A stretch of DNA of 64,000 bases from assembly GCA_016215115.1 (NCBI GenBank), contig JACRLN010000015.1, positions 1-64,000 of the forward strand, in the 5' to 3' direction. The position numbers and the translations under genes were made by a program. The notes under the pieces were generated by a model. It made no database searches, was not told where the DNA came from, and worked only from the letters and a program-made list of their open reading frames with translations. Shown one piece after another: positions 1 to 64,000 of this stretch (position 1 is its first letter; the number at the start of each line of letters is the position of its first letter). Source of the stretch: Nitrospirota bacterium (GTDB taxonomy: Bacteria > Nitrospirota > Thermodesulfovibrionia > UBA6902).

Positions 1-146
1 AGTCAAGATAAAAAACACGATAAATGAAAACAACTAATTGATTCGGAAGATTAAATGGAATTTAAGCAGAGATAAGCAAACTTTGCGGCTATTTATTTAA
101 TGGAATGGTTACAATTACCCCCCGTCACTGAATGGTTACTGAAACT

Positions 147-1673
147 TTATCCACCCTTCATCACAAAAAGCGGCGCATGATTTGAGGTGAATATTGGGGG
201 GTCGTTTTTCAGTATTTCTGAAACAACCCTGTTTCTTTTGAATTCGCTATCCAGAAACCGCCGCGCCTGCTTTCTGTCCCAGCCTCTTGGATGCTTAAAG
301 TCTGTATAGAGGGAAAGGTCTCCTTCATAAAAACAGTTGGTTTCGAATTCCCCTGCTTCAGGTCCGCACATCGGCATATTGAATAGTGCAAGGTTTAAAA
401 ATCTGATTTCATTTTTGTGTCTGACAACAAATTCAAGGGTCTTCCGAGCTTCTATTAATGTCTCTGCCGGCGTACCGAAGAGAAGATAGACATACGCAGC
501 AATCCCTGCATTTCTCAGTGTCTTTAAAGCTAAAGAGGCCGTCTCAAGATTGATCCCCTTCCGCATTTTGTCGAGCACTCCCTGCTCTCCTGATTCAAGA
601 CCGAGTTTGAGCATCACACATCCTGACTTTTTCAGGGCCATGCAGAAATCAGTATCCGTCAACAGTTTGCTGATACGCGCAAAACCATACCATGGAATAC
701 GTAACGGATTCTCTGCGAGCCTCTTTAAAAGTGCAGTGCTTACAGAGTTGTCTAACAGATGAACCATGACCGGGTTTATTTTTGCAATCAAAGTATCGAT
801 ATCACTTGTCACCATCTCAACAGGTGTGGGAATATAAGGATTATCCTCAGCCCTTTCAGGGCAGAATGAACATTTGTTCCAGTAACATCCGCTTGAAGCG
901 CTGTATGGCAGGATCAGCCCCGGAGACAGGTATTCATTTAAAGGCAGGAAATCATAATCTGGTGTGAAGTGTTTTTCCTCAATCCCTTCAATTTCCAAAA
1001 TCGAAAGCAATTGATATTCCCCGGGTCCTGCAACAAGATGATCTACCAGTCCACTGAACGGGTTTTTCCATTTTTTATTTTTCGACCATGAGGTCACAAG
1101 TCCTCCACCGAGCACGATGTTCAGACCGGGGAATTCTTTTCTCAGAAAACCAACCATCGCAAACGTACACAGTGCCTGGCTTAAATAATTCAGGGAAAAT
1201 CCGATTACAGAGGAACTTCCTCTCTGAACAAGCTCCGGCAGCCTTTTTATGAAGTACGGATAAAAAGGATTATGCTCAGGTTTTTCAGCCGCCCTGATCA
1301 GGTCGTTACTTCTCAGAGGAGAAAGTTTCTGATGATGGAAATCTGCAAGACCGAAAGTGAACCCGTTATCTATTGACATCTCAACTGCGCGGTTCAGGTC
1401 CATGACGGCACGCATGTAACGGTCAATAGAATGATAGATTTCCCAGTCCTTAAGTGAAGCATGATTTTTAGATACATTGCGGAATGCGCGCGCTGTCCAT
1501 CTGTCAGACGGGCTGACAGCCTGTCGCGGATTGTTTATCACATAAAGAAGCGACTCTAAATTTGCGTCAAGAACGGCATGTTTAATTTTATGCTGATTAA
1601 GCGCGCCTGAAAGCCTTGCCAGTCCTGCCGGAGGCTCACAAGGCTTTGCGACAGGGGGATGAATAAGTATCAT
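147..1673 (-). CDS. B12-binding-type radical SAM protein
   Basis: A 508-residue protein. The N-terminus (ILIHPPVAKPCEPPAGLARL) resembles the cobalamin-binding Rossmann fold that precedes many radical SAM domains. The cluster motif is at about residues 262-270 (SGCYWNKCSFCPE), with Cx4Cx2C spacing instead of the usual Cx3Cx2C. Downstream LKLGLESGEQGVLDKMRKG and YLLFGTPAET are typical of B12-type radical SAM enzymes (SAM-binding strands and TIM-barrel end). The substrate cannot be told from sequence. The gene is convergent with nothing visible to its left and lies after the toxin gene on the same strand with a 13-nt gap, so co-transcription is possible. Family assignment is firm; the reaction is unknown. 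Confidence 0.85.
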   Translation of the reverse strand: MILIHPPVAKPCEPPAGLARLSGALNQHKIKHAVLDANLESLLYVINNPRQAVSPSDRWTARAFRNVSKNHASLKDWEIYHSIDRYMRAVMDLNRAVEMSIDNGFTFGLADFHHQKLSPLRSNDLIRAAEKPEHNPFYPYFIKRLPELVQRGSSSVIGFSLNYLSQALCTFAMVGFLRKEFPGLNIVLGGGLVTSWSKNKKWKNPFSGLVDHLVAGPGEYQLLSILEIEGIEEKHFTPDYDFLPLNEYLSPGLILPYSASSGCYWNKCSFCPERAEDNPYIPTPVEMVTSDIDTLIAKINPVMVHLLDNSVSTALLKRLAENPLRIPWYGFARISKLLTDTDFCMALKKSGCVMLKLGLESGEQGVLDKMRKGINLETASLALKTLRNAGIAAYVYLLFGTPAETLIEARKTLEFVVRHKNEIRFLNLALFNMPMCGPEAGEFETNCFYEGDLSLYTDFKHPRGWDRKQARRFLDSEFKRNRVVSEILKNDPPIFTSNHAPLFVMKGG

Positions 1674-1686
1674 AGTTAATTGATTG

Positions 1687-2013
1687 TTATTGGAGCCCTA
1701 CGGCAACGCTTAGTGCATCATCTAATTGTTCAATTTTTTCAGTAGAGAGCAGGCCGACAAAATGCCTGAGGGATGCTTTTGGAATGCTGATGAGTTCGTC
1801 GCAGTGGACGCTGCTTTCATGCTTTAAACCATCTTCAATACCGACTCTTACTTGTGTGGATAACCCGTCATAGGTTGAATAAATGGGGGCGCAGATTACT
1901 GTTGAATACTTTGAATTAATCAATACCTGGCGGCTTACGATTACAAATACACGGAATTTTTTAGGATCGTTGGGAGAGCCTTTGTATACCCGATAAAGGT
2001 CGCCGCGCTTCAT
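1687..2013 (-). CDS. MazF/PemK-family endoribonuclease toxin
   Basis: A 108-residue protein with the CcdB/PemK barrel signature: [20 protein letters not shown] at the start, then [12 protein letters not shown] and VICAPIYST. MazF toxins are sequence-specific mRNA interferases. It overlaps the upstream antitoxin gene by 4 nt (ATGA), the normal toxin-antitoxin arrangement for translational coupling. Length matches the family. Which RNA motif is cut cannot be read from sequence. Confidence 0.88.
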
Positions 2014-2240
2014 AAATCTATTTGATATAACAGAACGTCTTCAGCTTCCCTGTTCAGTTTATCAGCTTTTTTATTGAGAATATCGAGGTCTCTCTGATTC
2101 CTCTCTTTTCGTGACTGCTTTTCCATATAGTCTCTTACGGCTCTCTCGATAAATTCCGACCTCTTTTGATGTTCGCCCAGCATCTCATCAATGCCGTGGA
2201 TGAGTTCTTCCGATAGTGTTATAGATGTCTTGACTTTCAT
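2010..2240 (-). CDS. Ribbon-helix-helix antitoxin (MazE/CopG type)
   Basis: About 76 residues. The first 35 ([20 protein letters not shown] and following) match a CopG/MetJ ribbon-helix-helix DNA-binding domain, and the Lys/Glu-rich C-terminal helix would wrap the toxin. I start it at 2240: the upstream in-frame ATG at 2276 would lie on the -35 box of a strong promoter, whereas 2240 follows that promoter by 7 nt and matches the family start. It presumably neutralises the MazF-like protein and represses its own promoter. Confidence 0.85.
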
Positions 2241-2247
2241 ACTACTT

Positions 2248-2276
2248 ATGATACTACCTTTGTCTTGCCATGTCAA
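2248..2276 (-). promoter_or_regulatory. Promoter of the toxin-antitoxin pair
   Basis: On the minus strand TTGACA (2276-2271) is followed after exactly 17 nt by TATCAT (2253-2248). Only 7 nt separate the -10 box from the antitoxin ATG at 2240, so the transcript would be leaderless or nearly so. TAGTATCA and TAGTATGA form an imperfect direct repeat over the -10 and start, a plausible operator for the ribbon-helix-helix protein. Confidence 0.6.
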
Positions 2277-3751
2277 ACGTTTTTATCTATAAATGCGTCC
2301 CTCAATAATTTGCTCTGTCTCTCAAATGCCTGCCGCGGGTTTTTAGGGTCTTTCATGAGGGAGATCTCCTGTGTGATGAGCCGCGCGAGGTTTAGGATGT
2401 GAGTATCTATTTTTGAGGATTCTCTTTTGTAAAGGGGATGATCCCTGTTTATATAAATCGTTGTCTCTTCTGAAAATACCTCTGCCCCGTCTTCTCCGAA
2501 GCTGTCCACACATATTGAGACGCCTATATCGCCGAACTTCATCCTCTTGATTACCGCATTTGGCGTCAATTGTTTTACTTTAGGTTTCTTCTTTCTCTTC
2601 TTTTTCGGTTCTTCAGATTTAACAGTTTGATCGGTTGGAACAGTTGAAACGTTTGGAACAGTTTCCTTTGCTGTCATTGCTGCACCGCCGATTCCTTTTG
2701 TTTCTTCTCCAACCGGAAAGGTCCCAAATGGAGACAAATCAGGATTTGCAACCAATGCCTTATATATTTTTTGAAGAGCCTCTTTGAGCGCCCGGCTGAC
2801 TTTTCTTCCTTCCTTCTTGCCTGACAGCTTTTGAAGGATGTTCTTTACATCTCCAATGACCCTTCTCATAACATTAAGAAATGCCTCATATTCAGGTGAG
2901 TCCTTTATGAAGCCGGTCCTGTCGCTTGTAATGAGAAGAAAGTCGGCATTTACTTCTCCTGCTATCCGCGCCATTGTCTTCCCCCATGTCTCCATGCCAA
3001 AAAATTCTCGTCTTACCGTCACCTGTTTTACTTTTATTTCAATTCCGAGTTCCTTGATTGAAGATGCTGTTTCAGGGAGTATGATTATCTCTCCTGTAAT
3101 AGGCCCGAAAGGAGTTCCTTCAAGAAACGGGATTCTGTGCCCTGAAAGACTTCTCGGAGTAATTGTATGTCCATTGAGTCTTACCCTGAAATGAGGGGCC
3201 TTGAGCGGCGTGCCTTCGATTATCTTTGCTTCAATATCCTTTGGATCAAACTTCTTGTTCAGTCCTGCGAGCATGACAGTTGTGCCGTCTGTTTTTCTAA
3301 AATCAGGCGGAAGGATCTCAAACGGAAGTTGCCACACATTCTCTGCCTTTTCCCATTCTTCCTTATCAAATATAACCCTTCCTACAAAATCACCGTTCTT
3401 GGTTATTACCTCAAACCTTTTCGCCGCGGAGAGGGTTGCAAATTTTCCTATCCCGAACTGCCCGATCCTGTCCCTTCCGTAAACCGGGGATTTCGGCGAA
3501 TAGAGTTTTTGCTGGGAGCCTATATTGAAATACTGCCTGAGACCATCCCTGTCCATCCCGCTTCCGTTATCTCTGATTTCAATAATATCCTCACCGATAA
3601 TGATCTCAACAAGAGTTGCATCAGCATCATAGGCGTTGTTCACAATCTCCCTCACAAACTCAATGCTCTCTGTGTAAAGCCTTTCGCCGATGGTGATGAT
3701 ATGGCTTTTGTCAATGGTGACAGTGATGAATTCGCTGTTGTTTGTGTTCAT
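2273..3751 (-). CDS. GHKL (Hsp90/MutL/MORC-like) ATPase
   Basis: A 492-residue protein with an N-terminal HATPase fold: N-box EIVNNAYDADA (about residues 36-46), G1 box IRDNGSGMD (about 58-66), and G2 box GQFGIGKFATLSA (about 97-109). These bind ATP-Mg in Hsp90, MutL and MORC proteins. The middle has a transducer-like beta region, then a Lys-rich linker (KKKRKKKPK, about residue 388). No kinase phosphoacceptor is seen. Standalone GHKL ATPases of this layout occur in repair and defence contexts; here it directly precedes the toxin-antitoxin genes. Function is unknown. Confidence 0.75.
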   Translation of the reverse strand: MNTNNSEFITVTIDKSHIITIGERLYTESIEFVREIVNNAYDADATLVEIIIGEDIIEIRDNGSGMDRDGLRQYFNIGSQQKLYSPKSPVYGRDRIGQFGIGKFATLSAAKRFEVITKNGDFVGRVIFDKEEWEKAENVWQLPFEILPPDFRKTDGTTVMLAGLNKKFDPKDIEAKIIEGTPLKAPHFRVRLNGHTITPRSLSGHRIPFLEGTPFGPITGEIIILPETASSIKELGIEIKVKQVTVRREFFGMETWGKTMARIAGEVNADFLLITSDRTGFIKDSPEYEAFLNVMRRVIGDVKNILQKLSGKKEGRKVSRALKEALQKIYKALVANPDLSPFGTFPVGEETKGIGGAAMTAKETVPNVSTVPTDQTVKSEEPKKKRKKKPKVKQLTPNAVIKRMKFGDIGVSICVDSFGEDGAEVFSEETTIYINRDHPLYKRESSKIDTHILNLARLITQEISLMKDPKNPRQAFERQSKLLRDAFIDKNV

Positions 3752-3823
3752 GGGATTTTTTAAGATACTACAAAAGAGCTTTGTTATGCCAGAGGTTTCA
3801 ATAAAAATCTATACATAAAATTG

Positions 3824-3844
3824 CTATAATACAGTATATTATAG
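3824..3844 (+). promoter_or_regulatory. Candidate alaS promoter/dyad
   Basis: CTATAATA and TATTATAG form a perfect 8-bp inverted repeat with a 5-nt loop. The left arm contains a consensus TATAAT (3825-3830), 52 nt before alaS. No good -35 box is seen at the right distance, so this could be an activator-dependent promoter or chance in an AT-rich gap. Confidence 0.35.
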
Positions 3845-3881
3845 CCAAGTCAGGTTTTATTTATACCTGGTAAATTAAGTT

Positions 3882-6515
3882 ATGGAAAGCAAAAAAGTAA
3901 GACAACTGTTTCTGGATTTCTTCAGGGAAAAGGGACACGAGATTGTTCCCAGTTCGCCCCTTCTGCCGAAAGATGACCCGACGCTTCTCTTTACGAACGC
4001 AGGTATGGTGCAGTTCAAGTCCGTTTTTTTAGGAGAAGAGACAAGGCCGTATAAACGGGCCGTGACGGTGCAGAAATGCCTCCGCGCAGGCGGCAAGCAT
4101 AATGACCTTGAGAACGTCGGAAGAACTGCTCGCCATCATACATTTTTTGAGATGCTTGGCAATTTCTCTTTCGGAGACTATTTCAAAAAAGAGGCGACAG
4201 AATGGGCCTGGGAATTATTGACGGAACGGTTGAAACTTCCGGTTGATAAACTCTATATCACCGTTTATGAAAAAGATGATGAAGCGGCGGAGATATGGAG
4301 GAATCACGTTGGTGTTCCAGCTGAGAGGATTTACAGACTCGGCAAAAAGGACAATTTCTGGCAGATGGGCGACACCGGTCCATGCGGGCCCTGTTCAGAA
4401 ATACTGATTGACCAGGGCGAAGAAGTGGGCTGCGGCAGACCTGACTGCAAGGTTGGATGTGACTGCGACAGGTATCTTGAGATATGGAATCTCGTTTTTA
4501 TGCAATATAACAGGGATTCATCTGGACAATTAATCCCTTTGCCGAAACCAAGCATTGACACAGGCATGGGAATTGAAAGATTATCCGCTGTGCTTCAGGG
4601 CAAACATAATAATTTTGACTCGGACCTCTTCATGCCGATTATCAGAACCGTGGGAAACATCTCCGGCAGGAAATACGGCATTGATCCCTCAACGAATGTC
4701 TCCATGCGGGTAATCGCAGACCATATACGGTCAGCGGCTTTTGTCATTTCAGAGGGATTGTTCCCTTCCAATGAAGGCAGAGGATATGTTCTCAGAAGGA
4801 TTATAAGAAGGGCTGCAAGACATGGTTTCATGCTCGGGATCGAAAATCCCTTTCTATATAATGTACTGGACACGGTATATGAAATCATGTCAGAGACATA
4901 TCCTGAACTCCTTGAGAATACGGACAGAAGCAAAAAAATACTAAAATTAGAAGAGGAGAGGTTTGCGCATACCCTTTCATCAGGGATGGGAATATTGAAT
5001 AAACTGATGGATGAACTGAAGTCATCAGGCAAAAATATAATTCCCGGCGCAGAACTTTTTAAATTATACGATACGTTCGGATTCCCTCTGGACCTTGCGC
5101 ACGATATTGCAGAAGACAACAAGCTCAACATAGATCTGAAAGGCTTTAATGATGAAATGGAGCTTCAGAAAACGCGCGCACGGGCCTCGTGGGTTGGAGA
5201 GGAAGAAATTACAGGCGTTTACCGGGAGATTAAAAAACAATCCGGCGCCACACAATTCCTCGGTTACGAAACATTGCAGTCAGACGGCACAATTGTTGCC
5301 CTTATAAAAAACAGGGAGCCTGTTGACGAGGCAAAAGAAAGAGATGAGGTTGAGATAATTTTAGCTAAAACTCCATTCTATGGCGAGTCAGGCGGACAGG
5401 TCGGAGACCGTGGAATTCTTAAGGCGAACGGATTAAAGATTGAGGTGCTGGACACAAAGAAATTCAGTGATATACTTATTCATAATGCTGTAGTGAAAAA
5501 GGGAACAGTCAAAAAAGGTATGACAGTTTCTGCGGCAGTTGATGAAAACAGAAGAAAATCCATTATGCGCAACCACACGGCAACGCACCTGCTTCATTCG
5601 GCATTGCGGGCTGTCCTGGGGGACCATATCAAACAGGCTGGTTCGCTTGTGGCTTCTGACAGATTCAGGTTTGATTTTACTCATTTCTATGCGATGGAGG
5701 ACGGAGAGATTAACGAAGTAGAAGAAATTGTAAATGAAAAGATACTTGAAAATCTTCCCGTCCACAAGTCAACGACAACCCTTGATGATGCAATATCCAA
5801 AGGGGTGACAGCTCTTTTTGGCGAAAAATACGGAGAAACAGTGAGAGTTGTAAAAGCAGGAGACTTTTCTGCCGAGCTCTGTGGCGGAACGCATTGTTAC
5901 GCAACAGGGGAGATTGGTTTATTCAAAATAATCTCGGAAGGAAGCGTTGCAGCGGGGATAAGAAGAATAGAGGCAGTCACGGGATTCCCGGCAATTGAGT
6001 TTTATAAGACACGTGAAAATGAGTTGAGAAAGACTGCCGGTTTGCTGAAAGTCCCTGAACAAAAGGTTTCAGAAAGGGTGGAGAAAATTATCGGAGAATT
6101 AAAGCAGCAGGAGAAGGAGCTTGATAAATTCAACCAGAAAGCAGTCAAAGGTAAAGTAGATGCTATCCTTGAAGGCGCTGTTCCTATTGACGGCATAAAG
6201 GTGCTGGCCCATAAAATTGACGGGCTTGATATGAAAGCATTACGGGACCTTTCGGATGCATTAAGAAACAAGATGAGTTCAGGCATTATTCTGCTTGCCT
6301 CTGCACTTGATGGGCAGGCATACTACGTCTCCACTGTATCAAAAGATTTGCTTTCACGTTTTCATGCAGGAGAGATCCTTAAGACAGTTACAGGCGGAAA
6401 AGGCGGCGGAAGGCCGGATATGGCACAGGGCGGAACTAAGGACGTGGAAGGGATAGATAAGGCGATCGGTTTGGTTGTTGAGATAGTCAGAAAAACTGTA
6501 AGCAGTATGCACTAA
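3882..6515 (+). CDS. alaS: Alanyl-tRNA synthetase
   Basis: 877 residues, full length. It charges tRNA-Ala with alanine in the cytoplasm. The class II catalytic domain begins VRQLFLDFFREKGHEIVPSS; motif 2 is at RTARHHTFFEMLGNFSFGDY. The editing domain has the zinc motifs NHTATHLLHS (about residue 563) and CGGTHC (about 666), followed by the C-Ala domain with a GGKGGGRPDMAQGG end. All editing ligands are present. The gene follows a 130-nt gap and is divergent from the GHKL ATPase gene. Confidence 0.98.
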   Translation: MESKKVRQLFLDFFREKGHEIVPSSPLLPKDDPTLLFTNAGMVQFKSVFLGEETRPYKRAVTVQKCLRAGGKHNDLENVGRTARHHTFFEMLGNFSFGDYFKKEATEWAWELLTERLKLPVDKLYITVYEKDDEAAEIWRNHVGVPAERIYRLGKKDNFWQMGDTGPCGPCSEILIDQGEEVGCGRPDCKVGCDCDRYLEIWNLVFMQYNRDSSGQLIPLPKPSIDTGMGIERLSAVLQGKHNNFDSDLFMPIIRTVGNISGRKYGIDPSTNVSMRVIADHIRSAAFVISEGLFPSNEGRGYVLRRIIRRAARHGFMLGIENPFLYNVLDTVYEIMSETYPELLENTDRSKKILKLEEERFAHTLSSGMGILNKLMDELKSSGKNIIPGAELFKLYDTFGFPLDLAHDIAEDNKLNIDLKGFNDEMELQKTRARASWVGEEEITGVYREIKKQSGATQFLGYETLQSDGTIVALIKNREPVDEAKERDEVEIILAKTPFYGESGGQVGDRGILKANGLKIEVLDTKKFSDILIHNAVVKKGTVKKGMTVSAAVDENRRKSIMRNHTATHLLHSALRAVLGDHIKQAGSLVASDRFRFDFTHFYAMEDGEINEVEEIVNEKILENLPVHKSTTTLDDAISKGVTALFGEKYGETVRVVKAGDFSAELCGGTHCYATGEIGLFKIISEGSVAAGIRRIEAVTGFPAIEFYKTRENELRKTAGLLKVPEQKVSERVEKIIGELKQQEKELDKFNQKAVKGKVDAILEGAVPIDGIKVLAHKIDGLDMKALRDLSDALRNKMSSGIILLASALDGQAYYVSTVSKDLLSRFHAGEILKTVTGGKGGGRPDMAQGGTKDVEGIDKAIGLVVEIVRKTVSSMH

Positions 6516-6600
6516 GGAGTATGCAGAGGGACCCAATGCTAATCCCACCGACTGCTAACTCCTTACTGCCTACTGCTTACTAAATAAAAAAGGAGGGAAT

Positions 6601-6903
6601 ATGACTCTTAATGAGATCGTTCATAAGGCATTGATGGCTGGACTTGGAGTGCCTGAAAAAATGAAAGAAATGGTTGATGATCTGGTAAAAAAAGGAGAAT
6701 TAAGTGAATCACAGGGCGCCAAGCTTGTGAAGGAATGGTCGGACAAGGCGAGCAAGACCGGTGAGGATGTCACCAAAAACATAACATCCTTTATAGACAA
6801 GACCCTTGAGAAAATGAACATCCCGACAAGAGAAGAAGTTGAAAAAATCGAAAAGAAAATAACAGCTCTTTCGGCACGGGTGAAGAAGCTTGAGGGAGCT
6901 TAG
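6601..6903 (+). CDS. Phasin-like coiled-coil protein
   Basis: 100 residues, strongly helical. The C-terminus is a heptad-like coiled coil (VEKIEKKITALSARVKKLEG), as in the phasin/PhaF-like (poly-granule-associated) family often found beside UbiB-family kinases. A strong ribosome site (AGGAGGGA) precedes the ATG. The usual role is granule or membrane-surface association; no PHA synthase is in view, so granule binding is unproven. The next gene on the strand is the UbiB-like kinase. Confidence 0.65.
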   Translation: MTLNEIVHKALMAGLGVPEKMKEMVDDLVKKGELSESQGAKLVKEWSDKASKTGEDVTKNITSFIDKTLEKMNIPTREEVEKIEKKITALSARVKKLEGA

Positions 6904-6938
6904 TAAACTGAATAAGCATTTGAAATTGTAAACTTGTT

Positions 6939-7005
6939 GTCATTCCGGCTTGTCCGGAATCTTTCCCTACAAATAAAAAACAGATTCCCGACAAGCGGGA
7001 ATGAC
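6939..7005. repeat. GTCATTCC-type dispersed inverted repeat, copy 1
   Basis: An imperfect palindrome starting GTCATTCCGG and ending GGGAATGAC, with an internal second hairpin. Related copies lie at 30222, 34902, 38708, 39787, 57151 and 57390, and partial ones at 41116 and 63569. It sits in the phasin-ubiB gap. Confidence 0.8.
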
Positions 7006-7073
7006 GTTTGTACTGTCATGAACAGTAAATAATGAATGTGAAATTTAAACATTCTATTATGCAATAATTTTAA

Positions 7074-8786
7074 ATGGCTATAACGAGATTCCTCAGATAC
7101 TGGCAGACATACAAGAATATCAGACGTATCAAACAAATAGTCAATGTTTTCCTCAGACATGGCTTCGGGCAATTTATTGAGCGTGCAAATCTGTATCGCT
7201 TTGTCCCTCTGAGAACAAAATTCAAGTTCTTCAACCGCTGGGAAAAGCTTGAAAAGCACACTATTCCTGAAAGATTAAGGTTGGCTTTCAGCGAACTGGG
7301 TCCATCCTTTATAAAGCTCGCCCAGATACTTTCATCACGACCTGACCTCATCACCACCGAATATGCAGATGAACTGAAAAAACTTCAGGACAAAGTACCG
7401 CCGTTTCCCTCTGATGAGGCCGTTCATATTATTGAATCTGAACTGAACATATCGCTAAAAGAAGTGTTTACAGAATTTGAAGATATTCCTGTCGCTGCAG
7501 CCTCTATTGCTCAGGTCCATTATGCCACTCTGAAAACAGGCGAGAAGGTGATCGTCAAAGTCCAGAGGCCCGATATACGCGAAATTATAGAGGACGATAT
7601 AACCATCCTGACAGCCATTGCCCGTCTAATGGTGAAATATATTCCTGAGAGCAAGCTCTTTGACCCTGAAGGAATAGTAAACGAATTCGCCAGGACCGTA
7701 AAAAAAGAGCTGGATTTTATCGCAGAGGCAAAGAATGCACAGCGCTTTAAAAGGAACTTTATAGAGAACCATAAGATCTGCATCCCTACGATTTATTCCA
7801 ATCTGTTATCAGAGAAAGTAATCGTAATGGAAAGGCTCGAAGGCGTAAGGATAGACGACATAAGCGGGATCAACGCACTCGGAATGGACAAATCAGAACT
7901 TGCAAGGACCGGTGTGGACGCTTATTTTAAAATGATGTTTGAAGATGGTTTTTTCCACGCAGACCCTCACCCCGGAAATATTTTTGTCATGACAGACGGA
8001 AGAATAGGCCTCATGGACTTCGGAATAGTAGGGTGGCTGACACCCGACATGAAGGAAAGCATTGCAAGCGTTTTCCTTGCGCTTTTCAACAGGAAATTTG
8101 ACGACCTTATCGATCAATATATAGAACTCGGGATGGTTACCGGAGAAGTTGATTTCGATGAGTTTAGAAGGGCCCTTAAAAAAGACCTTGTTGACATTCT
8201 GGAACCGCTTTATGACCTTACTATTTCAGAGGTGAACTTCCCTGAATATCTTGAACTGCTTACACGCCTTGTTATAAAACACGGCTTAAAAGTGCCGTCG
8301 GAGCTAATGCTTTTAAATAAAACCATACTTATACTCGACAATATCGGCAGGCAGCTCGATCCATCCTTTAACGCCATAACAGTTGCTGAGCCTTATGCGG
8401 CGAAACTAATAAAGAAACGGCTTAGTCCTAAAAGCATACTCGAAAGGACAAAGGAGAATCTGTCGAATATCAGCAATATGTTTATAGAGACACCGAAACA
8501 TTTAAACAGGTTATTAAGGAAAACTCTCCGCGATGAGGTAAGTATTAATTTTAATCCTGTAGGGCTGGACAAGTTGATCAAAGACATAGACCGTTCAAGC
8601 AACCGGCTTGCCTTCAGCATAATCGTAGCAGCTATCATCCTGGGTTCGTCCATGCTGATACAATCAAATATTGATATCGGCGGAAGAATCTGGGGGTTGC
8701 CTACAATAGGGGCCATAGGGTTTTTAGTGGCTTTTTTGCTTGGTATAAGATTGTTAATATCAATTATTAAATCGGGCAGGCTGTAA
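7074..8786 (+). CDS. UbiB/ABC1-family atypical kinase (AarF type)
   Basis: 570 residues. The alanine-rich loop AAASIAQVHYA replaces the glycine loop of ordinary kinases. VIVKVQRPD holds the ATP lysine, HADPHPGNIF is the catalytic loop and LMDFGIVGW the metal-binding DFG. Two hydrophobic segments near the C-terminus (about residues 515-565) anchor it in the membrane. UbiB proteins support ubiquinone or other isoprenoid-lipid handling. The family's KxGQ motif reads KLAQ here (about residue 83). No other ubi gene is nearby. Confidence 0.9.
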   Translation: MAITRFLRYWQTYKNIRRIKQIVNVFLRHGFGQFIERANLYRFVPLRTKFKFFNRWEKLEKHTIPERLRLAFSELGPSFIKLAQILSSRPDLITTEYADELKKLQDKVPPFPSDEAVHIIESELNISLKEVFTEFEDIPVAAASIAQVHYATLKTGEKVIVKVQRPDIREIIEDDITILTAIARLMVKYIPESKLFDPEGIVNEFARTVKKELDFIAEAKNAQRFKRNFIENHKICIPTIYSNLLSEKVIVMERLEGVRIDDISGINALGMDKSELARTGVDAYFKMMFEDGFFHADPHPGNIFVMTDGRIGLMDFGIVGWLTPDMKESIASVFLALFNRKFDDLIDQYIELGMVTGEVDFDEFRRALKKDLVDILEPLYDLTISEVNFPEYLELLTRLVIKHGLKVPSELMLLNKTILILDNIGRQLDPSFNAITVAEPYAAKLIKKRLSPKSILERTKENLSNISNMFIETPKHLNRLLRKTLRDEVSINFNPVGLDKLIKDIDRSSNRLAFSIIVAAIILGSSMLIQSNIDIGGRIWGLPTIGAIGFLVAFLLGIRLLISIIKSGRL

Positions 8787-8833
8787 CTGATCAACAGTTT
8801 TAATTTATGAATAGTCATCAATCCAGAGAACAT

Positions 8834-8861
8834 GTAGGGGCAATTCATGAATTGCCCCTAC
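8834..8861. repeat. Perfect 28-bp palindrome (GTAGGGGCAATTCA family)
   Basis: GTAGGGGCAATTCA followed directly by its exact reverse complement. An identical 28-mer lies inside the ccoI coding sequence at 61457-61484. Related GTAGGGGCG palindromes are at 39032, 56211 and 56441. Confidence 0.9.
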
Positions 8862-8934
8862 TGGATTCCGCAACAAGTGCAGAATGACAAAATCGGGACT
8901 TGTATTGATAAACAATTCGGGGAGGTAAAAAAAC

Positions 8935-9372
8935 ATGACCATAGAAGAACTAAAAAATTACCTTGAGCAGGAATTCGGGAATATCGACAGGATTGTTAAT
9001 GAACTCTTTTCGCTATATAAGCCGGACAAATCCGAATATACACTTGCTGAGCAGGCAGCGGTAGCCGCCTTTATTGTGAATATATACAGCGGTATTGAAA
9101 AGATTTTAAAGCAGATGCTGCTTTATGATAAACTGGATGTTCAGAACTCTCCTGAGTGGCATGAGAAGGTACTGAGAAAATCCAGCGAGATCGGCATACT
9201 GCCTCCAGACCTGTTTAAGATATTATCAAGCTACCTCGAGTTCCGCAATTATTTTATATATACATATGTCTTCAACATTAAATGGGAAAACATAACGGCT
9301 CTTGCTGACACGGTTAATGATGTAGTCGGAAAGCTCAGGTCCGAGATTAACGAATATATCCAGTCGATTTGA
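8935..9372 (+). CDS. HEPN/HepT-like protein, orphan
   Basis: 145 residues, all helical, with a good ribosome site (GGGGAGGT). The segment EFRNYFIYTY near residue 104 corresponds to the HepT RNxLVHxY signature, but the catalytic His position is Tyr. HepT toxins are RNases or AMPylation targets paired with a MNT nucleotidyltransferase; no such gene is adjacent. It is either a structural HEPN protein or an inactive toxin. The family call rests on this motif and helical pattern only. Confidence 0.5.
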   Translation: MTIEELKNYLEQEFGNIDRIVNELFSLYKPDKSEYTLAEQAAVAAFIVNIYSGIEKILKQMLLYDKLDVQNSPEWHEKVLRKSSEIGILPPDLFKILSSYLEFRNYFIYTYVFNIKWENITALADTVNDVVGKLRSEINEYIQSI

Positions 9373-9840
9373 TGTTTTTAACCCAAATAATGCATTTAAC
9401 CACAGAGGTCACAGAGGAATTTATTGAAATAAAAAAGAAAATACAATATTTCTCTTTTTACTCTGTGCACTCTTTTATGTAATAGTTATGTTTAAAATTT
9501 CTTAAAGTTAAAAATAATGAGAACACGGAGAAGCATTTTAAAATTAGAGTCTTTTAAAAAATCAAAACTCATCTCTGTGTTCTCTGTGGTTTTTTCACTG
9601 CATTTTTCAGGTTAAAGGGCAAAGGAAATATCGAAGCGTAGAATAAGACATTAGTTTTTGTAACTTAAGGTTCCATTTTGGCGTTTAAAATCTGGGGGGA
9701 CATAAAGATTTCATGTTCCAACTTTCCAAGCAAGAAAAATCAGAGGTGGTCGCAAATTGCGGCCACCTCAAAAAGCTTAAATTCTCACACCTTTATAAAA
9801 TAACGGATGAAACATCTAAAATGATTATGGGATTTTCCAA
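9373..9840. other. Gene-free gap with CACAGAG repeats and a hairpin
   Basis: No supportable gene. AACCACAGAGGTCACAGAGG near 9398 and the opposed TCTGTGTTCTCTGTGG near 9573 belong to the same repeat family as those around the GxxExxY gene (19394-19910). A near-perfect palindrome at 9743-9769 (GAGGTGG...CCACCTC) forms a strong hairpin followed by AAAAAG. The gap separates ordinary chromosome from the CRISPR locus and may mark its edge. Confidence 0.7.
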
Positions 9841-10057
9841 CTATTTAAGAGAGTTGAGGAGTTCTTAGAGTTACTGGAGTTTATTAGTGTTGAAGGAAAG
9901 CCGGTTGGTGAATGGCATTTACTTGATGAGCATTTGAAGGGGACGGCGGAATTTGCGAAATCGTTTGCGGATGCGGTTCGGATCGGGAGAGTGGGGTTGT
10001 CTGGCGGGGTTGTGGCATGACTTGGGGAAGTATGCATTTTTTGTTTGTATAAGCTGA
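9841..10057 (+). pseudogene. Decayed cas3 N-terminus (HD domain remnant)
   Basis: Frame 1 from 9841 reads ...GKPVGEWHLLDEHLKGTAEF then AKSFADA. After one extra base near 9976 the next frame continues FGSGEWGCLAGLWHDLGKYA and stops at 10055-10057. WH, EH and WHDLGKY are the metal-binding HD signatures of type I-C Cas3. There is no helicase part. It occupies the canonical cas3 slot directly before cas5c. It is not a copy of the intact cas3 at 13779, whose HD region reads differently. Confidence 0.8.
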
Positions 10058-10104
10058 CAGGATAGCATAAAATCAAAAAGCTACTAAGAATGGAGGGCTT
10101 ATTA

Positions 10105-10746
10105 ATGGAGAAATCATACGAGGTATCATTTGAAATCGCTGGGTCTGCTGCTATGTTTACGCGGCCTGATTCAGGCGCGGCGCAAGTGTCTTATCCTGCG
10201 CCGACTTTTTCAGCAGCTAAAGGAATGTTTGATTCCATTGCATTACTACGAGGTGATAAGAAAAGTGATTTTAAGGGCAAGGCAGCTATTAGACCGACGA
10301 AAGTAGAAATTTGTGCTCCGATAAAATACCACAAATACACAACCAACTATGGCGGACCGCTTAGACATAGTAATCAGAGGACTAAGGGCAACTCTTATCA
10401 AATCCCTGCAACTGTGTTGATAGATGTTTGTTATCGCATCTACGGCATCGTGGAAGAGGTTAGCATCTCGCGTGATAGAACAAATCATAGGCATTACCTG
10501 CAGGACTTGTTTCATAGGCGACTAAAACAAGGAAGATTTTACTACACTCCATGCCTCGGATGGAAAGAGTTTGTGCCGTCTTATATAGGAGAGTTTCGGG
10601 AATACACAAAGAAACAGGAGGACATCAATATTGTGATTCCCTCCATGCTTCACAGTGTTTTCAACAAAATATCAGATGGCCAAGTTGCGCCGAGTTTCAC
10701 TGTTGACGCGGTAATCAAGGAAGGAGAGTTGATTTATGCTAAATGA
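10105..10746 (+). CDS. cas5: CRISPR Cas5c (type I-C), pre-crRNA processing RAMP
   Basis: 213 residues. YEVSFEIAGSAAMFTRPDSG and PAPTFSAAKGMFDSI are the Cas5d/Cas5c N-terminal RAMP fold. In type I-C this subunit replaces Cas6: it cuts the pre-crRNA at the repeat hairpin and caps the 5' handle in the Cascade complex. The ATG at 10105 is preferred over the one at 10090 because a GGAGGG ribosome site lies between them at correct spacing. It overlaps cas8c by 11 nt. Confidence 0.95.
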   Translation: MEKSYEVSFEIAGSAAMFTRPDSGAAQVSYPAPTFSAAKGMFDSIALLRGDKKSDFKGKAAIRPTKVEICAPIKYHKYTTNYGGPLRHSNQRTKGNSYQIPATVLIDVCYRIYGIVEEVSISRDRTNHRHYLQDLFHRRLKQGRFYYTPCLGWKEFVPSYIGEFREYTKKQEDINIVIPSMLHSVFNKISDGQVAPSFTVDAVIKEGELIYAK

Positions 10747-12871
10747 ACTATATGAGCTATCCAGCAATCTGAAGAAATGCGGAATTGCTGTAGGAATTCC
10801 GCATCAGGATGTAAAAAAGCCCGGCAAGGGTGACGGGCTTATTATTGAAGTCGATAGTCAAGCCGAACCGGTGAATATTGAATTCACGGATTCAGTAAAA
10901 ATGACCAAGCTATGGACAATCAGGAAAGGGAAGCACAATAGTTTCCCCTACATGAAGATTAAGCCATTGTGGAATTTAGCTTTAGATGATTCGCTCAGAG
11001 ACTATCTTAAGTACATTCGCAATAAAAAAGATACGAAGAATATTTTTACCGGAAAAATAAAAGAAATATTTGAACCGGTTTGTAATGTCAAAGAACTTAA
11101 CCAGCAGGAAGTAATTATTTCGAAATGGGCGAAAAATAAAATACAGACATTAAGTGATAAAGAGAAAAAACTTGATTCTTTACTTCAGTTGGTTGGACGC
11201 CTTCCTGGCGATGCAAACAAAACAACTGCGTTCATGACAACCTTGGCGAACCTTTTTCTACAGAAGATGCAAACTATCATTGATGAGGGATATGGCAATT
11301 CTGAAAAAGATGGCAAGAAACGACAAGAGATTATGGAAACGGTGTTTATTGGCAAGATAAAAAAAGAAAAGGGGAAGGAAAAAGTTGTTTGTGATGTTCC
11401 ATTATTTTTCGATATAAGCGATTGGTCGAAATTTTCTTGTCGTGTTGCTGATCCAGCAATGGGTAAGCTCGTTGGAGCACATCTTCCATCCGGACAACAA
11501 GCGGGTGAACAAGGCATATCCGCATTAGAAGGTGTAAAGAAAGTTTTGCATTTGGGGCCGTACCCCGATCCGACATTACCTGCGGTTGGCATTGCGTATC
11601 TGTTTTCAATGAATGAGGATATACCATGCCATGACAGATATAGGCTGATCGGGTCTAAGATATTTCCTTCGAGCAGAGATGCTGTAGAAGCGGTTCACGG
11701 TGCACTTCAGTGGTGTGTTGCTGATGATCGGAAAGGGAAGACATGGCAGGGAATTCCTAATGTTAAGCGTGAGCAGGATTTGCTTATTTCCTATTTGGAA
11801 GAAAAACCGGAAAGTGATATTGCACTTGCAAGTATTTTTGCAGCGCCTGACGTAAAGGAAAGCGAAACAGCCGAGGCTGCTTATGAAATCAAAACGAGAA
11901 CTGTTTGCGATGCGTTGCGCGGAATGCCGGGCTTAAATGATAATTCTCAGGTCAATGTGCTTGTTATTAATAAAGTTGATCCAGGGAGAGCTCAGGTAGT
12001 GTTAAGCACTGCTTACAGTGTTAAGAATATCATTCAAAGTGTAGAGGAATGGGGAACTGCCGCTAAGAATCGCCCTGCATTTTCTTTGTTGCTTCCGGGC
12101 AAGAAAGGTGAGAAAGCGTTGCATGCTGAACCTCCGTGTCCTTCGCCCACGGATGTCATGAAATGTTTTCAGAACCAATGGATCAAGAACGGTCACGATA
12201 AGCGTGATGTGCCTGGAGTTGCATTGAGACATGTGTATGATTTGTTTCTGGGAGACACAATGATTGCTCAACAGGCGGCAAGTAATTTCATAAATCTTTC
12301 TTCACAGCGGCTTAGCGAATTGTTCATCGGTTATGGCGGCACTGATCATATAACATCAGAAACGATTAAATTTGAGGTGCTGAAAAAGAAGTATTTGACC
12401 GATGCCCGTAAAACCGTATTGCATGGCATATCCATTTTAGCGATTGCGTTATATAAACTCGGCATAAAAAAGGAGGACTACATGAAAAACGCGGCTTTTA
12501 ATGTCGGCAGGATGCTTGCGCTTGCGGACAAATTGCATTGTGAGTATTGCATTAATGTACGCGGGAAGAATGAGACTGATGCAGAAAAGAAAAAATCTAT
12601 TCCAGCTCAGTTAATCGGCAATGCACTTATGCGTACAGCATTGGATAATCCTTTAAAAGGACTGTCCCTTCTTAGTGAAAGGTTATTGATATATCAGGCA
12701 TGGGCAACTAAGGCACAGGGTGATAATGTTGGATTGGCCAAGTGGGTCTTGGGCCAGATGGGGTATGTTTCAGCAGAGCTGGAAAATGCCGACATTCCAA
12801 AACAAACTGATGACGCGGTAAAGGCGCAAATACTGCTGGGCTATTTAGCACATGTTAAAAATGAAAGTTGA
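10736..12871 (+). CDS. cas8c: CRISPR Cas8c (Csd1), type I-C large subunit
   Basis: 711 residues, normal for Csd1-like proteins. It starts MLNELYELSSNLKKCGIAVG and contains PLFFDISDW, LHLGPYPDP and the helical C-terminus that carries the small-subunit function in type I-C. The protein recognises the PAM and starts R-loop formation. A GGAGAG ribosome site lies inside cas5, and the next gene follows after 30 nt. The subtype call follows from this gene with cas5c and cas7c. Confidence 0.93.
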   Translation: MLNELYELSSNLKKCGIAVGIPHQDVKKPGKGDGLIIEVDSQAEPVNIEFTDSVKMTKLWTIRKGKHNSFPYMKIKPLWNLALDDSLRDYLKYIRNKKDTKNIFTGKIKEIFEPVCNVKELNQQEVIISKWAKNKIQTLSDKEKKLDSLLQLVGRLPGDANKTTAFMTTLANLFLQKMQTIIDEGYGNSEKDGKKRQEIMETVFIGKIKKEKGKEKVVCDVPLFFDISDWSKFSCRVADPAMGKLVGAHLPSGQQAGEQGISALEGVKKVLHLGPYPDPTLPAVGIAYLFSMNEDIPCHDRYRLIGSKIFPSSRDAVEAVHGALQWCVADDRKGKTWQGIPNVKREQDLLISYLEEKPESDIALASIFAAPDVKESETAEAAYEIKTRTVCDALRGMPGLNDNSQVNVLVINKVDPGRAQVVLSTAYSVKNIIQSVEEWGTAAKNRPAFSLLLPGKKGEKALHAEPPCPSPTDVMKCFQNQWIKNGHDKRDVPGVALRHVYDLFLGDTMIAQQAASNFINLSSQRLSELFIGYGGTDHITSETIKFEVLKKKYLTDARKTVLHGISILAIALYKLGIKKEDYMKNAAFNVGRMLALADKLHCEYCINVRGKNETDAEKKKSIPAQLIGNALMRTALDNPLKGLSLLSERLLIYQAWATKAQGDNVGLAKWVLGQMGYVSAELENADIPKQTDDAVKAQILLGYLAHVKNES

Positions 12872-12901
12872 TAAAATTATAACTTTAAAAGGAGGTTTGT
12901 T

Positions 12902-13786
12902 ATGTCAGAGAAGACTAATAATTTAGTAGACAAGAGAGCAACTGGACTGTTGATTATCGAGGTGCGCAATTCTAATCCCAACGGTGATCCTGACCGGGAA
13001 AGCGATCCTCGGCAGAGACAGGACGGACGCGGTGAGATTTCGCCGGTTTCATTTAAACGGAAAGTACGTGATCTTATAGAAATGAAAACAGGAAAGGTCT
13101 GGGAATCTATTTCTAAGCAATTCTCTCTGGCGCTTGATCCGAATAAGTTTATGATTTCCGAAAGCCGTGAAACAAAGCTTGCGGATATTCGTAATTTAAA
13201 TGAAGAGCAGTTCACTGAGAAGTTTTGGGATGGTCGTATCTTCGGTAACACGGAACTGGAAAAGGGGAGAAATATACCGGTTAAAACTGGCGTGGTGCAG
13301 TTCGGACTTGGGGTATCAATGTCTCCGATAGAAGTAAGGCGTATGACGACTACGAATCCACCGGTAGAGGGAGATAAAAAAGGGGGGATGGCGCCTCTGG
13401 CTTACCGCATTGTGCAGCATGGAGTCTATTGTATGCCGTTTTTTGTTAATTCAACTGCTGCAAGAAAAACCAAATGCACTCAAGATGATATTAACGTCTT
13501 ATTAAAGATCATTCCATTTGCTTATCCTCATACAGCATCCTATATTCGATCATGCGTTGAAATCCGTCATGCGTGGTATATGGAACATAAATCAGCATTG
13601 GGATCATGTTCCGATTTTGCTTTGCTTGATGCGCTGACTCCAATGCGTAAAGGTGATACCGATGAACAGCGTAAAGAGAATGCTGAGAAACCGTCTACGT
13701 CCTGGGATGATTATGACGTGCCTAAAGAATTACCGAAAGAGTTGCGAGATAAATTGGGCGACTTTAGGGATTTAATGAATGAATAG
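12902..13786 (+). CDS. cas7: CRISPR Cas7c (Csd2), Cascade backbone
   Basis: 294 residues. LIIEVRNSNPNGDPDRESDP is the typical Csd2 N-terminus. It has a central RXXT-type thumb region and PLAYRIVQHGVYCMPFFVN. Multiple copies polymerise along the crRNA spacer. An AAGGAGG ribosome site precedes the ATG. The gene end overlaps cas3 by 8 nt. Confidence 0.95.
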   Translation: MSEKTNNLVDKRATGLLIIEVRNSNPNGDPDRESDPRQRQDGRGEISPVSFKRKVRDLIEMKTGKVWESISKQFSLALDPNKFMISESRETKLADIRNLNEEQFTEKFWDGRIFGNTELEKGRNIPVKTGVVQFGLGVSMSPIEVRRMTTTNPPVEGDKKGGMAPLAYRIVQHGVYCMPFFVNSTAARKTKCTQDDINVLLKIIPFAYPHTASYIRSCVEIRHAWYMEHKSALGSCSDFALLDALTPMRKGDTDEQRKENAEKPSTSWDDYDVPKELPKELRDKLGDFRDLMNE

Positions 13787-16004
13787 TGAAGAACCATTAG
13801 CGCACAGTGCAAAGCCGGAAAAGGGAATATCAGCACAGACATATGCGAAACATGTAGACGCGGTATTGAAGCGTGCAGACGCTAACGTTACCGCAATGGC
13901 AAAGTATTTTTTCGGGGATGCGCAAGTTTTACATCAATCCGTAAAGCGCGCGGCTCTGCTTCATGATTTAGGTAAGCTTGATGCGGCTAATCAAGCAGTC
14001 TTGGAGAAAGGCAATAAGAAGCATTTACCTTTGAATCATGTTGATGCCGGTACGACCTATTTATCCAGAGGCAAAGAATTTGAGGCTGCTTTTTTCGTAT
14101 ACGGGCATCACATTGGTTTGTGCTCTGTGCCATGGGAAACCGGAAGAGGAAATCTGTTTTTACGTGATGAGAGAATTTGCAGCGAAGTTGATCAAAAACT
14201 TACCGCATATCTTTCTGACCATGCAGAATGTTATGAGAAGGTTGAGGAGTCGTCAGGCATGATTGTTAATTCGGGATGGACCGGGCTGACAAGGAGATTG
14301 GCTTTTTCATGTCTGGTTGATGCCGATTATGGCGACACCGCAATACATTATGGCGGAGAAACAGAAAAGCAATCGGCAAATCAGCAATGGAAAAAGCGCC
14401 TTGAGAAATTAAATGAGTATGTTGAAGGCTTGAAAAATAAATCTGACGCTTCCAAGGAACGCAAAAAACAAAGGCAAGTAACTTATGAAACCTGTCGTGA
14501 TGCGGACACAAAGCCCGGCTTATATGCATGCGACAGCCCGGTCGGAACTGGTAAGACTACGGCAGTTATGGCCCATCTTCTGCGCACAGCGATTGATAAG
14601 AAGTTGCGCCATATCTTCGTGGTATTGCCTTACACGAACATCATCAAGCAATCAGTGGACGTTTATCGTAAGGCGCTCATTCTTCCCGGTGAGAATCCTG
14701 AAGAAGTTGTCGCCGAACACCACCATCAGGCTGATTTTTCAAGCTATGACTTGCGCCAACACGCTGCTTTATGGACAGTGCCTATTATAGTGACAACAGC
14801 AGTTCAGTTTTTCGAGACATTAGGTGCGAATCATCCAGCTCAAATACGAAAGCTCCATGAATTGCCTGGGTCAGCGATATTCTTAGATGAGGCACACGCT
14901 GCGATACCAACGTGGTTATGGCCACAGTCATGGCGTTGGTTGAAGGATTTGATTGCTAATTGGCGTTGTCATTTCGTGTTCGCATCGGGGTCGCTTCCTC
15001 AGTTCTGGCAGAATGAGAAGATCACAAGTCCATCTGAGGATGTGCCAAACCTTTTGGGCAATAAACAGAAGACGCAGGTAAATAAGCAAGAGAAGGAACG
15101 AGTAACCTATTCATCGAAGGAAGAAGAGTTTGATGTTGATGGATTGTTGAAATTTATACAGTCAAAGAATGGGCCAAGGCTGGTTGTCTTAAATACAGTA
15201 CAATCTGCGGCGGTTTTAGCTTGGAAAATGCGAAAGACAGGAAAGCAAGTCATGCATTTATCGACTGCATTGACCCCTAATGACAGAGACGCCCTTGTTG
15301 AGGACATAAAAATGAGACTGCAAAAGAAAGACGACACAGATTGGACGCTTGTTGCGACAAGTTGTGTTGAGGCCGGGATGGATTTTTCTTTTGCCACGGC
15401 ATTCAGGGAAAGTTGCAGTGCGGCAAGTCTGATCCAGATTGGTGGTCGCGTTAACCGACACGGCAATTCCGCACAAGCAGAAGTGTTCGACTTTCGTGTT
15501 AATGATCCTCTCATGAAGAATAATCCACAGTTAAGAACTTCTCGACATGTTTTAAAAACACTTATTGAGGAAATGTATTTCGAGACAATAGACCCTACAG
15601 AAATAGTTACAGAAGCAATGAGGCGCGAACTGATGAGTGATTTCGGCGATTTTGAAAAAATGTCCCTTGAAATTATAACACATGAAAGGACTAACGATTA
15701 TCCAGAAGTGGCAAAACTATGTAAGGTCATAGATGCAAATACCAGGTTGGTGGTTATATCACCAGAAATCGCCGAAGCCTTGAGGTGCTATGAGAAAGTT
15801 GATCCAGTACAGTTAATTCGCAATAGTGTTCAGATTCGATTCTTTAAAATTAACACAAAACAATTTAGCAGTTTTTGTATCCCTGTTAATGATCATCGAG
15901 AGATATATGCTTGGCAAGGTAAATATGACGGTAGGTTTTTAGGGTATATGGAAGCAATAATCCCATTACTTGAACTGGATGCTGATGGGTTTGCAATAGT
16001 ATGA
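13779..16004 (+). CDS. cas3: CRISPR Cas3 HD nuclease-helicase (intact)
   Basis: 741 residues. The N-terminal HD nuclease has RAALLHDLGKLD (about residue 66) and FVYGHHIGL (about 107). The SF2 helicase has Walker A DSPVGTGKTTAVMAHL (about 249), DEAH box FLDEAHAAIP (about 368), SGS motif FASGSLPQFW (about 405) and motif VI QIGGRVNRHGN (about 552). It degrades the non-target strand after Cascade binding. Its position after cas7 is unusual for type I-C, where cas3 comes first; that place holds a different, broken cas3. Confidence 0.93.
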   Translation: MNSEEPLAHSAKPEKGISAQTYAKHVDAVLKRADANVTAMAKYFFGDAQVLHQSVKRAALLHDLGKLDAANQAVLEKGNKKHLPLNHVDAGTTYLSRGKEFEAAFFVYGHHIGLCSVPWETGRGNLFLRDERICSEVDQKLTAYLSDHAECYEKVEESSGMIVNSGWTGLTRRLAFSCLVDADYGDTAIHYGGETEKQSANQQWKKRLEKLNEYVEGLKNKSDASKERKKQRQVTYETCRDADTKPGLYACDSPVGTGKTTAVMAHLLRTAIDKKLRHIFVVLPYTNIIKQSVDVYRKALILPGENPEEVVAEHHHQADFSSYDLRQHAALWTVPIIVTTAVQFFETLGANHPAQIRKLHELPGSAIFLDEAHAAIPTWLWPQSWRWLKDLIANWRCHFVFASGSLPQFWQNEKITSPSEDVPNLLGNKQKTQVNKQEKERVTYSSKEEEFDVDGLLKFIQSKNGPRLVVLNTVQSAAVLAWKMRKTGKQVMHLSTALTPNDRDALVEDIKMRLQKKDDTDWTLVATSCVEAGMDFSFATAFRESCSAASLIQIGGRVNRHGNSAQAEVFDFRVNDPLMKNNPQLRTSRHVLKTLIEEMYFETIDPTEIVTEAMRRELMSDFGDFEKMSLEIITHERTNDYPEVAKLCKVIDANTRLVVISPEIAEALRCYEKVDPVQLIRNSVQIRFFKINTKQFSSFCIPVNDHREIYAWQGKYDGRFLGYMEAIIPLLELDADGFAIV

Positions 16005-16076
16005 GGTACACAAATCAATGACTATATTAAAGAGAAATTTGAACAACTTTAAAACTTTAAGAGGGGACAACAACAA

Positions 16077-16646
16077 ATGACTAACCCAAAAGAATTCCCG
16101 CAACTCATCCCGCCGCACGGCGGATATCGGGAGCTGCAATCTTACAAAATGTCGGAGATTGTTTATGACGCCACAATAGTGTTTTGCGACCGCTTTATCA
16201 ATAAGAGATCCCGCACTCATGACCAGATGGTGCAGGCGGCGCGCAGCGGCAAACAGAACATCGCCGAGGGCAGCATGGCGTCGGGCACTTCCAAGAAGAC
16301 CGAGCTAAAGCTAATCGGCGTGGCGAGAGCCAGCCTTGAAGAGTTGCTGCTTGATTATGAGGATTTTCTGCGGCAGAAAGGGCTACAACTTTGGGGCAAG
16401 GACCATAAGCAAGCTCAAAAAATAAGAGCGCTTGCTCATGAAAAAAATAAGTCTTATTTGACTTATAAGATCTATTTGGAGGCTTCGCCTCCTGAAGTTG
16501 CTGTGAACACCATGATCTGCCTGATCCACCAGACAAACTACCTGCTTGATCAGCAGTTGCGGGCTTTAGAAAAGGATTTTTTGAAAGAGGGTGGGTTCAC
16601 TGAAAGACTCTACCGAACGCGATCACAGTTGCGCAAAGGGAGGTAA
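16077..16646 (+). CDS. Four-helix bundle protein with suffix domain, in cas operon
   Basis: 189 residues. The core QMVQAARSGKQNIAEGSMAS is the signature of the S23/four-helix-bundle family first seen in 23S rRNA intervening sequences. The tail with LIHQTNYLLDQQLRALEKDF matches the suffix variant. The molecular role of the family is unknown. It lies between cas3 (72-nt gap) and cas4 (10-nt gap) on the same strand, with a GAGGGG ribosome site. It is not a known Cas protein. Confidence 0.85.
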   Translation: MTNPKEFPQLIPPHGGYRELQSYKMSEIVYDATIVFCDRFINKRSRTHDQMVQAARSGKQNIAEGSMASGTSKKTELKLIGVARASLEELLLDYEDFLRQKGLQLWGKDHKQAQKIRALAHEKNKSYLTYKIYLEASPPEVAVNTMICLIHQTNYLLDQQLRALEKDFLKEGGFTERLYRTRSQLRKGR

Positions 16647-16656
16647 TAGGTCATAT

Positions 16657-17298
16657 ATGACTAATAAGACTTATAGTTACTCAGAAGACGACCTAATCCA
16701 GCTTTCTTCATTACAGCACATTGTGTTCTGCCCCCGACAGTGCGCCCTGATCTACATCGAGCAAGTCTGGAGCGAAAACCTGTTCACCGCCGAGGGCAGG
16801 CTCATGCACGACAAGGTTGACACTGCAAACCGGGAATCGAGAGGTAAGATTCGCATCGAGTATGGTGTGCCGCTACGATCCTTGAGGCTCGGTCTCATCG
16901 GCAAGGCGGATGTCGTTGAATTTCACAAAAGAGACGGCAGGATGTGGCAGCCTTTTCCAGTAGAATATAAGCGCGGCAAGCCGAAGATTGACGATAGCGA
17001 TAAGGTTCAGCTTTGCGCACAGGCTATATGCCTTGAAGAAATGCTCAATGTCGAGATCAGCGAGGGCGCTCTTTTTTACGGACAGACCCGGCGCAGGGAG
17101 GATGTTGTTTTCGATAATGCTTTGAGAATGGAGACTGAGGAGACGGCGAGAAAGGTGCATGAGCTTATTGCATCGGGGATTACTCCAAAAGCTGAGTATT
17201 CAGCAAAGTGTAAAAAATGCTCGTTGCTTGAATTGTGTTTGCCGAAAGTTAGCAGGAAGGCAAGTAAATATTTACTGACGGTAATAGAGGAGGAATAA
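16657..17298 (+). CDS. cas4: CRISPR Cas4 exonuclease
   Basis: 213 residues, RecB-like nuclease with a 4Fe-4S cluster. The first cysteine is in IVFCPRQCALIY and the last three in AKCKKCSLLELC. Catalytic PD-(D/E)xK residues are suggested by VEYKRGKPK. Cas4 trims prespacers and selects their PAM. I start at 16657, after a GGAGGT site; the in-frame ATG at 16591 lies inside the four-helix-bundle gene and adds non-family sequence. Confidence 0.95.
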   Translation: MTNKTYSYSEDDLIQLSSLQHIVFCPRQCALIYIEQVWSENLFTAEGRLMHDKVDTANRESRGKIRIEYGVPLRSLRLGLIGKADVVEFHKRDGRMWQPFPVEYKRGKPKIDDSDKVQLCAQAICLEEMLNVEISEGALFYGQTRRREDVVFDNALRMETEETARKVHELIASGITPKAEYSAKCKKCSLLELCLPKVSRKASKYLLTVIEEE

Positions 17299-17301
17299 AG
17301 G

Positions 17302-18354
17302 ATGTCTATGAAGAAAAAGGGGGACAGCATGTCAATTAAAAGCAATTTACTTTTTTATCAAACAGAGGACGGGAAAACCAGACTTGAAGTCCGGCTGCAA
17401 GGCGAGACAGTATGGCTAACACTTAGTCAGATGGCAGAATTGTTTCAGGTAGACAAATCCGGGATAAGCCGCCATCTCAAGAACATATACGAAACAGGGG
17501 AGCTTAACCCTGCGTCAACCATTGCAAATTTTGCAACAGTTCAACAAGAGGGCTCACGCAGTGTCCAGCGAGAATTGGAATATTACAACCTTGATGCCAT
17601 AATCTCGGTAGGATATAGGGTCAATAGCATACGCGGCACACAGTTCCGCATCTGGGCTACCCAGCGGCTGCGGGAATACATTATCAAGGGTTTCACTCTG
17701 GACGACGAGCGGTTAAAGCAAGCCGGGGGGGGCAATTACTTTGATGAACTGCTGGCCCGCATCCGGGACATACGGTCTTCTGAAAAGATGTTCTGGCGCA
17801 AGGTATTGGATATTTATGCCACCAGCATAGACTATGATCAGCATAATGACCTTTCGCAGCAGTTCTTTGCCGTTATACAGAACAAAATGCACTGGGCAGC
17901 ACACGGCCACACCGCCGCTGAGGTTATTTACCACAGGGCGGATGCCGCCAAACCCAACATGGGAATGACTACATGGCTGGGAGACAAACCTCGAAAGACT
18001 GACGCCGAAATCGCCAAGAATTATCTGAACGAGCAAGAGTTGGATGTGTTAAACCGCATCGTCACCATGTACCTCGACTTTGCCGAGCTTCAGGCCCTGA
18101 ACCGCAAGCCTATGTATATGCGCGATTGGATTGCGAAGCTGGACGATTTTCTAAAGCTGACAGGCAGGGATATTTTGAGCCATGCGGGTAAGATCACACA
18201 TGATGAGGCGTTGCAAAGGGCACACGCTGAGTATGAGCAGTACCGGAAAGAACGGCTGAATGAACCTTCGCATGTGGAGCGTCAATTTCTTGAAGCTATA
18301 GAGAAAACAAAGCGGATAGAAAAATCAGGCAAGCGTGGGCGAGGGAAGAAATGA
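17302..18354 (+). CDS. RhuM-family protein embedded in cas operon
   Basis: 350 residues. An N-terminal KilA/Bro-like winged helix (VWLTLSQMAELFQVDKSGIS) is followed by ISVGYRVNSIRGTQFRIWAT and LREYIIKGFTLDDERL, which define RhuM (named from a Salmonella pathogenicity island). The C-terminal half carries NEQELDVLNRIVTMYLDFAE. RhuM proteins recur in mobile and defence regions; their biochemical function is not established. The ATG follows GGAGGAATAAAGG by correct spacing, is 3 nt after cas4, and the stop overlaps the cas1 ATG by 4 nt, so it is translated as part of the cas operon. Confidence 0.88.
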   Translation: MSMKKKGDSMSIKSNLLFYQTEDGKTRLEVRLQGETVWLTLSQMAELFQVDKSGISRHLKNIYETGELNPASTIANFATVQQEGSRSVQRELEYYNLDAIISVGYRVNSIRGTQFRIWATQRLREYIIKGFTLDDERLKQAGGGNYFDELLARIRDIRSSEKMFWRKVLDIYATSIDYDQHNDLSQQFFAVIQNKMHWAAHGHTAAEVIYHRADAAKPNMGMTTWLGDKPRKTDAEIAKNYLNEQELDVLNRIVTMYLDFAELQALNRKPMYMRDWIAKLDDFLKLTGRDILSHAGKITHDEALQRAHAEYEQYRKERLNEPSHVERQFLEAIEKTKRIEKSGKRGRGKK

Positions 18355-19382
18355 AGAAACATCTCAACACATTATTTATCACAACGCAGGGATCGTACTT
18401 ATTTAAAGAAGGCGAGACGGTTGTCGTCAAGGTCGAAGACGAAGTCCGACTGCGTGTGCCTGTTCATACTCTTGGCGGGATTGTGTGTTTTGGACAGGTA
18501 TCGTGTAGTCCGTTTCTCATGGGCTTCTGCTCGGAGAACGGAGTGGCAATCAGTTTTCTCACGGAAAACGGCAGATTCCTTGCAAAGGTCCAGGGACCTG
18601 TGTCCGGCAATGTCCTTCTCAGACGTGAGCAGTACCGCCGTGCCGACGATTGCAAAGCATCCGTAGAAATTGCCAAAGCAGTATTGACCGGCAAGATCGC
18701 CAACTGTCGCACCGTGCTTTCGCGAGTGCTACGCGATCATCCTGAAAAGGTTGATACCGGAGAAATCACAAGGGCGGTCAATAAATTCGACAGCGCATTG
18801 AGAAGTTTACAGATTGAGTCAGATTTGGAAGTTCTGCGAGGGATAGAGGGCGAGTCGGCAAATACTTATTTCAGCGTATTTGATCATTTGATTACAGCGC
18901 AGAAAGAGGATTTCAAATTTTGCGAACGCAACCGCCGCCCACCGCTGGACAACGTAAATTGCCTGCTGTCGTTTTTGTACACGATTGTAATGCACGACAT
19001 CCGCTCTGCGCTTGAGACAGTAGGGCTTGACCCTGCCGTGGGATTTCTGCACAGGGACCGTCCGGGCAGGTATGGGCTGGCTCTGGATATGATGGAGGAA
19101 TTCAGACCATTCCTTGCAGACCGCCTCACTCTTTCATTGATAAATCTCTGTCAGGTGCAGGGCAAGGGATTTGACAGGAAAGAGTCGGGAGCTGTGTTGA
19201 TGGATGACGATACAAGAAAGACAGTGCTGGTTACATACCAGACCCGTAAGCAGGATGAGATAATGCATCCGTTTCTGAAAGAGAAGGTTACAGTCGGCTT
19301 GCTGTTTCACACGCAGGCTTTACTCATGGCGAGGTATCTGCGCGGCGATATGGATGCATATCCGCCGTTTGTATGGAAGTAA
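18351..19382 (+). CDS. cas1: CRISPR Cas1 integrase
   Basis: 343 residues, type I-C Cas1. The N-terminal beta domain begins LNTLFITTQGSYLFKEGETV. The catalytic metal ligands are in LRGIEGESANTYFSVF (Glu), VGFLHRDRPGRYGLALDMME (His and Asp). With Cas2 it inserts new spacers at the leader end. Its ATG overlaps the RhuM stop codon, which implies translational coupling to that gene. Confidence 0.96.
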   Translation: MKKHLNTLFITTQGSYLFKEGETVVVKVEDEVRLRVPVHTLGGIVCFGQVSCSPFLMGFCSENGVAISFLTENGRFLAKVQGPVSGNVLLRREQYRRADDCKASVEIAKAVLTGKIANCRTVLSRVLRDHPEKVDTGEITRAVNKFDSALRSLQIESDLEVLRGIEGESANTYFSVFDHLITAQKEDFKFCERNRRPPLDNVNCLLSFLYTIVMHDIRSALETVGLDPAVGFLHRDRPGRYGLALDMMEEFRPFLADRLTLSLINLCQVQGKGFDRKESGAVLMDDDTRKTVLVTYQTRKQDEIMHPFLKEKVTVGLLFHTQALLMARYLRGDMDAYPPFVWK

Positions 19383-19393
19383 GGAAAAAATAC

Positions 19394-19416
19394 TTTAACC
19401 ACAGAGGGCACAGAGA
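19394..19416. repeat. CACAGAG repeat 5' of GxxExxY gene
   Basis: TTAACCACAGAGGGCACAGAGA lies between the cas1 stop and the GxxExxY start and partly acts as its leader. The same motif appears after that gene and at 9398. Confidence 0.75.
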
Positions 19417-19803
19417 ATGAAGCAAAATGAAGATTTTCCTTTAAAAGACGTTACACAAAAGATAATATCTTGTGCCCTTGAAGTGCATTCTGCATTAGGC
19501 CCTGGTTTATTGGAAAGTCTTTATGAAGAAGCCTTGGTTGAAGAATTTAAATTAAGAAATATTCTTTTTGAAAGGCAAAAAGAAATTATCATGATATACA
19601 AAGGTAAAAATATAGGCAATCATAGGATAGATCTTCTTGTAGAAGATAAAGTCATCGTTGAATTGAAAGCAACTGATGCGATAAACAAAATATATGAAGC
19701 ACAATTGCTGACGTATTTGAAAGCAACGAATAAACGAATAGGGTTACTCGTTAATTTTAACGTTGAACGATTAAAGGATGGAATAAAGCGTTTAATAATT
19801 TAG
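19417..19803 (+). CDS. GxxExxY/PD-(D/E)xK-like protein in cas operon
   Basis: 128 residues. The family-naming motif is GPGLLESLYEEAL, preceded by CALEVHSALG. IDLLVEDKVIVELKATD has the Asp...Glu-x-Lys pattern of the PD-(D/E)xK nuclease fold. The function is unknown. The family is common in environmental bacteria, often flanked, as here, by CACAGAG repeats. The codon use is visibly AT-richer than cas1 and cas4. It separates cas1 from cas2, which are normally adjacent. Confidence 0.87.
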   Translation: MKQNEDFPLKDVTQKIISCALEVHSALGPGLLESLYEEALVEEFKLRNILFERQKEIIMIYKGKNIGNHRIDLLVEDKVIVELKATDAINKIYEAQLLTYLKATNKRIGLLVNFNVERLKDGIKRLII

Positions 19804-19812
19804 GGAACAGTT

Positions 19813-19910
19813 TCACCACAGAGGTCACAGAGATATTTTTAATCTCAATTATTCTCTGTGTACTCTGTGGTGAAGCAGTATTTATTATTTATATTCTCTG
19901 TGGTGAGGTA
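19813..19910. repeat. CACAGAG repeats 3' of GxxExxY gene, with hairpin
   Basis: CACCACAGAGGTCACAGAGA is followed by the inverted copy CTCTGTGTACTCTGTGGTG and a third half-copy CTCTGTGGTGAGG. The last one supplies the GAGGT ribosome site for cas2, 9 nt before its ATG. Confidence 0.8.
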
Positions 19911-19914
19911 TTTT

Positions 19915-20202
19915 ATGTTTGTACTTGTAAGCTATGATGTCTCAACGGAGGAAGGCGGACAGCGCCGTTTGCGCAGGGTGGCGCGTGCCTGTCAGGATTT
20001 CGGGCAGAGGGTTCAGTACTCCGTATTTGAATGCATTGTTGATCCTGCTCAGTGGACGATGCTGAAAGAGAGATTGATTTCAGAGATTGATCCTGATAAA
20101 GACAGTCTGAGATTTTATTATCTCGGCTCTAACTGGAAGCATCGTGTAGAGCATGTCGGCGCAAAGGCCGGGATAGAGCAGGATGGCCCGTTGATTATTT
20201 GA
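19915..20202 (+). CDS. cas2: CRISPR Cas2
   Basis: 95 residues. MFVLVSYDVSTEEGGQRRLR is the ferredoxin-like Cas2 start with the conserved Asp, and QYSVFECIVDPAQW follows. It is the structural partner of Cas1 in spacer integration. The longer reading frame from 19858 starts inside the repeat and adds residues absent from the family, so 19915 is chosen. Confidence 0.95.
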   Translation: MFVLVSYDVSTEEGGQRRLRRVARACQDFGQRVQYSVFECIVDPAQWTMLKERLISEIDPDKDSLRFYYLGSNWKHRVEHVGAKAGIEQDGPLII

Positions 20203-20383
20203 ATTGTTTGCGAACCTCATGCATACATACATTCCCGCATGGGTTCGCATAAGTGAATTTGATTTATAAAACATGACCATCTGTAAAATGATCTTTGACA
20301 ATAGAAGTTTGCGGGAACAAAAACAGCAGGTTCGCAAAAAGTGAATTATTTGATTATTAATTTCATTGAGTTGTAAAAGTATA
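20203..20383 (+). promoter_or_regulatory. CRISPR leader
   Basis: A 181-nt AT-rich stretch between cas2 and the first repeat, without a gene. It contains TGAATTATTTGATTATTAAT just before the array. The leader is expected to hold the array promoter and the integration signals. Polarity is inferred from cas2 lying on this side and from the degenerate repeats at the other end. Confidence 0.7.
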
Positions 20384-21729
<1,346 letters not shown>

Positions 21730-21766
21730 AGCTATCAAGATAATAGCAAGGCATTCCGGGGAAGAT

Positions 21767-21791
21767 GTCGCTGAAACATATTTATTGAAAC
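21767..21791 (+). repeat. Decayed terminal CRISPR repeat
   Basis: GTCGCT, then GAAACATATTT, then ATTGAAAC lies 37 nt after the last good repeat. Both ends match the repeat but the hairpin middle is lost and the length is 25 nt. It looks like the old trailer end of the array. Confidence 0.55.
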
Positions 21792-21819
21792 CGGCAAAGA
21801 TTTTTTGAGGCTGGAAAGA

Positions 21820-22491
21820 CTAAGAAATAATATCCCTGTTTATTTTTATATCAAGTTGCCTTTTAAAGCCTTCAACATAAGCTTTTACAGCAAGGTTGGT
21901 CTTGTTTGAACGAAAGACTTCAAGAAGTTGCTCCTGGTTCCCACCGCCTATGGAATCGAGGACTTTTACCTCTTCCTGCGAAAGCTCCGCAGTTTCTCCT
22001 ACGAGCCTGGTCATTTTGTTGATGATCAGGTCTTCTCTTAACATATTTTCGAAGGACTGAGGAGTCATACGGTTGAGCCTAAGCGCCCTTGTATATACTT
22101 CTCTATCGAAGACTCCGTTTCTCTGGAAATATGTGGTGTTTGTAATAGCGTCCTGCAGTTCATTCTCAGTTACGGCTATCTCTCCTTTTTTAGCGGCAAT
22201 AAGGAGAACGGCTCTGTCAACAAGTAAATTAAGCACCCTGTCCTTGAGTTTAAGTTTCTCTATATCTTCTTTTTTGGCCCCTGTCTCACTGATCCGTTTA
22301 TATTCATTGTCATAAGTACGCCAAAATTCTTCAATGTAGATTTTCTCGTTATTAATCTGTGCCACAACGGCTTCTTGAGGTTTGTCCTTAGGCCCTATGC
22401 CCCAGAAGACAAATGTAGCAATTATTATTACTGTTATGGCGACAAGAATAATGTAAGATGCTAATTTGTTGCTGCTCAGTATTTTAAGCAT
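21820..22491 (-). CDS. Membrane-anchored SurA_N (PpiD-like) chaperone without PPIase domain
   Basis: 223 residues. One N-terminal membrane helix (ASYIILVAITVIIIATFVFW) is followed by a SurA_N_3 chaperone region (VVAQINNEKIYIEEFWRTYD, VLNLLVDRAVLLIAAKKGE). PpiD and SurA assist folding of exported proteins in the periplasm. The parvulin domain that normally follows is absent and the protein ends after LSQEEVKVLD plus a short tail. It may be a naturally short form. It is convergent with the CRISPR array. Confidence 0.75.
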   Translation of the reverse strand: MLKILSSNKLASYIILVAITVIIIATFVFWGIGPKDKPQEAVVAQINNEKIYIEEFWRTYDNEYKRISETGAKKEDIEKLKLKDRVLNLLVDRAVLLIAAKKGEIAVTENELQDAITNTTYFQRNGVFDREVYTRALRLNRMTPQSFENMLREDLIINKMTRLVGETAELSQEEVKVLDSIGGGNQEQLLEVFRSNKTNLAVKAYVEGFKRQLDIKINRDIIS

Positions 22492-22600
22492 AAGATAATA
22501 TATCCCAAAGTGTGTCTAAAGGGCAAGAGACCGGATTACTCCCCTCTATCAAGTCGGTACGACCCATCGGGGTCGATTCATACCGAGATTCCGAGAGGGG

Positions 22601-23614
22601 TTAAGGGTGTGTTCCATAAAATTCTGCAAGTATCTTACCTGCTCCTTTTGAAAGCAGTATCTCGGCAAGTTTGGTGCCAAGAGATTCTGCGTCCTCTATA
22701 CTGCCTTTCTTTGAACCTTTTATCAGTGTCTTACCATCCAGACTTCCTACAAGCCCTTCGATTATGAGTTTTGAGTTTTGATTTTTAAGTTTTGAGGTTT
22801 TTCCCGCCTTCTGACTTCTGACTTCTGACTTCTGACTTACCAGTCTCGCATATGCGCCTATTGGAACCTGACAGCCTCCTTCGAGCTTTTTAAGGAAGGC
22901 ACGTTCAGCCTTTACACATAAAGAGGTAGCCCTGTGGTTTAATTTCTTCAGCAGTTTGTTTATAAGTTGATCATCCACCCTGCATTCTACTCCAACAGCG
23001 CCCTGTCCTATTGCAGGAAGGCTGATTTCAGACGGCAGGATTTCTGTAATCCTTTTTTGCAAGCCAAGTCTCTTTACCCCGGCGGTTGCAAGTATAATTG
23101 CATCGAATTGTCCTTCATCAAGCTTTCTAAGTCGCGTATCAAGATTGCCCCGCAGTTGCGTAATTTTCAGGTCAGGACGTTTATTCAGAAGCTGGCATAT
23201 CCTTCTAAGACTGCTCGTACCCACGTGAGCGCCATTCGGCAGACTTTTAAAGTTTGGTATTTGAAATTTGGAATTTGAAATTTTAGTAAAAAGCGCATCC
23301 CTCGCATCTTCCCTTTTGCAAATGGCGGCAAGATGAAGACCTTCAGGCAGATCGGTCGGGACGTCTTTCATGCTGTGAACCGCAAGGTCCGCCGTTTTCT
23401 TCAGGAGCGCTTCTTCAATTTCTTTTACAAAAAGCCCTTTCCCGCCTGCCTGTGCCAGAGGGACGTCAAGTATCATGTCTCCGGTAGTCTTTATTTTCTT
23501 GAGTTCAACCTCGAGGTCCGGATTGTTTTTCTCAAGCTGTGCCTTTATCCACTCCGCCTGCCAGAGTGCAAGCTTGCTTCCACGTGTTGCGATAATTATT
23601 TTACGTTTCTTCAT
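22601..23614 (-). CDS. hemC: Porphobilinogen deaminase (hydroxymethylbilane synthase)
   Basis: 337 residues, about 25-30 more than usual. It polymerises four porphobilinogens in haem synthesis. IIIATRGSKLALWQAEW, the loop GGKGLFVKEIEEAL, HVGTSSLRR and the dipyrromethane cofactor site GGCQVPIGAYA are all present. The extra length is two inserts: residues 112-124 (ISNSKFQIPNFKS) and about 259-282 (SQKSEVRSQKAGK...). Both are encoded by low-complexity repeats (AAATTTCAAATTCC type; TTCTGAC x4 at 22808-22839). It overlaps hemA by 14 nt. Confidence 0.95.
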   Translation of the reverse strand: MKKRKIIIATRGSKLALWQAEWIKAQLEKNNPDLEVELKKIKTTGDMILDVPLAQAGGKGLFVKEIEEALLKKTADLAVHSMKDVPTDLPEGLHLAAICKREDARDALFTKISNSKFQIPNFKSLPNGAHVGTSSLRRICQLLNKRPDLKITQLRGNLDTRLRKLDEGQFDAIILATAGVKRLGLQKRITEILPSEISLPAIGQGAVGVECRVDDQLINKLLKKLNHRATSLCVKAERAFLKKLEGGCQVPIGAYARLVSQKSEVRSQKAGKTSKLKNQNSKLIIEGLVGSLDGKTLIKGSKKGSIEDAESLGTKLAEILLSKGAGKILAEFYGTHP

Positions 23615-24884
23615 CTTTACCTTTCTCTGTCTCTAATTGAAATAGCTTCTGGACCACATCCAGCATTGTTTCCTTGTCGTTATTTTCGGACTTGAGAGCG
23701 GCTGTTGGAGGATGTATGAGTTTATTGACAATGGAAATTGTGAGATACTCAATGGCTTTTACTTTTTCTTCTTCCATGGGCCCGAGCTTTTTAACAGTTT
23801 TCTCAAATTCAGCCTTTCTTATTTCTTCAGCCTTGTTGCGAAGCGCCACAACAGTCGGAGTTGCAGCCAACGAGGCATGCCATTTAAGGAAAGAACCAAT
23901 CTCCTCATCAACAATCTGTTCGGCCTTTTCCGCCTCTTTGGCCCGTTCCTGTACGTTTGTATCGACAATCCCCTGAAGACTGTCAACATCATAAAGGTAA
24001 ACATTATCAAGGTCATTTATCTGAGGGTCGATATTCCTCGGCACCGAAATATCAATTATAAACATCGGCTTTTGTTTCCGTTCTTTCATTGTCTTGTGCA
24101 CCTGTTCTTTTAATAATATATAGTGAGGAGCGCCTGTTGAGCAGATTACAATGTCGGTGTGTAATAATTCCTGAACAAAGTTTTCAAATGTAATCACTTT
24201 TCCATGAAACTCCAGGGCAAGTTCTTCCGCCCTTGCCATTGTGCGGTTTGTAATAAAAACATCTTGTACGCCGCTGTTTATTAAATGCCTGGCTGCAAGT
24301 TCTGCCATCTCTCCTGCGCCGATTAACATAAAGGCTTTTGTAGAAAGGTCCTCAAAGATTTTTTTTGCCAGCTCCACAGCGGCAAAGCTGATGCTTACCG
24401 CACTTGCGGCAATCCTGGTCTCTGTCCTGATGCGCTTTGCCACAGAGACCGATTTCCGCATAAGTTTATTTAAAAGAACACCTGTAGTTTTATTCTTTAA
24501 TGCGGTATCATATGCATCTTTTAACTGGCCGAGGATCTGCGGCTCTCCCACCACCATGGAATCGAGACTTGAGGCCACGCGGTACATATGTCTTATAGCC
24601 TCGGTCCCTTTATGTAAATAGAGTGACTTATCCAGAAGGTCCCTCGATACTTTATGGAACTCAGAGATAAAGTCCTTTATGCTTTCGATTCCGGAATCCA
24701 TATCACTTACGCCGGCATAAATTTCGACTCTGTTACATGTTGAAAGGATGATGTTTTCCTTCACCGCATTTGACTTTTTCAGGATATTAATAGCCTCTTC
24801 AAGCTTGGGGCCGTCAAAGGCAATCTTTTCCCTTACTTCAATTGGCGCTGTTTTATGGTTAAGTCCGACTATGAGTATGTTCAT
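23601..24884 (-). CDS. hemA: Glutamyl-tRNA reductase
   Basis: 427 residues. It makes glutamate-1-semialdehyde from Glu-tRNA, the first step of C5-pathway haem synthesis. MNILIVGLNHKTAPIEVREK, the catalytic Cys in ILSTCNRVEIYAG, the NADPH site MLIGAGEMAELAARHL and a C-terminal dimerisation helix are seen. The start at 24884 matches the family; the upstream ATG at 24908 adds 8 residues. It is followed in the same direction by hemC; ccsB lies upstream, 102 nt away. Confidence 0.96.
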   Translation of the reverse strand: MNILIVGLNHKTAPIEVREKIAFDGPKLEEAINILKKSNAVKENIILSTCNRVEIYAGVSDMDSGIESIKDFISEFHKVSRDLLDKSLYLHKGTEAIRHMYRVASSLDSMVVGEPQILGQLKDAYDTALKNKTTGVLLNKLMRKSVSVAKRIRTETRIAASAVSISFAAVELAKKIFEDLSTKAFMLIGAGEMAELAARHLINSGVQDVFITNRTMARAEELALEFHGKVITFENFVQELLHTDIVICSTGAPHYILLKEQVHKTMKERKQKPMFIIDISVPRNIDPQINDLDNVYLYDVDSLQGIVDTNVQERAKEAEKAEQIVDEEIGSFLKWHASLAATPTVVALRNKAEEIRKAEFEKTVKKLGPMEEEKVKAIEYLTISIVNKLIHPPTAALKSENNDKETMLDVVQKLFQLETEKGKDEET

Positions 24885-24986
24885 ATTTATAAAGTGATGA
24901 GGATTCAAGAATTCGAGGATTCAAGTTAACAACTCATAACGAAGTTGCGATTAACTTGAATCCCTGATCCCATACATCCTTAGTTT

Positions 24987-25814
24987 TCACATAAAGACAT
25001 GCTGTCCTTTCAGGATCAAAGCAATTCCAAAAAATGCAAAAATAACAATAATAAAGCCAACAATTGAGAGGATAGCTGCTTTCTTTCCGCGCCACCCAAC
25101 AGTAAGTCTGAGATGCAGTACGATTGCATAAACAAGCCAGGTTATGAGCGACCATACTTCCTTCGGATCCCATCTCCAGTAAGTCCCCCAAGCCGAATTT
25201 GCCCAGATAACTCCTGTTATCATTGCAAGGGTCAACAATGGAAATCCAAGGGTTATCAGATGATAATTAATTTCATCCAGTGTTTGAAGGCTCGGAAGCT
25301 TTTGGAAAAGCATGGTGAGGTGTTTTGATTTTACATTTCGCTCCTGAAGGAGATACATTATACCAATACCGCAGGCCATAGCAAAAGCAGCGTCTCCTAA
25401 AAATGCCAGAATTACATGAATTACAAACCAGTAACTTTGCAGGACAGGACTCAAAACCTTTATTTCCCTCGGGAAAATAGACGATGAAAACATGAGAAGA
25501 AAAACAATCGGCATGATAAAGGAGCTTAGAAGCCCAAGCTTGTACCTGAATTCATGAATAAAGAACAATATCAGGATGCTCCATGAGAAAAAAGAAGTTG
25601 CCTCATGCATGCTGGTTACAGGAATATGTCCGCCTTTAATATATCTCATGATTATATTTGCAGTGTGAAATATAAACCCGATTAATGACAAATAGAGTGA
25701 TACCTTGGAGGTGTCTTTCTTCCCTCTGAAAATTTCAATAATTCCTGAAATGGTTGCGATAAAATAAAAAGTAAGGGCTAATTCAAAGAGAAGTACATTT
25801 GTTTCAATTTGCAA
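24987..25814 (-). CDS. ccsB: Cytochrome c synthase component CcsB/CcsA (haem handling)
   Basis: 275 residues with about eight membrane helices. The WWD-type haem-presenting loop WANSAWGTYWRWDPKEVWSL is at about residues 204-223; flanking His residues (TSMHEATSFF, VIHVILAF, VLHLRL) are likely haem ligands. In system II cytochrome c biogenesis it exports haem and attaches it to apocytochromes. It lies upstream of hemA-hemC, the usual haem-supply neighbourhood, and would serve the cbb3 oxidase cytochromes downstream in this window. Confidence 0.92.
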   Translation of the reverse strand: MQIETNVLLFELALTFYFIATISGIIEIFRGKKDTSKVSLYLSLIGFIFHTANIIMRYIKGGHIPVTSMHEATSFFSWSILILFFIHEFRYKLGLLSSFIMPIVFLLMFSSSIFPREIKVLSPVLQSYWFVIHVILAFLGDAAFAMACGIGIMYLLQERNVKSKHLTMLFQKLPSLQTLDEINYHLITLGFPLLTLAMITGVIWANSAWGTYWRWDPKEVWSLITWLVYAIVLHLRLTVGWRGKKAAILSIVGFIIVIFAFFGIALILKGQHVFM

Positions 25815-25896
25815 AGTTTGGACTCCTTTTAGGAATTTTTTTAACCACAGAGGAAATAGAGTGAGATAGAACCCCTATGGTAAATCCTTAATGCAA

Positions 25897-26469
25897 TCAC
25901 TCAATATATTGTCTGACATAGGAGAGGAATTTGTCAATTTCCCCTTTTTTGTTAATCAAATCAATCCAAAAAACTTTTGTATCTTTTTGTAATATAGGCG
26001 TTAAGAAGGAAAGGTTCTCAACTTGTATTTCAGAATTGATAAGTATTATATCAGCCTTTTTACACACTTTTGATGCTGTAGGCTTAATCTCCCCGTTTTC
26101 ACCAATGATGAATATTGCAAGATTGGGACTTAAGAAATCCAGAGGACTGTTACCTTCTATCACGACTCCTTTGAGACCGGTCATCTTTGCCAGGGCGATG
26201 TTTAAAGCATCTTCAAGTTCGTCCCCGCCAGGGCTTTGAATCCAGACAACCTTTTCAGCGCCGGATCTAAGAAAGATTGCCGTATCCTTGCCATCTTCGC
26301 TCAATATCTTTGCGTCATCCACAACAGAAGTATAAAGGGATGTCTTTGTGAACTTGATCCCTCCAAATCCCTTTATATTTTCGAGCAGGATTGAACAGAG
26401 CGTTGTCTTTCCTACTCCGCTGTGCGCACCTGCAACCGATATGATTTTAAATGAATCTTCAGCGAGCAT
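25897..26469 (-). CDS. MobB-like P-loop nucleotide-binding protein
   Basis: 190 residues. P-loop VAGAHSGVGKTTLCSILLE at the N-terminus, then FIIGENGEIKPTASKVCKKA. MobB-type GTPases assist molybdopterin dinucleotide formation, and molybdenum genes lie 3 kb away. Start at 26469 (MLAEDSFKIISV) is preferred; the frame extension to 26505 is encoded by a GGATGCAGGATGCGAGATGC microrepeat. Substrate not certain; other SIMIBI-class GTPases look similar. Confidence 0.6.
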   Translation of the reverse strand: MLAEDSFKIISVAGAHSGVGKTTLCSILLENIKGFGGIKFTKTSLYTSVVDDAKILSEDGKDTAIFLRSGAEKVVWIQSPGGDELEDALNIALAKMTGLKGVVIEGNSPLDFLSPNLAIFIIGENGEIKPTASKVCKKADIILINSEIQVENLSFLTPILQKDTKVFWIDLINKKGEIDKFLSYVRQYIE

Positions 26470-26590
26470 AAGTAAAGAATACAGGATGCAGGATGCGAGA
26501 TGCAAGATACGGCGATATGTTAATATTATCTGTAAGCCTGAAGGCTCTTAGCATTTAGAAAATCAGTTTGTTCTATAAAATTAAAACAAT

Positions 26591-29134
26591 ATGCTTATCT
26601 TTGCCATTTCTCTCATATTGGGGATTACTTCATTTCACTTCTTTCATGTTATCCCGGTATCAATCATTATCTGGTGCATCGCAATAAGTGTTTTATTGTT
26701 TATCAGGCAGAAAAATACTAAAAAGATATTATTTATAATCGTTATTTTTGTATCAGGATTTTTCTACTGCTTTGTGCGGCAGGATAATATCCCTGAAATA
26801 AAACTGCCAGACAGAGAAATATCATTTCAGGGCAACATCATTGATGTTCCCGAAATCTCAAACGGGAAAATTCGGTTTACTATTGATCAGGTTTCCGTAG
26901 AGGGCCAAGAAATCACGGGTAAAGTTAAGTTGTATTTATCAGAAGAATCAGTTACCAATAAAGACTTCATAGCTGCAAGTGGGGAGAGAATAGATGCCGT
27001 TACAAAATTAAGGGAACCTGATGTTCTTCATAATCCGGGCCTGCATTCATACGATCTGAAAAGAGATGGAATTGTGGCTTTTGGTTATATCAGGGAGATC
27101 CAGGTAATCGGGGAAAGTAAGAATCTATGGTCCTGGATTCAGAATAAACGTTATTTACTCGGAAAGACCCTTGATAATAGTCTCTCCGCAGAAAATGCAG
27201 CTTTACATAAAGCAATAATCCTTGGACTTACCGGTGGTATTAATCAGGAAATGAGGGATGCCTTCAGCGCAACAGGGCTTGCACATATTCTCAGCATATC
27301 AGGGACTCACTTCGGACTTCTTGCCTTCATGATTTTTCAATTAATCAAGATGCTCGTGAAATACCTGCCGGAAGATATATTTAAGCGGATGACCCTCCAT
27401 ATCACGCCCTCTCAGATAGCTGTTTTGATTACACTGCCTGTATTGGTATTTTATGCATTGATTTCAGGAATGAGCACCCCTACAGTCCGTTCCCTCATTA
27501 TGATTTTTATTTACATGCTTGCGATTTTTCTTGGAAGAAGGGGGCAATGGCTGAATTCTTTATCAATTGCCGCTTTTATAATTCTCCTCTATAAGCCTGC
27601 GGCGATTTTTGATCTTTCCTTCCAGCTTTCTTTTATGGCAGTGCTCTCAATAGGATTTGCAACTGAGAGCAGAGCAAAAGACAGGGGGCAGGATTCAGGA
27701 GTCAGGAGTCAGACAATCCCCCCATCCCCCCTTTATAAAAGGGGGGCGAGGGGGGATTTAGTAACTGTAGGCAAATTGGAACTACTAAACACAAAATATG
27801 CCCTGTTGATCGAAAAAATAAAATCTGCAACCCTTATGACAATCGCTGCAGTTTTGGGGACCGCGCCTATCGTGGCCCTTATATTTAAACAGTTCCCTTT
27901 GATTTCGCCAATTACAAATTTGATAGTAACGCCGTTTATCTGTTTTGTAGTCCTGCCGCTCGGCTTTTTTACATCATTCGGTGCGCTTATATTGCAAATG
28001 ACATCAATACCATTTAACGGCTTAACAGATATGGTTACTCATTTTGCTTTACAACTAATTAAATTTCTTTCAAAAATTCCTTATTCAAGCCTTCATGTCC
28101 CCGTGCCATCATTTGTGATGATAGTTTTTTATTACTTATCACTGATATTTCTGCTTAAATCATCAGGCCGGCGGAGACTTCTTCCACTGGTCCTTGTTAT
28201 ATGTTTCTACTTGATAAGTCCTTATTTATCCAATAATGCTTTCAGAATTACTTTTTTAGATGTTGGACAGGGAGACTCGTCTATTGTGGAACTGCCGGAT
28301 AAAAAAGTAATGCTTATTGACGGTGGAATGTATGAACCTGATATGGGAAAGGCAGTTATTGCCCCGTACTTGTGGTCCCGGGGACTAAGAAGCATCGATT
28401 ATCTTGTGTTGACTCATCCCCATCCGGATCATTACGGTGGGCTCATTTACATCATGGAGAATTTTAAAATCGGAGAAATCTGGTTAAACGGCGGAAAAAC
28501 TTTCGGATCAGAGAATTTTTTTCAAAAGATAAAAGAAAAGAAAATTCAATATAAGGTACTTAAGCGGGGAGATGTACTTGAGGCAGACAAATATAAAATT
28601 TACGTATTTCATCCTTATGATGAATTTTTTGCAGATTCACTGCGGGGTGCGTTCTCCAATCATAACAGCAGTTCCCTTGTTTTAAAGATTGAATCAGATA
28701 AAGCTTCAATCCTTTTTACAGGCGATATCGAGACAGAGGCTGAAGAAAGCTTGCTGCCTCTGGGAACATGGCTTAAAAGCGATATAATCAAAGTCCCTCA
28801 TCATGGCGGAAAGACGTCGAGTTCCGCAGGATTTCTAAATGCTGTCAGTCCTCAAACAGCGGTTGTCAGCGCCGGCAAAAACAATTCCTTTAATCATCCT
28901 CATAAAGAAACAATTGAAAGATATAAAGCTGCCGGTGCGAGAATTTACAGAACCGATGTTGACGGGGCAGTCACGATAACCTTGAGAAAAAATCCCCCCA
29001 TCCCCCCTTTAATAAAGGGGGGCGAGGGGGGATTTTCATATGAAGTTAAAACTTACTGGGACACTGAATTCAAGAAAGTTACAACCTGGCGGGATGAAAT
29101 AAGAAATTTGAGGCTTTTATTCTTCCCCTTTTAA
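26591..29134 (+). CDS. comEC: ComEC/Rec2 DNA-uptake channel with MBL domain
   Basis: 847 residues. An N-terminal DUF4131 region and a Competence domain with many membrane helices (AHILSISGTHFGLLAFMIF) are followed by a metallo-beta-lactamase domain from about residue 550 (DVGQGDSSIVEL, THPHPDHYGG, VPHHGGKTSS). It passes single-stranded DNA through the inner membrane. Three segments are encoded by intergenic-type repeats: AKDRGQDSGVRSQ (about 361-373), IPPSPLYKRGARGD (about 375-389) and NPPIPPLIKGGEGGF (about 801-815). No frame is broken. Confidence 0.93.
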   Translation: MLIFAISLILGITSFHFFHVIPVSIIIWCIAISVLLFIRQKNTKKILFIIVIFVSGFFYCFVRQDNIPEIKLPDREISFQGNIIDVPEISNGKIRFTIDQVSVEGQEITGKVKLYLSEESVTNKDFIAASGERIDAVTKLREPDVLHNPGLHSYDLKRDGIVAFGYIREIQVIGESKNLWSWIQNKRYLLGKTLDNSLSAENAALHKAIILGLTGGINQEMRDAFSATGLAHILSISGTHFGLLAFMIFQLIKMLVKYLPEDIFKRMTLHITPSQIAVLITLPVLVFYALISGMSTPTVRSLIMIFIYMLAIFLGRRGQWLNSLSIAAFIILLYKPAAIFDLSFQLSFMAVLSIGFATESRAKDRGQDSGVRSQTIPPSPLYKRGARGDLVTVGKLELLNTKYALLIEKIKSATLMTIAAVLGTAPIVALIFKQFPLISPITNLIVTPFICFVVLPLGFFTSFGALILQMTSIPFNGLTDMVTHFALQLIKFLSKIPYSSLHVPVPSFVMIVFYYLSLIFLLKSSGRRRLLPLVLVICFYLISPYLSNNAFRITFLDVGQGDSSIVELPDKKVMLIDGGMYEPDMGKAVIAPYLWSRGLRSIDYLVLTHPHPDHYGGLIYIMENFKIGEIWLNGGKTFGSENFFQKIKEKKIQYKVLKRGDVLEADKYKIYVFHPYDEFFADSLRGAFSNHNSSSLVLKIESDKASILFTGDIETEAEESLLPLGTWLKSDIIKVPHHGGKTSSSAGFLNAVSPQTAVVSAGKNNSFNHPHKETIERYKAAGARIYRTDVDGAVTITLRKNPPIPPLIKGGEGGFSYEVKTYWDTEFKKVTTWRDEIRNLRLLFFPF

Positions 29135-29192
29135 CCGTTCTCACAGAACTATTACAAGGTCTTCGTCCGGTCTTTTGGCGGGAGAGTCTTAC

Positions 29193-30203
29193 TTATCCGC
29201 CGATTTTAGACATGTTCTTGATGTGATCGGCTACAGCTATATTTTCATCAAGCTTATGTCTCTCAGGTTTTATGCTGATGGTGTAGAGGAACAATCGTTC
29301 TATATCTTCATCATCAGCGCCGTTCCTCATGGGGGTCTTAATATCAACTTCATCTTTAGAAAAGAGGCAGGGTCTGATTTTCCCGTTAGAAGTAAGACGC
29401 AGCCTGTTGCAGGATTTGCAAAAATGGTCGCTGATCGGGCTTATTATCCCGATAACCCCTACAGCGCCTTTTATCCTGTAGTTTCTTGAAGGGCCTTCCC
29501 CTCTGAATTTAAAACTCTCCAGACCTCCAAGCCTGGAAATAATTCCCATAATCTCTTTTGAGGACACGCACTTTTCTCTTCTCCACATCCCGTTGCTGGT
29601 CACCGGCATGAATTCAATAAATCTTATGTGGTAGTCTTTTTTAAAAGTCAGAGATGCAAAGGACAATATTTCATCGTCATTGATCCCCCGAATCGGGACC
29701 ATATTTATCTTTACGGGAGAAAGACCGACCCGCTCTGCTGCTTTTATTGACTCCCAGACACGGTTAATATCTCCTTTTTTTGTTATCTCCTTATATCTTC
29801 CGGCATTCATTGTATCGAGACTTATATTGACACGGTCCAGCCCTGCTTTCTTTAAATCTCCTGCAAGCTCTGCCAACATAATTCCGTTTGTAGTGAGACT
29901 TAAATTGTTTATGCCGATCTCTTTGATAGATGAGATCAGGCTAATAATATTTTTTCTAAGGAGAGGCTCTCCACCGGTGATCCTGACTTTTCTCAATCCG
30001 TGTTTATGGGCAATACGTACAAATCGCACTATCTCTTCATCAGTCATGATCTCTGCATTATTAAAATACTTCAGCTCTTTTGAGGACACGCAATATACGC
30101 ATTTGAGATTGCATTTATCTGTTATGGATATACGCAGATAGTCGATACGGCGGTTGAATGAGTCTTTTACAGGTAATAATTCTTTTATTGATGAGTTATT
30201 CAT
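29193..30203 (-). CDS. moaA: GTP 3',8-cyclase MoaA (molybdopterin synthesis)
   Basis: 336 residues. Radical SAM motif RISITDKCNLKCVYC near residue 34; RITGGEPLLRK; C-terminal second cluster with FCKSCNRLRLTSNGKIRPCL. It converts GTP to the cyclic pyranopterin precursor. The C-terminal GG dipeptide (MSKIGG) needed for catalysis is present. It begins the molybdenum group and lies convergent with comEC. Confidence 0.95.
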   Translation of the reverse strand: MNNSSIKELLPVKDSFNRRIDYLRISITDKCNLKCVYCVSSKELKYFNNAEIMTDEEIVRFVRIAHKHGLRKVRITGGEPLLRKNIISLISSIKEIGINNLSLTTNGIMLAELAGDLKKAGLDRVNISLDTMNAGRYKEITKKGDINRVWESIKAAERVGLSPVKINMVPIRGINDDEILSFASLTFKKDYHIRFIEFMPVTSNGMWRREKCVSSKEIMGIISRLGGLESFKFRGEGPSRNYRIKGAVGVIGIISPISDHFCKSCNRLRLTSNGKIRPCLFSKDEVDIKTPMRNGADDEDIERLFLYTISIKPERHKLDENIAVADHIKNMSKIGG

Positions 30204-30221
30204 TTTGTAAACCTTAAAGCC

Positions 30222-30297
30222 GTCATTCCGGCAGTCCTTAAGCCGGAATCCAGTTCCTTGTTAAAAGACTCTGGATTCCCGCCTTCGCGGGAATGAC
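30222..30297. repeat. GTCATTCC-type dispersed inverted repeat, copy 2
   Basis: Starts GTCATTCCGGCAGTCCTTAA and ends CGCGGGAATGAC, with a central CTGGATTCCC arm. It lies just upstream of moaA. Confidence 0.85.
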
Positions 30298-30350
30298 AAC
30301 TCATCTGTTTGTTGACAACTTTTTTGAAGAAGATCCTTTCTTATTATTAA

Positions 30351-31493
30351 TTACTTTCCGAAAGGACAGACAGGATAGCGGCATTGATCACATTTTAAAC
30401 AAAGCCCTCCGTGTCCAAGTTCTGCGATCTCTTTTCTACTTATCTTCTCGCCGGCTAAAATCCTCGGTAAAATCAGATCAAATACCGTTATACTGGCGTA
30501 CATGCCGCATGCCGGCATCCCAAGAACAGGAATTAGTTCGGAAGTTCGGAAGCTCGGAAGCTCGGAAGTATGGGAATCTGTTGCTTCTGCACTTCTGTAC
30601 TTCCGCGCTTCCGCTCTTAGATACGCCACCAGAAACATGGACCCCGGGAGGACCGGAGAACCGTATATGAATTCCTCGACACCCAGATTTCTGATCGCAA
30701 ACCGTGTTACATCATCCGGATCGACAGACATCCCTCCTGTTGTGATGATCAGGTCAGCGCCGACAGATATCAATTCCCTGATCCTGTCTTCAATATGCTT
30801 TGTATCATCCGGCGCAAAACGGACTCCGATGATATCTCCGCCAGCGTCTTTTATTTTCTTTCTAATCACGGGTTCAAATGCGTCTTTTATCTTTCCGTAA
30901 TAAACCTCGTTGCCTGTTATCACTATCCCGGCTTTAGGCTTGCTCATCTCTTTCACTCTCAACACACCCTGAGCGTTTTGAGCTGTTTTTACAGCCTGCT
31001 CTACAACAACCCTTTTCACAACAAGGGGAATGGCCCGTGTTCCTGCAACAAGCTGCCCTTTTTTAACAACAGTGTTGTTATGGACAGTTGCGCACATTAC
31101 ATCGCCGAGCATGTTGAATTCAAGAAGGGCCTTTTGTTTGACATCCAATAATCCATCCCTTGCTGCAATGAGGTTTATCTTTCCTTCGCTCGGTTCCCCT
31201 TCCATTTTAACGCCATCACCAGCAAGAGCCTTTGCAATCGCTAACGCGGCGTCGTTTTCATGAATCTCGTCTTCTTTGATCTCAAGAACAAAGAGGTTTT
31301 CCTTGCCCAGCCTTTGAAGATAGTCGATGTCTTCTTCCCGCACAATATGACCTTTTTTAAAGGCTCTGCCTTTGAATTCACCCGGTCTTATCTCGGTAAT
31401 ATCATGGGCCATAACCATTCCGACTGCTTCTTTAACCGGCACTACCTTTGTGCCGATACCTTTCTTATTAACGTCGTTCTGAATTTCACACAT
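30351..31493 (-). CDS. MoeA-like molybdopterin-binding protein
   Basis: 380 residues. VKEAVGMVMAHDITEIRPGE is the MoeA-type N-terminal domain; the MoCF-binding domain has AGIVITGNEVYYG, IITTGGMSVDPDDVTR and GMPACGMY. The C-terminus is Cys-rich (GGLCLKCDQCRYPVCPFGK), probably a metal site. A segment of about 28 residues (about 292-319, RAEARKYRSAEATDSHTSEL...) interrupts the conserved MFLVAYL-IPVLGMPACG region and is encoded by a GAAGT/CTTCCG-type repeat (30535-30620). It likely inserts molybdate or acts in cofactor delivery. Confidence 0.85.
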   Translation of the reverse strand: MCEIQNDVNKKGIGTKVVPVKEAVGMVMAHDITEIRPGEFKGRAFKKGHIVREEDIDYLQRLGKENLFVLEIKEDEIHENDAALAIAKALAGDGVKMEGEPSEGKINLIAARDGLLDVKQKALLEFNMLGDVMCATVHNNTVVKKGQLVAGTRAIPLVVKRVVVEQAVKTAQNAQGVLRVKEMSKPKAGIVITGNEVYYGKIKDAFEPVIRKKIKDAGGDIIGVRFAPDDTKHIEDRIRELISVGADLIITTGGMSVDPDDVTRFAIRNLGVEEFIYGSPVLPGSMFLVAYLRAEARKYRSAEATDSHTSELPSFRTSELIPVLGMPACGMYASITVFDLILPRILAGEKISRKEIAELGHGGLCLKCDQCRYPVCPFGK

Positions 31494-31561
31494 AAGATGT
31501 TTCCTTAACTCTGAAAGTTGTCGGGCCAGAAGCCTGACCTATTAGCAATCAGCCAAATAAG

Positions 31562-31939
31562 TCAGACATCTTGCCTGACAATTTTCTTTTTTCTAATATA
31601 ACGCTTTCCTGACCCGAAGACCTCTGAAAATTTCCTGTCGATAATCTTATTTACACCGTCTTCAAGCATCTTATATCTTCGTAAAAGCTCTTTTGCTTCT
31701 GCTGTAAGATCTGCACCGCCTCCACTTTTGCCTCCCACCCTTCTTTCCACAAGCGTCCTCCCGAACCTTTGTTCCATGGCTTTAATGTAACTCAAAGCCT
31801 TTCTGTAGGAGATATTTATATCTTTTGCCGCCCTGTTTATTGAGCCATATCTGATAATCCCTTCAAGCAATGCCCGTCTTCCGCTGCCAAATACAGCTTC
31901 GCCATCTATTTCGAGCCATATTTTAGAGCGAATCTCCAT
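31562..31939 (-). CDS. ModE-like winged-helix regulator (no TOBE domain)
   Basis: 125 residues. FGSGRRALLEGIIRYGSINR AAKDINISYR is the ModE/LysR-type winged helix, and GRTLVERRVGGKSGGGADLT the wing. ModE controls molybdate uptake and cofactor genes. The molybdate-binding TOBE domains are missing, so sensing may need another protein. Gene lies between the MoeA-like gene and fmdE on one strand. Confidence 0.8.
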   Translation of the reverse strand: MEIRSKIWLEIDGEAVFGSGRRALLEGIIRYGSINRAAKDINISYRKALSYIKAMEQRFGRTLVERRVGGKSGGGADLTAEAKELLRRYKMLEDGVNKIIDRKFSEVFGSGKRYIRKKKIVRQDV

Positions 31940-31986
31940 ATATCGTTATAACATAATTGCCTAACGCCGGTCTATAAAAAAATAAT

Positions 31987-32613
31987 TTATTCACGGAATA
32001 TATAATAAGCCCCATGCACGCAGGCCTTACAATAAACCTTGTCGTTCACTGATATGTCTCTCATGTCCTGAACATATTCTCCGCATTTATCGCATTTAAC
32101 CCTTTTTAAGGGCTTGCCCGGCATATCTTCAGGGTTTATTTCAACCTTCACATTCATCACATCAAAAAGTTCTTCATCCGACATTATCTTGTAGGCCTCA
32201 AGCTGCGCCTTATATTTATCCTCGATTTCAGGAAAGTAATTCTTGGCCTTATCACGGGAATCTTCTCTTGCTACAACCCTCACTGCATTATTTGTCTTCA
32301 GATTCAAATATGCAGCAGCCATCTTGCCGTAATCCATAAACTTCATCGTCCTGTGTCCAAGACTGCAGCCTGTTACAGACTGAACTGCGTCTGTAGCGCA
32401 TCTGTCCATCTCTACAAAGACGATAAGGCTTTTTCTATCTTTACCTTTGGGGTCGTTAATCCCAACCTTTCGTAAGCCAAGCATACTCATTCTCACCCCA
32501 AGAACCTGCCCGGGACAAAGATGACCGTGAGTCTTTACAGATTCTTCAAGGAGCTCTTCAAAATTAAAATTATTTTTCCCACTCTGAGACATAAATAACT
32601 TTTCCCCCTTCAA
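31987..32613 (-). CDS. FmdE-family protein with C-terminal zinc ribbon
   Basis: 208 residues. HGHLCPGQVLGVRM and CATDAVQSVTGCSLGHRTM are the FmdE (formylmethanofuran dehydrogenase subunit E) domain; two pairs CDKCGEY and CKACVHG form a zinc ribbon near the end. The family is widespread in bacteria and linked with molybdo/tungsto-enzymes; its reaction is not settled. Placement beside a ModE-like regulator supports a molybdenum role. Confidence 0.87.
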   Translation of the reverse strand: MKGEKLFMSQSGKNNFNFEELLEESVKTHGHLCPGQVLGVRMSMLGLRKVGINDPKGKDRKSLIVFVEMDRCATDAVQSVTGCSLGHRTMKFMDYGKMAAAYLNLKTNNAVRVVAREDSRDKAKNYFPEIEDKYKAQLEAYKIMSDEELFDVMNVKVEINPEDMPGKPLKRVKCDKCGEYVQDMRDISVNDKVYCKACVHGAYYIFRE

Positions 32614-32647
32614 TTCAAATTTACAATCTTTACTGAAATCCTGTCAA

Positions 32648-33619
32648 TCAAACTAATTTTTTAAACTCTTCTTCCGCTTCTCTTATTAATTCCTCAGGTT
32701 CATCTGTATAACGAGGTGAAAAGTGAATAGCCTCTAATCTGCCCACTCCTGCCTCCCTTGCAATCATGCCGGCTTCTTTAGAAGTAAGATGGTACCTGTC
32801 TCTGGCCCTGTCTTTATCTTTGTCTGAGAAATATGTCTCTATATAGAGGACATCCGAGCCTTTTGCGAGTTGAATTATTTTCTTTATATTTTCATCACTG
32901 CCCAGCACGTCAACAACATAGGTAATCTTCTGCCCTCTGGCTATGTTGGCAATATTTTTCAGTTCTATAAATGTAAAAGCCTTACCGTTGACAGTAAAAA
33001 GTCTGTCTGTTATATTTTCTCTTATTGCTGCCTTTAATTCTCCAAGCCATGGACCGACCGGAAGATCCATTCTGTTCAGTTTATCCTTATCAATGTTTAT
33101 GTGGTAATCCTCCTCAAGGCTGAATGCAAGACACGGAATCTGATGATCAAGGATTGCCGCAGAAACTTTGGAAAATGAATTTTCCAATAGAACCGCATTA
33201 TAAGGCAATGTCTCCATATTCTCCCGCTTAAAGGAGTTTTTTGCCTTAAAGGCGGCTCTCTTAATAGAGTTATTGTCTATTTCTGAGATGTAAATGACCA
33301 GAGGATAATCCCCAATGAGGTTCCATGTATAACTTCTCAGTTTGCCCTCTATACAGTCAATAAACCCTTTTGGACCATAAAGCCTGAGGGGATTTTCTTT
33401 TTTCAGGCAGATTCTCAGGACATTATCAAAACCGATAAAGTGGTCCACATGAGTATGCGACACAAATATATCGTTAGTCTTGAGAATGTCCCTTGCAGAA
33501 AGATTTGTTGTAAAACCAAGGTCAAACATTAATGCACAGCCCTCTCTCAGAACCCTTACATAAAGACCCGGGTCTTCAAAAGGTTTATTGATAAGCCTTG
33601 AGTGGAAAGATGGTTTCAT
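32648..33619 (-). CDS. Ribonuclease Z-like metallo-beta-lactamase protein
   Basis: 323 residues. SHTHVDHFIGFDNVLRICLK carries the HxHxDH zinc motif (about residue 56); later metal ligands are suggested by LDHQIPCLAFSLE and ETYFSD, with LEAIHFSPRY near the end as in RNase Z. The family processes tRNA 3' ends, but distant members cleave other phosphodiesters. The N-terminus is shorter than canonical RNase Z; a true tRNase Z activity is likely but not certain. Confidence 0.7.
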   Translation of the reverse strand: MKPSFHSRLINKPFEDPGLYVRVLREGCALMFDLGFTTNLSARDILKTNDIFVSHTHVDHFIGFDNVLRICLKKENPLRLYGPKGFIDCIEGKLRSYTWNLIGDYPLVIYISEIDNNSIKRAAFKAKNSFKRENMETLPYNAVLLENSFSKVSAAILDHQIPCLAFSLEEDYHINIDKDKLNRMDLPVGPWLGELKAAIRENITDRLFTVNGKAFTFIELKNIANIARGQKITYVVDVLGSDENIKKIIQLAKGSDVLYIETYFSDKDKDRARDRYHLTSKEAGMIAREAGVGRLEAIHFSPRYTDEPEELIREAEEEFKKLV

Positions 33620-33692
33620 AGAAAATATTAGCTTAAATAGTGATATAATAGAAATAACTTTTTAATATTGAGACTTAATAATTATTACCAAA

Positions 33693-33818
33693 ATTGAGCG
33701 ATTCTTAAATGAATAAACAGCATTTTAAGTTTATCAGTCTTGGTTATTTAATCTCACATGTCAGGTGATGCATTATCCCCTCTTGATAGAGGGGAAGAAA
33801 CAAAGAATCGCTCAATTT
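33693..33818. repeat. 126-bp MITE-like element with 16-bp terminal inverted repeats
   Basis: AAATTGAGCGATTCTT at 33693-33708 and its exact reverse complement at 33803-33818 bound an AT-rich interior that ends in a small CCCCTCTTGATAGAGGGG hairpin. No coding potential. It lies between the RNase Z-like gene and galT, which diverge. Confidence 0.65.
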
Positions 33819-33877
33819 AGGATATTATATAATATCCGATTTAATATCTATGTCTTTTTATAATAACGGAGGATTTA

Positions 33878-34870
33878 ATGCCTGAATTAAGGAAAGACCC
33901 CGTATGCGGCAGATGGGTAATTATTTCAATTGAAAGGGGCAAGCGTCCATCTGATTTTAGCATGAGAATTTCTGCAAAAAAAGGAGGCTTCTGTGCTTTC
34001 TGTGAAGGGAATGAACGCACTACTCCTCCTGAAATATTAGCCTTCAGGCCCGATGGAAGCAAGCCAAATACCCCCGGATGGACTCTCAGGGTTGTTCCCA
34101 ATAAATTCCCGGCCCTCAATATAGAAGGGAATCTGAACAGAAGCGGGGATGGAATATTTGATAAAATGAACGGGGTTGGCGCCCATGAAATAATAGTAGA
34201 ATGCACAAACCACAACCTAACGCTTTCAACAATGCCTTTAAAATCCGTTGAAGATATTCTCTGGGCCTTTCACCACAGGATCACGGACCTTAAGAGAGAC
34301 AGCCGTCTTAAATATGTTCTTGTCTTTAAGAATGAAGGCGAAGAGGCGGGCGCTACACTTGAACATACACACTCTCAGCTTATTGCTCTCCCTATTGTTC
34401 CGCATTTGGTGGAGGAGGAAATTGAACAGGCAAAGCAGTATTACAGTTACAAAGAAAGATGTATTTTTTGTGACATAATAAATCAGGAAAGAACCAGCAA
34501 GACACGGGTAATTTCTGAAAACGAAGATTTTATCGCACTGGCCCCTTTTGCGCCACGAGCGCCGTTTGAGACAATCATATTCCCCAAAAAACATGAGTCC
34601 AGCTATATGCCTGACGGAAAAGTTCATCTTTTAGCGCAGATCCTCCAGAGAACATTGAAGCAGATAGACAAAGTCCTCGACATGCCTCCATACAATATGA
34701 TGATTCACACATCTCCTTTTAAAATCGAGGTAAATGAATTTTATCACTGGCATATTGAGATACTGCCTAAACTTACAAAGATTGCAGGTTTTGAATGGGG
34801 TTCAGGTTTTTACATTAATCCAACTCCTCCGGAAGAGGCTGCAAAGTTTATGAGGGAAGCAGAGATATAA
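33878..34870 (+). CDS. galT: Galactose-1-phosphate uridylyltransferase (GalT family)
   Basis: 330 residues of the HIT superfamily. MPELRKDPVCGRWVIISIER and CAFCEGNERTTPPE give the zinc cysteines; EHTHSQLIALP is the first HxHxQ motif; the second HIT repeat has CIFCDIINQE and HWHIEILPKLTKIAG. It moves UMP between UDP-glucose and galactose-1-phosphate, or is an ADP-glucose-type relative. Standalone, no gal operon nearby. Ribosome site ACGGAGGA. Confidence 0.87.
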   Translation: MPELRKDPVCGRWVIISIERGKRPSDFSMRISAKKGGFCAFCEGNERTTPPEILAFRPDGSKPNTPGWTLRVVPNKFPALNIEGNLNRSGDGIFDKMNGVGAHEIIVECTNHNLTLSTMPLKSVEDILWAFHHRITDLKRDSRLKYVLVFKNEGEEAGATLEHTHSQLIALPIVPHLVEEEIEQAKQYYSYKERCIFCDIINQERTSKTRVISENEDFIALAPFAPRAPFETIIFPKKHESSYMPDGKVHLLAQILQRTLKQIDKVLDMPPYNMMIHTSPFKIEVNEFYHWHIEILPKLTKIAGFEWGSGFYINPTPPEEAAKFMREAEI

Positions 34871-34901
34871 TAAGACGGTCATAAGTAAAGCCACATAGAT
34901 T

Positions 34902-34977
34902 GTCATTCCCGCAGTCCGTTGAGCGGGAATCCAGACGCTAAAGAACTGGATGCCCGATTAAGAACTTCGGGCATGAC
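34902..34977. repeat. GTCATTCC-type dispersed inverted repeat, copy 3
   Basis: Starts GTCATTCCCGCAGTCCGTTG and ends TTCGGGCATGAC; separates galT from the sensor kinase gene. Confidence 0.85.
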
Positions 34978-35059
34978 GATTCATTTATGTGTCTTTCCTT
35001 ATGAATTCATTAATATTTAAAGATAATTTTATAACATCCTATGAGGATGATATAGCATC

Positions 35060-38000
35060 ATGTCAGAAATAGCAGATAAACAGCAGAAAGAAAAGTCCTT
35101 AGAAGTAGAAGTTTTAACGAAAGTTGCACAGATTTCAAGTTCAACTCTTGAACTAAGAGAGATACTTGACACCATCTCGCATGTTATTGCAGACACACTA
35201 AATAAGGACCTGTGTTCCATCTGCCTTCTTAAACCGGAAAAAAAGGTTATTTGTATCGAGGCGTCAAAAGGGGTGAGCAAGGAAGCTGTAAATGTATTTT
35301 GCATTAAGGATGAAGATGATGTTGTTTCCAAACTATTTAAAAACTTTCAGCCTCTTGTAGTGGAGGATATAAGGAAAGCCCCTTATGTCAAGGCGATCAT
35401 CAACCCTGAAGCAGAAGATTTGCTTTCCCTGCTTGCAATCCCGATCGTAAAAGACAATGCTGTTACCGGAATCTTCATGATCCAGACCAGGGAACCTTAC
35501 ATATATAGTGAAGATGAAATTAATATTCTCAGCATAGTCTCGTATAACATCGGTACAGCAATACGGAACGCAGAGCTTTACAGAAGCGTTAAATCACAGC
35601 TTGATGAACTGAAAGTTATACACGAAGTCGGCAAAGCAATAACATCCATCCTGAATATTGATGAACTCCTTCCCTATATTTGTGAAGAAGTATCAAAGGT
35701 CTTTAACGTAAAGGGCTGCGTTCTCAGACTCTTTGAAGAGGAAATGCTCCAGATAAAAGCTTCTTATGGATTGCCGGATACCTTCAAGCAAAAAATGGCC
35801 CTGCACCTTGGTGAAGGGATAGCAGGACATGTTGCGCTTTCCGGTGAACCTCTCATAATAGATGAAGTATCAAGGATGCCTGAAAACATGCGTGTTCCTG
35901 AAATTCAGGCGACCTCTGTATTATGCGTTCCTCTTACAATTGGTGAACGTATTATTGGTACACTGGGACTATATGATAAAAAAGATGAATGGGGAATCAT
36001 AACCTTTTCAAAAGATGATTTAAACACTTTAATGACTTTTGCCTCTGCTTCATCTATTGCCATAGAAAATGCAAGGCTGTACAAGGCAGAAATAGAAAAA
36101 GAAAAAGAAGTGACGCAGACAAAGGACTATCTGAAAAGTCTTATCGATAATTCTGCTGATGCAATCATTATCTCAGATATATACGGCATAATTACGTCCT
36201 GGAACAAGGGAGCCGAAAATATCTACGGTTTTAAGCAGGACGAGGTGGCAGGAAAATTTCTCCCGATGATTCCTCAGTTTCTTATTGAAGAAGAAAAGGC
36301 CTTCATGGAAAAAATAAAGCAGAAAGAAACGTTAAGAAACGTGGAAACAATAAGGCAGACAAAAAATGGCAGACTTATTGAAGTAAGCCTCACCCTTTCA
36401 CCAATTCTGGATTCAGCAGGAAAAGTTACCGGGATAAGCGGTATATCCAGAGACATATCTGAAAAGAAAATGGTTGAAAAAGAATTGATAAGAAAAAACC
36501 AGGAGCTGTCACGACTGTTTTTTATTAATTCTGTCGTAAGGAGCACACTTGATTTAGACAAGCTTCTTAAAATGGTGCTTACTGTTGTTACGATGGGTGA
36601 CGGACTCGGTTTTAACAGGGCCATACTTTTTCTTGTTGACGAATCATTGAATATGCTCAAAGGAATAATGGGCGTAGGTCCCGGCAGCCCTGAGGAAGCT
36701 AAAGAAATATGGCTTTCCATGGAAGGCAAGAGCCTGGGGGCTATTATTGAGGACATAGAAAGCGGACCTGGCCATCTTGATTCCTATCTTGACAGGTTGA
36801 GTCAAAATTTAAATATAAGCCTTGATACGGATTGCATCCTCAGCCGCTGTATTAAGGAGAAGAGACCTTTTAACATTCAAAACGCCAAAGCGGAACCGCT
36901 GGTAACACCCTACCTTATTCAGATGGTAGGAGCTGAGGCTTTTGGCATTGTTCCTCTCGTATCAAGAGACAAGGTAATAGGATTGATATGGGTCGACAAT
37001 CTCTTTACGGGAAAACCCATTAAAGATGAAGACCTGCAGTTTTTGATGGGCTTTTCAAGTCACATTGCTTATGCCATAGTAAACGCAAGACTTTTTGAGA
37101 ATGTGTCCCTTGCCAGGGCTGAACTGAAGAACATATTTGAATCAATATCCGACATGGTTTATTTTACCGACAATGAATTTACTATAAAACGCATTAACCA
37201 GGCTGTTGTCAAGAGAATCGGGAAACCTGAAGAAGAGATTGTGGGGAAAAAATGTTATAAAATATTTCATGGAATGGACCAACCATGGGAAGCCTGCCCT
37301 CATACCAAGTCAATAAATTTAATGAAACCATTTGTCGGAGAAATTGAAGACCCTTATCTTGGAGCTGCCTTTGTTGTCTCAAATTCTCCGATCATGGATT
37401 CTTCCGGCAATATTGTTGGAACAGTTCATCTATCTCGGGATGTAACAGAACTTAAAACGCTGAGAGAGCGTGTTGCTCACTCTGAGAGAATGGCGGCCCT
37501 TGGAGAATTGGCTGCAAGGGTAGCGCATGAGATAAGAAACCCGCTTATTTCCATTGGCGGTTTTGCCAGGAGACTGGAGAAAAAGCTTTCAAATGATACA
37601 GCGGAATATGCAAAGATCATTGTAAATGAGGTTACAAGACTTGAAAATATCCTCAAGGAGATATTAGGCTTTGTGAAAAGTTCCAGGGTTAACAAGGTCA
37701 GCGTGGATATCAACGAATTTGTGAACAATATCATTGACTTTTTTGCACCTTCAATAAGTGAAAAACAAAATACAATAGTAAAAGAACTGTCTGAAACTCC
37801 TTTAATTTCATCAATTGACCCTGACAGGATAAAAGAAGCCCTGCTTAATATAATTTCAAACGCTTCCCAGGCCACGGACCATGGAATAATTACTGTAAAG
37901 ACAAGACAGGAAGATAACGAAGCAGTTATCGAGCTGTCAGATACCGGCTGCGGTATCAAGCCTGAAGACCTAAAAAATATTTTTAACCCTTTTTTTACAA

Positions 38001-38140
38001 CAAAACCTCAGGGAACAGGGCTGGGCCTTGCAGTAACTCACAAAATTATCCAGGAACATGACGGCAAGGTCAAGGTTGAAAGCGTATGGGGAGGAGGTAC
38101 CGCTTTCAGGATTTATCTGCCATTAGAGAAAGCACAATGA
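35060..38140 (+). CDS. Soluble hybrid-input histidine kinase: GAF-GAF-PAS-GAF-PAS-HisKA-HATPase
   Basis: 1026 residues without a membrane helix. Two GAF domains (about 15-170 and 185-345), a PAS (about 355-475), a third GAF (about 490-685), a second PAS (about 695-800) with KKCYKIFHGMDQPWEACPHT, then the phosphoacceptor His near 822 (ARVAHEIRNPLISIGG) and an ATPase domain with DTGCGIKPED, GTGLGLAV. It autophosphorylates in response to cytoplasmic signals, perhaps redox or small ligands, and probably passes phosphate to the receiver gene 53 nt downstream. Confidence 0.93.
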   Translation: MSEIADKQQKEKSLEVEVLTKVAQISSSTLELREILDTISHVIADTLNKDLCSICLLKPEKKVICIEASKGVSKEAVNVFCIKDEDDVVSKLFKNFQPLVVEDIRKAPYVKAIINPEAEDLLSLLAIPIVKDNAVTGIFMIQTREPYIYSEDEINILSIVSYNIGTAIRNAELYRSVKSQLDELKVIHEVGKAITSILNIDELLPYICEEVSKVFNVKGCVLRLFEEEMLQIKASYGLPDTFKQKMALHLGEGIAGHVALSGEPLIIDEVSRMPENMRVPEIQATSVLCVPLTIGERIIGTLGLYDKKDEWGIITFSKDDLNTLMTFASASSIAIENARLYKAEIEKEKEVTQTKDYLKSLIDNSADAIIISDIYGIITSWNKGAENIYGFKQDEVAGKFLPMIPQFLIEEEKAFMEKIKQKETLRNVETIRQTKNGRLIEVSLTLSPILDSAGKVTGISGISRDISEKKMVEKELIRKNQELSRLFFINSVVRSTLDLDKLLKMVLTVVTMGDGLGFNRAILFLVDESLNMLKGIMGVGPGSPEEAKEIWLSMEGKSLGAIIEDIESGPGHLDSYLDRLSQNLNISLDTDCILSRCIKEKRPFNIQNAKAEPLVTPYLIQMVGAEAFGIVPLVSRDKVIGLIWVDNLFTGKPIKDEDLQFLMGFSSHIAYAIVNARLFENVSLARAELKNIFESISDMVYFTDNEFTIKRINQAVVKRIGKPEEEIVGKKCYKIFHGMDQPWEACPHTKSINLMKPFVGEIEDPYLGAAFVVSNSPIMDSSGNIVGTVHLSRDVTELKTLRERVAHSERMAALGELAARVAHEIRNPLISIGGFARRLEKKLSNDTAEYAKIIVNEVTRLENILKEILGFVKSSRVNKVSVDINEFVNNIIDFFAPSISEKQNTIVKELSETPLISSIDPDRIKEALLNIISNASQATDHGIITVKTRQEDNEAVIELSDTGCGIKPEDLKNIFNPFFTTKPQGTGLGLAVTHKIIQEHDGKVKVESVWGGGTAFRIYLPLEKAQ

Positions 38141-38193
38141 ACTAATAAGCAGAATTAATTAAAAAAATAAAAATTATGAAAGGAGAAAACATT

Positions 38194-38541
38194 ATGAAAC
38201 TTCTTGTTGTTGATGATGATTTAAATATACAACGTCTTTATAAAGAAGAGTTGGAAGAAGAAGGATATGAAGTTGTTATTGCTACCACCGGGAAAGAAGC
38301 TCTGGAGATATTTGCAAAAGAAAAATTTGATATTGTAACGCTTGATATACTTATGCCCGATATTGACGGCATAAGCCTCTTAAGAAAAATGAAAGAGCAG
38401 CGCCCCAATATTCCAATCATTATGTCAACAGCGTATGATTACAGGGATGACTTTGCAGTATGGGCGTCTGAGGCATATATCGTTAAATCATCCGATCTGG
38501 GAGAGTTGAAAAATACTATAAAAAAACTTATAAATGGATAG
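38194..38541 (+). CDS. Single-domain response regulator (CheY-like receiver)
   Basis: 115 residues. MKLLVVDDDLNIQRLYKEEL has the acidic pocket, VTLDILMPDIDG the phospho-Asp (about residue 52), and MSTAYD and IVKSS the Thr/Ser and Lys switch residues. No output domain, so it signals by protein contact. The AAGGAG site selects the ATG at 38194 over 38176. Likely partner of the kinase at 35060. Confidence 0.9.
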   Translation: MKLLVVDDDLNIQRLYKEELEEEGYEVVIATTGKEALEIFAKEKFDIVTLDILMPDIDGISLLRKMKEQRPNIPIIMSTAYDYRDDFAVWASEAYIVKSSDLGELKNTIKKLING

Positions 38542-38865
38542 AGAGGCATTTTTTCGATAAGACATTGCATACGGGTCGGTTCCGACCTGTCTCATCAAAA
38601 GCGCTTTAAACAGTTTAAGTGGTTCAAACGCCTTAAACAGCTATTACGGATTAAGCATAACGGTTGTCAAAATCATCACATATGAGGTTTTGCAAAAGTC
38701 TTGTTTTGTCATTCCCGAGGTAGTAATCGGGAATCCAGTTTCTTTGAAAAACAAAGGCTTCTGGATACCCGTTTTCACGGGCATGACGGCCCAGGTCATT
38801 TAGCAGGGACTTTTACAAGAACCTCATGTGTTTACAAAATAATCATTAATTGGGTAATATTCATT
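38542..38865. other. Gene-free gap holding a composite repeat element
   Basis: No gene. At 38678-38831 lies a 154-bp element: imperfect terminal repeats (ACATATGAGGTTTTGCAAAA at the left and its near-reverse-complement at 38808-38831) enclose a GTCATTCC-type repeat (38708-38787, ends GGGCATGAC). Left of it, 38570-38640 shows only short partial repeats (GGTTCCGACC, TTTAAACAGTTTAA). Confidence 0.7.
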
Positions 38866-38896
38866 AGCTGATAGCTGACAGCTATCAGCTTTTTTT
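38866..38896 (+). terminator. Hairpin terminator upstream of tRNA-Ser
   Basis: AGCTGATAGCTG and CAGCTATCAGCT form a perfect 12-bp stem with a one-base loop followed by seven T. It would end transcripts from the receiver gene side just before the tRNA. Confidence 0.65.
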
Positions 38897-38989
38897 GGAG
38901 AGGTGGCCGAGTCGGTCGAAGGCAGCCGCCTGCTAAGCGGTTGTGGGGGTAACACTCCACCCAGGGTTCGAATCCCTGCCTCTCCGCCA
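38897..38989 (+). tRNA. tRNA-Ser (anticodon GCU)
   Basis: 93 nt. The acceptor stem GGAGAGG pairs with CCTCTCC; D-loop GCCGAGTCGGTCGAAGGC; anticodon loop CTGCTAA with GCT; long variable arm TTGTGGGGGTAACACTCCAC; T-arm GGGTTCGAATCCC; CCA encoded. The long variable arm and GCT anticodon identify serine AGC/AGU decoding. Confidence 0.97.
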
Positions 38990-39031
38990 TTGAGCAAGTT
39001 AAGAGTGTCAAGTTATGAGTTAAGAGTTAAT

Positions 39032-39060
39032 GTAGGGGCGAGGCGGCGCCTCGCCCCTAC
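39032..39060. repeat. 29-bp palindrome, GTAGGGGCG family
   Basis: GTAGGGGCGAGGCG meets its inverted copy CGCCTCGCCCCTAC, with one central base. The related copy at 56441 forms the end of a coding sequence. Confidence 0.85.
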
Positions 39061-39104
39061 GCCTCTTTCAATTAATAACAAACAACAAAGGTAAAGGAGG
39101 AGAA

Positions 39105-39701
39105 ATGAAAAAATTATTTTCAGTATTGATTGTTGTTGCAGTGATGTCGCTTTTAATTGCAGGATGCAAGAAAAAAGAGGAACAACCACAGCCTGCGCCA
39201 CAACAAAAGGGTGCAATTCCGCAGGGGCCCGTTGTTGAAACACCAATGTCGCAACCTTCCGCACCGCCGGGACAGATGCCGCCAGGACATGGAATGCCTG
39301 GAGCTGCAGTTCCAAAGGTAGAATTTCAGGTAGTGGTCCCTCAGGAAGTAAAAGATCACTGGTCTGCGGTAAAATTCATTATTGAAGACAAGATACAGAA
39401 AAAGCAACAGGAAATTTCCGCACCCATCGGCGGAGAGATGAAAATCCCTGATTCAAATATAATTGTAAAGGTTGGACCTTTTCTTCCGGATTTCAAGATG
39501 GATTCAAATATTATCACGTCATCTACTAATGAACCGAAAAATCCGGCTGTAGGGGTAATCATTTATGAGAACGGAAAACAGATATTTCCTGAGCCCGGGA
39601 AAAAGTTGGGGTGGTTTTGGGCTCGCAAGGAACTCCAGATGATGCACCTGTTCCAGCATCAGAGATTTGCGGTAGCATTAAAAGAAGGTGTAAAAAAGTA
39701 A
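39105..39701 (+). CDS. Lipoprotein with DUF2155-like domain
   Basis: 198 residues. A signal peptide with lipobox LLIAGC puts the lipidated Cys near residue 21; a Pro/Gln-rich linker follows to about residue 68. The C-terminal domain (VKFIIEDKIQKKQ..., VKVGPFLPDF, NPAVGVIIYENGKQIFPEPG, GWFWARKELQ) resembles DUF2155, a periplasmic family of unknown role. Ribosome site AAGGAGG. Confidence 0.72.
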   Translation: MKKLFSVLIVVAVMSLLIAGCKKKEEQPQPAPQQKGAIPQGPVVETPMSQPSAPPGQMPPGHGMPGAAVPKVEFQVVVPQEVKDHWSAVKFIIEDKIQKKQQEISAPIGGEMKIPDSNIIVKVGPFLPDFKMDSNIITSSTNEPKNPAVGVIIYENGKQIFPEPGKKLGWFWARKELQMMHLFQHQRFAVALKEGVKK

Positions 39702-39707
39702 TGGAGG

Positions 39708-39730
39708 ACCCTGCGGAAAGACCGCAGGGT
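39708..39730 (+). terminator. Hairpin after the lipoprotein gene
   Basis: ACCCTGCGG and CCGCAGGGT form a 9-bp stem with a 5-nt AAAGA loop, 6 nt after the stop. The T-run is weak (ATCTAATTTG), so it may be a moderate terminator or an mRNA-stabilising end. Confidence 0.6.
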
Positions 39731-39786
39731 ATCTAATTTGATTGTATTTTGAATTCTGTCATTGACCCGAAACTACCTTTAAAACT

Positions 39787-39865
39787 GTCATTCCGGCAGT
39801 CCTTAAGCCGGAATCCAGCTATAGAAAAGACTCTGGATTCCCGCTCAAAAGACTGCGGGAATGAC
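39787..39865. repeat. GTCATTCC-type dispersed inverted repeat, copy 4
   Basis: Starts GTCATTCCGGCAGTCCTTAA and ends CTGCGGGAATGAC. It lies between two convergent genes. A truncated copy (25 bases) sits at 41116-41140. Confidence 0.85.
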
Positions 39866-39898
39866 GGACAAGGGCAGATTTCCGCAAAAGCTGGACTA

Positions 39899-40213
39899 TT
39901 ATTCGACAGGCGTGACGACAGCCATGACTATGAGCCGTTCGCCTTTGTCAGCATTAAATCCATGTTGGACCATTGGGTCACAGTGGATACACGTCTTTTC
40001 ATTTGCCTCGATCTTTTCCTCGCCGACAGTAAAAGTGCCTTTTCCCTCAACAACGTACATTAGCAGTCTCAGCGGCGCTTTATGCGGGTCGAGTTTCTGT
40101 CCCGGCTCAAGGCACATAAGCGCTACTCTCATTTCAGGCTTGTCAAATATCATCTCTCTTGATATTTTGTTCGGATAAAACTTTATTAATTTCTTCAAAT
40201 CAAATGTTTCCAT
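39899..40213 (-). CDS. Single-domain cupin
   Basis: 104 residues. EPGQKLDPHKAPLRLLMYV with VEGKGTFTVGEE and HCDPMVQHGFNA are the two cupin motifs with His ligands. Small cupins bind a metal and act as dioxygenases, isomerases or sensors; no substrate can be read. An AGGAGG site precedes the ATG. Standalone gene. Confidence 0.8.
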   Translation of the reverse strand: METFDLKKLIKFYPNKISREMIFDKPEMRVALMCLEPGQKLDPHKAPLRLLMYVVEGKGTFTVGEEKIEANEKTCIHCDPMVQHGFNADKGERLIVMAVVTPVE

Positions 40214-40458
40214 TATAGCCTCCTTTTTGTTTGCTTATGCATTCTTAATATTGATCAACGGTTGCCGTTTAATAAATGACAGAAGCTCATGTGTATTATT
40301 TATAACATTTGATGAGCAAAAGCAACCATGATATACATCATAAAAGAAAGTACAAAGCGAGTTTTAAATTATTTCGGTACTGCGAAGTTGAAAGCCAGGA
40401 TAGTTTATGATATAAGAAAATTAACGAAATTTAATTGAGTTACAAGAAGGAGGATAAA

Positions 40459-41085
40459 ATGAAGACAGGTTTTATTAAGATGACAGGTTTAATAATTATC
40501 AGCATTGTTATCTGCTTAATCCCTAACATTGCCAATGCGCATTGTGATACGCTTGCAGGTCCGGTAGTGATAACTGCGAAAGCAGCGCTGGAAAAGGGAG
40601 ATATAACGCCTATTTTAAAATGGGTGAAAAAAGAAAATGAAAAAGAAATTCGTGAAGCATTTGCTAAAACGTTGGCAGTAAGAAAGCAGAGCAAAGAAGC
40701 AAAGGAACTTGCGGATATGTATTTCTTTGAAACACTTGTCCGTATTCACCGCGCAGGTGAAGGTGCTCCTTATACAGGACTTAAACCAGGTGAAGCAATA
40801 GAACCGATTATCGCCGAGTCTGACAAGGCATTGGAGAGTGGTTCGTTTGATGATCTTGTAAAGGATGTGACGGATGCCGTGGCTAAAGGGATACGTGAAA
40901 AATTTGCCCATGCCAATGAGACAAGAAAACATGCAGATGACAGCGTTGAAGCCGGCCGTGAATTTGTAGAAGCCTATGTAGTATTTACCCATTACGTTGA
41001 GAGATTGTATAACGATGCTACTGCTAAAGTTGAACATCATGGAGAAATGAAGGCGTCGGAACCAGAAAAGCACCACCATCATTAA
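40459..41085 (+). CDS. Secreted His-rich protein (DUF6448-like)
   Basis: About 208 residues. A signal peptide ends near IANAHCDT. The rest is helical with many charged residues (REAFAKTLAVRKQSKEAKEL) and scattered His, ending in a HHHH tail. The mature start HCDTLAGPVV and the family pattern match DUF6448 proteins. A metal-binding role fits the His and the copper genes downstream, but this is inference. ATG at 40459 follows AAGGAGG. Confidence 0.7.
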   Translation: MKTGFIKMTGLIIISIVICLIPNIANAHCDTLAGPVVITAKAALEKGDITPILKWVKKENEKEIREAFAKTLAVRKQSKEAKELADMYFFETLVRIHRAGEGAPYTGLKPGEAIEPIIAESDKALESGSFDDLVKDVTDAVAKGIREKFAHANETRKHADDSVEAGREFVEAYVVFTHYVERLYNDATAKVEHHGEMKASEPEKHHHH

Positions 41086-41231
41086 TTAGAGCCTGTTTAT
41101 AAACTCTGTTAATCTGTCATTCCGGCAGTCCTTAAGCCCCTTGTCTTTATAGGTGCTATAAAGGATAAAACCGTACTATGCATATTATTCCTCCACTTGT
41201 TTTATGGGCTATGAAGTGACTCTTACCAATT

Positions 41232-42047
41232 ATGCTTGAAGGGATGGCCATGTCAAAATTGACAACGATCCTAAAGTGCATTTATGATGGTGTTATGAAT
41301 AAGAAGGAGAAGTCCCTTAACGCAGGCAAGGCAATAAAAATACTTCGATTTGCATTTCCCGGAATGGTATTGCTTTTGCTCGGTATCTGGTTCGGAAAAG
41401 GTTTGAATACTGTTTCTGTTTTGAAAGAAACAGATGAATTCCCAAGCGCCACTGTATTGGAAGTTCCCGTTCCGCTGCCGGAATTTTTATTGACAGATCA
41501 TAGCGGACAGGAATTTACCACTTCCAGTTTTAACAGGAAATGGACTTTTATGTTTTTTGGATATACTCACTGCCCTGACATCTGTCCTACTGCGCTTGTT
41601 GATCTCAATGCCGTCTATAACAATCTTGCTGAAAAAGATGACCTTATTGAGAAAAAATTCCACATAGGCACACAGGTCGTTTTTGTAACAGTGGACCCCC
41701 AACGGGATTCAGTGAAAGAACTGAAAGAATATGTACCTTACTTCAACGATGACTTTATAGGATTAACCGGCAAGCCTGAGGTAATTGACTCGCTTGCGCG
41801 TCCTATGGGCGTTGCCTACAGGAGGGTGCCCGGAATGAATTCAGAGGATTATCTTATTGATCACAGTGCTTCATTTCTGCTCATAGATCCTCTTAGAAGA
41901 TTGCGTGCAATTTTCTCACCGCCTCATAACCCTGGTCAGATTACAGAAAAGTTCCGAAAAATCCGCAAGAAATTTACAGAGGAATGCTGCATAACACCTG
42001 ATAAGAAACTTGAAACCGTTATTTTTGATTACAGGGAGAAAAAATGA
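41232..42047 (+). CDS. SCO1/SenC copper-insertion protein
   Basis: 271 residues. One membrane helix (about 45-62, FPGMVLLLLGIWFG), then a thioredoxin-like domain with the copper site CPDICP (about 114-119) and the third ligand His in DHSASFLLID (about 211). SCO proteins load the copper of cytochrome oxidase. The start is uncertain: in-frame ATGs at 41232, 41250 and 41295 all exist. The stop overlaps the next gene by 4 nt. Confidence 0.93.
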   Translation: MLEGMAMSKLTTILKCIYDGVMNKKEKSLNAGKAIKILRFAFPGMVLLLLGIWFGKGLNTVSVLKETDEFPSATVLEVPVPLPEFLLTDHSGQEFTTSSFNRKWTFMFFGYTHCPDICPTALVDLNAVYNNLAEKDDLIEKKFHIGTQVVFVTVDPQRDSVKELKEYVPYFNDDFIGLTGKPEVIDSLARPMGVAYRRVPGMNSEDYLIDHSASFLLIDPLRRLRAIFSPPHNPGQITEKFRKIRKKFTEECCITPDKKLETVIFDYREKK

Positions 42048-42511
42048 AGAAGGTTATATCTGTTGTATACATTTTTGTTTTAACGGCTTTATGTTCATCA
42101 GTCTTTGCATCCGACGCTATCATGGTGCATAATGCATGGATACGTTCAGCTCCGTCAAATGTTAAAGTAATGGCTGCATACATGACAATTACAAATATTT
42201 CCAATGAGACAAGGGCGATGACAGCAGTATCAAGCAAGTTATTCAATAAGGTCGAGATTCATCGAACTGAAATGCATGAAGGCACGGCAAAGATGATATC
42301 GCAGAAAGAGTTGATAATCCCCGCCGGAAAATCTGTATCACTTGAGCCGGGAGGATACCATCTTATGCTGATAGACCCAAAAACAGTGCCGCGTGAGGGG
42401 GAGCAAGTCGATATGGAACTGCACTTTGATGATGGCCAGACATTACATATTAAAGTACCGGTTCGTACTGGAGCAGATAAGGGCAATATGATGGATAAAC
42501 ATCATCATTAA
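42044..42511 (+). CDS. PCu(A)C periplasmic copper chaperone
   Basis: 155 residues with a signal peptide ending near VFASDA. The copper motif H-x-n-M...H-x-M is seen as VEIHRTEMHEGTAKM and GGYHLMLID. These proteins carry Cu(I) to cytochrome oxidase together with SCO, which is encoded just upstream with a 4-nt overlap. A His-rich tail (KHHH) may add metal buffering. It supports assembly of the cbb3 oxidase encoded 11 kb away. Confidence 0.93.
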   Translation: MKKVISVVYIFVLTALCSSVFASDAIMVHNAWIRSAPSNVKVMAAYMTITNISNETRAMTAVSSKLFNKVEIHRTEMHEGTAKMISQKELIIPAGKSVSLEPGGYHLMLIDPKTVPREGEQVDMELHFDDGQTLHIKVPVRTGADKGNMMDKHHH

Positions 42512-42565
42512 ATATATCTTGCCTTGATAAGCATATTCTCTTTTTTTACTTTTGAAAACAAATTA

Positions 42566-42877
42566 TTACGCCGATGGTCTAAATTTCTGCCCCGGTTTTA
42601 ACAGGATGAATTTGTCTGTACCTTCTTCCTGTTTAACTGTTTTGAAAAAGTCGCAAGACACACATGATACGAACTTTTTGGCAAAATCACATTGAACCTT
42701 TCCCCCGCAGAATGTACCGGCAACAGCCCAACAAATACGGCCTGCATTTTTGCCACCATTCATACCACTGCAGGAAGTTTCTGTGGAAGCCGGACATACT
42801 CCCATTTCTTTAACTTTGACTCTGCCAATCTCTTTTCCACATTTCTTGAATTCCCAACAATTTTGTTTAACTGACAT
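42566..42877 (-). CDS. Small Cys-rich two-CW-type protein
   Basis: 103 residues. The N-terminus QNCWEFKKCGKE and RICWAVAGTFCGGKVQCDFA carry two Cys-Trp elements, with CVSCDFFKTV following. Nine or more Cys suggest zinc or Fe-S binding. The family has no fixed role. Convergent with the copper chaperone gene. Confidence 0.65.
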   Translation of the reverse strand: MSVKQNCWEFKKCGKEIGRVKVKEMGVCPASTETSCSGMNGGKNAGRICWAVAGTFCGGKVQCDFAKKFVSCVSCDFFKTVKQEEGTDKFILLKPGQKFRPSA

Positions 42878-42980
42878 TTTTTATCCTCTCGATATCGATA
42901 ATACTATGTAGTATTAAAGCATATGATATTAATTTAAAATAAGGATTAATAATTGATTATGGAAGGGTGAGAAAATCTAC

Positions 42981-44225
42981 CTACTGAATAAGGGACATAA
43001 GTTTCGTTTTGAGATTGATTTTTTTATTTGTAATGCCGAGTTTTTTTCTTATATTTCTACGGTGAGTCTTGATAGTGTCTATAGATATGTTTAAAATTTC
43101 CATTATTTCCTTATCTTGTTTCCCGTCTATAATCAAGTCGGATATCTGAATTTCTTTTGGAGTAAAATTCAAATACTTTGATGACAATCTTCGTGAAAAA
43201 GGAGATACTATTTCTTTCAGATTTGATTCGACGATATTCACATATGTGAGGCCTCTTTTGGAAGTCAGCTTGTTATTTTTCAGTTTTTCCATATAAGGCA
43301 AGACCAACTGTTTTACATTAGACAAGATATTGTATTCAAACTCTCTTCGGTCTTCATCCTTATGTTTTAAAAAGGCTTTTAGTGCTGCATTGCTTTCCAT
43401 GAGCTCCTCTGCGTACAGCTTCAGTTCTCTTTCTGTATTCCTAAGCTTGTTTTCCCTCATCTTGCCCTCCGTGATGTCGCGGAAGTACCATACTCTCCCA
43501 TAGTAGTTGCCGTTAGCATCTATTAAAGAAGAGGAATATCTGTCAAAATATCTGCCGTCTTTCAATGATATTTCATCTCTGCTTTTTTCCTCTCTGTTCG
43601 CATAAAGATACTTTACCTTTTTAAGGAATTCATCAGGTTCGTTCAGTTGAGTTATAGCATATTGAAGCAGTTCATCATCGTTTCCCGTATTCCATAATTC
43701 CTGCGGGATATTCCACATCTCCCTCATGAGATTATTATATGAAATAACTTTCCCTTTATTATCTACTACAAGTATTCCATCAATTGAAGTCTCTGACTGG
43801 GCTTGAAGGAGGGTGGTCTTGAACAGCAGTTCATTCTCTATATGAGCTTTCTGTAACGCCAACTCTGACTTCTTATGCTCGGTGACATCTTTAGCAATAT
43901 GAACAGCGCCGAGAATCTCTCCCTTTTCATCAAATATGGGCGAGGTCGATACTTGTAAATAGATTTCCAGGCGGGTTTCAAAAAATTCCTCTGTAAACGG
44001 TTCTCCGGTTTCCATGGTCCGCTTATAAGGACAATCAGACCGGGGCTCACTTGTCCCGTGAATCACTTCATAACATTTTTTCCCGATAAGCTCACTTCTT
44101 TTTTTCTTCAGGACATCGGAAAAGGCATTGTTTACCCTGACAATATTAAAATCTTTATCATGAATTGAGATCAACTCACTAATAGAATTAAAAGCTGTTT
44201 CCCATTCGTTTGATGTTTTTCTCAT
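42981..44225 (-). CDS. PAS-PAS-LuxR transcription regulator
   Basis: 414 residues, no membrane helix. The first PAS (about 10-120) has KKCYEVIHGTSEPRSDCPYK; the second (about 140-270) has GRVWYFRDITEGK; a coiled coil leads to a LuxR-type helix-turn-helix near the end (LTPKEIQISDLI-type segment, ILNISIDTIKTHRRNIRKKL). It probably reads a cytoplasmic signal and controls transcription. Downstream of, and possibly governing, the propeller gene. Confidence 0.85.
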   Translation of the reverse strand: MRKTSNEWETAFNSISELISIHDKDFNIVRVNNAFSDVLKKKRSELIGKKCYEVIHGTSEPRSDCPYKRTMETGEPFTEEFFETRLEIYLQVSTSPIFDEKGEILGAVHIAKDVTEHKKSELALQKAHIENELLFKTTLLQAQSETSIDGILVVDNKGKVISYNNLMREMWNIPQELWNTGNDDELLQYAITQLNEPDEFLKKVKYLYANREEKSRDEISLKDGRYFDRYSSSLIDANGNYYGRVWYFRDITEGKMRENKLRNTERELKLYAEELMESNAALKAFLKHKDEDRREFEYNILSNVKQLVLPYMEKLKNNKLTSKRGLTYVNIVESNLKEIVSPFSRRLSSKYLNFTPKEIQISDLIIDGKQDKEIMEILNISIDTIKTHRRNIRKKLGITNKKINLKTKLMSLIQ

Positions 44226-44243
44226 TTTATTAATAATCAGTGG

Positions 44244-44489
44244 TTATTTTCTTATTCCAGGTACATTCCCAGCATTTTCCAAATATTTTTCTGTTACTTC
44301 AAACACATTAAAATAACCGTTAATCACCTGACCCTGGCTCTTGAATTTCCTGTCAGGCTCCACAGTCCCGATCTTTTTCTTTACCTCAGGCTTTTTCATG
44401 TCTATAACATAAACAGATGGGAAGGCCGGATCACCCCGGCCTTCCATGATAGAAATACTTCTATTCAAATAGTTTTCCCGGAATTTCAA
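44244..44489 (-). pseudogene. Tail fragment of a second beta-propeller protein
   Basis: An open frame of 81 codons overlapping the propeller gene end by 29 nt in another frame. Its end (SVYVIDMKKPEVKKKI, then GQVINGYFNVFEVTEKYLEN) parallels the end of the upstream gene (GTGQVVNTYTNIFEIPGKLF). The middle contains a GGAAGGCCGG hairpin (44420-44445) which may be the true terminator. Probably the remnant of a tandem copy; expression is doubtful. Confidence 0.45.
44420..44445 (-). terminator. GGAAGGCCGG hairpin after propeller gene
   Basis: A perfect 10-bp stem with a 6-nt loop, 16 nt beyond the propeller stop. The following sequence is not T-rich, so it may be a weak terminator or a repeat scar. 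Confidence 0.45.
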
Positions 44490-45840
44490 AGATGTTGGTA
44501 TAGGTGTTCACGACTTGTCCGGTCCCGCCTCCTGCCGGGGTGGTTAAATCAGGCATCACTATTGTAATTTTTTTGGATACAAGAGGTGACACGCCGCTCA
44601 GGTCAATCTCATAAACGGCTCCGTCTACTCTGTTGGAGACGAATCCCGTTTCGCCGTCCGCTGTAAATGTGATATGCCCTATATGTATGCCGGTTCCGAC
44701 TGCAAGATCAGTTTGTGCCCAGTTATTTGACTGATCTAAGAGTGTCAGCATATTGGTTCCATACTTGGTAATTGCCACAGTCTTTCCATTAGGGCTGAGA
44801 TAGGCATGGCCGTCCCCACCTGCAGATGTCACCACATGGGCTGCCAACTGTAATGTTGCCGCATCATAGACATCAACTGTAATGCCTGTAAGGTTATTAC
44901 CGGGGCCGCGGTTGCAGAAGTAGAAATACTTGCCGTCCAGGCTGAAGTTTCCATGATGACCTTCAATCACCTCATTATTCACCAGTACACCGTTAAGCAT
45001 GGGAACAGACATTGTTATGTTTTCCAGGTCAACAACGTAGATATGTGGAGCAACAACAGGATTGGCAGAGTTATAAAGCGTCCCTGACGGACCTTCTGTT
45101 ACAATCCACATCTCCTTGCCGTCATTGGAAGGAGCCATGTAATGCGGATTATTGTTATATCCCGGTATGGAAAGATCAAATGTTTTTACCAGGGTAAACA
45201 ACTCGCCTTTCTTATTGGGCGTTTTAATTACATAGACCTTGTCGTCATCATAGCTTGATGTGAAGAAATATTTGCTGTTCCATGACCAAGCGTTATGCAT
45301 CGACTGATTCCCGTTGGAGTTAGGATTAGTCAGAGTAAGGTCGATATTCTGATACACTGTATCGGTAGAGGCATCAATAAAGCTTACCCTTAGTGTTCCA
45401 TCAGGATTACGCCTCCACTGGTTGACTCCTACCCATTTGCCGTTTGGGGAGACAATGGCATGCTTCGGCCTGATGTCGCCAGTTCCTATAATGATATCTT
45501 TAGTCTTTGCGAGTTTTCTGGTGCTGATCACTGTTACTGTGTTCATATTGGCGCCTGCATTACTCACGTACAGTTTTTTTCCGTTAGGCGTGAGCGCTGC
45601 GAGAGTGCCGCCTGTATTCACATCCCCCGGGATGCCGTTTCCGTCCACATCGGTGTCAATTGATTTAATAACCGCTCCTGTAGCCTCATCAATCACATTT
45701 ACCAATCCCCTGCTATGCAAGGCATAGGTGTAAGAACTCTCTCCATCGTCATCGCCATAACTGACACTGGGAATAGCAAACACACCGAGTAAAAACAACA
45801 ATACTAAACAACCTATACTTTTAAAACACTTTTTAGTCAT
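44461..45840 (-). CDS. Secreted YVTN/YncE-like beta-propeller protein
   Basis: 459 residues. A signal peptide (LVLLFLLGVFAIPSVSYG) precedes repeated blades: YALHSRGLVNVIDEATGAVI, ALTPNGKKLYVSNAGANMNT, AIVSPNGKWVGVNQ, FTADGETGFVSNRVDGAVYE. Such propellers act in the periplasm as binding scaffolds or with metal/alcohol oxidation; no catalytic residue is evident. A GAGGAGGT ribosome site and a candidate sigma-54 promoter 185 nt upstream suggest that the neighbouring NtrC-type regulator controls it. Confidence 0.82.
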   Translation of the reverse strand: MTKKCFKSIGCLVLLFLLGVFAIPSVSYGDDDGESSYTYALHSRGLVNVIDEATGAVIKSIDTDVDGNGIPGDVNTGGTLAALTPNGKKLYVSNAGANMNTVTVISTRKLAKTKDIIIGTGDIRPKHAIVSPNGKWVGVNQWRRNPDGTLRVSFIDASTDTVYQNIDLTLTNPNSNGNQSMHNAWSWNSKYFFTSSYDDDKVYVIKTPNKKGELFTLVKTFDLSIPGYNNNPHYMAPSNDGKEMWIVTEGPSGTLYNSANPVVAPHIYVVDLENITMSVPMLNGVLVNNEVIEGHHGNFSLDGKYFYFCNRGPGNNLTGITVDVYDAATLQLAAHVVTSAGGDGHAYLSPNGKTVAITKYGTNMLTLLDQSNNWAQTDLAVGTGIHIGHITFTADGETGFVSNRVDGAVYEIDLSGVSPLVSKKITIVMPDLTTPAGGGTGQVVNTYTNIFEIPGKLFE

Positions 45841-46237
45841 GTAACCTCCTCTTTTGATAACAACTATTTACCAGAGCGAAATGCCTGGCTGTTTCCACTT
45901 ATCCCGCGCTTTCACCTCCTTTCAGAGAAAATTGGTTGACAGGTAATTTTTGAATTCAAAGATTTTGTAATTTCAAAAAAACTTAATCCGATAAGACAAG
46001 AGTTTCAGTGATAGAATACTTATAAGCAATTATGATTCCATGATAAGAATTAACAGATTATCGTTTAAAATGCACCGGATAAGCGAAGCTTGCTATTTAT
46101 ATAAACCGTATAGAAGCGCAACAAATTTTGCAGTCAACTCACAAAGGGATTATTATCCCTTGAATATTAAATATATTTTTCAGAAACGCAAAAGATGTTG
46201 CAGGCTTGCAAAAGATGTTGCACTATTTTGGAAGGAC
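45841..46237 (-). promoter_or_regulatory. Sigma-54 promoter and tandem enhancer sites upstream of propeller gene
   Basis: No gene. On the minus strand 46040-46025 reads TGGAATCATAATTGCT: the GG and GC doublets have the exact 10-nt spacing of a -24/-12 promoter. Farther upstream are dyads GCAA-N6-TTGC at 46118-46131, 46188-46201 and 46208-46221; the last two share GCAAAAGATGTTGC and are 20 bp apart. This is the layout of an NtrC-family enhancer, and such a regulator is encoded just beyond at 46238. Confidence 0.6.
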
Positions 46238-47653
46238 TTATGAACTTCTTGATTTCCTCAGCAGCCGCCTGTTAAGGGCCTGACGGGTAATGCCCAGAAA
46301 GGATGCAGCGATGCCCTGTTTACCTTTAGCGCGATTCATTGCCTCAGCTATTGCAAAGTCTTCGATTTCATTCAGGGTAGGAAATCTTCCCTGAATTTGC
46401 GGCCACACGATTGATTCCTTAAGAGGTTCAGAAAGAAGCTCTTTCCCATATGCTCCTTTCTGAATGAGATAATGCTTGAAACTATCAACTGACAGTGAAC
46501 CGGATTTATATTGGGCAACGATATCATAAACCATAGTCTGCAGCTCACGCACGTTACCGGGGAAATTATAATTTGAAAGCAGGGTTACAATCTTGTGCGA
46601 ATATACAGGCTTTCCTTTTGACAGTGATTTTAAAGCCTGTTCAAGGAAATAGTCAAAAAGCAATGGTATATCTTCACTCCTTTCACGCAGTGGGGGAATA
46701 TGAACACTATGACCGCAAAGTCTGTAATATAAATCTCTCCGAAACGTTCCATCGGCAATTGCCTTTTCAAGGTCTTTATTGGTAGAGGCAACAATACGCG
46801 CATCGCTTTTTCTTGGGACATCAGCGCCAATCGGGTAGTATTTCTGTTCCTCAAGAAGACGCAGGAGCTTGACCTGCGAGATCTCATTTAGGTCGCCTAT
46901 TTCATCAAGAAGCAAAATCCCTCCTGATGCCTGAACAATCAGCCCCTCTCTTTCCTGTTCAGCGCCGGTAAAAGCCCCTTTTTTATGACCAAATAGTGTA
47001 TCTGAAAATATTGCATCATCAAGGCCGGCCACATTCACTGGGACAAACTTGCCCTTCAGTCCGCTCAAGACATATATTGCTTTTGCAAGCAGTTCTTTCC
47101 CCACGCCGGTTTCACCAAAGATACAAACAGGCCTTTGTGTCTTTGCAATTGCTTCAACGTAACGGAAGATGGACAGCATTTTGAGGCTGTTCGTAATGAT
47201 TGACGAAAAAGCATCCTCGCATTCAATGCCGTCGGCAAGAAGATGGTGTTTGAGATAAGACACTTCATTATGCAGGTCTCTGAACTCAAGCGCCATTGTA
47301 ACACTCGTAATAAAACGGTTCTTGTCAACAGGTTTGACGAGATAATCAAAGGCACCTTCTTTCATGCACTCCACGGCGGTCTTCAATTCATTTACAGCAG
47401 TCATGACAATAACCGGTATTTGGGGGAATTCACGTCTGATTTTTGAGAGCAATTCATTTCCTGACATATACGGCATAACCAAATCCAGCACGATAACAGC
47501 TACATTCTTTTCAGATAGTAACTGCAAAACTTTCCTGCTGTCCTCAAGAGTCAGAACCGGAGCAATTCCCGCATAACGCAGGAAAAGGCTGTAGTTGAGT
47601 AAGATTTCTTCCTCGTCATCTACGAGGAGTATCGGAAGACCATCGCTGTTCAA
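46238..47653 (-). CDS. NtrC-family sigma-54-dependent response regulator
   Basis: 471 residues. Receiver domain with phospho-Asp in VIVLDLVMPYMSG (about 56), AAA+ domain with Walker A GETGVGKELLAKAI, sigma-54 contact loop KKGAFTGAEQERE, Walker B GGILLLDEIGDL, R-finger region, and a Fis-type HTH (GIAASFLGITRQALNRRLLR) at the end. It activates sigma-54 promoters when phosphorylated. The kinase gene that overlaps its start is disrupted, so its phosphodonor is unclear. Confidence 0.95.
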   Translation of the reverse strand: MNSDGLPILLVDDEEEILLNYSLFLRYAGIAPVLTLEDSRKVLQLLSEKNVAVIVLDLVMPYMSGNELLSKIRREFPQIPVIVMTAVNELKTAVECMKEGAFDYLVKPVDKNRFITSVTMALEFRDLHNEVSYLKHHLLADGIECEDAFSSIITNSLKMLSIFRYVEAIAKTQRPVCIFGETGVGKELLAKAIYVLSGLKGKFVPVNVAGLDDAIFSDTLFGHKKGAFTGAEQEREGLIVQASGGILLLDEIGDLNEISQVKLLRLLEEQKYYPIGADVPRKSDARIVASTNKDLEKAIADGTFRRDLYYRLCGHSVHIPPLRERSEDIPLLFDYFLEQALKSLSKGKPVYSHKIVTLLSNYNFPGNVRELQTMVYDIVAQYKSGSLSVDSFKHYLIQKGAYGKELLSEPLKESIVWPQIQGRFPTLNEIEDFAIAEAMNRAKGKQGIAASFLGITRQALNRRLLRKSRSS

Positions 47654-49536
47654 TTAATTGCTCCTTAAAACGTAATTTATCATATACTGGAAATGTAATA
47701 CAGGCGGTAGATCCCTTGCCCGGTTCAGAGGTAAATTCCATACTGCCTTTATGCTCCTTTATGATTGCATATGATATTGAAAGCCCAAGGCCGGTACCGC
47801 CCTGATTTAACTTCGTAGTGAAAAATGGCTCGGTAATACGGAGTCTTGTCAATAGGTGTGTAAATAGCCATCAGGCGGCCATCCTTTCCAGCACCTTTGA
47901 TTCTTGTTTTATCACCCCATCGACAAACGTTTTTCCGTTATAAACATCAGGCAGCAACCAGTGACCCTTTAGGGAGCGAACATGTAACGTGAAAATTATT
48001 GGTGAATTTTTTTATTTCTGCATTAAGAAAGAATATTGCGTTCTCAACAACTTTATTGACGTCGACTTTCTCGTCCAAGTTTCCTGTGTCAGCTCTGGCA
48101 AAGTTTTTTAAACTGTCAACAATGTTTTTTATCCTTTCCGTACCTTTGGTAATAGTGTTAAGCAGTCTTGGAACAAGACTCTGAATTTCCGAAAATTTCA
48201 TATCTCCGATAGGGAAATCACCGTTTTTTTTGTAATGCTCGTTAAGCACCTGAAAGATATCTTCCCAGATGTCATTGAACAGTTGAGCATTGGACATTAT
48301 AAAGCTGTTGGGGTTGTTAATCTCATGGGCTACGCCTGAAACGAGGGTGCCGAGGGAAGTCATCTTGTTTGCATGAATAAGTTTTGCCTGAATTATCTTC
48401 GCCTCTTCTTCTCGGGCCTGCTCCTCTGCCTGTTTTTTTATAATCTCACGCGACCTGACAACTTCTTCTGTCAAATGCTGAAAACGTTCTTCAAGGATAT
48501 GGAGCTGGTCACCTTTCTGTATTTCCTGCTGCTGTAAGCCCAAAGTATGCTGAGAGAAATCAGCTACGCGGCGTGTTACGCGTTGAATGCGCTGCGTAAT
48601 CCAGAATGTGACTGCCGCAAAAGCAGTTATAAACACAATAGCCGATATGGCGCGCTCCCTGCGCTCCTTCGTAATAAGCGTTCTGGTTAATGAATTCACC
48701 TCTGTCATTGATATGAACGAGGCGAATCTCACAACAAGTTCCGAGGAGCCGTAATCAAAAAACTCCTTGCCGGTCATAAGATAACCGTCCTTCAGAACAT
48801 CAAGCGGTGTGCCTTCCGGAATTGCCGTAAGATTACTGCTCGTCAGCACGCGGGGATTTTCCCCCGGAGTCAACAACGCCGCTACGCCTCTGTTTGTTGA
48901 ACCGCCAATTGAAGCGTTCAGAAATTTCTCATCTATGGGGGTGGCAAGCATCAACGTGGCAAGCAGATTTTGATGAGAATCCGCATACGGAGCGGATGTC
49001 ACCAGAAAAGGGGCGCTGTTAAAAGTGATCAGGTAGCTCTGCCCGCTGCTTTTTTCAATGAGCAGGCCCGGCGGATGAAGCAAAGGCTGCGGCAGAGTCT
49101 CCTTATAGCTTTGATATGCCTCTCTGACATTTCCCCGTGAATCTATTAATAATGCGTAACCTGGGGAGGCAAGTGTGTGCAGCATTGAACGGCTGGGAAA
49201 CCACGGCGGAGGGTGATCGTAATACGCAACCCCGGCTATATTTCCTTCATGCCATTTGCGGCTCTCAATATAATCACTGAAGTTCTTTTGTATTATGGAA
49301 AGCCTTGCCAGGTGCTGATAGACCTTTACATACCGGTCAAATCGAAGCCGGTCTTCCATTGCCTGATGTCCGAGTCTTTCAGTTAATTGAGCTAAAAAAA
49401 TATCCTTTATTCGGCGGCTCTGAACATAATCCAGTACAACCCATAACACAATCCCCGTAATAACGCTGATCGCTGTCAGCTTGAAGGTTAACGGAATCCG
49501 GTAATACCGATTACGACATTCTGTGCGAATATTCAT
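47616..49536 (-). pseudogene. Membrane histidine kinase, disrupted in its ATPase domain
   Basis: The 5' part (49536-47947) encodes 529 residues: a membrane helix (about 18-35), a periplasmic sensor domain, a second helix (about 295-312), and a His box VSGVAHEINNPNSFIMSNAQ. It stops after KFTNNFHVTCSLPKGS. The end (47852-47616, another frame) resumes at ITEPFFTTKLNQGGTGLGLS. The N box and G1 box that should lie between are missing and about 100 nt of unrelated sequence (47850-47960) takes their place. Kinase activity should be lost. Confidence 0.85.
47850..47960 (-). other. Foreign insert/scar inside the kinase gene
   Basis: In one minus-strand frame it reads GHWLLPDVYNGKTFVDG and on to VLERMAA, then stop. 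This is not part of any kinase domain. It may be the end of another coding sequence brought in by recombination or a remnant of a mobile element; I do not recognise the family. Confidence 0.5.
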
Positions 49537-49609
49537 AGCGAACTCAATAAAATGTATTTAATAAACCACCTTATCTTTCACCGTGCCTCAGCGCCTGCGG
49601 TTAATGGTA

Positions 49610-50641
49610 TTATCGGGATAAATGCGCATCTGGCTCCCCGGTTAATTCATTGCCTTTAAATTTCCAGCCGGCTTTTCGCAGACGTGAAGCGGGAATGATG
49701 TTGTGCGCTTTATCAAGGTTTTCAACATGCTGCAATAAATACTCAACCAATCCTTTGGCGCGCGGATTTTCAACCCCCTTCCCTTCCCAAGTTGCAAGAT
49801 TATAGACGCGATATAATGGATACCTCAGGGATATCAGATGTTCCGCTTCATACGGGCTGTAGCCGTTAATCCTGATGGCTTTAACTTTCCCTTTATCCTT
49901 ATAACGAATGGTGTTCCATAAAACTTCATATCCTATGGCTCCAGGATTTAATGCAACCTGAGAAATCATATCGGGAATGGCCCCTACATCTTGAATGCCT
50001 GGGTCAAACATATCTTCGTTGTCAAGGAGCAGCCGCCAATGTCCCGGTCTTAATTTGCAGTGCAATCTTGTTACAGGTTGAATCAGCAGGTTTGGACCCT
50101 TGCCGCCGTTGGAAGTAGTCAGCTCTGACCAGCGGCGGATTTCTCCTCTAAAAATCTGCCGAGCCTGTCCGATTGAAATGTTATCAACAGGATTAGCAGG
50201 ATGGACCAGAAGCGCCTTCGCATCAATTCCAAGCGTATGAAACCTCAGCCCGGGCAGCCTGTCTGTTTTGTCAGGCGGACAGCAAAATCCGCCGATATCC
50301 ACTGTTTTATTAACCAGCGCGCCTGAAGTAATTCCACATGTGCCCTCATTAACGACAATCCTGAGTTTATGTTTTTTCCCGTATTCCTGAATAAGGGGCT
50401 GTAGGGCGTCATACAGATGCTGATCAAGGGAAAGCACAAGGTCTGCATCACCTTCCGATTTCTCATATTTAATAGGTTGTCTTATCCAAACCTCCGGCAT
50501 CGATTGTGTTTGCAAAGGATCAGTAAAAGACGGCCCTTTTGCATTATCTTGTGTGTTGTGTCCGGTAAATCCTCCTGTTAAAAATAATACCAGCACGGCA
50601 AGAAAGTATATGGGAAACATTCGACGCCTTGATATTTTCAT
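49610..50641 (-). CDS. PstS-like periplasmic substrate-binding protein
   Basis: 343 residues. Signal/anchor FPIYFLAVLVLFLTGGF; then a phosphate-binding-like fold with LRIVVNEGTCGITSGALVNK, VDIGGFCCPPDKTDRLPGL and HPANPVDNISIGQARQIFRG. PstS-family proteins bind phosphate or other oxyanions. No ABC permease genes follow, so it may act as the sensory partner of the adjacent membrane kinase. The start at 50641 follows AGGAAATAAT; the frame extension to 50686 lacks support. Confidence 0.75.
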   Translation of the reverse strand: MKISRRRMFPIYFLAVLVLFLTGGFTGHNTQDNAKGPSFTDPLQTQSMPEVWIRQPIKYEKSEGDADLVLSLDQHLYDALQPLIQEYGKKHKLRIVVNEGTCGITSGALVNKTVDIGGFCCPPDKTDRLPGLRFHTLGIDAKALLVHPANPVDNISIGQARQIFRGEIRRWSELTTSNGGKGPNLLIQPVTRLHCKLRPGHWRLLLDNEDMFDPGIQDVGAIPDMISQVALNPGAIGYEVLWNTIRYKDKGKVKAIRINGYSPYEAEHLISLRYPLYRVYNLATWEGKGVENPRAKGLVEYLLQHVENLDKAHNIIPASRLRKAGWKFKGNELTGEPDAHLSR

Positions 50642-50924
50642 ATTATTTCCTCTTTCCCCGTTCATAGGTTTTAGATGTAAAAACAATTACCTCGTTTTTT
50701 GACAATAAATAAGGTGGAATATTTATTTGTTTTTAGTATAACAAAACAACAAATAAGTATAGTGATTTTTATTCTATATGAAGATGAGTAGACTTACAAA
50801 GAAGCTGCATGATAGAACGTAGAACTTATAATCTTAATCAGTAATTAGTAACTTTTGACAAGCCCGAAGAAGTATTGCTTGGTGATAGGAATATCTTGAT
50901 ATAAAGAAGATCAAAACCCGTGAG

Positions 50925-53069
50925 CTATAATGCCGACTCGCTTGCAGCCGATTTCAGCGCCTTATGGTAAAACTTGTTCACATACTCTTTTACCATTCTG
51001 CGTGCACTGAATCCGGCCCCTGTATTCTTTATTGCCTCTTTCATGACTTTCACCCATTGGTGAGGGATACCGTCATCTTCAATCTTGTAGTACAGCGGTA
51101 TTATCTCTGATTCAAGGAGAGTATAAATTGCTTCGGCATCCCGGTCATCACCAAACCCGGGGAATCCCCATCCGTTCCGTCCGTTAAAACCCTCTATCCA
51201 CCAGCCATCCAGAATGCTCAGGTGCGGGACCCCGTTGAGGGTCGCTTTCATTCCACTGGTTCCACATGCCTCCATCGGAGGCACAGGATTGTTGAGCCAG
51301 AGGTCTACTCCGTGCACCATGTATTGTGCAAGTTGTTCATCATAGTCTTCGACAAAGGCTATCCTTCCGGCAAAATCGGGGTTTTCAGTAAAATTAAATA
51401 TACGCTGGAGTATTCTTTTGCCCTCATCATCTGCAGGGTGGGCCTTGCCGGCAAAGATGATCTGGAGAGGTCTCCAGCGACTATTGAGAAATTTCTTCAG
51501 ACGATCAAGATCATGGAATATCAGGTCTGCCCTCTTGTAGGTCGCAAAGCGGCGGGCAAAACCCATAGTGAAAGCCATCGGGTCCAGTAATGTTCCACCG
51601 GCTATAATATTGAGTGGACTGTTCCTTTCTTCCACCCATCTTTTCCGTGCCTGTTCCCGTATAAAATTAATCAGTTTAATTTTTACCCATATGTATGCCT
51701 GCCACAATTCTTCATCAGGAATGTCATCAACCGTCTTCCAGATATCCGGATTGTCGTGATCTTTCAGCCAGCTTTCACCAAGGTATTTATTGAAAAGAAG
51801 TTCCATCTTCGGTTCTATCCATGTAGGAACATGAATGCCATTGGTTATGGAGTCAATGGGAATATCTTCTTCTTTTCGATCAGGCCAGAGGGACCGCCAC
51901 ATTTTCCGGGCTACTTCGCCGTGCCTTTTGCTCACACCATTATTATAAGCCGACATCCTGAGCGCAAAGGCCGTCATGTTAAATCCTGCTGCAGGCTGCT
52001 CCGGATGTATTCCCAATTGGAGAAAGACGTCACGGTCCAATCCCAGTTTTGGATAGTAGTGGCTGAAATACTTGTCCATGAGATGGAAGGGAAAAACATC
52101 ATGCCCGGCCGGCACCGGGGTATGGGTCGTAAAAACAGTGGTATCACGCACCTGCCGTGCTGCGTCGTCAAAACCCATGCCGTCCTCTATACGCTCCCTG
52201 ATCCGTTCCAGTATGGCGAATGCCGGGTGCCCCTCATTGAGATGTAATACAGAATGCCTTATGCCGAGGGTGTCTAAAACCTCGCGGCCTCCTATGCCGA
52301 GCACGATTTCCTGACGCAGCCGCTGTTCCATATCGCCTATATAGAGATGAGCGGATATTAACCGGTTCCACGGGTCGTTCAACTCTATATCCGTATCCAT
52401 TAAATAAAGAGGTACCTTGCCGACAGAGACCTTCCATACCGCTACAAATATCGGGGGATCAATAAACGGCACCTTGACCACAAGTTGTTGACCTTTATCA
52501 TTGAGAACCCTTTCGATTGGCGCTGCATCTCTGTCAAGAATCTCATCTACGTGTTCCTGCCAGCCATCCACACGGATCTTCTGACGGAGATACCCTTCAG
52601 GGTACATGAAACCCATTGCTACCAGCGGTATCCCCAGGTCGCTGCATTCTTTGAGGTGATCACCCGCCAAAAAACCCAGTCCTCCGGCGTAGAAGGGGAG
52701 AGAACGATGCAATCCGTATTCAGCTGAAAAATAGGCTATGGGTGAACATCCTGTATCTAAAATATTTTCTGCAAACCAGCATGGTTTCCCTCCCATTTCA
52801 TTATGAAATCTCTCAAGTACCGCGTCATAATGCTCCAGGTAGTCGGGATTACCCGCTGCTGATTCGAGGATTTCCCTGGGAATTTCTCTTAACATCTTTA
52901 CCGGGTTATGAACGCTTTCCTTCCACGCCGGACGATCCAGCATTTTAAAGAGCATCCTTGCTGCAGGATGCCAGCTCCACCAGAGGTTATATGCCAGTTC
53001 CCCAAGACCTGCTATTCTATCAGGGACATGAGGAAATCTGTCTCGTAATAGACCTGCATCTTGTAACAT
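50925..53069 (-). CDS. glgP: Alpha-glucan (glycogen) phosphorylase, GlgP short type
   Basis: 714 residues, the archaeal/bacterial short-form length. VPDRIAGLGELAYNLWWSWH is the DUF3417-type N-terminus; AGGLGFLAGDHLKECSDLGI, HLNEGHPAFAILER, and the PLP-binding GTSGMKATLNGVPHLSILDG end are all present. It releases glucose-1-phosphate from glycogen or maltodextrin. Standalone; divergent from the Rrf2 gene across a 243-nt gap. Confidence 0.95.
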   Translation of the reverse strand: MLQDAGLLRDRFPHVPDRIAGLGELAYNLWWSWHPAARMLFKMLDRPAWKESVHNPVKMLREIPREILESAAGNPDYLEHYDAVLERFHNEMGGKPCWFAENILDTGCSPIAYFSAEYGLHRSLPFYAGGLGFLAGDHLKECSDLGIPLVAMGFMYPEGYLRQKIRVDGWQEHVDEILDRDAAPIERVLNDKGQQLVVKVPFIDPPIFVAVWKVSVGKVPLYLMDTDIELNDPWNRLISAHLYIGDMEQRLRQEIVLGIGGREVLDTLGIRHSVLHLNEGHPAFAILERIRERIEDGMGFDDAARQVRDTTVFTTHTPVPAGHDVFPFHLMDKYFSHYYPKLGLDRDVFLQLGIHPEQPAAGFNMTAFALRMSAYNNGVSKRHGEVARKMWRSLWPDRKEEDIPIDSITNGIHVPTWIEPKMELLFNKYLGESWLKDHDNPDIWKTVDDIPDEELWQAYIWVKIKLINFIREQARKRWVEERNSPLNIIAGGTLLDPMAFTMGFARRFATYKRADLIFHDLDRLKKFLNSRWRPLQIIFAGKAHPADDEGKRILQRIFNFTENPDFAGRIAFVEDYDEQLAQYMVHGVDLWLNNPVPPMEACGTSGMKATLNGVPHLSILDGWWIEGFNGRNGWGFPGFGDDRDAEAIYTLLESEIIPLYYKIEDDGIPHQWVKVMKEAIKNTGAGFSARRMVKEYVNKFYHKALKSAASESAL

Positions 53070-53152
53070 GATTTTGTATCTCCTTAAAGAGAATATTACC
53101 GCGTTTTTCCCTTGCCTTCAACTTTTTTATGGTACATATTTTTTACAACCTC

Positions 53153-53204
53153 TTGACAATCAATTCCAATTATGGTAAAACAAGACTAATTTAGTCCTGT
53201 TTCA
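53153..53204 (+). promoter_or_regulatory. Promoter with Rrf2-type palindromic operator
   Basis: TTGACA (53153-53158), 17-nt spacer, TAAAAC (53176-53181). Over the -10 lies a 25-bp palindrome (53178-53202): AAACAAGACTAA, T, TTAGTCCTGTTT, one mismatch between arms. The shape and location suit self-repression by the Rrf2 protein whose gene begins at 53313. Confidence 0.6.
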
Positions 53205-53312
53205 AATGGATATATTATTAACTATGCCAGTTATGGATAAGACAGTTACAGTTTCTTATTATTCGAGAAAATTCGTGATAATTCGTGGCTAATATTTTTT
53301 TCAGGATAAACC

Positions 53313-53714
53313 ATGTATGTAACAAGAAAAGCAGATTATGCCATTCGATGCGTTCTTTATCTGTCGAGACATGTTGAGCGGGTGGCAAGTGTTGAAGAGA
53401 TTTCAGGGGAAATGTCTGTCCCGAGAACCTTTCTCGCTAAAATCCTCCAGCGTCTCTTGAAGACAGGTATTGTGAAGTCTATCCGCGGAGTGAAAGGAGG
53501 GTTTCAACTTGCGAAGAAACCTCAGGACATTAACCTTCTTGAGGTGATAGAGACTATCCAGGGATCCTCTGCGGCAAATATATGTGCGATTGATAAAAGG
53601 TTGTGCAAACTCAGCAACACCTGCAGTGTTCACCCTGTTTGGGTGGAAATAAGAGGAATGGTAGAGAAAAGACTGAGAGAAGAAAATTTCGAAACATTGT
53701 TAAAGAAGAAATAA
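53313..53714 (+). CDS. Rrf2-family transcription regulator, probable Fe-S sensor
   Basis: 133 residues. MYVTRKADYAIRCVLYLSRH and the winged helix VPRTFLAKILQRLLKTGIV are Rrf2/IscR/NsrR hallmarks. Three cysteines (NICAIDKRLCKLSNTC) sit where IscR and NsrR bind a cluster. It probably senses NO, oxygen or Fe-S status. It lies directly upstream of ccoN, and a half-site of its own operator recurs at 53745-53755, so it may control the oxidase. Confidence 0.9.
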   Translation: MYVTRKADYAIRCVLYLSRHVERVASVEEISGEMSVPRTFLAKILQRLLKTGIVKSIRGVKGGFQLAKKPQDINLLEVIETIQGSSAANICAIDKRLCKLSNTCSVHPVWVEIRGMVEKRLREENFETLLKKK

Positions 53715-53744
53715 TATTTTTTAAGGTAAATCAGTATATTGTTT

Positions 53745-53755
53745 GTCCTGTTTCA
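53745..53755 (+). promoter_or_regulatory. Candidate Rrf2 half-site upstream of ccoN
   Basis: GTCCTGTTTCA is identical to the right arm of the palindrome at 53178 with its flank (53194-53204). The other arm is not seen. It lies 103 nt before ccoN. Confidence 0.4.
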
Positions 53756-53857
53756 TCATATAAGACAATATTGGCGGTTATTGTCATTTAAAAGAATTGC
53801 AATTTGATATAGATGTGATATAAATGAGAAAAGGAGTTTATTAAGAAGGAGGCTTTT

Positions 53858-55255
53858 ATGAGCGATTATCAATACGATAATGAGACAGTGAAAGGTTTTA
53901 TTATTTCCTCCATCTTCTGGGGAGTGGTGGGTATCCTTGTAGGTCTCTGGATATCCATACAGATGTGGGCGCCCTCGTGGAATATCCCGCCTTATTTTAC
54001 TTTTGGAAGATTGAGGGTAGTACACACAAACGGTCTTGCGTTTGGACTTGGGATAGGAGCGATCTTCGGCATTTGCTACTACATTACGATGAGACTTACG
54101 AAGAGGCCGCTTTTATTCCCCAAACTCGCAAGGTTTCATCTGTATCTTTTTAATGCAGCGATAGCCCTTGCTGCATTAAGTTTATTTGCGGGGATGAACC
54201 AGTCCCTTGAATATGCGGAGCTGGAATGGCCTCTGGATGTCGGCGTTGTCATCCTATGGGTTATCTTTGCGGTTAACATCTTCGGTACGATAATAAAGAG
54301 GAAAGAGGAGCAGATGTATATATCCCTCTGGTTTATCATCGCAACGGTTATTACAGTTGCTGTGCTGTATATCGTTAATAATCTGTCTATCCCTGCTGGG
54401 CTGTTCAAGTCATACCATCTCTTTGCCGGCGTAAACAGCGCTAACGTTGAATGGTGGTACGGGCATAATGCGGTCGGTTTTATATTTACAACGCCGATAC
54501 TCGCAATGTTCTACTACTTCCTGCCGAAGTCAACAGGGATCCCGATATACAGCCACAGGCTTTCCATTATTGCATTCTGGTCGCTGGTGTTTGCATATCT
54601 GTGGACAGGAGCGCACCATCTGATTTATACACCCCTTCCCGACTGGATACAGACCCTCGCCATAGTATTTACAATTTTTCTGATTGCGCCTTCATGGGGC
54701 TCTGTTGTGAATGGTTTTTATACTGTAGGAACCGATTGGTCCAAGATGCAAACAAATTACCTTACAAAGTTTTTTATTCTCGGGATAACCTTTTACGGTC
54801 TGCAAACAATACAGGGACCTACTCAGGGCTTAAGGGTTGTAAGCCAGTTAATCCATTACACCGACTGGGTGCCGGGACATGTACATATGGGCACCATGGG
54901 CTGGGTAACCATGACAGTGGCAGCCTCCATCTATTACATCATTCCCAGGATATATGACACGGAGATATACAGCGAGAAGATCGCTAACACACACTTCTAT
55001 CTCGTTTTGATAGGACAGCTTATATTTTCTATTACTATGTGGATTACAGGTATTCAGCAGGGCGCTCTGTGGAAGGCAGTAAATCCTGACGGCAGCCTCA
55101 AATATACGTTCATGGAAACTCTTGTGAGGAATTACCCGTTCTGGAAGATGAGGACTGTAGGCGGCGTGATATTTACTATCGGTATGCTATTTTTTATTTA
55201 TAACATTTTTATGACCATACGCAAGGGTAAGTCCCTTGCGGCGGCAAAGGCATAA
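53858..55255 (+). CDS. ccoN: cbb3 cytochrome oxidase subunit I
   Basis: 465 residues, twelve membrane helices. Haem and copper ligands: RVVHTNGLAFGLG (haem b), WWYGHNAVGF (CuB His), TGAHHLIYTPLPDW (two CuB His), and DWVPGHVHMGTMGW (haem ligands). It reduces O2 to water at low oxygen and pumps protons. A strong AAGGAGG site precedes the ATG; ccoO follows after 13 nt. Confidence 0.95.
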   Translation: MSDYQYDNETVKGFIISSIFWGVVGILVGLWISIQMWAPSWNIPPYFTFGRLRVVHTNGLAFGLGIGAIFGICYYITMRLTKRPLLFPKLARFHLYLFNAAIALAALSLFAGMNQSLEYAELEWPLDVGVVILWVIFAVNIFGTIIKRKEEQMYISLWFIIATVITVAVLYIVNNLSIPAGLFKSYHLFAGVNSANVEWWYGHNAVGFIFTTPILAMFYYFLPKSTGIPIYSHRLSIIAFWSLVFAYLWTGAHHLIYTPLPDWIQTLAIVFTIFLIAPSWGSVVNGFYTVGTDWSKMQTNYLTKFFILGITFYGLQTIQGPTQGLRVVSQLIHYTDWVPGHVHMGTMGWVTMTVAASIYYIIPRIYDTEIYSEKIANTHFYLVLIGQLIFSITMWITGIQQGALWKAVNPDGSLKYTFMETLVRNYPFWKMRTVGGVIFTIGMLFFIYNIFMTIRKGKSLAAAKA

Positions 55256-55268
55256 GGGAGGTGAGAGA

Positions 55269-56204
55269 ATGACAGGTGAAATATACAGAAAACCGGTAAT
55301 GTTTGCGATAGTCGCCACTGTCGTTATCCTTATTGGTACGGCAATAACCATGTTTATTCCCATGCTGACGCCCCAGATGCATCCAAGGCTTGAAAATCTG
55401 AAACCTTTTACGGCCCTTCAGCTTGCGGGAAGGGATATATATCAGAGAGAGGGCTGCAATAACTGCCATACCCAGACCGTCAGGCCCCTCAAGACCGAAG
55501 TAATGCGATACGGTGAATATTCAAAAGCAGGTGAATTCGCCTATGACCATCCGTTTTTATGGGGTTCAAAGAGGACGGGGCCCGACCTTGCAAGGGTCGG
55601 CGGGAAATATCCCGACGCATGGCACTACAGGCATTTTGAAAACCCGCAGGCCTTCTTTGCAGAATCCAACATGCCTGTTTACGAATGGCTTAAGGACAAC
55701 AAACTTGATCCGGCAAAAATTGAAGCGCATATGAAGGCGCTCGGATTCCCATACATACCTGAAGATATTGAATTGCTGAAAGACAAGACCGAGCTTGATG
55801 CGCTCGTTTCATACGTTCAGGTTATAGGCGCCTCGGTTACAAAAAAAGCTGTACCGATGGCAACGCCGGCAGTTACGGAGAAAGAGCACATTTCAAATCC
55901 GTTTGCCGGTGATCCGAAAGCAATCGCAGCAGGGAAAAATATCTTTGCTAAAAATTGCGCTGTTTGTCACGGGGAAAATGCACAAGGCGACATCGGTCCG
56001 AACCTTACGGATAAAGCATTTTTATATGCAGAAGGAGATGTGCCGGATGACGATTATTTTGAGATTATCAACAACGGAACGACCCCCGGCATGATTGAAG
56101 AGGGGCGTACGGCAAAAGGCGGTATGATCCCGTTCAAAGACACTTTAAGCAAAGACGAAATATGGTCGGTAGTCGCTTATATAAGGTCAATACAGGGGAA
56201 ATAG
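55269..56204 (+). CDS. ccoO: CcoO fused to a CcoP-type cytochrome c domain
   Basis: 311 residues. N-terminal membrane helix, then CcoO haem motif REGCNNCHTQTVRPL (about residue 62). After about residue 200 a second cytochrome c domain follows: FAKNCAVCHGENAQGDIGPN (about 236) and an axial-Met region GGMIPFKDTLSKDEIW. Normal CcoO has one haem, and CcoP carries two more. Here the second haem is attached to CcoO. ATG at 55269 follows GGAGGTGAGAGA; the earlier ATG at 55236 overlaps ccoN. Confidence 0.93.
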   Translation: MTGEIYRKPVMFAIVATVVILIGTAITMFIPMLTPQMHPRLENLKPFTALQLAGRDIYQREGCNNCHTQTVRPLKTEVMRYGEYSKAGEFAYDHPFLWGSKRTGPDLARVGGKYPDAWHYRHFENPQAFFAESNMPVYEWLKDNKLDPAKIEAHMKALGFPYIPEDIELLKDKTELDALVSYVQVIGASVTKKAVPMATPAVTEKEHISNPFAGDPKAIAAGKNIFAKNCAVCHGENAQGDIGPNLTDKAFLYAEGDVPDDDYFEIINNGTTPGMIEEGRTAKGGMIPFKDTLSKDEIWSVVAYIRSIQGK

Positions 56205-56210
56205 AAATGC

Positions 56211-56234
56211 AGGGGCGTTGCATGCAACGCCCCT
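56211..56234. repeat. Perfect 24-bp palindrome, AGGGGCG family
   Basis: AGGGGCGTTGCA meets its reverse complement TGCAACGCCCCT exactly. It lies between the CcoO fusion gene and the FixP_N gene, 28 nt before the latter's start. Confidence 0.85.
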
Positions 56235-56262
56235 ACGGAAAATTGACAATTCAGGAGGAATT

Positions 56263-56469
56263 ATGGGTGAAGAAATTGACAACATAGAAAACTTTGAAGC
56301 AAAAGAGACATCTAAAAAAATCCCGATTGGATGGCAGTTGCTTTTCTGGGGATTGATTTTGTGGGGCATCTATTATTTTGTCTCTTATACCCCTGCGATT
56401 AGCGGATGGTCACAGGGAAAAGCGTATGAGGAGTCGATAGGTAGGGGCGAGGCGGTGCCTCGCCCTTGA
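56263..56469 (+). CDS. Standalone FixP_N/CcoP membrane anchor
   Basis: 68 residues, one membrane helix (WQLLFWGLILWGIYYFVSY). The N-terminus IDNIENFEAKETSKKIPIGW follows the CcoP N-terminal pattern (acidic start, helix, then aromatic-rich loop). No haem motif follows: the CcoP haem domain has been moved to CcoO. The last eight codons (GRGEAVPRP-stop) are supplied by the GTAGGGGCG palindrome at 56441-56466. Strong AGGAGGA site. Confidence 0.8.
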   Translation: MGEEIDNIENFEAKETSKKIPIGWQLLFWGLILWGIYYFVSYTPAISGWSQGKAYEESIGRGEAVPRP

Positions 56470-56497
56470 GGATTAAATTTAACAGGAGGTAATAAAA

Positions 56498-57118
56498 ATG
56501 TCAGAAGCATGTGCATGTTTAGGGTGTAATATCGGTGCAGCAGTCCCGGATTTTACACTGGAAACATATGAGCCGTCAAAAGGCGACTTTGGAGAAATAC
56601 GTCTTGAAACATTGAAGAAGAATAAAAAATGGACCATACTTTTTTTCTATCCCGCAGATTTTACTTTTGTCTGAGCTACTGAATTTGCTGCTCTGGCAGA
56701 GCAGTATGACAGATTCAGGAAAATGGGCGCAGAGGTCCTTACTGTAAGCAGGGATACGAAATTCGTCCACCTTGCATGGCAGAGGGAGGAGAAACAGCTT
56801 GCAAACGTGAAATATCCTATGGGGTCCGATACCACAGGAAAGCTCGCAAAGATGTTCGGAGTTTACGATGATGCGACCGGTCTTTCATTAAGAGGCACTT
56901 TTATTATAAGCCCTGAAGGCAAGCTGCTGAACGCAGAAGTCAATTACTTTAATATGGGAAGGAATATTGATGAGCTGATGAGGAAATTCAAGGCTAATCT
57001 CCATCTTTCAAAACACACTGCTGAAGGGTGTCCTGCAAAATGGAAGGATGAAGGTGATAAGACGCTGAAGCCTTCTGCGAAGTTAGTCGGACGGGTGCAC
57101 GAGGAGATGACTAAATAG
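56498..57118 (+). CDS. Selenocysteine peroxiredoxin (PrxU-like, AhpC/TSA family)
   Basis: 206 residues with an in-frame TGA at 56672-56674 (residue 59). The flanks read FFYPADFTFV-U-ATEFAALA, so the TGA replaces the peroxidatic Cys of the 1-Cys/2-Cys peroxiredoxin motif (FTFVCPTE). Both sides match the family and share one frame. The resolving-type Cys is in EGCPAKWK near the end. A bacterial SECIS-like hairpin follows the TGA. Cys-rich N-terminus (ACACLGC). It reduces hydrogen or organic peroxides, apt beside an oxidase. ATG at 56498 follows ACAGGAGGT. Confidence 0.9.
56679..56718 (+). promoter_or_regulatory. Bacterial SECIS-like hairpin
   Basis: CTGCTCT (56688-56694) pairs with AGAGCAG (56698-56704) around a GGC loop; an outer stem CTGAAT (56679-56684) pairs with ATTCAG (56713-56718). 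The loop begins 20 nt after the TGA and opens with GG, which fits the known rule of a guanine at the start of the apical loop at 16-37 nt. It lies within the coding region, as bacterial SECIS do. Confidence 0.75.
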
Positions 57119-57119
57119 A

Positions 57120-57258
57120 GTCTGTGTATAAATTGCAAGTTTTCAATTTCGTCATGCCCGAAGTCTGTAATCGGGCATCCAGAACTTGTTAAAAAAACTG
57201 GATTCCCGCTCAAAGGACTGCGGGAATGACGGTTCAATGTTTGAATTTATACACAGAC
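57120..57258. repeat. MITE-like composite with 15-bp terminal repeats
   Basis: GTCTGTGTATAAATT (57120-57134) and its exact reverse complement (57244-57258) enclose a GTCATGCCC-type repeat (57151-57230, ends CGGGAATGAC). It begins 2 nt after the selenoprotein stop. Confidence 0.7.
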
Positions 57259-57291
57259 ACTAAATAAGGATGAATGAGAAAGGATGACATT

Positions 57292-57384
57292 ATGGATATA
57301 TCCATTATCGCAACAATCGGGTTTACCTGCGCTGCAGTTGCAGGAATAGCGGTCCTCTATTTTATCGCAAAGGGGAAAATGTAA
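57292..57384 (+). CDS. Small membrane protein in cbb3 cluster
   Basis: 30 residues, essentially one membrane helix (ATIGFTCAAVAGIAVLYFIA) ending KGKM. No clear Shine-Dalgarno beyond GAAAGGATG. It resembles the small extra subunits (CcoQ/CcoH/CcoM types) found in cbb3 oxidases. Translation is likely but unproven. Confidence 0.5.
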   Translation: MDISIIATIGFTCAAVAGIAVLYFIAKGKM

Positions 57385-57389
57385 GCTCT

Positions 57390-57447
57390 GTCATTCTGGC
57401 TTGTCCAGAATCCTTTTCTATAAAGATTCCGAACAAGTCGGAATGAC
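57390..57447. repeat. GTCATTCC-type dispersed inverted repeat, short copy
   Basis: GTCATTCTGGCTTGTCCAGA at the left and GAACAAGTCGGAATGAC at the right, 58 nt, between two tiny cbb3-cluster genes. Confidence 0.8.
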
Positions 57448-57469
57448 AACCATTGGAACGGAGTTTGAT

Positions 57470-57613
57470 ATGAAACAGCAGGCGATTGCATATCTCCTTT
57501 TTGGCGCTGCCCTGGTTGTGCTCTTTGGTGTAATAATTTTTTTCTATTACTCAAAAGAACGGCACAAAAAGGTCGAAGAAGCCAAGTATAAAATGCTTGA
57601 TGACAAAGATTAG
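57470..57613 (+). CDS. CcoQ/FixQ-like small subunit
   Basis: 47 residues. One helix (IAYLLFGAALVVLFGVIIFF) followed by YYSKERHKKVEEAKYKMLDD, the pattern of CcoQ (helix, then charged tail). It stabilises the cbb3 complex. The start is at 57470; the frame to 57401 extends into the repeat. It overlaps ccoG by 17 nt. Confidence 0.7.
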   Translation: MKQQAIAYLLFGAALVVLFGVIIFFYYSKERHKKVEEAKYKMLDDKD

Positions 57614-58811
57614 GCGGATACAGCCGTGGAGACGGTTTGCCGAGGCTGTTCAGGCGGTTATCCTCATCGGGCTTCCTTTCCTTAAGATAAAGGGAGAAAG
57701 CGCTTTACGGTTTGATATCCCCACGCTGAGGCTCCACTTCTTCGGGACAAGCATCTGGATGGAAGAATTTTTTATTGTCCTCGGCGCTGTAATGTTTCTG
57801 ACATTCCTGATTGTATTTATTACATTGATGTTCGGCAGGATATGGTGCGGGTGGTTATGTCCCCAGACGGTGCTGATTGATTTTACGCGGTTTGTGGATA
57901 AGATGAAGTCAAAAGGGCTTTTATATAAAGCGGGCGCTCTTTCCTTAACGCTTTTAATCAGCATCCTAATTGCTGCAAATCTTATATGGTATTTTGTTCC
58001 CCCGTATGAATTCATTCCGCAGGTAATGGAAGACAGCCCCGGAAACGTGACAAGGGGTTTCTGGATAGTTTTGTCGGGGATAATATTTCTGAATTTTCTA
58101 CTGCTCAGGCACAGGTTCTGTGCGACTGTGTGTCCATACGCAAAACTGCAGGGCGTCATGTTTGATAATAAAACACTGGTAATATCATTTGACCCCCGGA
58201 GAAAGGAAGAATGCATGAAATGCATGGCATGTGTCAGGACCTGTCCTGTGGGGATTGACATAAGAGAGGGTTTGAGCTCCGCCTGTATAAACTGCGCTGA
58301 ATGCGTCGACGCCTGCGCAGAAATGATGGAACAAAAACAAAAGAAGTCCCTGATAGGCTACTTCTTTGGTTTACCCGGCGGAACAGGGAGGCTGTTGCGC
58401 CATAATGCCTTAATAACAGGTTCGGCAGCAGGCGCATTTCTTATCTTCCTGCTGTTCCTCTCATTTTCACGTGTCACCATTGATATGACCATCCTTCCGA
58501 ACTATGCTTCCCCTCCAAGGATAACAGGGGGGAAAACGGCTGTTAATTCCTATATCCTTTCTGTAAAGAACACCGGGAAATCGGATACGGAACTCTCGAT
58601 TAAAGCCGGAAGCACAGATGAGGCGGTAAAAGTACTGCCTGATAAAATTCTGCTTAAAGCCGGAGAATACAAGAAAGTCACTGTCTATGTCTTTGTCAAA
58701 AACTTCGGCAGTAAATCCCTGACAAAGCTGATTGATATATCCATCGAGTCAAGAGAAACCAATAAAATCATGGTGACCAGGAAAGCAAGTTTTATTATTC
58801 CGGAAGCGTAG
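57597..58811 (+). CDS. ccoG: CcoG/FixG polyferredoxin (copper reductase for cbb3)
   Basis: 404 residues. Membrane helices in the N-terminal half with an Fe-S type segment RIWCGWLCPQTVLIDFTRFV, then two 4Fe-4S clusters (CMKCMACVRTCPVGI, CINCAECVDACAEMM), and a C-terminal beta domain with NVFVKNFGS-like strands. CcoG reduces Cu(II) to Cu(I) for oxidase assembly. First step of the assembly cassette ccoG-FixH-YtkA-SafE-ccoI-ccoS. Confidence 0.94.
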   Translation: MMTKIRRIQPWRRFAEAVQAVILIGLPFLKIKGESALRFDIPTLRLHFFGTSIWMEEFFIVLGAVMFLTFLIVFITLMFGRIWCGWLCPQTVLIDFTRFVDKMKSKGLLYKAGALSLTLLISILIAANLIWYFVPPYEFIPQVMEDSPGNVTRGFWIVLSGIIFLNFLLLRHRFCATVCPYAKLQGVMFDNKTLVISFDPRRKEECMKCMACVRTCPVGIDIREGLSSACINCAECVDACAEMMEQKQKKSLIGYFFGLPGGTGRLLRHNALITGSAAGAFLIFLLFLSFSRVTIDMTILPNYASPPRITGGKTAVNSYILSVKNTGKSDTELSIKAGSTDEAVKVLPDKILLKAGEYKKVTVYVFVKNFGSKSLTKLIDISIESRETNKIMVTRKASFIIPEA

Positions 58812-59267
58812 ATGAAGATTTTGATTATTACTATAACGGTAGTGGTCCTTTCCGCTGTAATCGCCACGATTATTATCGGCAAACAAACTTTCGACGGTAC
58901 TGTCGAGGAAAAACCGTACGAACAAGGACTGTTATGGGATAAGATACGGAGCAACAAGTACGAATCAGGCTGGAGCGCGGTTATTAATAACAGGAAATTT
59001 AAGAAAGGAGACGATGTGGTCAGCATTTCTGTTTTTGATAAATACGGGAAGCCGCTTTCTGACGCCTCAGTCTTCTTAGTAGTCAGCCGGCCGTCCACAA
59101 CAACCTATGATAGAAATTACGAAACCATGAGACGTAGTGATAACTCTTACGCGGCAAAGGTCTATTTTCCTTTATTCGGATATTGGGATATAAAAATAAC
59201 AGTTGCTAAAAAAGGGGAAAGTGTTATATTTGAAGAAAGAATATTTGCAGAAGAGGAACAGCGATGA
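58812..59267 (+). CDS. FixH-like membrane-anchored protein
   Basis: 151 residues. One N-terminal helix (IITITVVVLSAVIATIIIG), then a short periplasmic beta-rich domain (WSAVINNRKFKKGDDVVSIS, VFDKYGKPLSDASVFLVVSR). FixH proteins act with the copper ATPase in cbb3 assembly. Starts immediately at the ccoG stop and ends overlapping the next gene by 4 nt. Confidence 0.82.
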   Translation: MKILIITITVVVLSAVIATIIIGKQTFDGTVEEKPYEQGLLWDKIRSNKYESGWSAVINNRKFKKGDDVVSISVFDKYGKPLSDASVFLVVSRPSTTTYDRNYETMRRSDNSYAAKVYFPLFGYWDIKITVAKKGESVIFEERIFAEEEQR

Positions 59268-59716
59268 AAAATAAAATCTTTTTAGCGATAATCCTGTCGT
59301 TTCCCTTATTTGCGGTAAACGTTTTTGCCATGCAGTACAGCCATTCTTTTAGCGCAAAAACAGACTGCGCTCTTGAAACCGGAACGTGTGTAAAAACAAT
59401 CGGGACAGACAATGTTCAGGTAGAGTTTGATATTAATCCGAAACCCGTAACGACAATGTCCGACCTTGTTTTCACTGTTACCGTCAAAAAGGATGAAAGA
59501 CCTGTCACGGATGCCAAAGTCGGGCTCGACCTGACAATGCCGGGCATGTTCATGGGTGTTAACAGGCATGTCCTCAGTCATGTAAAAGACGGCAGATATG
59601 AAGGGAAAGGGGTTCTCCCCGTATGCCCTCACGGAGGGGTGTTATGGAAGGCAGAGGTGACTGTTGAAAGGGATGGCAGGTCTGCGACAGTGAGTTATAT
59701 TTTTGAGGTGAAGTAA
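59264..59716 (+). CDS. Secreted YtkA-like domain protein
   Basis: 150 residues with a signal peptide (IILSFPLFAVNVFA). One Ig-like domain: VEFDINPKPVTTMSDLVFTV, DAKVGLDLTMPGMFMGVNRH, KGVLPVCPHGGVLWKAEVTV. YtkA-like domains resemble the extracytoplasmic part of FixH. The MPGMFMGVNRH and PVCPHGG elements could bind copper (Met/His/Cys), which is inference. Overlaps the FixH-like gene by 4 nt. Confidence 0.75.
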   Translation: MKNKIFLAIILSFPLFAVNVFAMQYSHSFSAKTDCALETGTCVKTIGTDNVQVEFDINPKPVTTMSDLVFTVTVKKDERPVTDAKVGLDLTMPGMFMGVNRHVLSHVKDGRYEGKGVLPVCPHGGVLWKAEVTVERDGRSATVSYIFEVK

Positions 59717-59874
59717 TTTTAAGTGCAATTAAAAAATCCCCCTGCTTCCCGTTGCGATGCTAAGCAGCAACGGGAGCCCAGCCCCTTTTACAAAGGGGGA
59801 GATTGGTCATATTCCCCTCTTTGAAAAAGAGGGGTTAGGGAGATTTTACATGAAAATTTTTGTATTAAACGATT
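59717..59874. repeat. G/C-run repeats between YtkA-like and SafE-like genes
   Basis: AAAAATCCCCCTGC, a CCCCTTTTACAAAGGGGG inverted pair, and CCCCTCTTTGAAAAAGAGGGG. These are the same families that sit inside comEC (27715, 28990). Confidence 0.7.
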
Positions 59875-60555
59875 ATGGAACTCGGCTATACTCTCGCATT
59901 TACAACAGGTCTGCTGGGAGGGTTTGGACATTGCATAGGTATGTGCGGCCCGCTTGTTGCTTCTTATACAATACGCAGCTCTCCATCTCTTCCTTATCGC
60001 TCATCAATTATAAACAACCTTCTCCCTCATCTCTTTTATAATATCGGACGTATCACCACATATATGTTCATAGGCGCTGTCATGGGTCTTGCAGGTTCGT
60101 TTGTTAACGTGGCAGGCAGGATCTCAGGTTTTCAGAATACAGTAGCAATTATTGCTGGGTTATTAATGATACTCATGGGGCTGAGTATTTCGGGTATTGC
60201 CGGAGGGATGGCGTGGCTCGAAAGACATAATAATCTCATCCTGAAGTTTGCCAAAAATATTTTACAGGGCGAATCCCTCTGGCAGTATTATCCTCTTGGG
60301 GCGCTTTTTGGTTTTCTCCCGTGCGGCCTGTCATACACGCTCTTTATGGCTGCCGCGGGAACAGGCAGCATGCTGTCCGGGATGCTTACAACTTTCTTCT
60401 TCGGAATCGGGACACTTCCCGCGTTACTGCTGTTCGGACTTGTTGCAGGATATTTGAGCCATAAGCTGAGAGGACTGCTGTACAAATTGTCCGGAATAAT
60501 TATTATTTTGATGGGGATATATTTTTTAGGTATCAATATTTATGCAAAAGTGTGA
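59875..60555 (+). CDS. SafE/UreH-type membrane protein (sulfite exporter/cbb3 assembly)
   Basis: 226 residues, six helices. FGHCIGMCGPLV is the metal-site motif of the DsbD_2/SafE family; GALFGFLPCGLSYTLFMAAA repeats it. In many genomes this gene sits with ccoI and ccoS and is needed for oxidase copper or thiol handling. It overlaps ccoI by 14 nt. Start at ATG 59875. Confidence 0.85.
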   Translation: MELGYTLAFTTGLLGGFGHCIGMCGPLVASYTIRSSPSLPYRSSIINNLLPHLFYNIGRITTYMFIGAVMGLAGSFVNVAGRISGFQNTVAIIAGLLMILMGLSISGIAGGMAWLERHNNLILKFAKNILQGESLWQYYPLGALFGFLPCGLSYTLFMAAAGTGSMLSGMLTTFFFGIGTLPALLLFGLVAGYLSHKLRGLLYKLSGIIIILMGIYFLGINIYAKV

Positions 60556-62965
60556 TCATTGCCTTCTGGAATTTCCGGATAGAGAAGCCGTGTACGATGA
60601 AGTCAAAGGGCAGAGGAAGGTCTTCTGCTGTAACGGCTGTAAGGGCATCTACCGGCTTATTAATGATGAGGGGCTTGGAGAATTCTATAAAAAGAGGGCT
60701 TCATGGGTTCCGGGGCCCGCAGAAGATAAACCTGTAGACACGGCTGCATTTAATGAACATATAATGCAGACAGGAAATGAACTTGAGACAGACATAATCC
60801 TTGACGGCATAAGGTGCGCTTCCTGTGTCTGGCTGAATGAAAAAATTCTCTACAGGACCATTGGCGTAACTTACGCCAATGTGAATTATGCCACACATAA
60901 AGCGAAGATACGATGGAATCCTCAGGAGACCGGGATTGATAATATTCTCGCAAGGATAAAATCCATCGGATACACACCCAAGCCCTTTACTTCAAAGGCT
61001 TATGAAAAAGAGATGGAAAACCGGAAGAGAGACCTCCTCATAAGATTCGGGACTGCCTCGTTTTTCTCAATGCAGCTTATGCTTTATGCCGTTGCACTAT
61101 ACGCAGGCTATTTTCAGGGGATCGATGAAGAGACTAAAAACATATTCCATTTAATCTCGCTTGTGCTGACAACACCGGTAGTGTTTTATTCGGGATGGCC
61201 TTTCATAAACGGGGCGGTGAGAGGGTTAAGGAATCTTCATTTCAATATGGACCTCCTCATTATGACAGGCTCCGGTTCGGCATATCTGTACAGCATCTAT
61301 GAGATGTTTTCAGGAGGCAAGGTCTATTTTGATACAGCCGCCATGATAATAACCTTAATCCTTCTCGGCAGATATATAGAAGCCGGGGCCAAAGGGAGGG
61401 CCTCACAGGCAATAACAAGGCTTCTATCTCTTAGTCCGAAAGAGGCACGGCGTATTGTAGGGGCAATTCATGAATTGCCCCTACGGAGTTCGGAGTCAAT
61501 TCCAATATCTTCCATAAAAGCCGGTGACATGATTGAGGTAATCCCAGGGGAGAAGATACCGCTTGACGGAGTTGTTATGGAAGGGTCATCAGAGGTTGAT
61601 GAATCCATGCTTACGGGTGAATCAAAACCTGTATCCAAGTCAGCAGGAAGCGATGTCTTCTGCGGGACGCAAAACCTTTACGGCAACTTTATATTTAAAG
61701 TCAATAAAACTGCAGGAGACACGGTACTCTCGCAAATCATAAAGACTGTTGAGGAGGCCCAGGCCAGGCGCGCCCCTGTGCAGACAACAGCAGACAGGGT
61801 TGTCGGGATTTTTGTCCCGGCAATATTATTATTGAGTTTTGCAACCTGGATGTACTGGATATTTCACGGCAGTTTCACAACAGATGCCGTAATGAACGCC
61901 GTCTCCGTGCTTGTGATAGCCTGTCCCTGTGCATTAGGACTCGCAACACCGCTTGCCATACTCGTCGGGACTACAAAGGGGGCGTCAAAAGGGATTCTGA
62001 TAAAAGGCGGAGACGTGATAGAGAAATCAAAAAATATTGGAATTATTGTCCTGGACAAAACAGGCACCCTTACAGAAGGCAGGCCCGTACTGAGCTCATT
62101 CAAAGGGATAGGGATGTCAGACACGGAGGCCTTGCGCCTTGCCTCCTCGCTTGAACGGCTCTCCGAGCATTCCATAGGAAAGGCGCTTGTCAGCGCATCA
62201 AAGGCACTTGAGCTGAATGACGTAACCGATTTTAAGGCATATCCCGGCAGAGGCCTTAAGGGTGTGATAAACGGGAAGCCCGTCCTGATTGGAAACAGGG
62301 AGTTTATGGAGTCAAATGGAATTGATGCTGCTTCTGACCGTAACCTGCTGTCTGAAATAGAATCCTCCGAATTGTCCGGGGCTACAGTAGTTTATTTATC
62401 GTATGAGGGGAATCTTGCCGGCACCTTCTCAGTCTCGGATACTGTGCGAAATGAGGCTGCGGATGTTGTTAAGATGTTAAAACATAAAGGGCTTGATGTG
62501 GCGATGATAACCGGCGATAATATTAAAACAGCGGCAGCGGTCGCGAGAGAGGCCGGTATAGATACGGTTAAGGCGCAGATGTCACCTGTTGAAAAGGCAG
62601 AAGAGATCAAACGGATGCAGGAGTGCGGAAGGCGGGTGATAATGGTGGGAGACGGAATTAACGACGCCCCTGCATTGGTGCAGGCTGATGTCGGGATAGC
62701 AATGGGAAGGGCGACTGACATAGCTCTTGAAAGCTCCGACATGGTTTTGATGAGAAACGACCTCAGGCTGCTTCCTTATGCCGTCAACCTTTCAAAAAAG
62801 ACATTCTCTGTTATCAGACAGAACATCTTCTGGGCATTTTTTTACAATGCAGTTGCAATACCGCTTGCCGTGGTGGGAATTCTTCACCCTATTGTTGCAG
62901 CCGGGGCTATGGCGCTAAGTTCATTAAGCGTTGTCGGAAATTCATTGAGGCTGCAAAGAGGCTGA
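60542..62965 (+). CDS. ccoI: CcoI copper-exporting P-type ATPase
   Basis: 807 residues. N-terminal Cys region (CDHCLLEF, VFCCNGCKGIYRL), then an HMA domain with IRCASCVWLNEK; eight helices with CPC in VIACPCALGLATPLA (about residue 460), phosphorylation DKTGTLTEG (about 504) and GDGINDAPAL. It delivers Cu(I) to the cbb3 oxidase. Residues 306-314 (VGAIHELPL) are encoded by the perfect 28-bp palindrome at 61457-61484, inside the actuator domain just before SIKAGDMIEVIPGE. The frame stays open. Confidence 0.95.
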   Translation: MQKCDHCLLEFPDREAVYDEVKGQRKVFCCNGCKGIYRLINDEGLGEFYKKRASWVPGPAEDKPVDTAAFNEHIMQTGNELETDIILDGIRCASCVWLNEKILYRTIGVTYANVNYATHKAKIRWNPQETGIDNILARIKSIGYTPKPFTSKAYEKEMENRKRDLLIRFGTASFFSMQLMLYAVALYAGYFQGIDEETKNIFHLISLVLTTPVVFYSGWPFINGAVRGLRNLHFNMDLLIMTGSGSAYLYSIYEMFSGGKVYFDTAAMIITLILLGRYIEAGAKGRASQAITRLLSLSPKEARRIVGAIHELPLRSSESIPISSIKAGDMIEVIPGEKIPLDGVVMEGSSEVDESMLTGESKPVSKSAGSDVFCGTQNLYGNFIFKVNKTAGDTVLSQIIKTVEEAQARRAPVQTTADRVVGIFVPAILLLSFATWMYWIFHGSFTTDAVMNAVSVLVIACPCALGLATPLAILVGTTKGASKGILIKGGDVIEKSKNIGIIVLDKTGTLTEGRPVLSSFKGIGMSDTEALRLASSLERLSEHSIGKALVSASKALELNDVTDFKAYPGRGLKGVINGKPVLIGNREFMESNGIDAASDRNLLSEIESSELSGATVVYLSYEGNLAGTFSVSDTVRNEAADVVKMLKHKGLDVAMITGDNIKTAAAVAREAGIDTVKAQMSPVEKAEEIKRMQECGRRVIMVGDGINDAPALVQADVGIAMGRATDIALESSDMVLMRNDLRLLPYAVNLSKKTFSVIRQNIFWAFFYNAVAIPLAVVGILHPIVAAGAMALSSLSVVGNSLRLQRG

Positions 62966-62966
62966 T

Positions 62967-63128
62967 ATGTGGAGCATACTTATTCTGATATTTCTTACCT
63001 TGTGCGCCGGTATTGCCGCCTGGCTGTTTTTTCTGTGGGCCGTAAAGAGCGGGCAGTACGACGACGTTGAAAGGCCCAAATACAGGATGCTTGACGAAGA
63101 AAAAGATGAAAAAATCAAAAAACAATAA
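62967..63128 (+). CDS. ccoS: CcoS cbb3 assembly protein
   Basis: 53 residues. One membrane helix (ILIFLTLCAGIAAWLFFLWA) followed by VKSGQYDDVERPKYRMLDEE, the CcoS signature (SGQ[FY]DD...). It is needed for maturation of the oxidase cofactors. Starts 1 nt after the ccoI stop, which places it in the same transcript. Confidence 0.93.
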   Translation: MWSILILIFLTLCAGIAAWLFFLWAVKSGQYDDVERPKYRMLDEEKDEKIKKQ

Positions 63129-63198
63129 CTGCTGTTGTGCTCAAGAAGGTCTTTCAAAAAGCCGCTAACCGTAAAAAATTAAGCCTGAGGATTATGAC

Positions 63199-63504
63199 TT
63201 ATAAGTTAACAAATTGAAGGTTGGTCATTGACAGTGACATCTCTTTCAGGAAAATCATATCGGGTTTGCCAACAACACCTGCCTTTTCCATGCACTGACG
63301 CAATGCTTTGGATTTTGTGAACCTGCGTGCGCTTCCGAGACTATCCCACTCCAGTAGAATCACCATTTCATTCTGGTTATCCGAGCTTCGAAAAGCCCGG
63401 TAACTCTTTTCACCGAATTGCCTTCTCATCTCGAAGGCATCATTAAACGTATTTTTCCATCTTTTATAATTCTCAACTTTATACCTGACAAGAATAAATG
63501 CCAT
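63199..63504 (-). CDS. ABM/dimeric alpha-beta barrel protein
   Basis: 101 residues. MAFILVRYKVENYKRWKNTF, SYRAFRSSDNQNEMVILLEW and SLGSARRFTKSKALRQCMEK fit the antibiotic-biosynthesis monooxygenase/Dabb fold. Substrate unknown. Start at 63504; the in-frame extension to 63600 is encoded by a GTCATTCC-type repeat. It ends convergent with ccoS. Confidence 0.72.
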   Translation of the reverse strand: MAFILVRYKVENYKRWKNTFNDAFEMRRQFGEKSYRAFRSSDNQNEMVILLEWDSLGSARRFTKSKALRQCMEKAGVVGKPDMIFLKEMSLSMTNLQFVNL

Positions 63505-63960
63505 ATTTAATCCTCCATACCTAACTATTGATAAATATTGACTCTTGTGCAACAAGCTCAACTTTTTCGTCATTCCCGCAGTTTTTAAGCGGGAATCCAT
63601 GGTGTTACAGCCTGATCATGACCACCGTTGTCACCCTGAGCGTATTGACGCTCATTGTATAACACAAAGCTCATTACTTTTGTCTAATTAAAAATTGTTC
63701 TATATATATAAAACAAGTTAATAAAAACGGCTCGTTCTCATAATGAGCGGGTAAATTTAAGCTTGTATTTTCAAAAGAGGAAGGGCGGGTTAAGAATTCC
63801 CCTCTAAAAAGAGGGGTGCAGGGGTGTGTATTAAGAGGGCATTAGAAGACATTAAAAGCAGTGTTAAAAAAGATTAAAAATAAATACACCCCTTAATCCC
63901 TGCTTAAGGCACCTACTGTTGGCTCTTGATAGAGGGGAAAAAAAGACATTCAGTCAATTT
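63505..63960. other. Gene-free gap with repeat fragments
   Basis: A half GTCATTCCCGC repeat at 63569-63600, an AT-rich zone (63661-63770), then CCCCTCTAAAAAGAGGGG and a later TTGATAGAGGGG member of the G/C-run family. No open frame with family resemblance is seen. Confidence 0.65.
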
Positions 63961-64000
63961 CTACTCCTCCGTAAACGTTATTGCTTCCACAGGACAGATG
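63961..64000 (-). CDS. Partial ferredoxin C-terminus
   Basis: Read on the minus strand from the window edge: ICPVEAITFTEE then stop TAG (63963-63961). CPVEAI with an acidic end is the common close of a 2[4Fe-4S] ferredoxin. The rest lies outside the window. Confidence 0.6.
   Translation of the reverse strand, partial: ICPVEAITFTEE

Follow-up and report, generated by a model that had tools for sequence, protein, structure and literature searches.

Peroxiredoxins that carry selenocysteine (Sec) in a TxxU motif form an accepted family (PMC13188914, PMC1794560, PMC1088965), and the initial annotation of the DNA studied here rightly treated them as a kind already known. They include PrxU (NF040737), and a Sec peroxiredoxin has been reported from Eubacterium acidaminophilum, as cited in PMC13188914. 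The bacterial SECIS element is recognized, as in PMC1088965, as a hairpin shortly downstream of the UGA with a G in a small apical loop. Our search of open-access papers turned up none that links a Sec peroxiredoxin to a cbb3 oxidase. We analyzed a 64,000-nucleotide stretch (the window; contig JACRLN010000015.1, positions 1 to 64,000) from a Nitrospirota genome of 2.82 Mb (57 contigs, 99.4% complete), whose close relatives are MAGs of the Thermodesulfovibrionia/Nitrospirota and in which the window's peroxiredoxin (Prx) has a single match. Its relatives were collected as 67 loci from a genome-contig scan, with more from a phylum scan of 246 genomes.

Catalytic codon, SECIS hairpin, and selenocysteine machinery

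The features of the Prx gene are as follows.

56484..56489, + strand: AGGAGG ribosome-binding site, 8 nt before the ATG
56498..57118, + strand: Sec-containing AhpC-type peroxiredoxin, 206 aa with the TGA read as Sec; AhpC-TSA match (PF00578, 125.7 bits) and structural matches
56672..56674, + strand: strongly supported Sec codon TGA (U59) at the peroxidatic position; codon shared by 77 distinct Sec rows
56688..56704, + strand: bacterial SECIS hairpin CTGCTCT-GGC-AGAGCAG; stem 56688-56694/56698-56704, loop GGC at 56695-56697; 99.1% paired
57029..57031, + strand: codon of the resolving Cys, C178, in the context GCPAKW; invariant in the alignment and matching the C-terminal Cys of AhpC

The sole interruption of the 206-codon frame is the TGA, and the frame is intact on either side of it. 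In the alignment with AhpC, U59 falls on the peroxidatic Cys, an in-frame UGA opposite a functional Cys of homologues being one mark of a selenoprotein, and the next residue is Ala in place of Pro. Conventional gene calling returned a 131-aa C-terminal fragment alone (56723-57118). On each of these points, namely exact replacement of the catalytic Cys, a frame open on both sides, the Ala, and a gene that automated annotation would split or miss, the initial annotation was borne out.

The hairpin that it had described, with a GG-opening loop beginning exactly 20 nt past the TGA, was also recovered, and its stem covaries in relatives. Across 76 distinct sequences, the 7-bp stem was paired in 99.1% of cells, including 15 compensatory cells in which both sides had changed (e.g. 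T-A to C-G and C-G to A-T), whereas sliding the stem partner along left only 18-68% of cells paired. None of 2000 shuffles matched the observed pairing, a count that we take as support and not as a probability, since the shuffles ignore relatedness. Codons +6 to +9 past the TGA have a synonymous entropy of 0-0.18 bits, compared with mostly 0.7-1.9 bits in the rest of the gene, which indicates selection on the nucleotide sequence beyond the protein. The single-sequence folding energy is mildly unusual (z of -0.8 to -2.6), and it is this comparative evidence, more than folding, that places the hairpin far beyond chance; judged by it, the hairpin at 56688-56704 is a SECIS. An Rfam scan of the window gave no SECIS match, which we did not count against the hairpin. 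In Cys-Ala genes, the same stem positions were paired in 45% of cells; by this measure, the Cys homologues have lost the SECIS pairing.

A search of the genome for selA, selB, selC, and selD, as the initial annotation had proposed, found all four: (i) selB (342 bits against a cut-off of 242) and selA (627 bits against 268) as adjoining genes on contig C51, (ii) a tRNA-Sec with anticodon UCA on contig C53, and (iii) two selD copies with an in-frame TGA in KAAGUA and KAGGUA, both of which are therefore selenoproteins themselves. One selD copy (L011) follows a formate dehydrogenase-like frame and precedes a TusA/YedF-like one, both named by eye; the other is L012. A second tRNA-Sec match over threshold (C8:4547) is a tRNA-Cys by ARAGORN, so that one selC is claimed. 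Among the genomes scanned, selB (counted at E <= 1e-60, tallied by hand) was present in 42 of 44 with a TGA copy vs 63 of the 202 without one (odds ratio 46 by Fisher's test; the genomes are related, and the p-value is not independent evidence). The two TGA genomes without a selB match were G038 (65% complete) and G215 (96%).

Together, the machinery, the conserved TGA, and the SECIS covariation strongly support the TGA as a real Sec codon in a peroxidase active site, as initially proposed. Of the refuting conditions named in the initial annotation, a genome without Sec machinery does not hold, and a Cys codon at 56672 finds no backing in the independent relatives, which read TGA. Because conventional annotation reads a stop there, the codon could instead be a sequencing error or mark a pseudogene broken at its active site, which is exceedingly improbable and is ruled out by the same codon in 77 rows, the compensatory SECIS changes, and the intact flanking frame. 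An in-frame TGA alone would also permit an ordinary amino acid under a changed genetic code; this reading, of equally negligible probability, is ruled out by the exact replacement of Cys, the Cys in nested homologues, the covarying SECIS, and the Sec machinery.

The peroxiredoxin and its clade

The Prx has the sequence features of the Prx1/AhpC group, namely a PxxxTxx(C/U) motif and an Arg within an AhpC-TSA fold, together with a C-terminal resolving Cys. Across 23 aligned members, P52, T56, position 59, R132, and C178 are invariant; in the wider clade, nearly all members have the resolving Cys, L139 and L143 being without it. Structure prediction (pLDDT 84.5, pTM 0.82) gave a fold that matches AhpC and eukaryotic 2-Cys peroxiredoxins with TM scores of up to 0.82. 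Scores against two NCBIfam models fell well below their cut-offs: 191.7 vs 272 bits for the AhpC equivalog (TIGR03137) and 181.5 vs 270 bits for the PrxU equivalog (NF040737), the comparison with PrxU having been suggested by the initial annotation. The positive comparisons L120 and L121 passed the PrxU model with 403 and 365 bits. Other Nitrospirota have a second lineage of Sec peroxiredoxins (PrxU), represented by L120-L124, whose members read UATE or UPTE and lack the C-terminal resolving Cys.

TGA followed by an Ala codon occupies the catalytic site in 77 distinct rows, the window included, spanning Nitrospirota, Acidobacteriota, Rokubacteria, Methylomirabilota, Planctomycetota, Krumholzibacteriota, and others; independent relatives, among them another genome of the genus and a 94%-identical MAG, also have TGA at this codon. 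In our tree, seven Cys-Ala rows (L031, L038, L054, L069, L111, L112, and L155) are nested at five places within the Sec clade, and the Cys-Pro rows (L073, L076-L084, and L156) fall outside it. We infer repeated Sec-to-Cys loss from this nesting, the tree being a quick one with its root set by chosen outgroup rows. Since the seven nested Cys members retain Ala, this residue marks the clade and is no peculiarity of the window gene; it also occurs in some PrxU-lineage proteins. The clade offers a clean natural series (Sec, Cys with Ala, and Cys with Pro) in which the reasons for retaining Sec and the consequences of losing it can be studied. An N-terminal CxCLxC motif (56498-56530), which may be a metal site or an extra redox center, is limited to the closest relatives of the window protein (L024, L025, L026, L028, L029, L091, L092, and L093).

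The cbb3 cluster and its recurrence

Family matches to the neighboring genes confirmed the placement of the Prx inside a cbb3 gene cluster.

53313..53714, + strand: Rrf2-family regulator (TIGR00738, 114 bits, over the cut-off of 73.3)
53858..55255, + strand: CcoN-type cbb3 oxidase subunit I (TIGR00780, 526.8 bits, below the cut-off of 583; COX1)
55254..56204, + strand: CcoO with a fused C-terminal cytochrome c domain, a CcoO/CcoP-like fusion (FixO and Cytochrom_C)
56263..56469, + strand: FixP N-terminal anchor (fixP-N) without cytochrome domains (PF14715)
57470..57613, + strand: FixQ/CcoQ (PF05545)
57597..58811, + strand: CcoG-like protein (TIGR02745, 255.8 bits, below cut-off)
58812..59267, + strand: FixH/CcoH (PF05751)
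60542..62965, + strand: CcoI/CopA-type copper P-type ATPase (TIGR01511, over cut-off)

The full run reads Rrf2, ccoN, the ccoO-cytochrome c fusion, fixP-N, Prx, fixQ, ccoG, fixH, a YtkA-like gene, a DsbD_2-like gene, and the copper ATPase gene; ccoN, ccoO, fixQ, and the assembly genes surround the Prx in the same direction, as in a cbb3 cluster. A 144-bp repeat (57116-57262) starts at the Prx stop codon and separates the Prx from fixQ; it is MITE-like, with 19-nt terminal inverted repeats, and the genome has 61 matches to it, some two dozen of them near full length.

The linkage recurs in other genomes. Joining two genome scans by hand gave 23 Nitrospirota genomes that have a TGA Prx as well as a strong ccoN; in seven of these, about 3 kb at most separates the two genes, and the seven show three arrangements in three lineages. 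The Prx lies between fixP-N and fixQ in L028, L131, and L132 also, and L024 shows the upstream half of this arrangement. In G058 and G063, it lies upstream of Rrf2-ccoN and runs in the same direction; in G113, it and Rrf2-ccoN are divergently oriented; and in G215, judged by coordinates and strand, it is next to ccoN but on the other strand. A rough binomial estimate with a 10-kb target gave P of about 2e-5 for cbb3 linkage arising by chance in at least 3 of 15 genera. In L025 and L139-L140, the neighbors of the Prx are a CcoG-like protein and a different gene of the haem-copper oxidase family; in L139 and L140, the Prx lies downstream of a haem-copper oxidase of the COX1 family and of the CcoG-like protein, and in L140 a multihaem cytochrome resembling NrfA, named by eye, comes next.

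Most other Nitrospirota members sit in an island with Fur/PerR, desulfoferrodoxin (superoxide reductase), flavodiiron protein, rubrerythrin, hemerythrin, and FMN reductase, and most members from other phyla have neither context within the sequence examined. The initial annotation had taken the cbb3 placement to mean specific defence against oxidase by-products. Its linkage stands, as a real and recurrent association in a minority of genomes, but the specificity is not established, given that most Nitrospirota relatives occupy the O2-defence island; that most relatives lie away from cbb3 puts the oxidase link outside the core function.

Proposed role and comparison with described systems

We consider it highly probable that the gene encodes a SelB-decoded Sec-Cys peroxidase of the AhpC type, probably made with the cbb3 oxidase, that clears peroxide arising from O2 exposure. 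The UGA would be read as Sec by SelB and tRNA-Sec, with the SECIS downstream; Sec59, with P52, T56, and R132, would attack the peroxide; and Cys178 would resolve the selenenic acid to a Sec-Cys bridge, which thioredoxin and thioredoxin reductase would probably reduce again. Thioredoxin as the electron donor is our guess, suggested by a thioredoxin reductase-like gene on contig C9 together with the lack of any AhpF match over cut-off in the genome. As the gene lies between fixP-N and fixQ, the protein is probably produced while the cell uses its microaerobic oxidase, and would remove the peroxide that O2 exposure brings to a probably largely anaerobic organism.

How closely this role is bound to the oxidase can be read in more than one way. 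In a narrower form of the above explanation, to which we give about an even chance, the Prx is a general selenoperoxidase of O2 and peroxide stress, and its cbb3 position reflects shared O2-responsive control only. Most Nitrospirota relatives, beside PerR, superoxide reductase, flavodiiron protein, rubrerythrin, and hemerythrin, and the members of other phyla, mostly without either context in the sequence examined, agree with this; the recurrent and variously arranged cbb3 linkage in three lineages speaks against it at the P value given above, but is also compatible with shared control and so leaves the narrower form standing. It is possible, though we would not favor it, that the Prx is instead a dedicated cbb3 partner, shielding the oxidase or its assembly (haem, copper, and Fe-S maturation) from peroxide, since the family has several genomes (L028, L131, L132, and the window) that keep it between fixP-N and fixQ, and since G113, G215, G058, and G063 show other cbb3 linkages. 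Yet Prx and cbb3 are apart in 16 of the 23 genomes with both, and the oxidase works at the membrane, while no membrane anchor was seen in the Prx. Defence specific to oxidase by-products is possible, but a general defence against O2 and peroxide, expressed together with the oxidase, is the better fit; on the genomic evidence, the Prx is most likely an O2-exposure-response peroxidase that several lineages tie to cbb3.

Since the only AhpC-type peroxiredoxin of the genome is a selenoenzyme that standard calling truncates, the peroxide defence of these uncultured bacteria would be misread. Should the link to cbb3 prove functional, the oxygen tolerance or microaerobic respiration of these Nitrospirota would be limited by their supply of selenium. 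The more far-reaching proposal, that a distinct, phylum-spanning clade of resolving-Cys Sec-AhpC proteins outside the AhpC and PrxU models has been recruited repeatedly as a functional part of the cbb3 module in several Nitrospirota lineages, making microaerobic respiration selenium dependent, is a tentative one that we regard as rather unlikely.

The window protein shares with the Sec peroxiredoxins of earlier surveys (PMC1794560, PMC1088965, PMC13188914) its general kind, a peroxiredoxin with T/SxxU; these surveys treat Prx as one family (assigned to COG1225 in the Sargasso set). With PrxU (NF040737), it shares the peroxidatic Sec in a TxxU motif and the AhpC-TSA fold, but its clade is a separate branch with another SECIS sequence and retains the C-terminal resolving Cys, where the five PrxU-lineage proteins examined have [MT]PSGW. 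With typical 2-Cys AhpC (TIGR03137; Salmonella AhpC 4ma9 and 1n8j), it has in common the fold, the PxxxTxxC layout, the Arg, and the resolving Cys, and differs in its Sec for Cys, in the Ala for Pro that follows, and in its score below the model's cut-off. The surrounding cluster resembles ccoNOQP-ccoGHIS in the usual order of its genes for ccoN, ccoO, fixQ, CcoG, FixH, and the copper ATPase, whereas the window combines a CcoO-cytochrome c fusion and a FixP cut to its anchor with an inserted selenoprotein gene.
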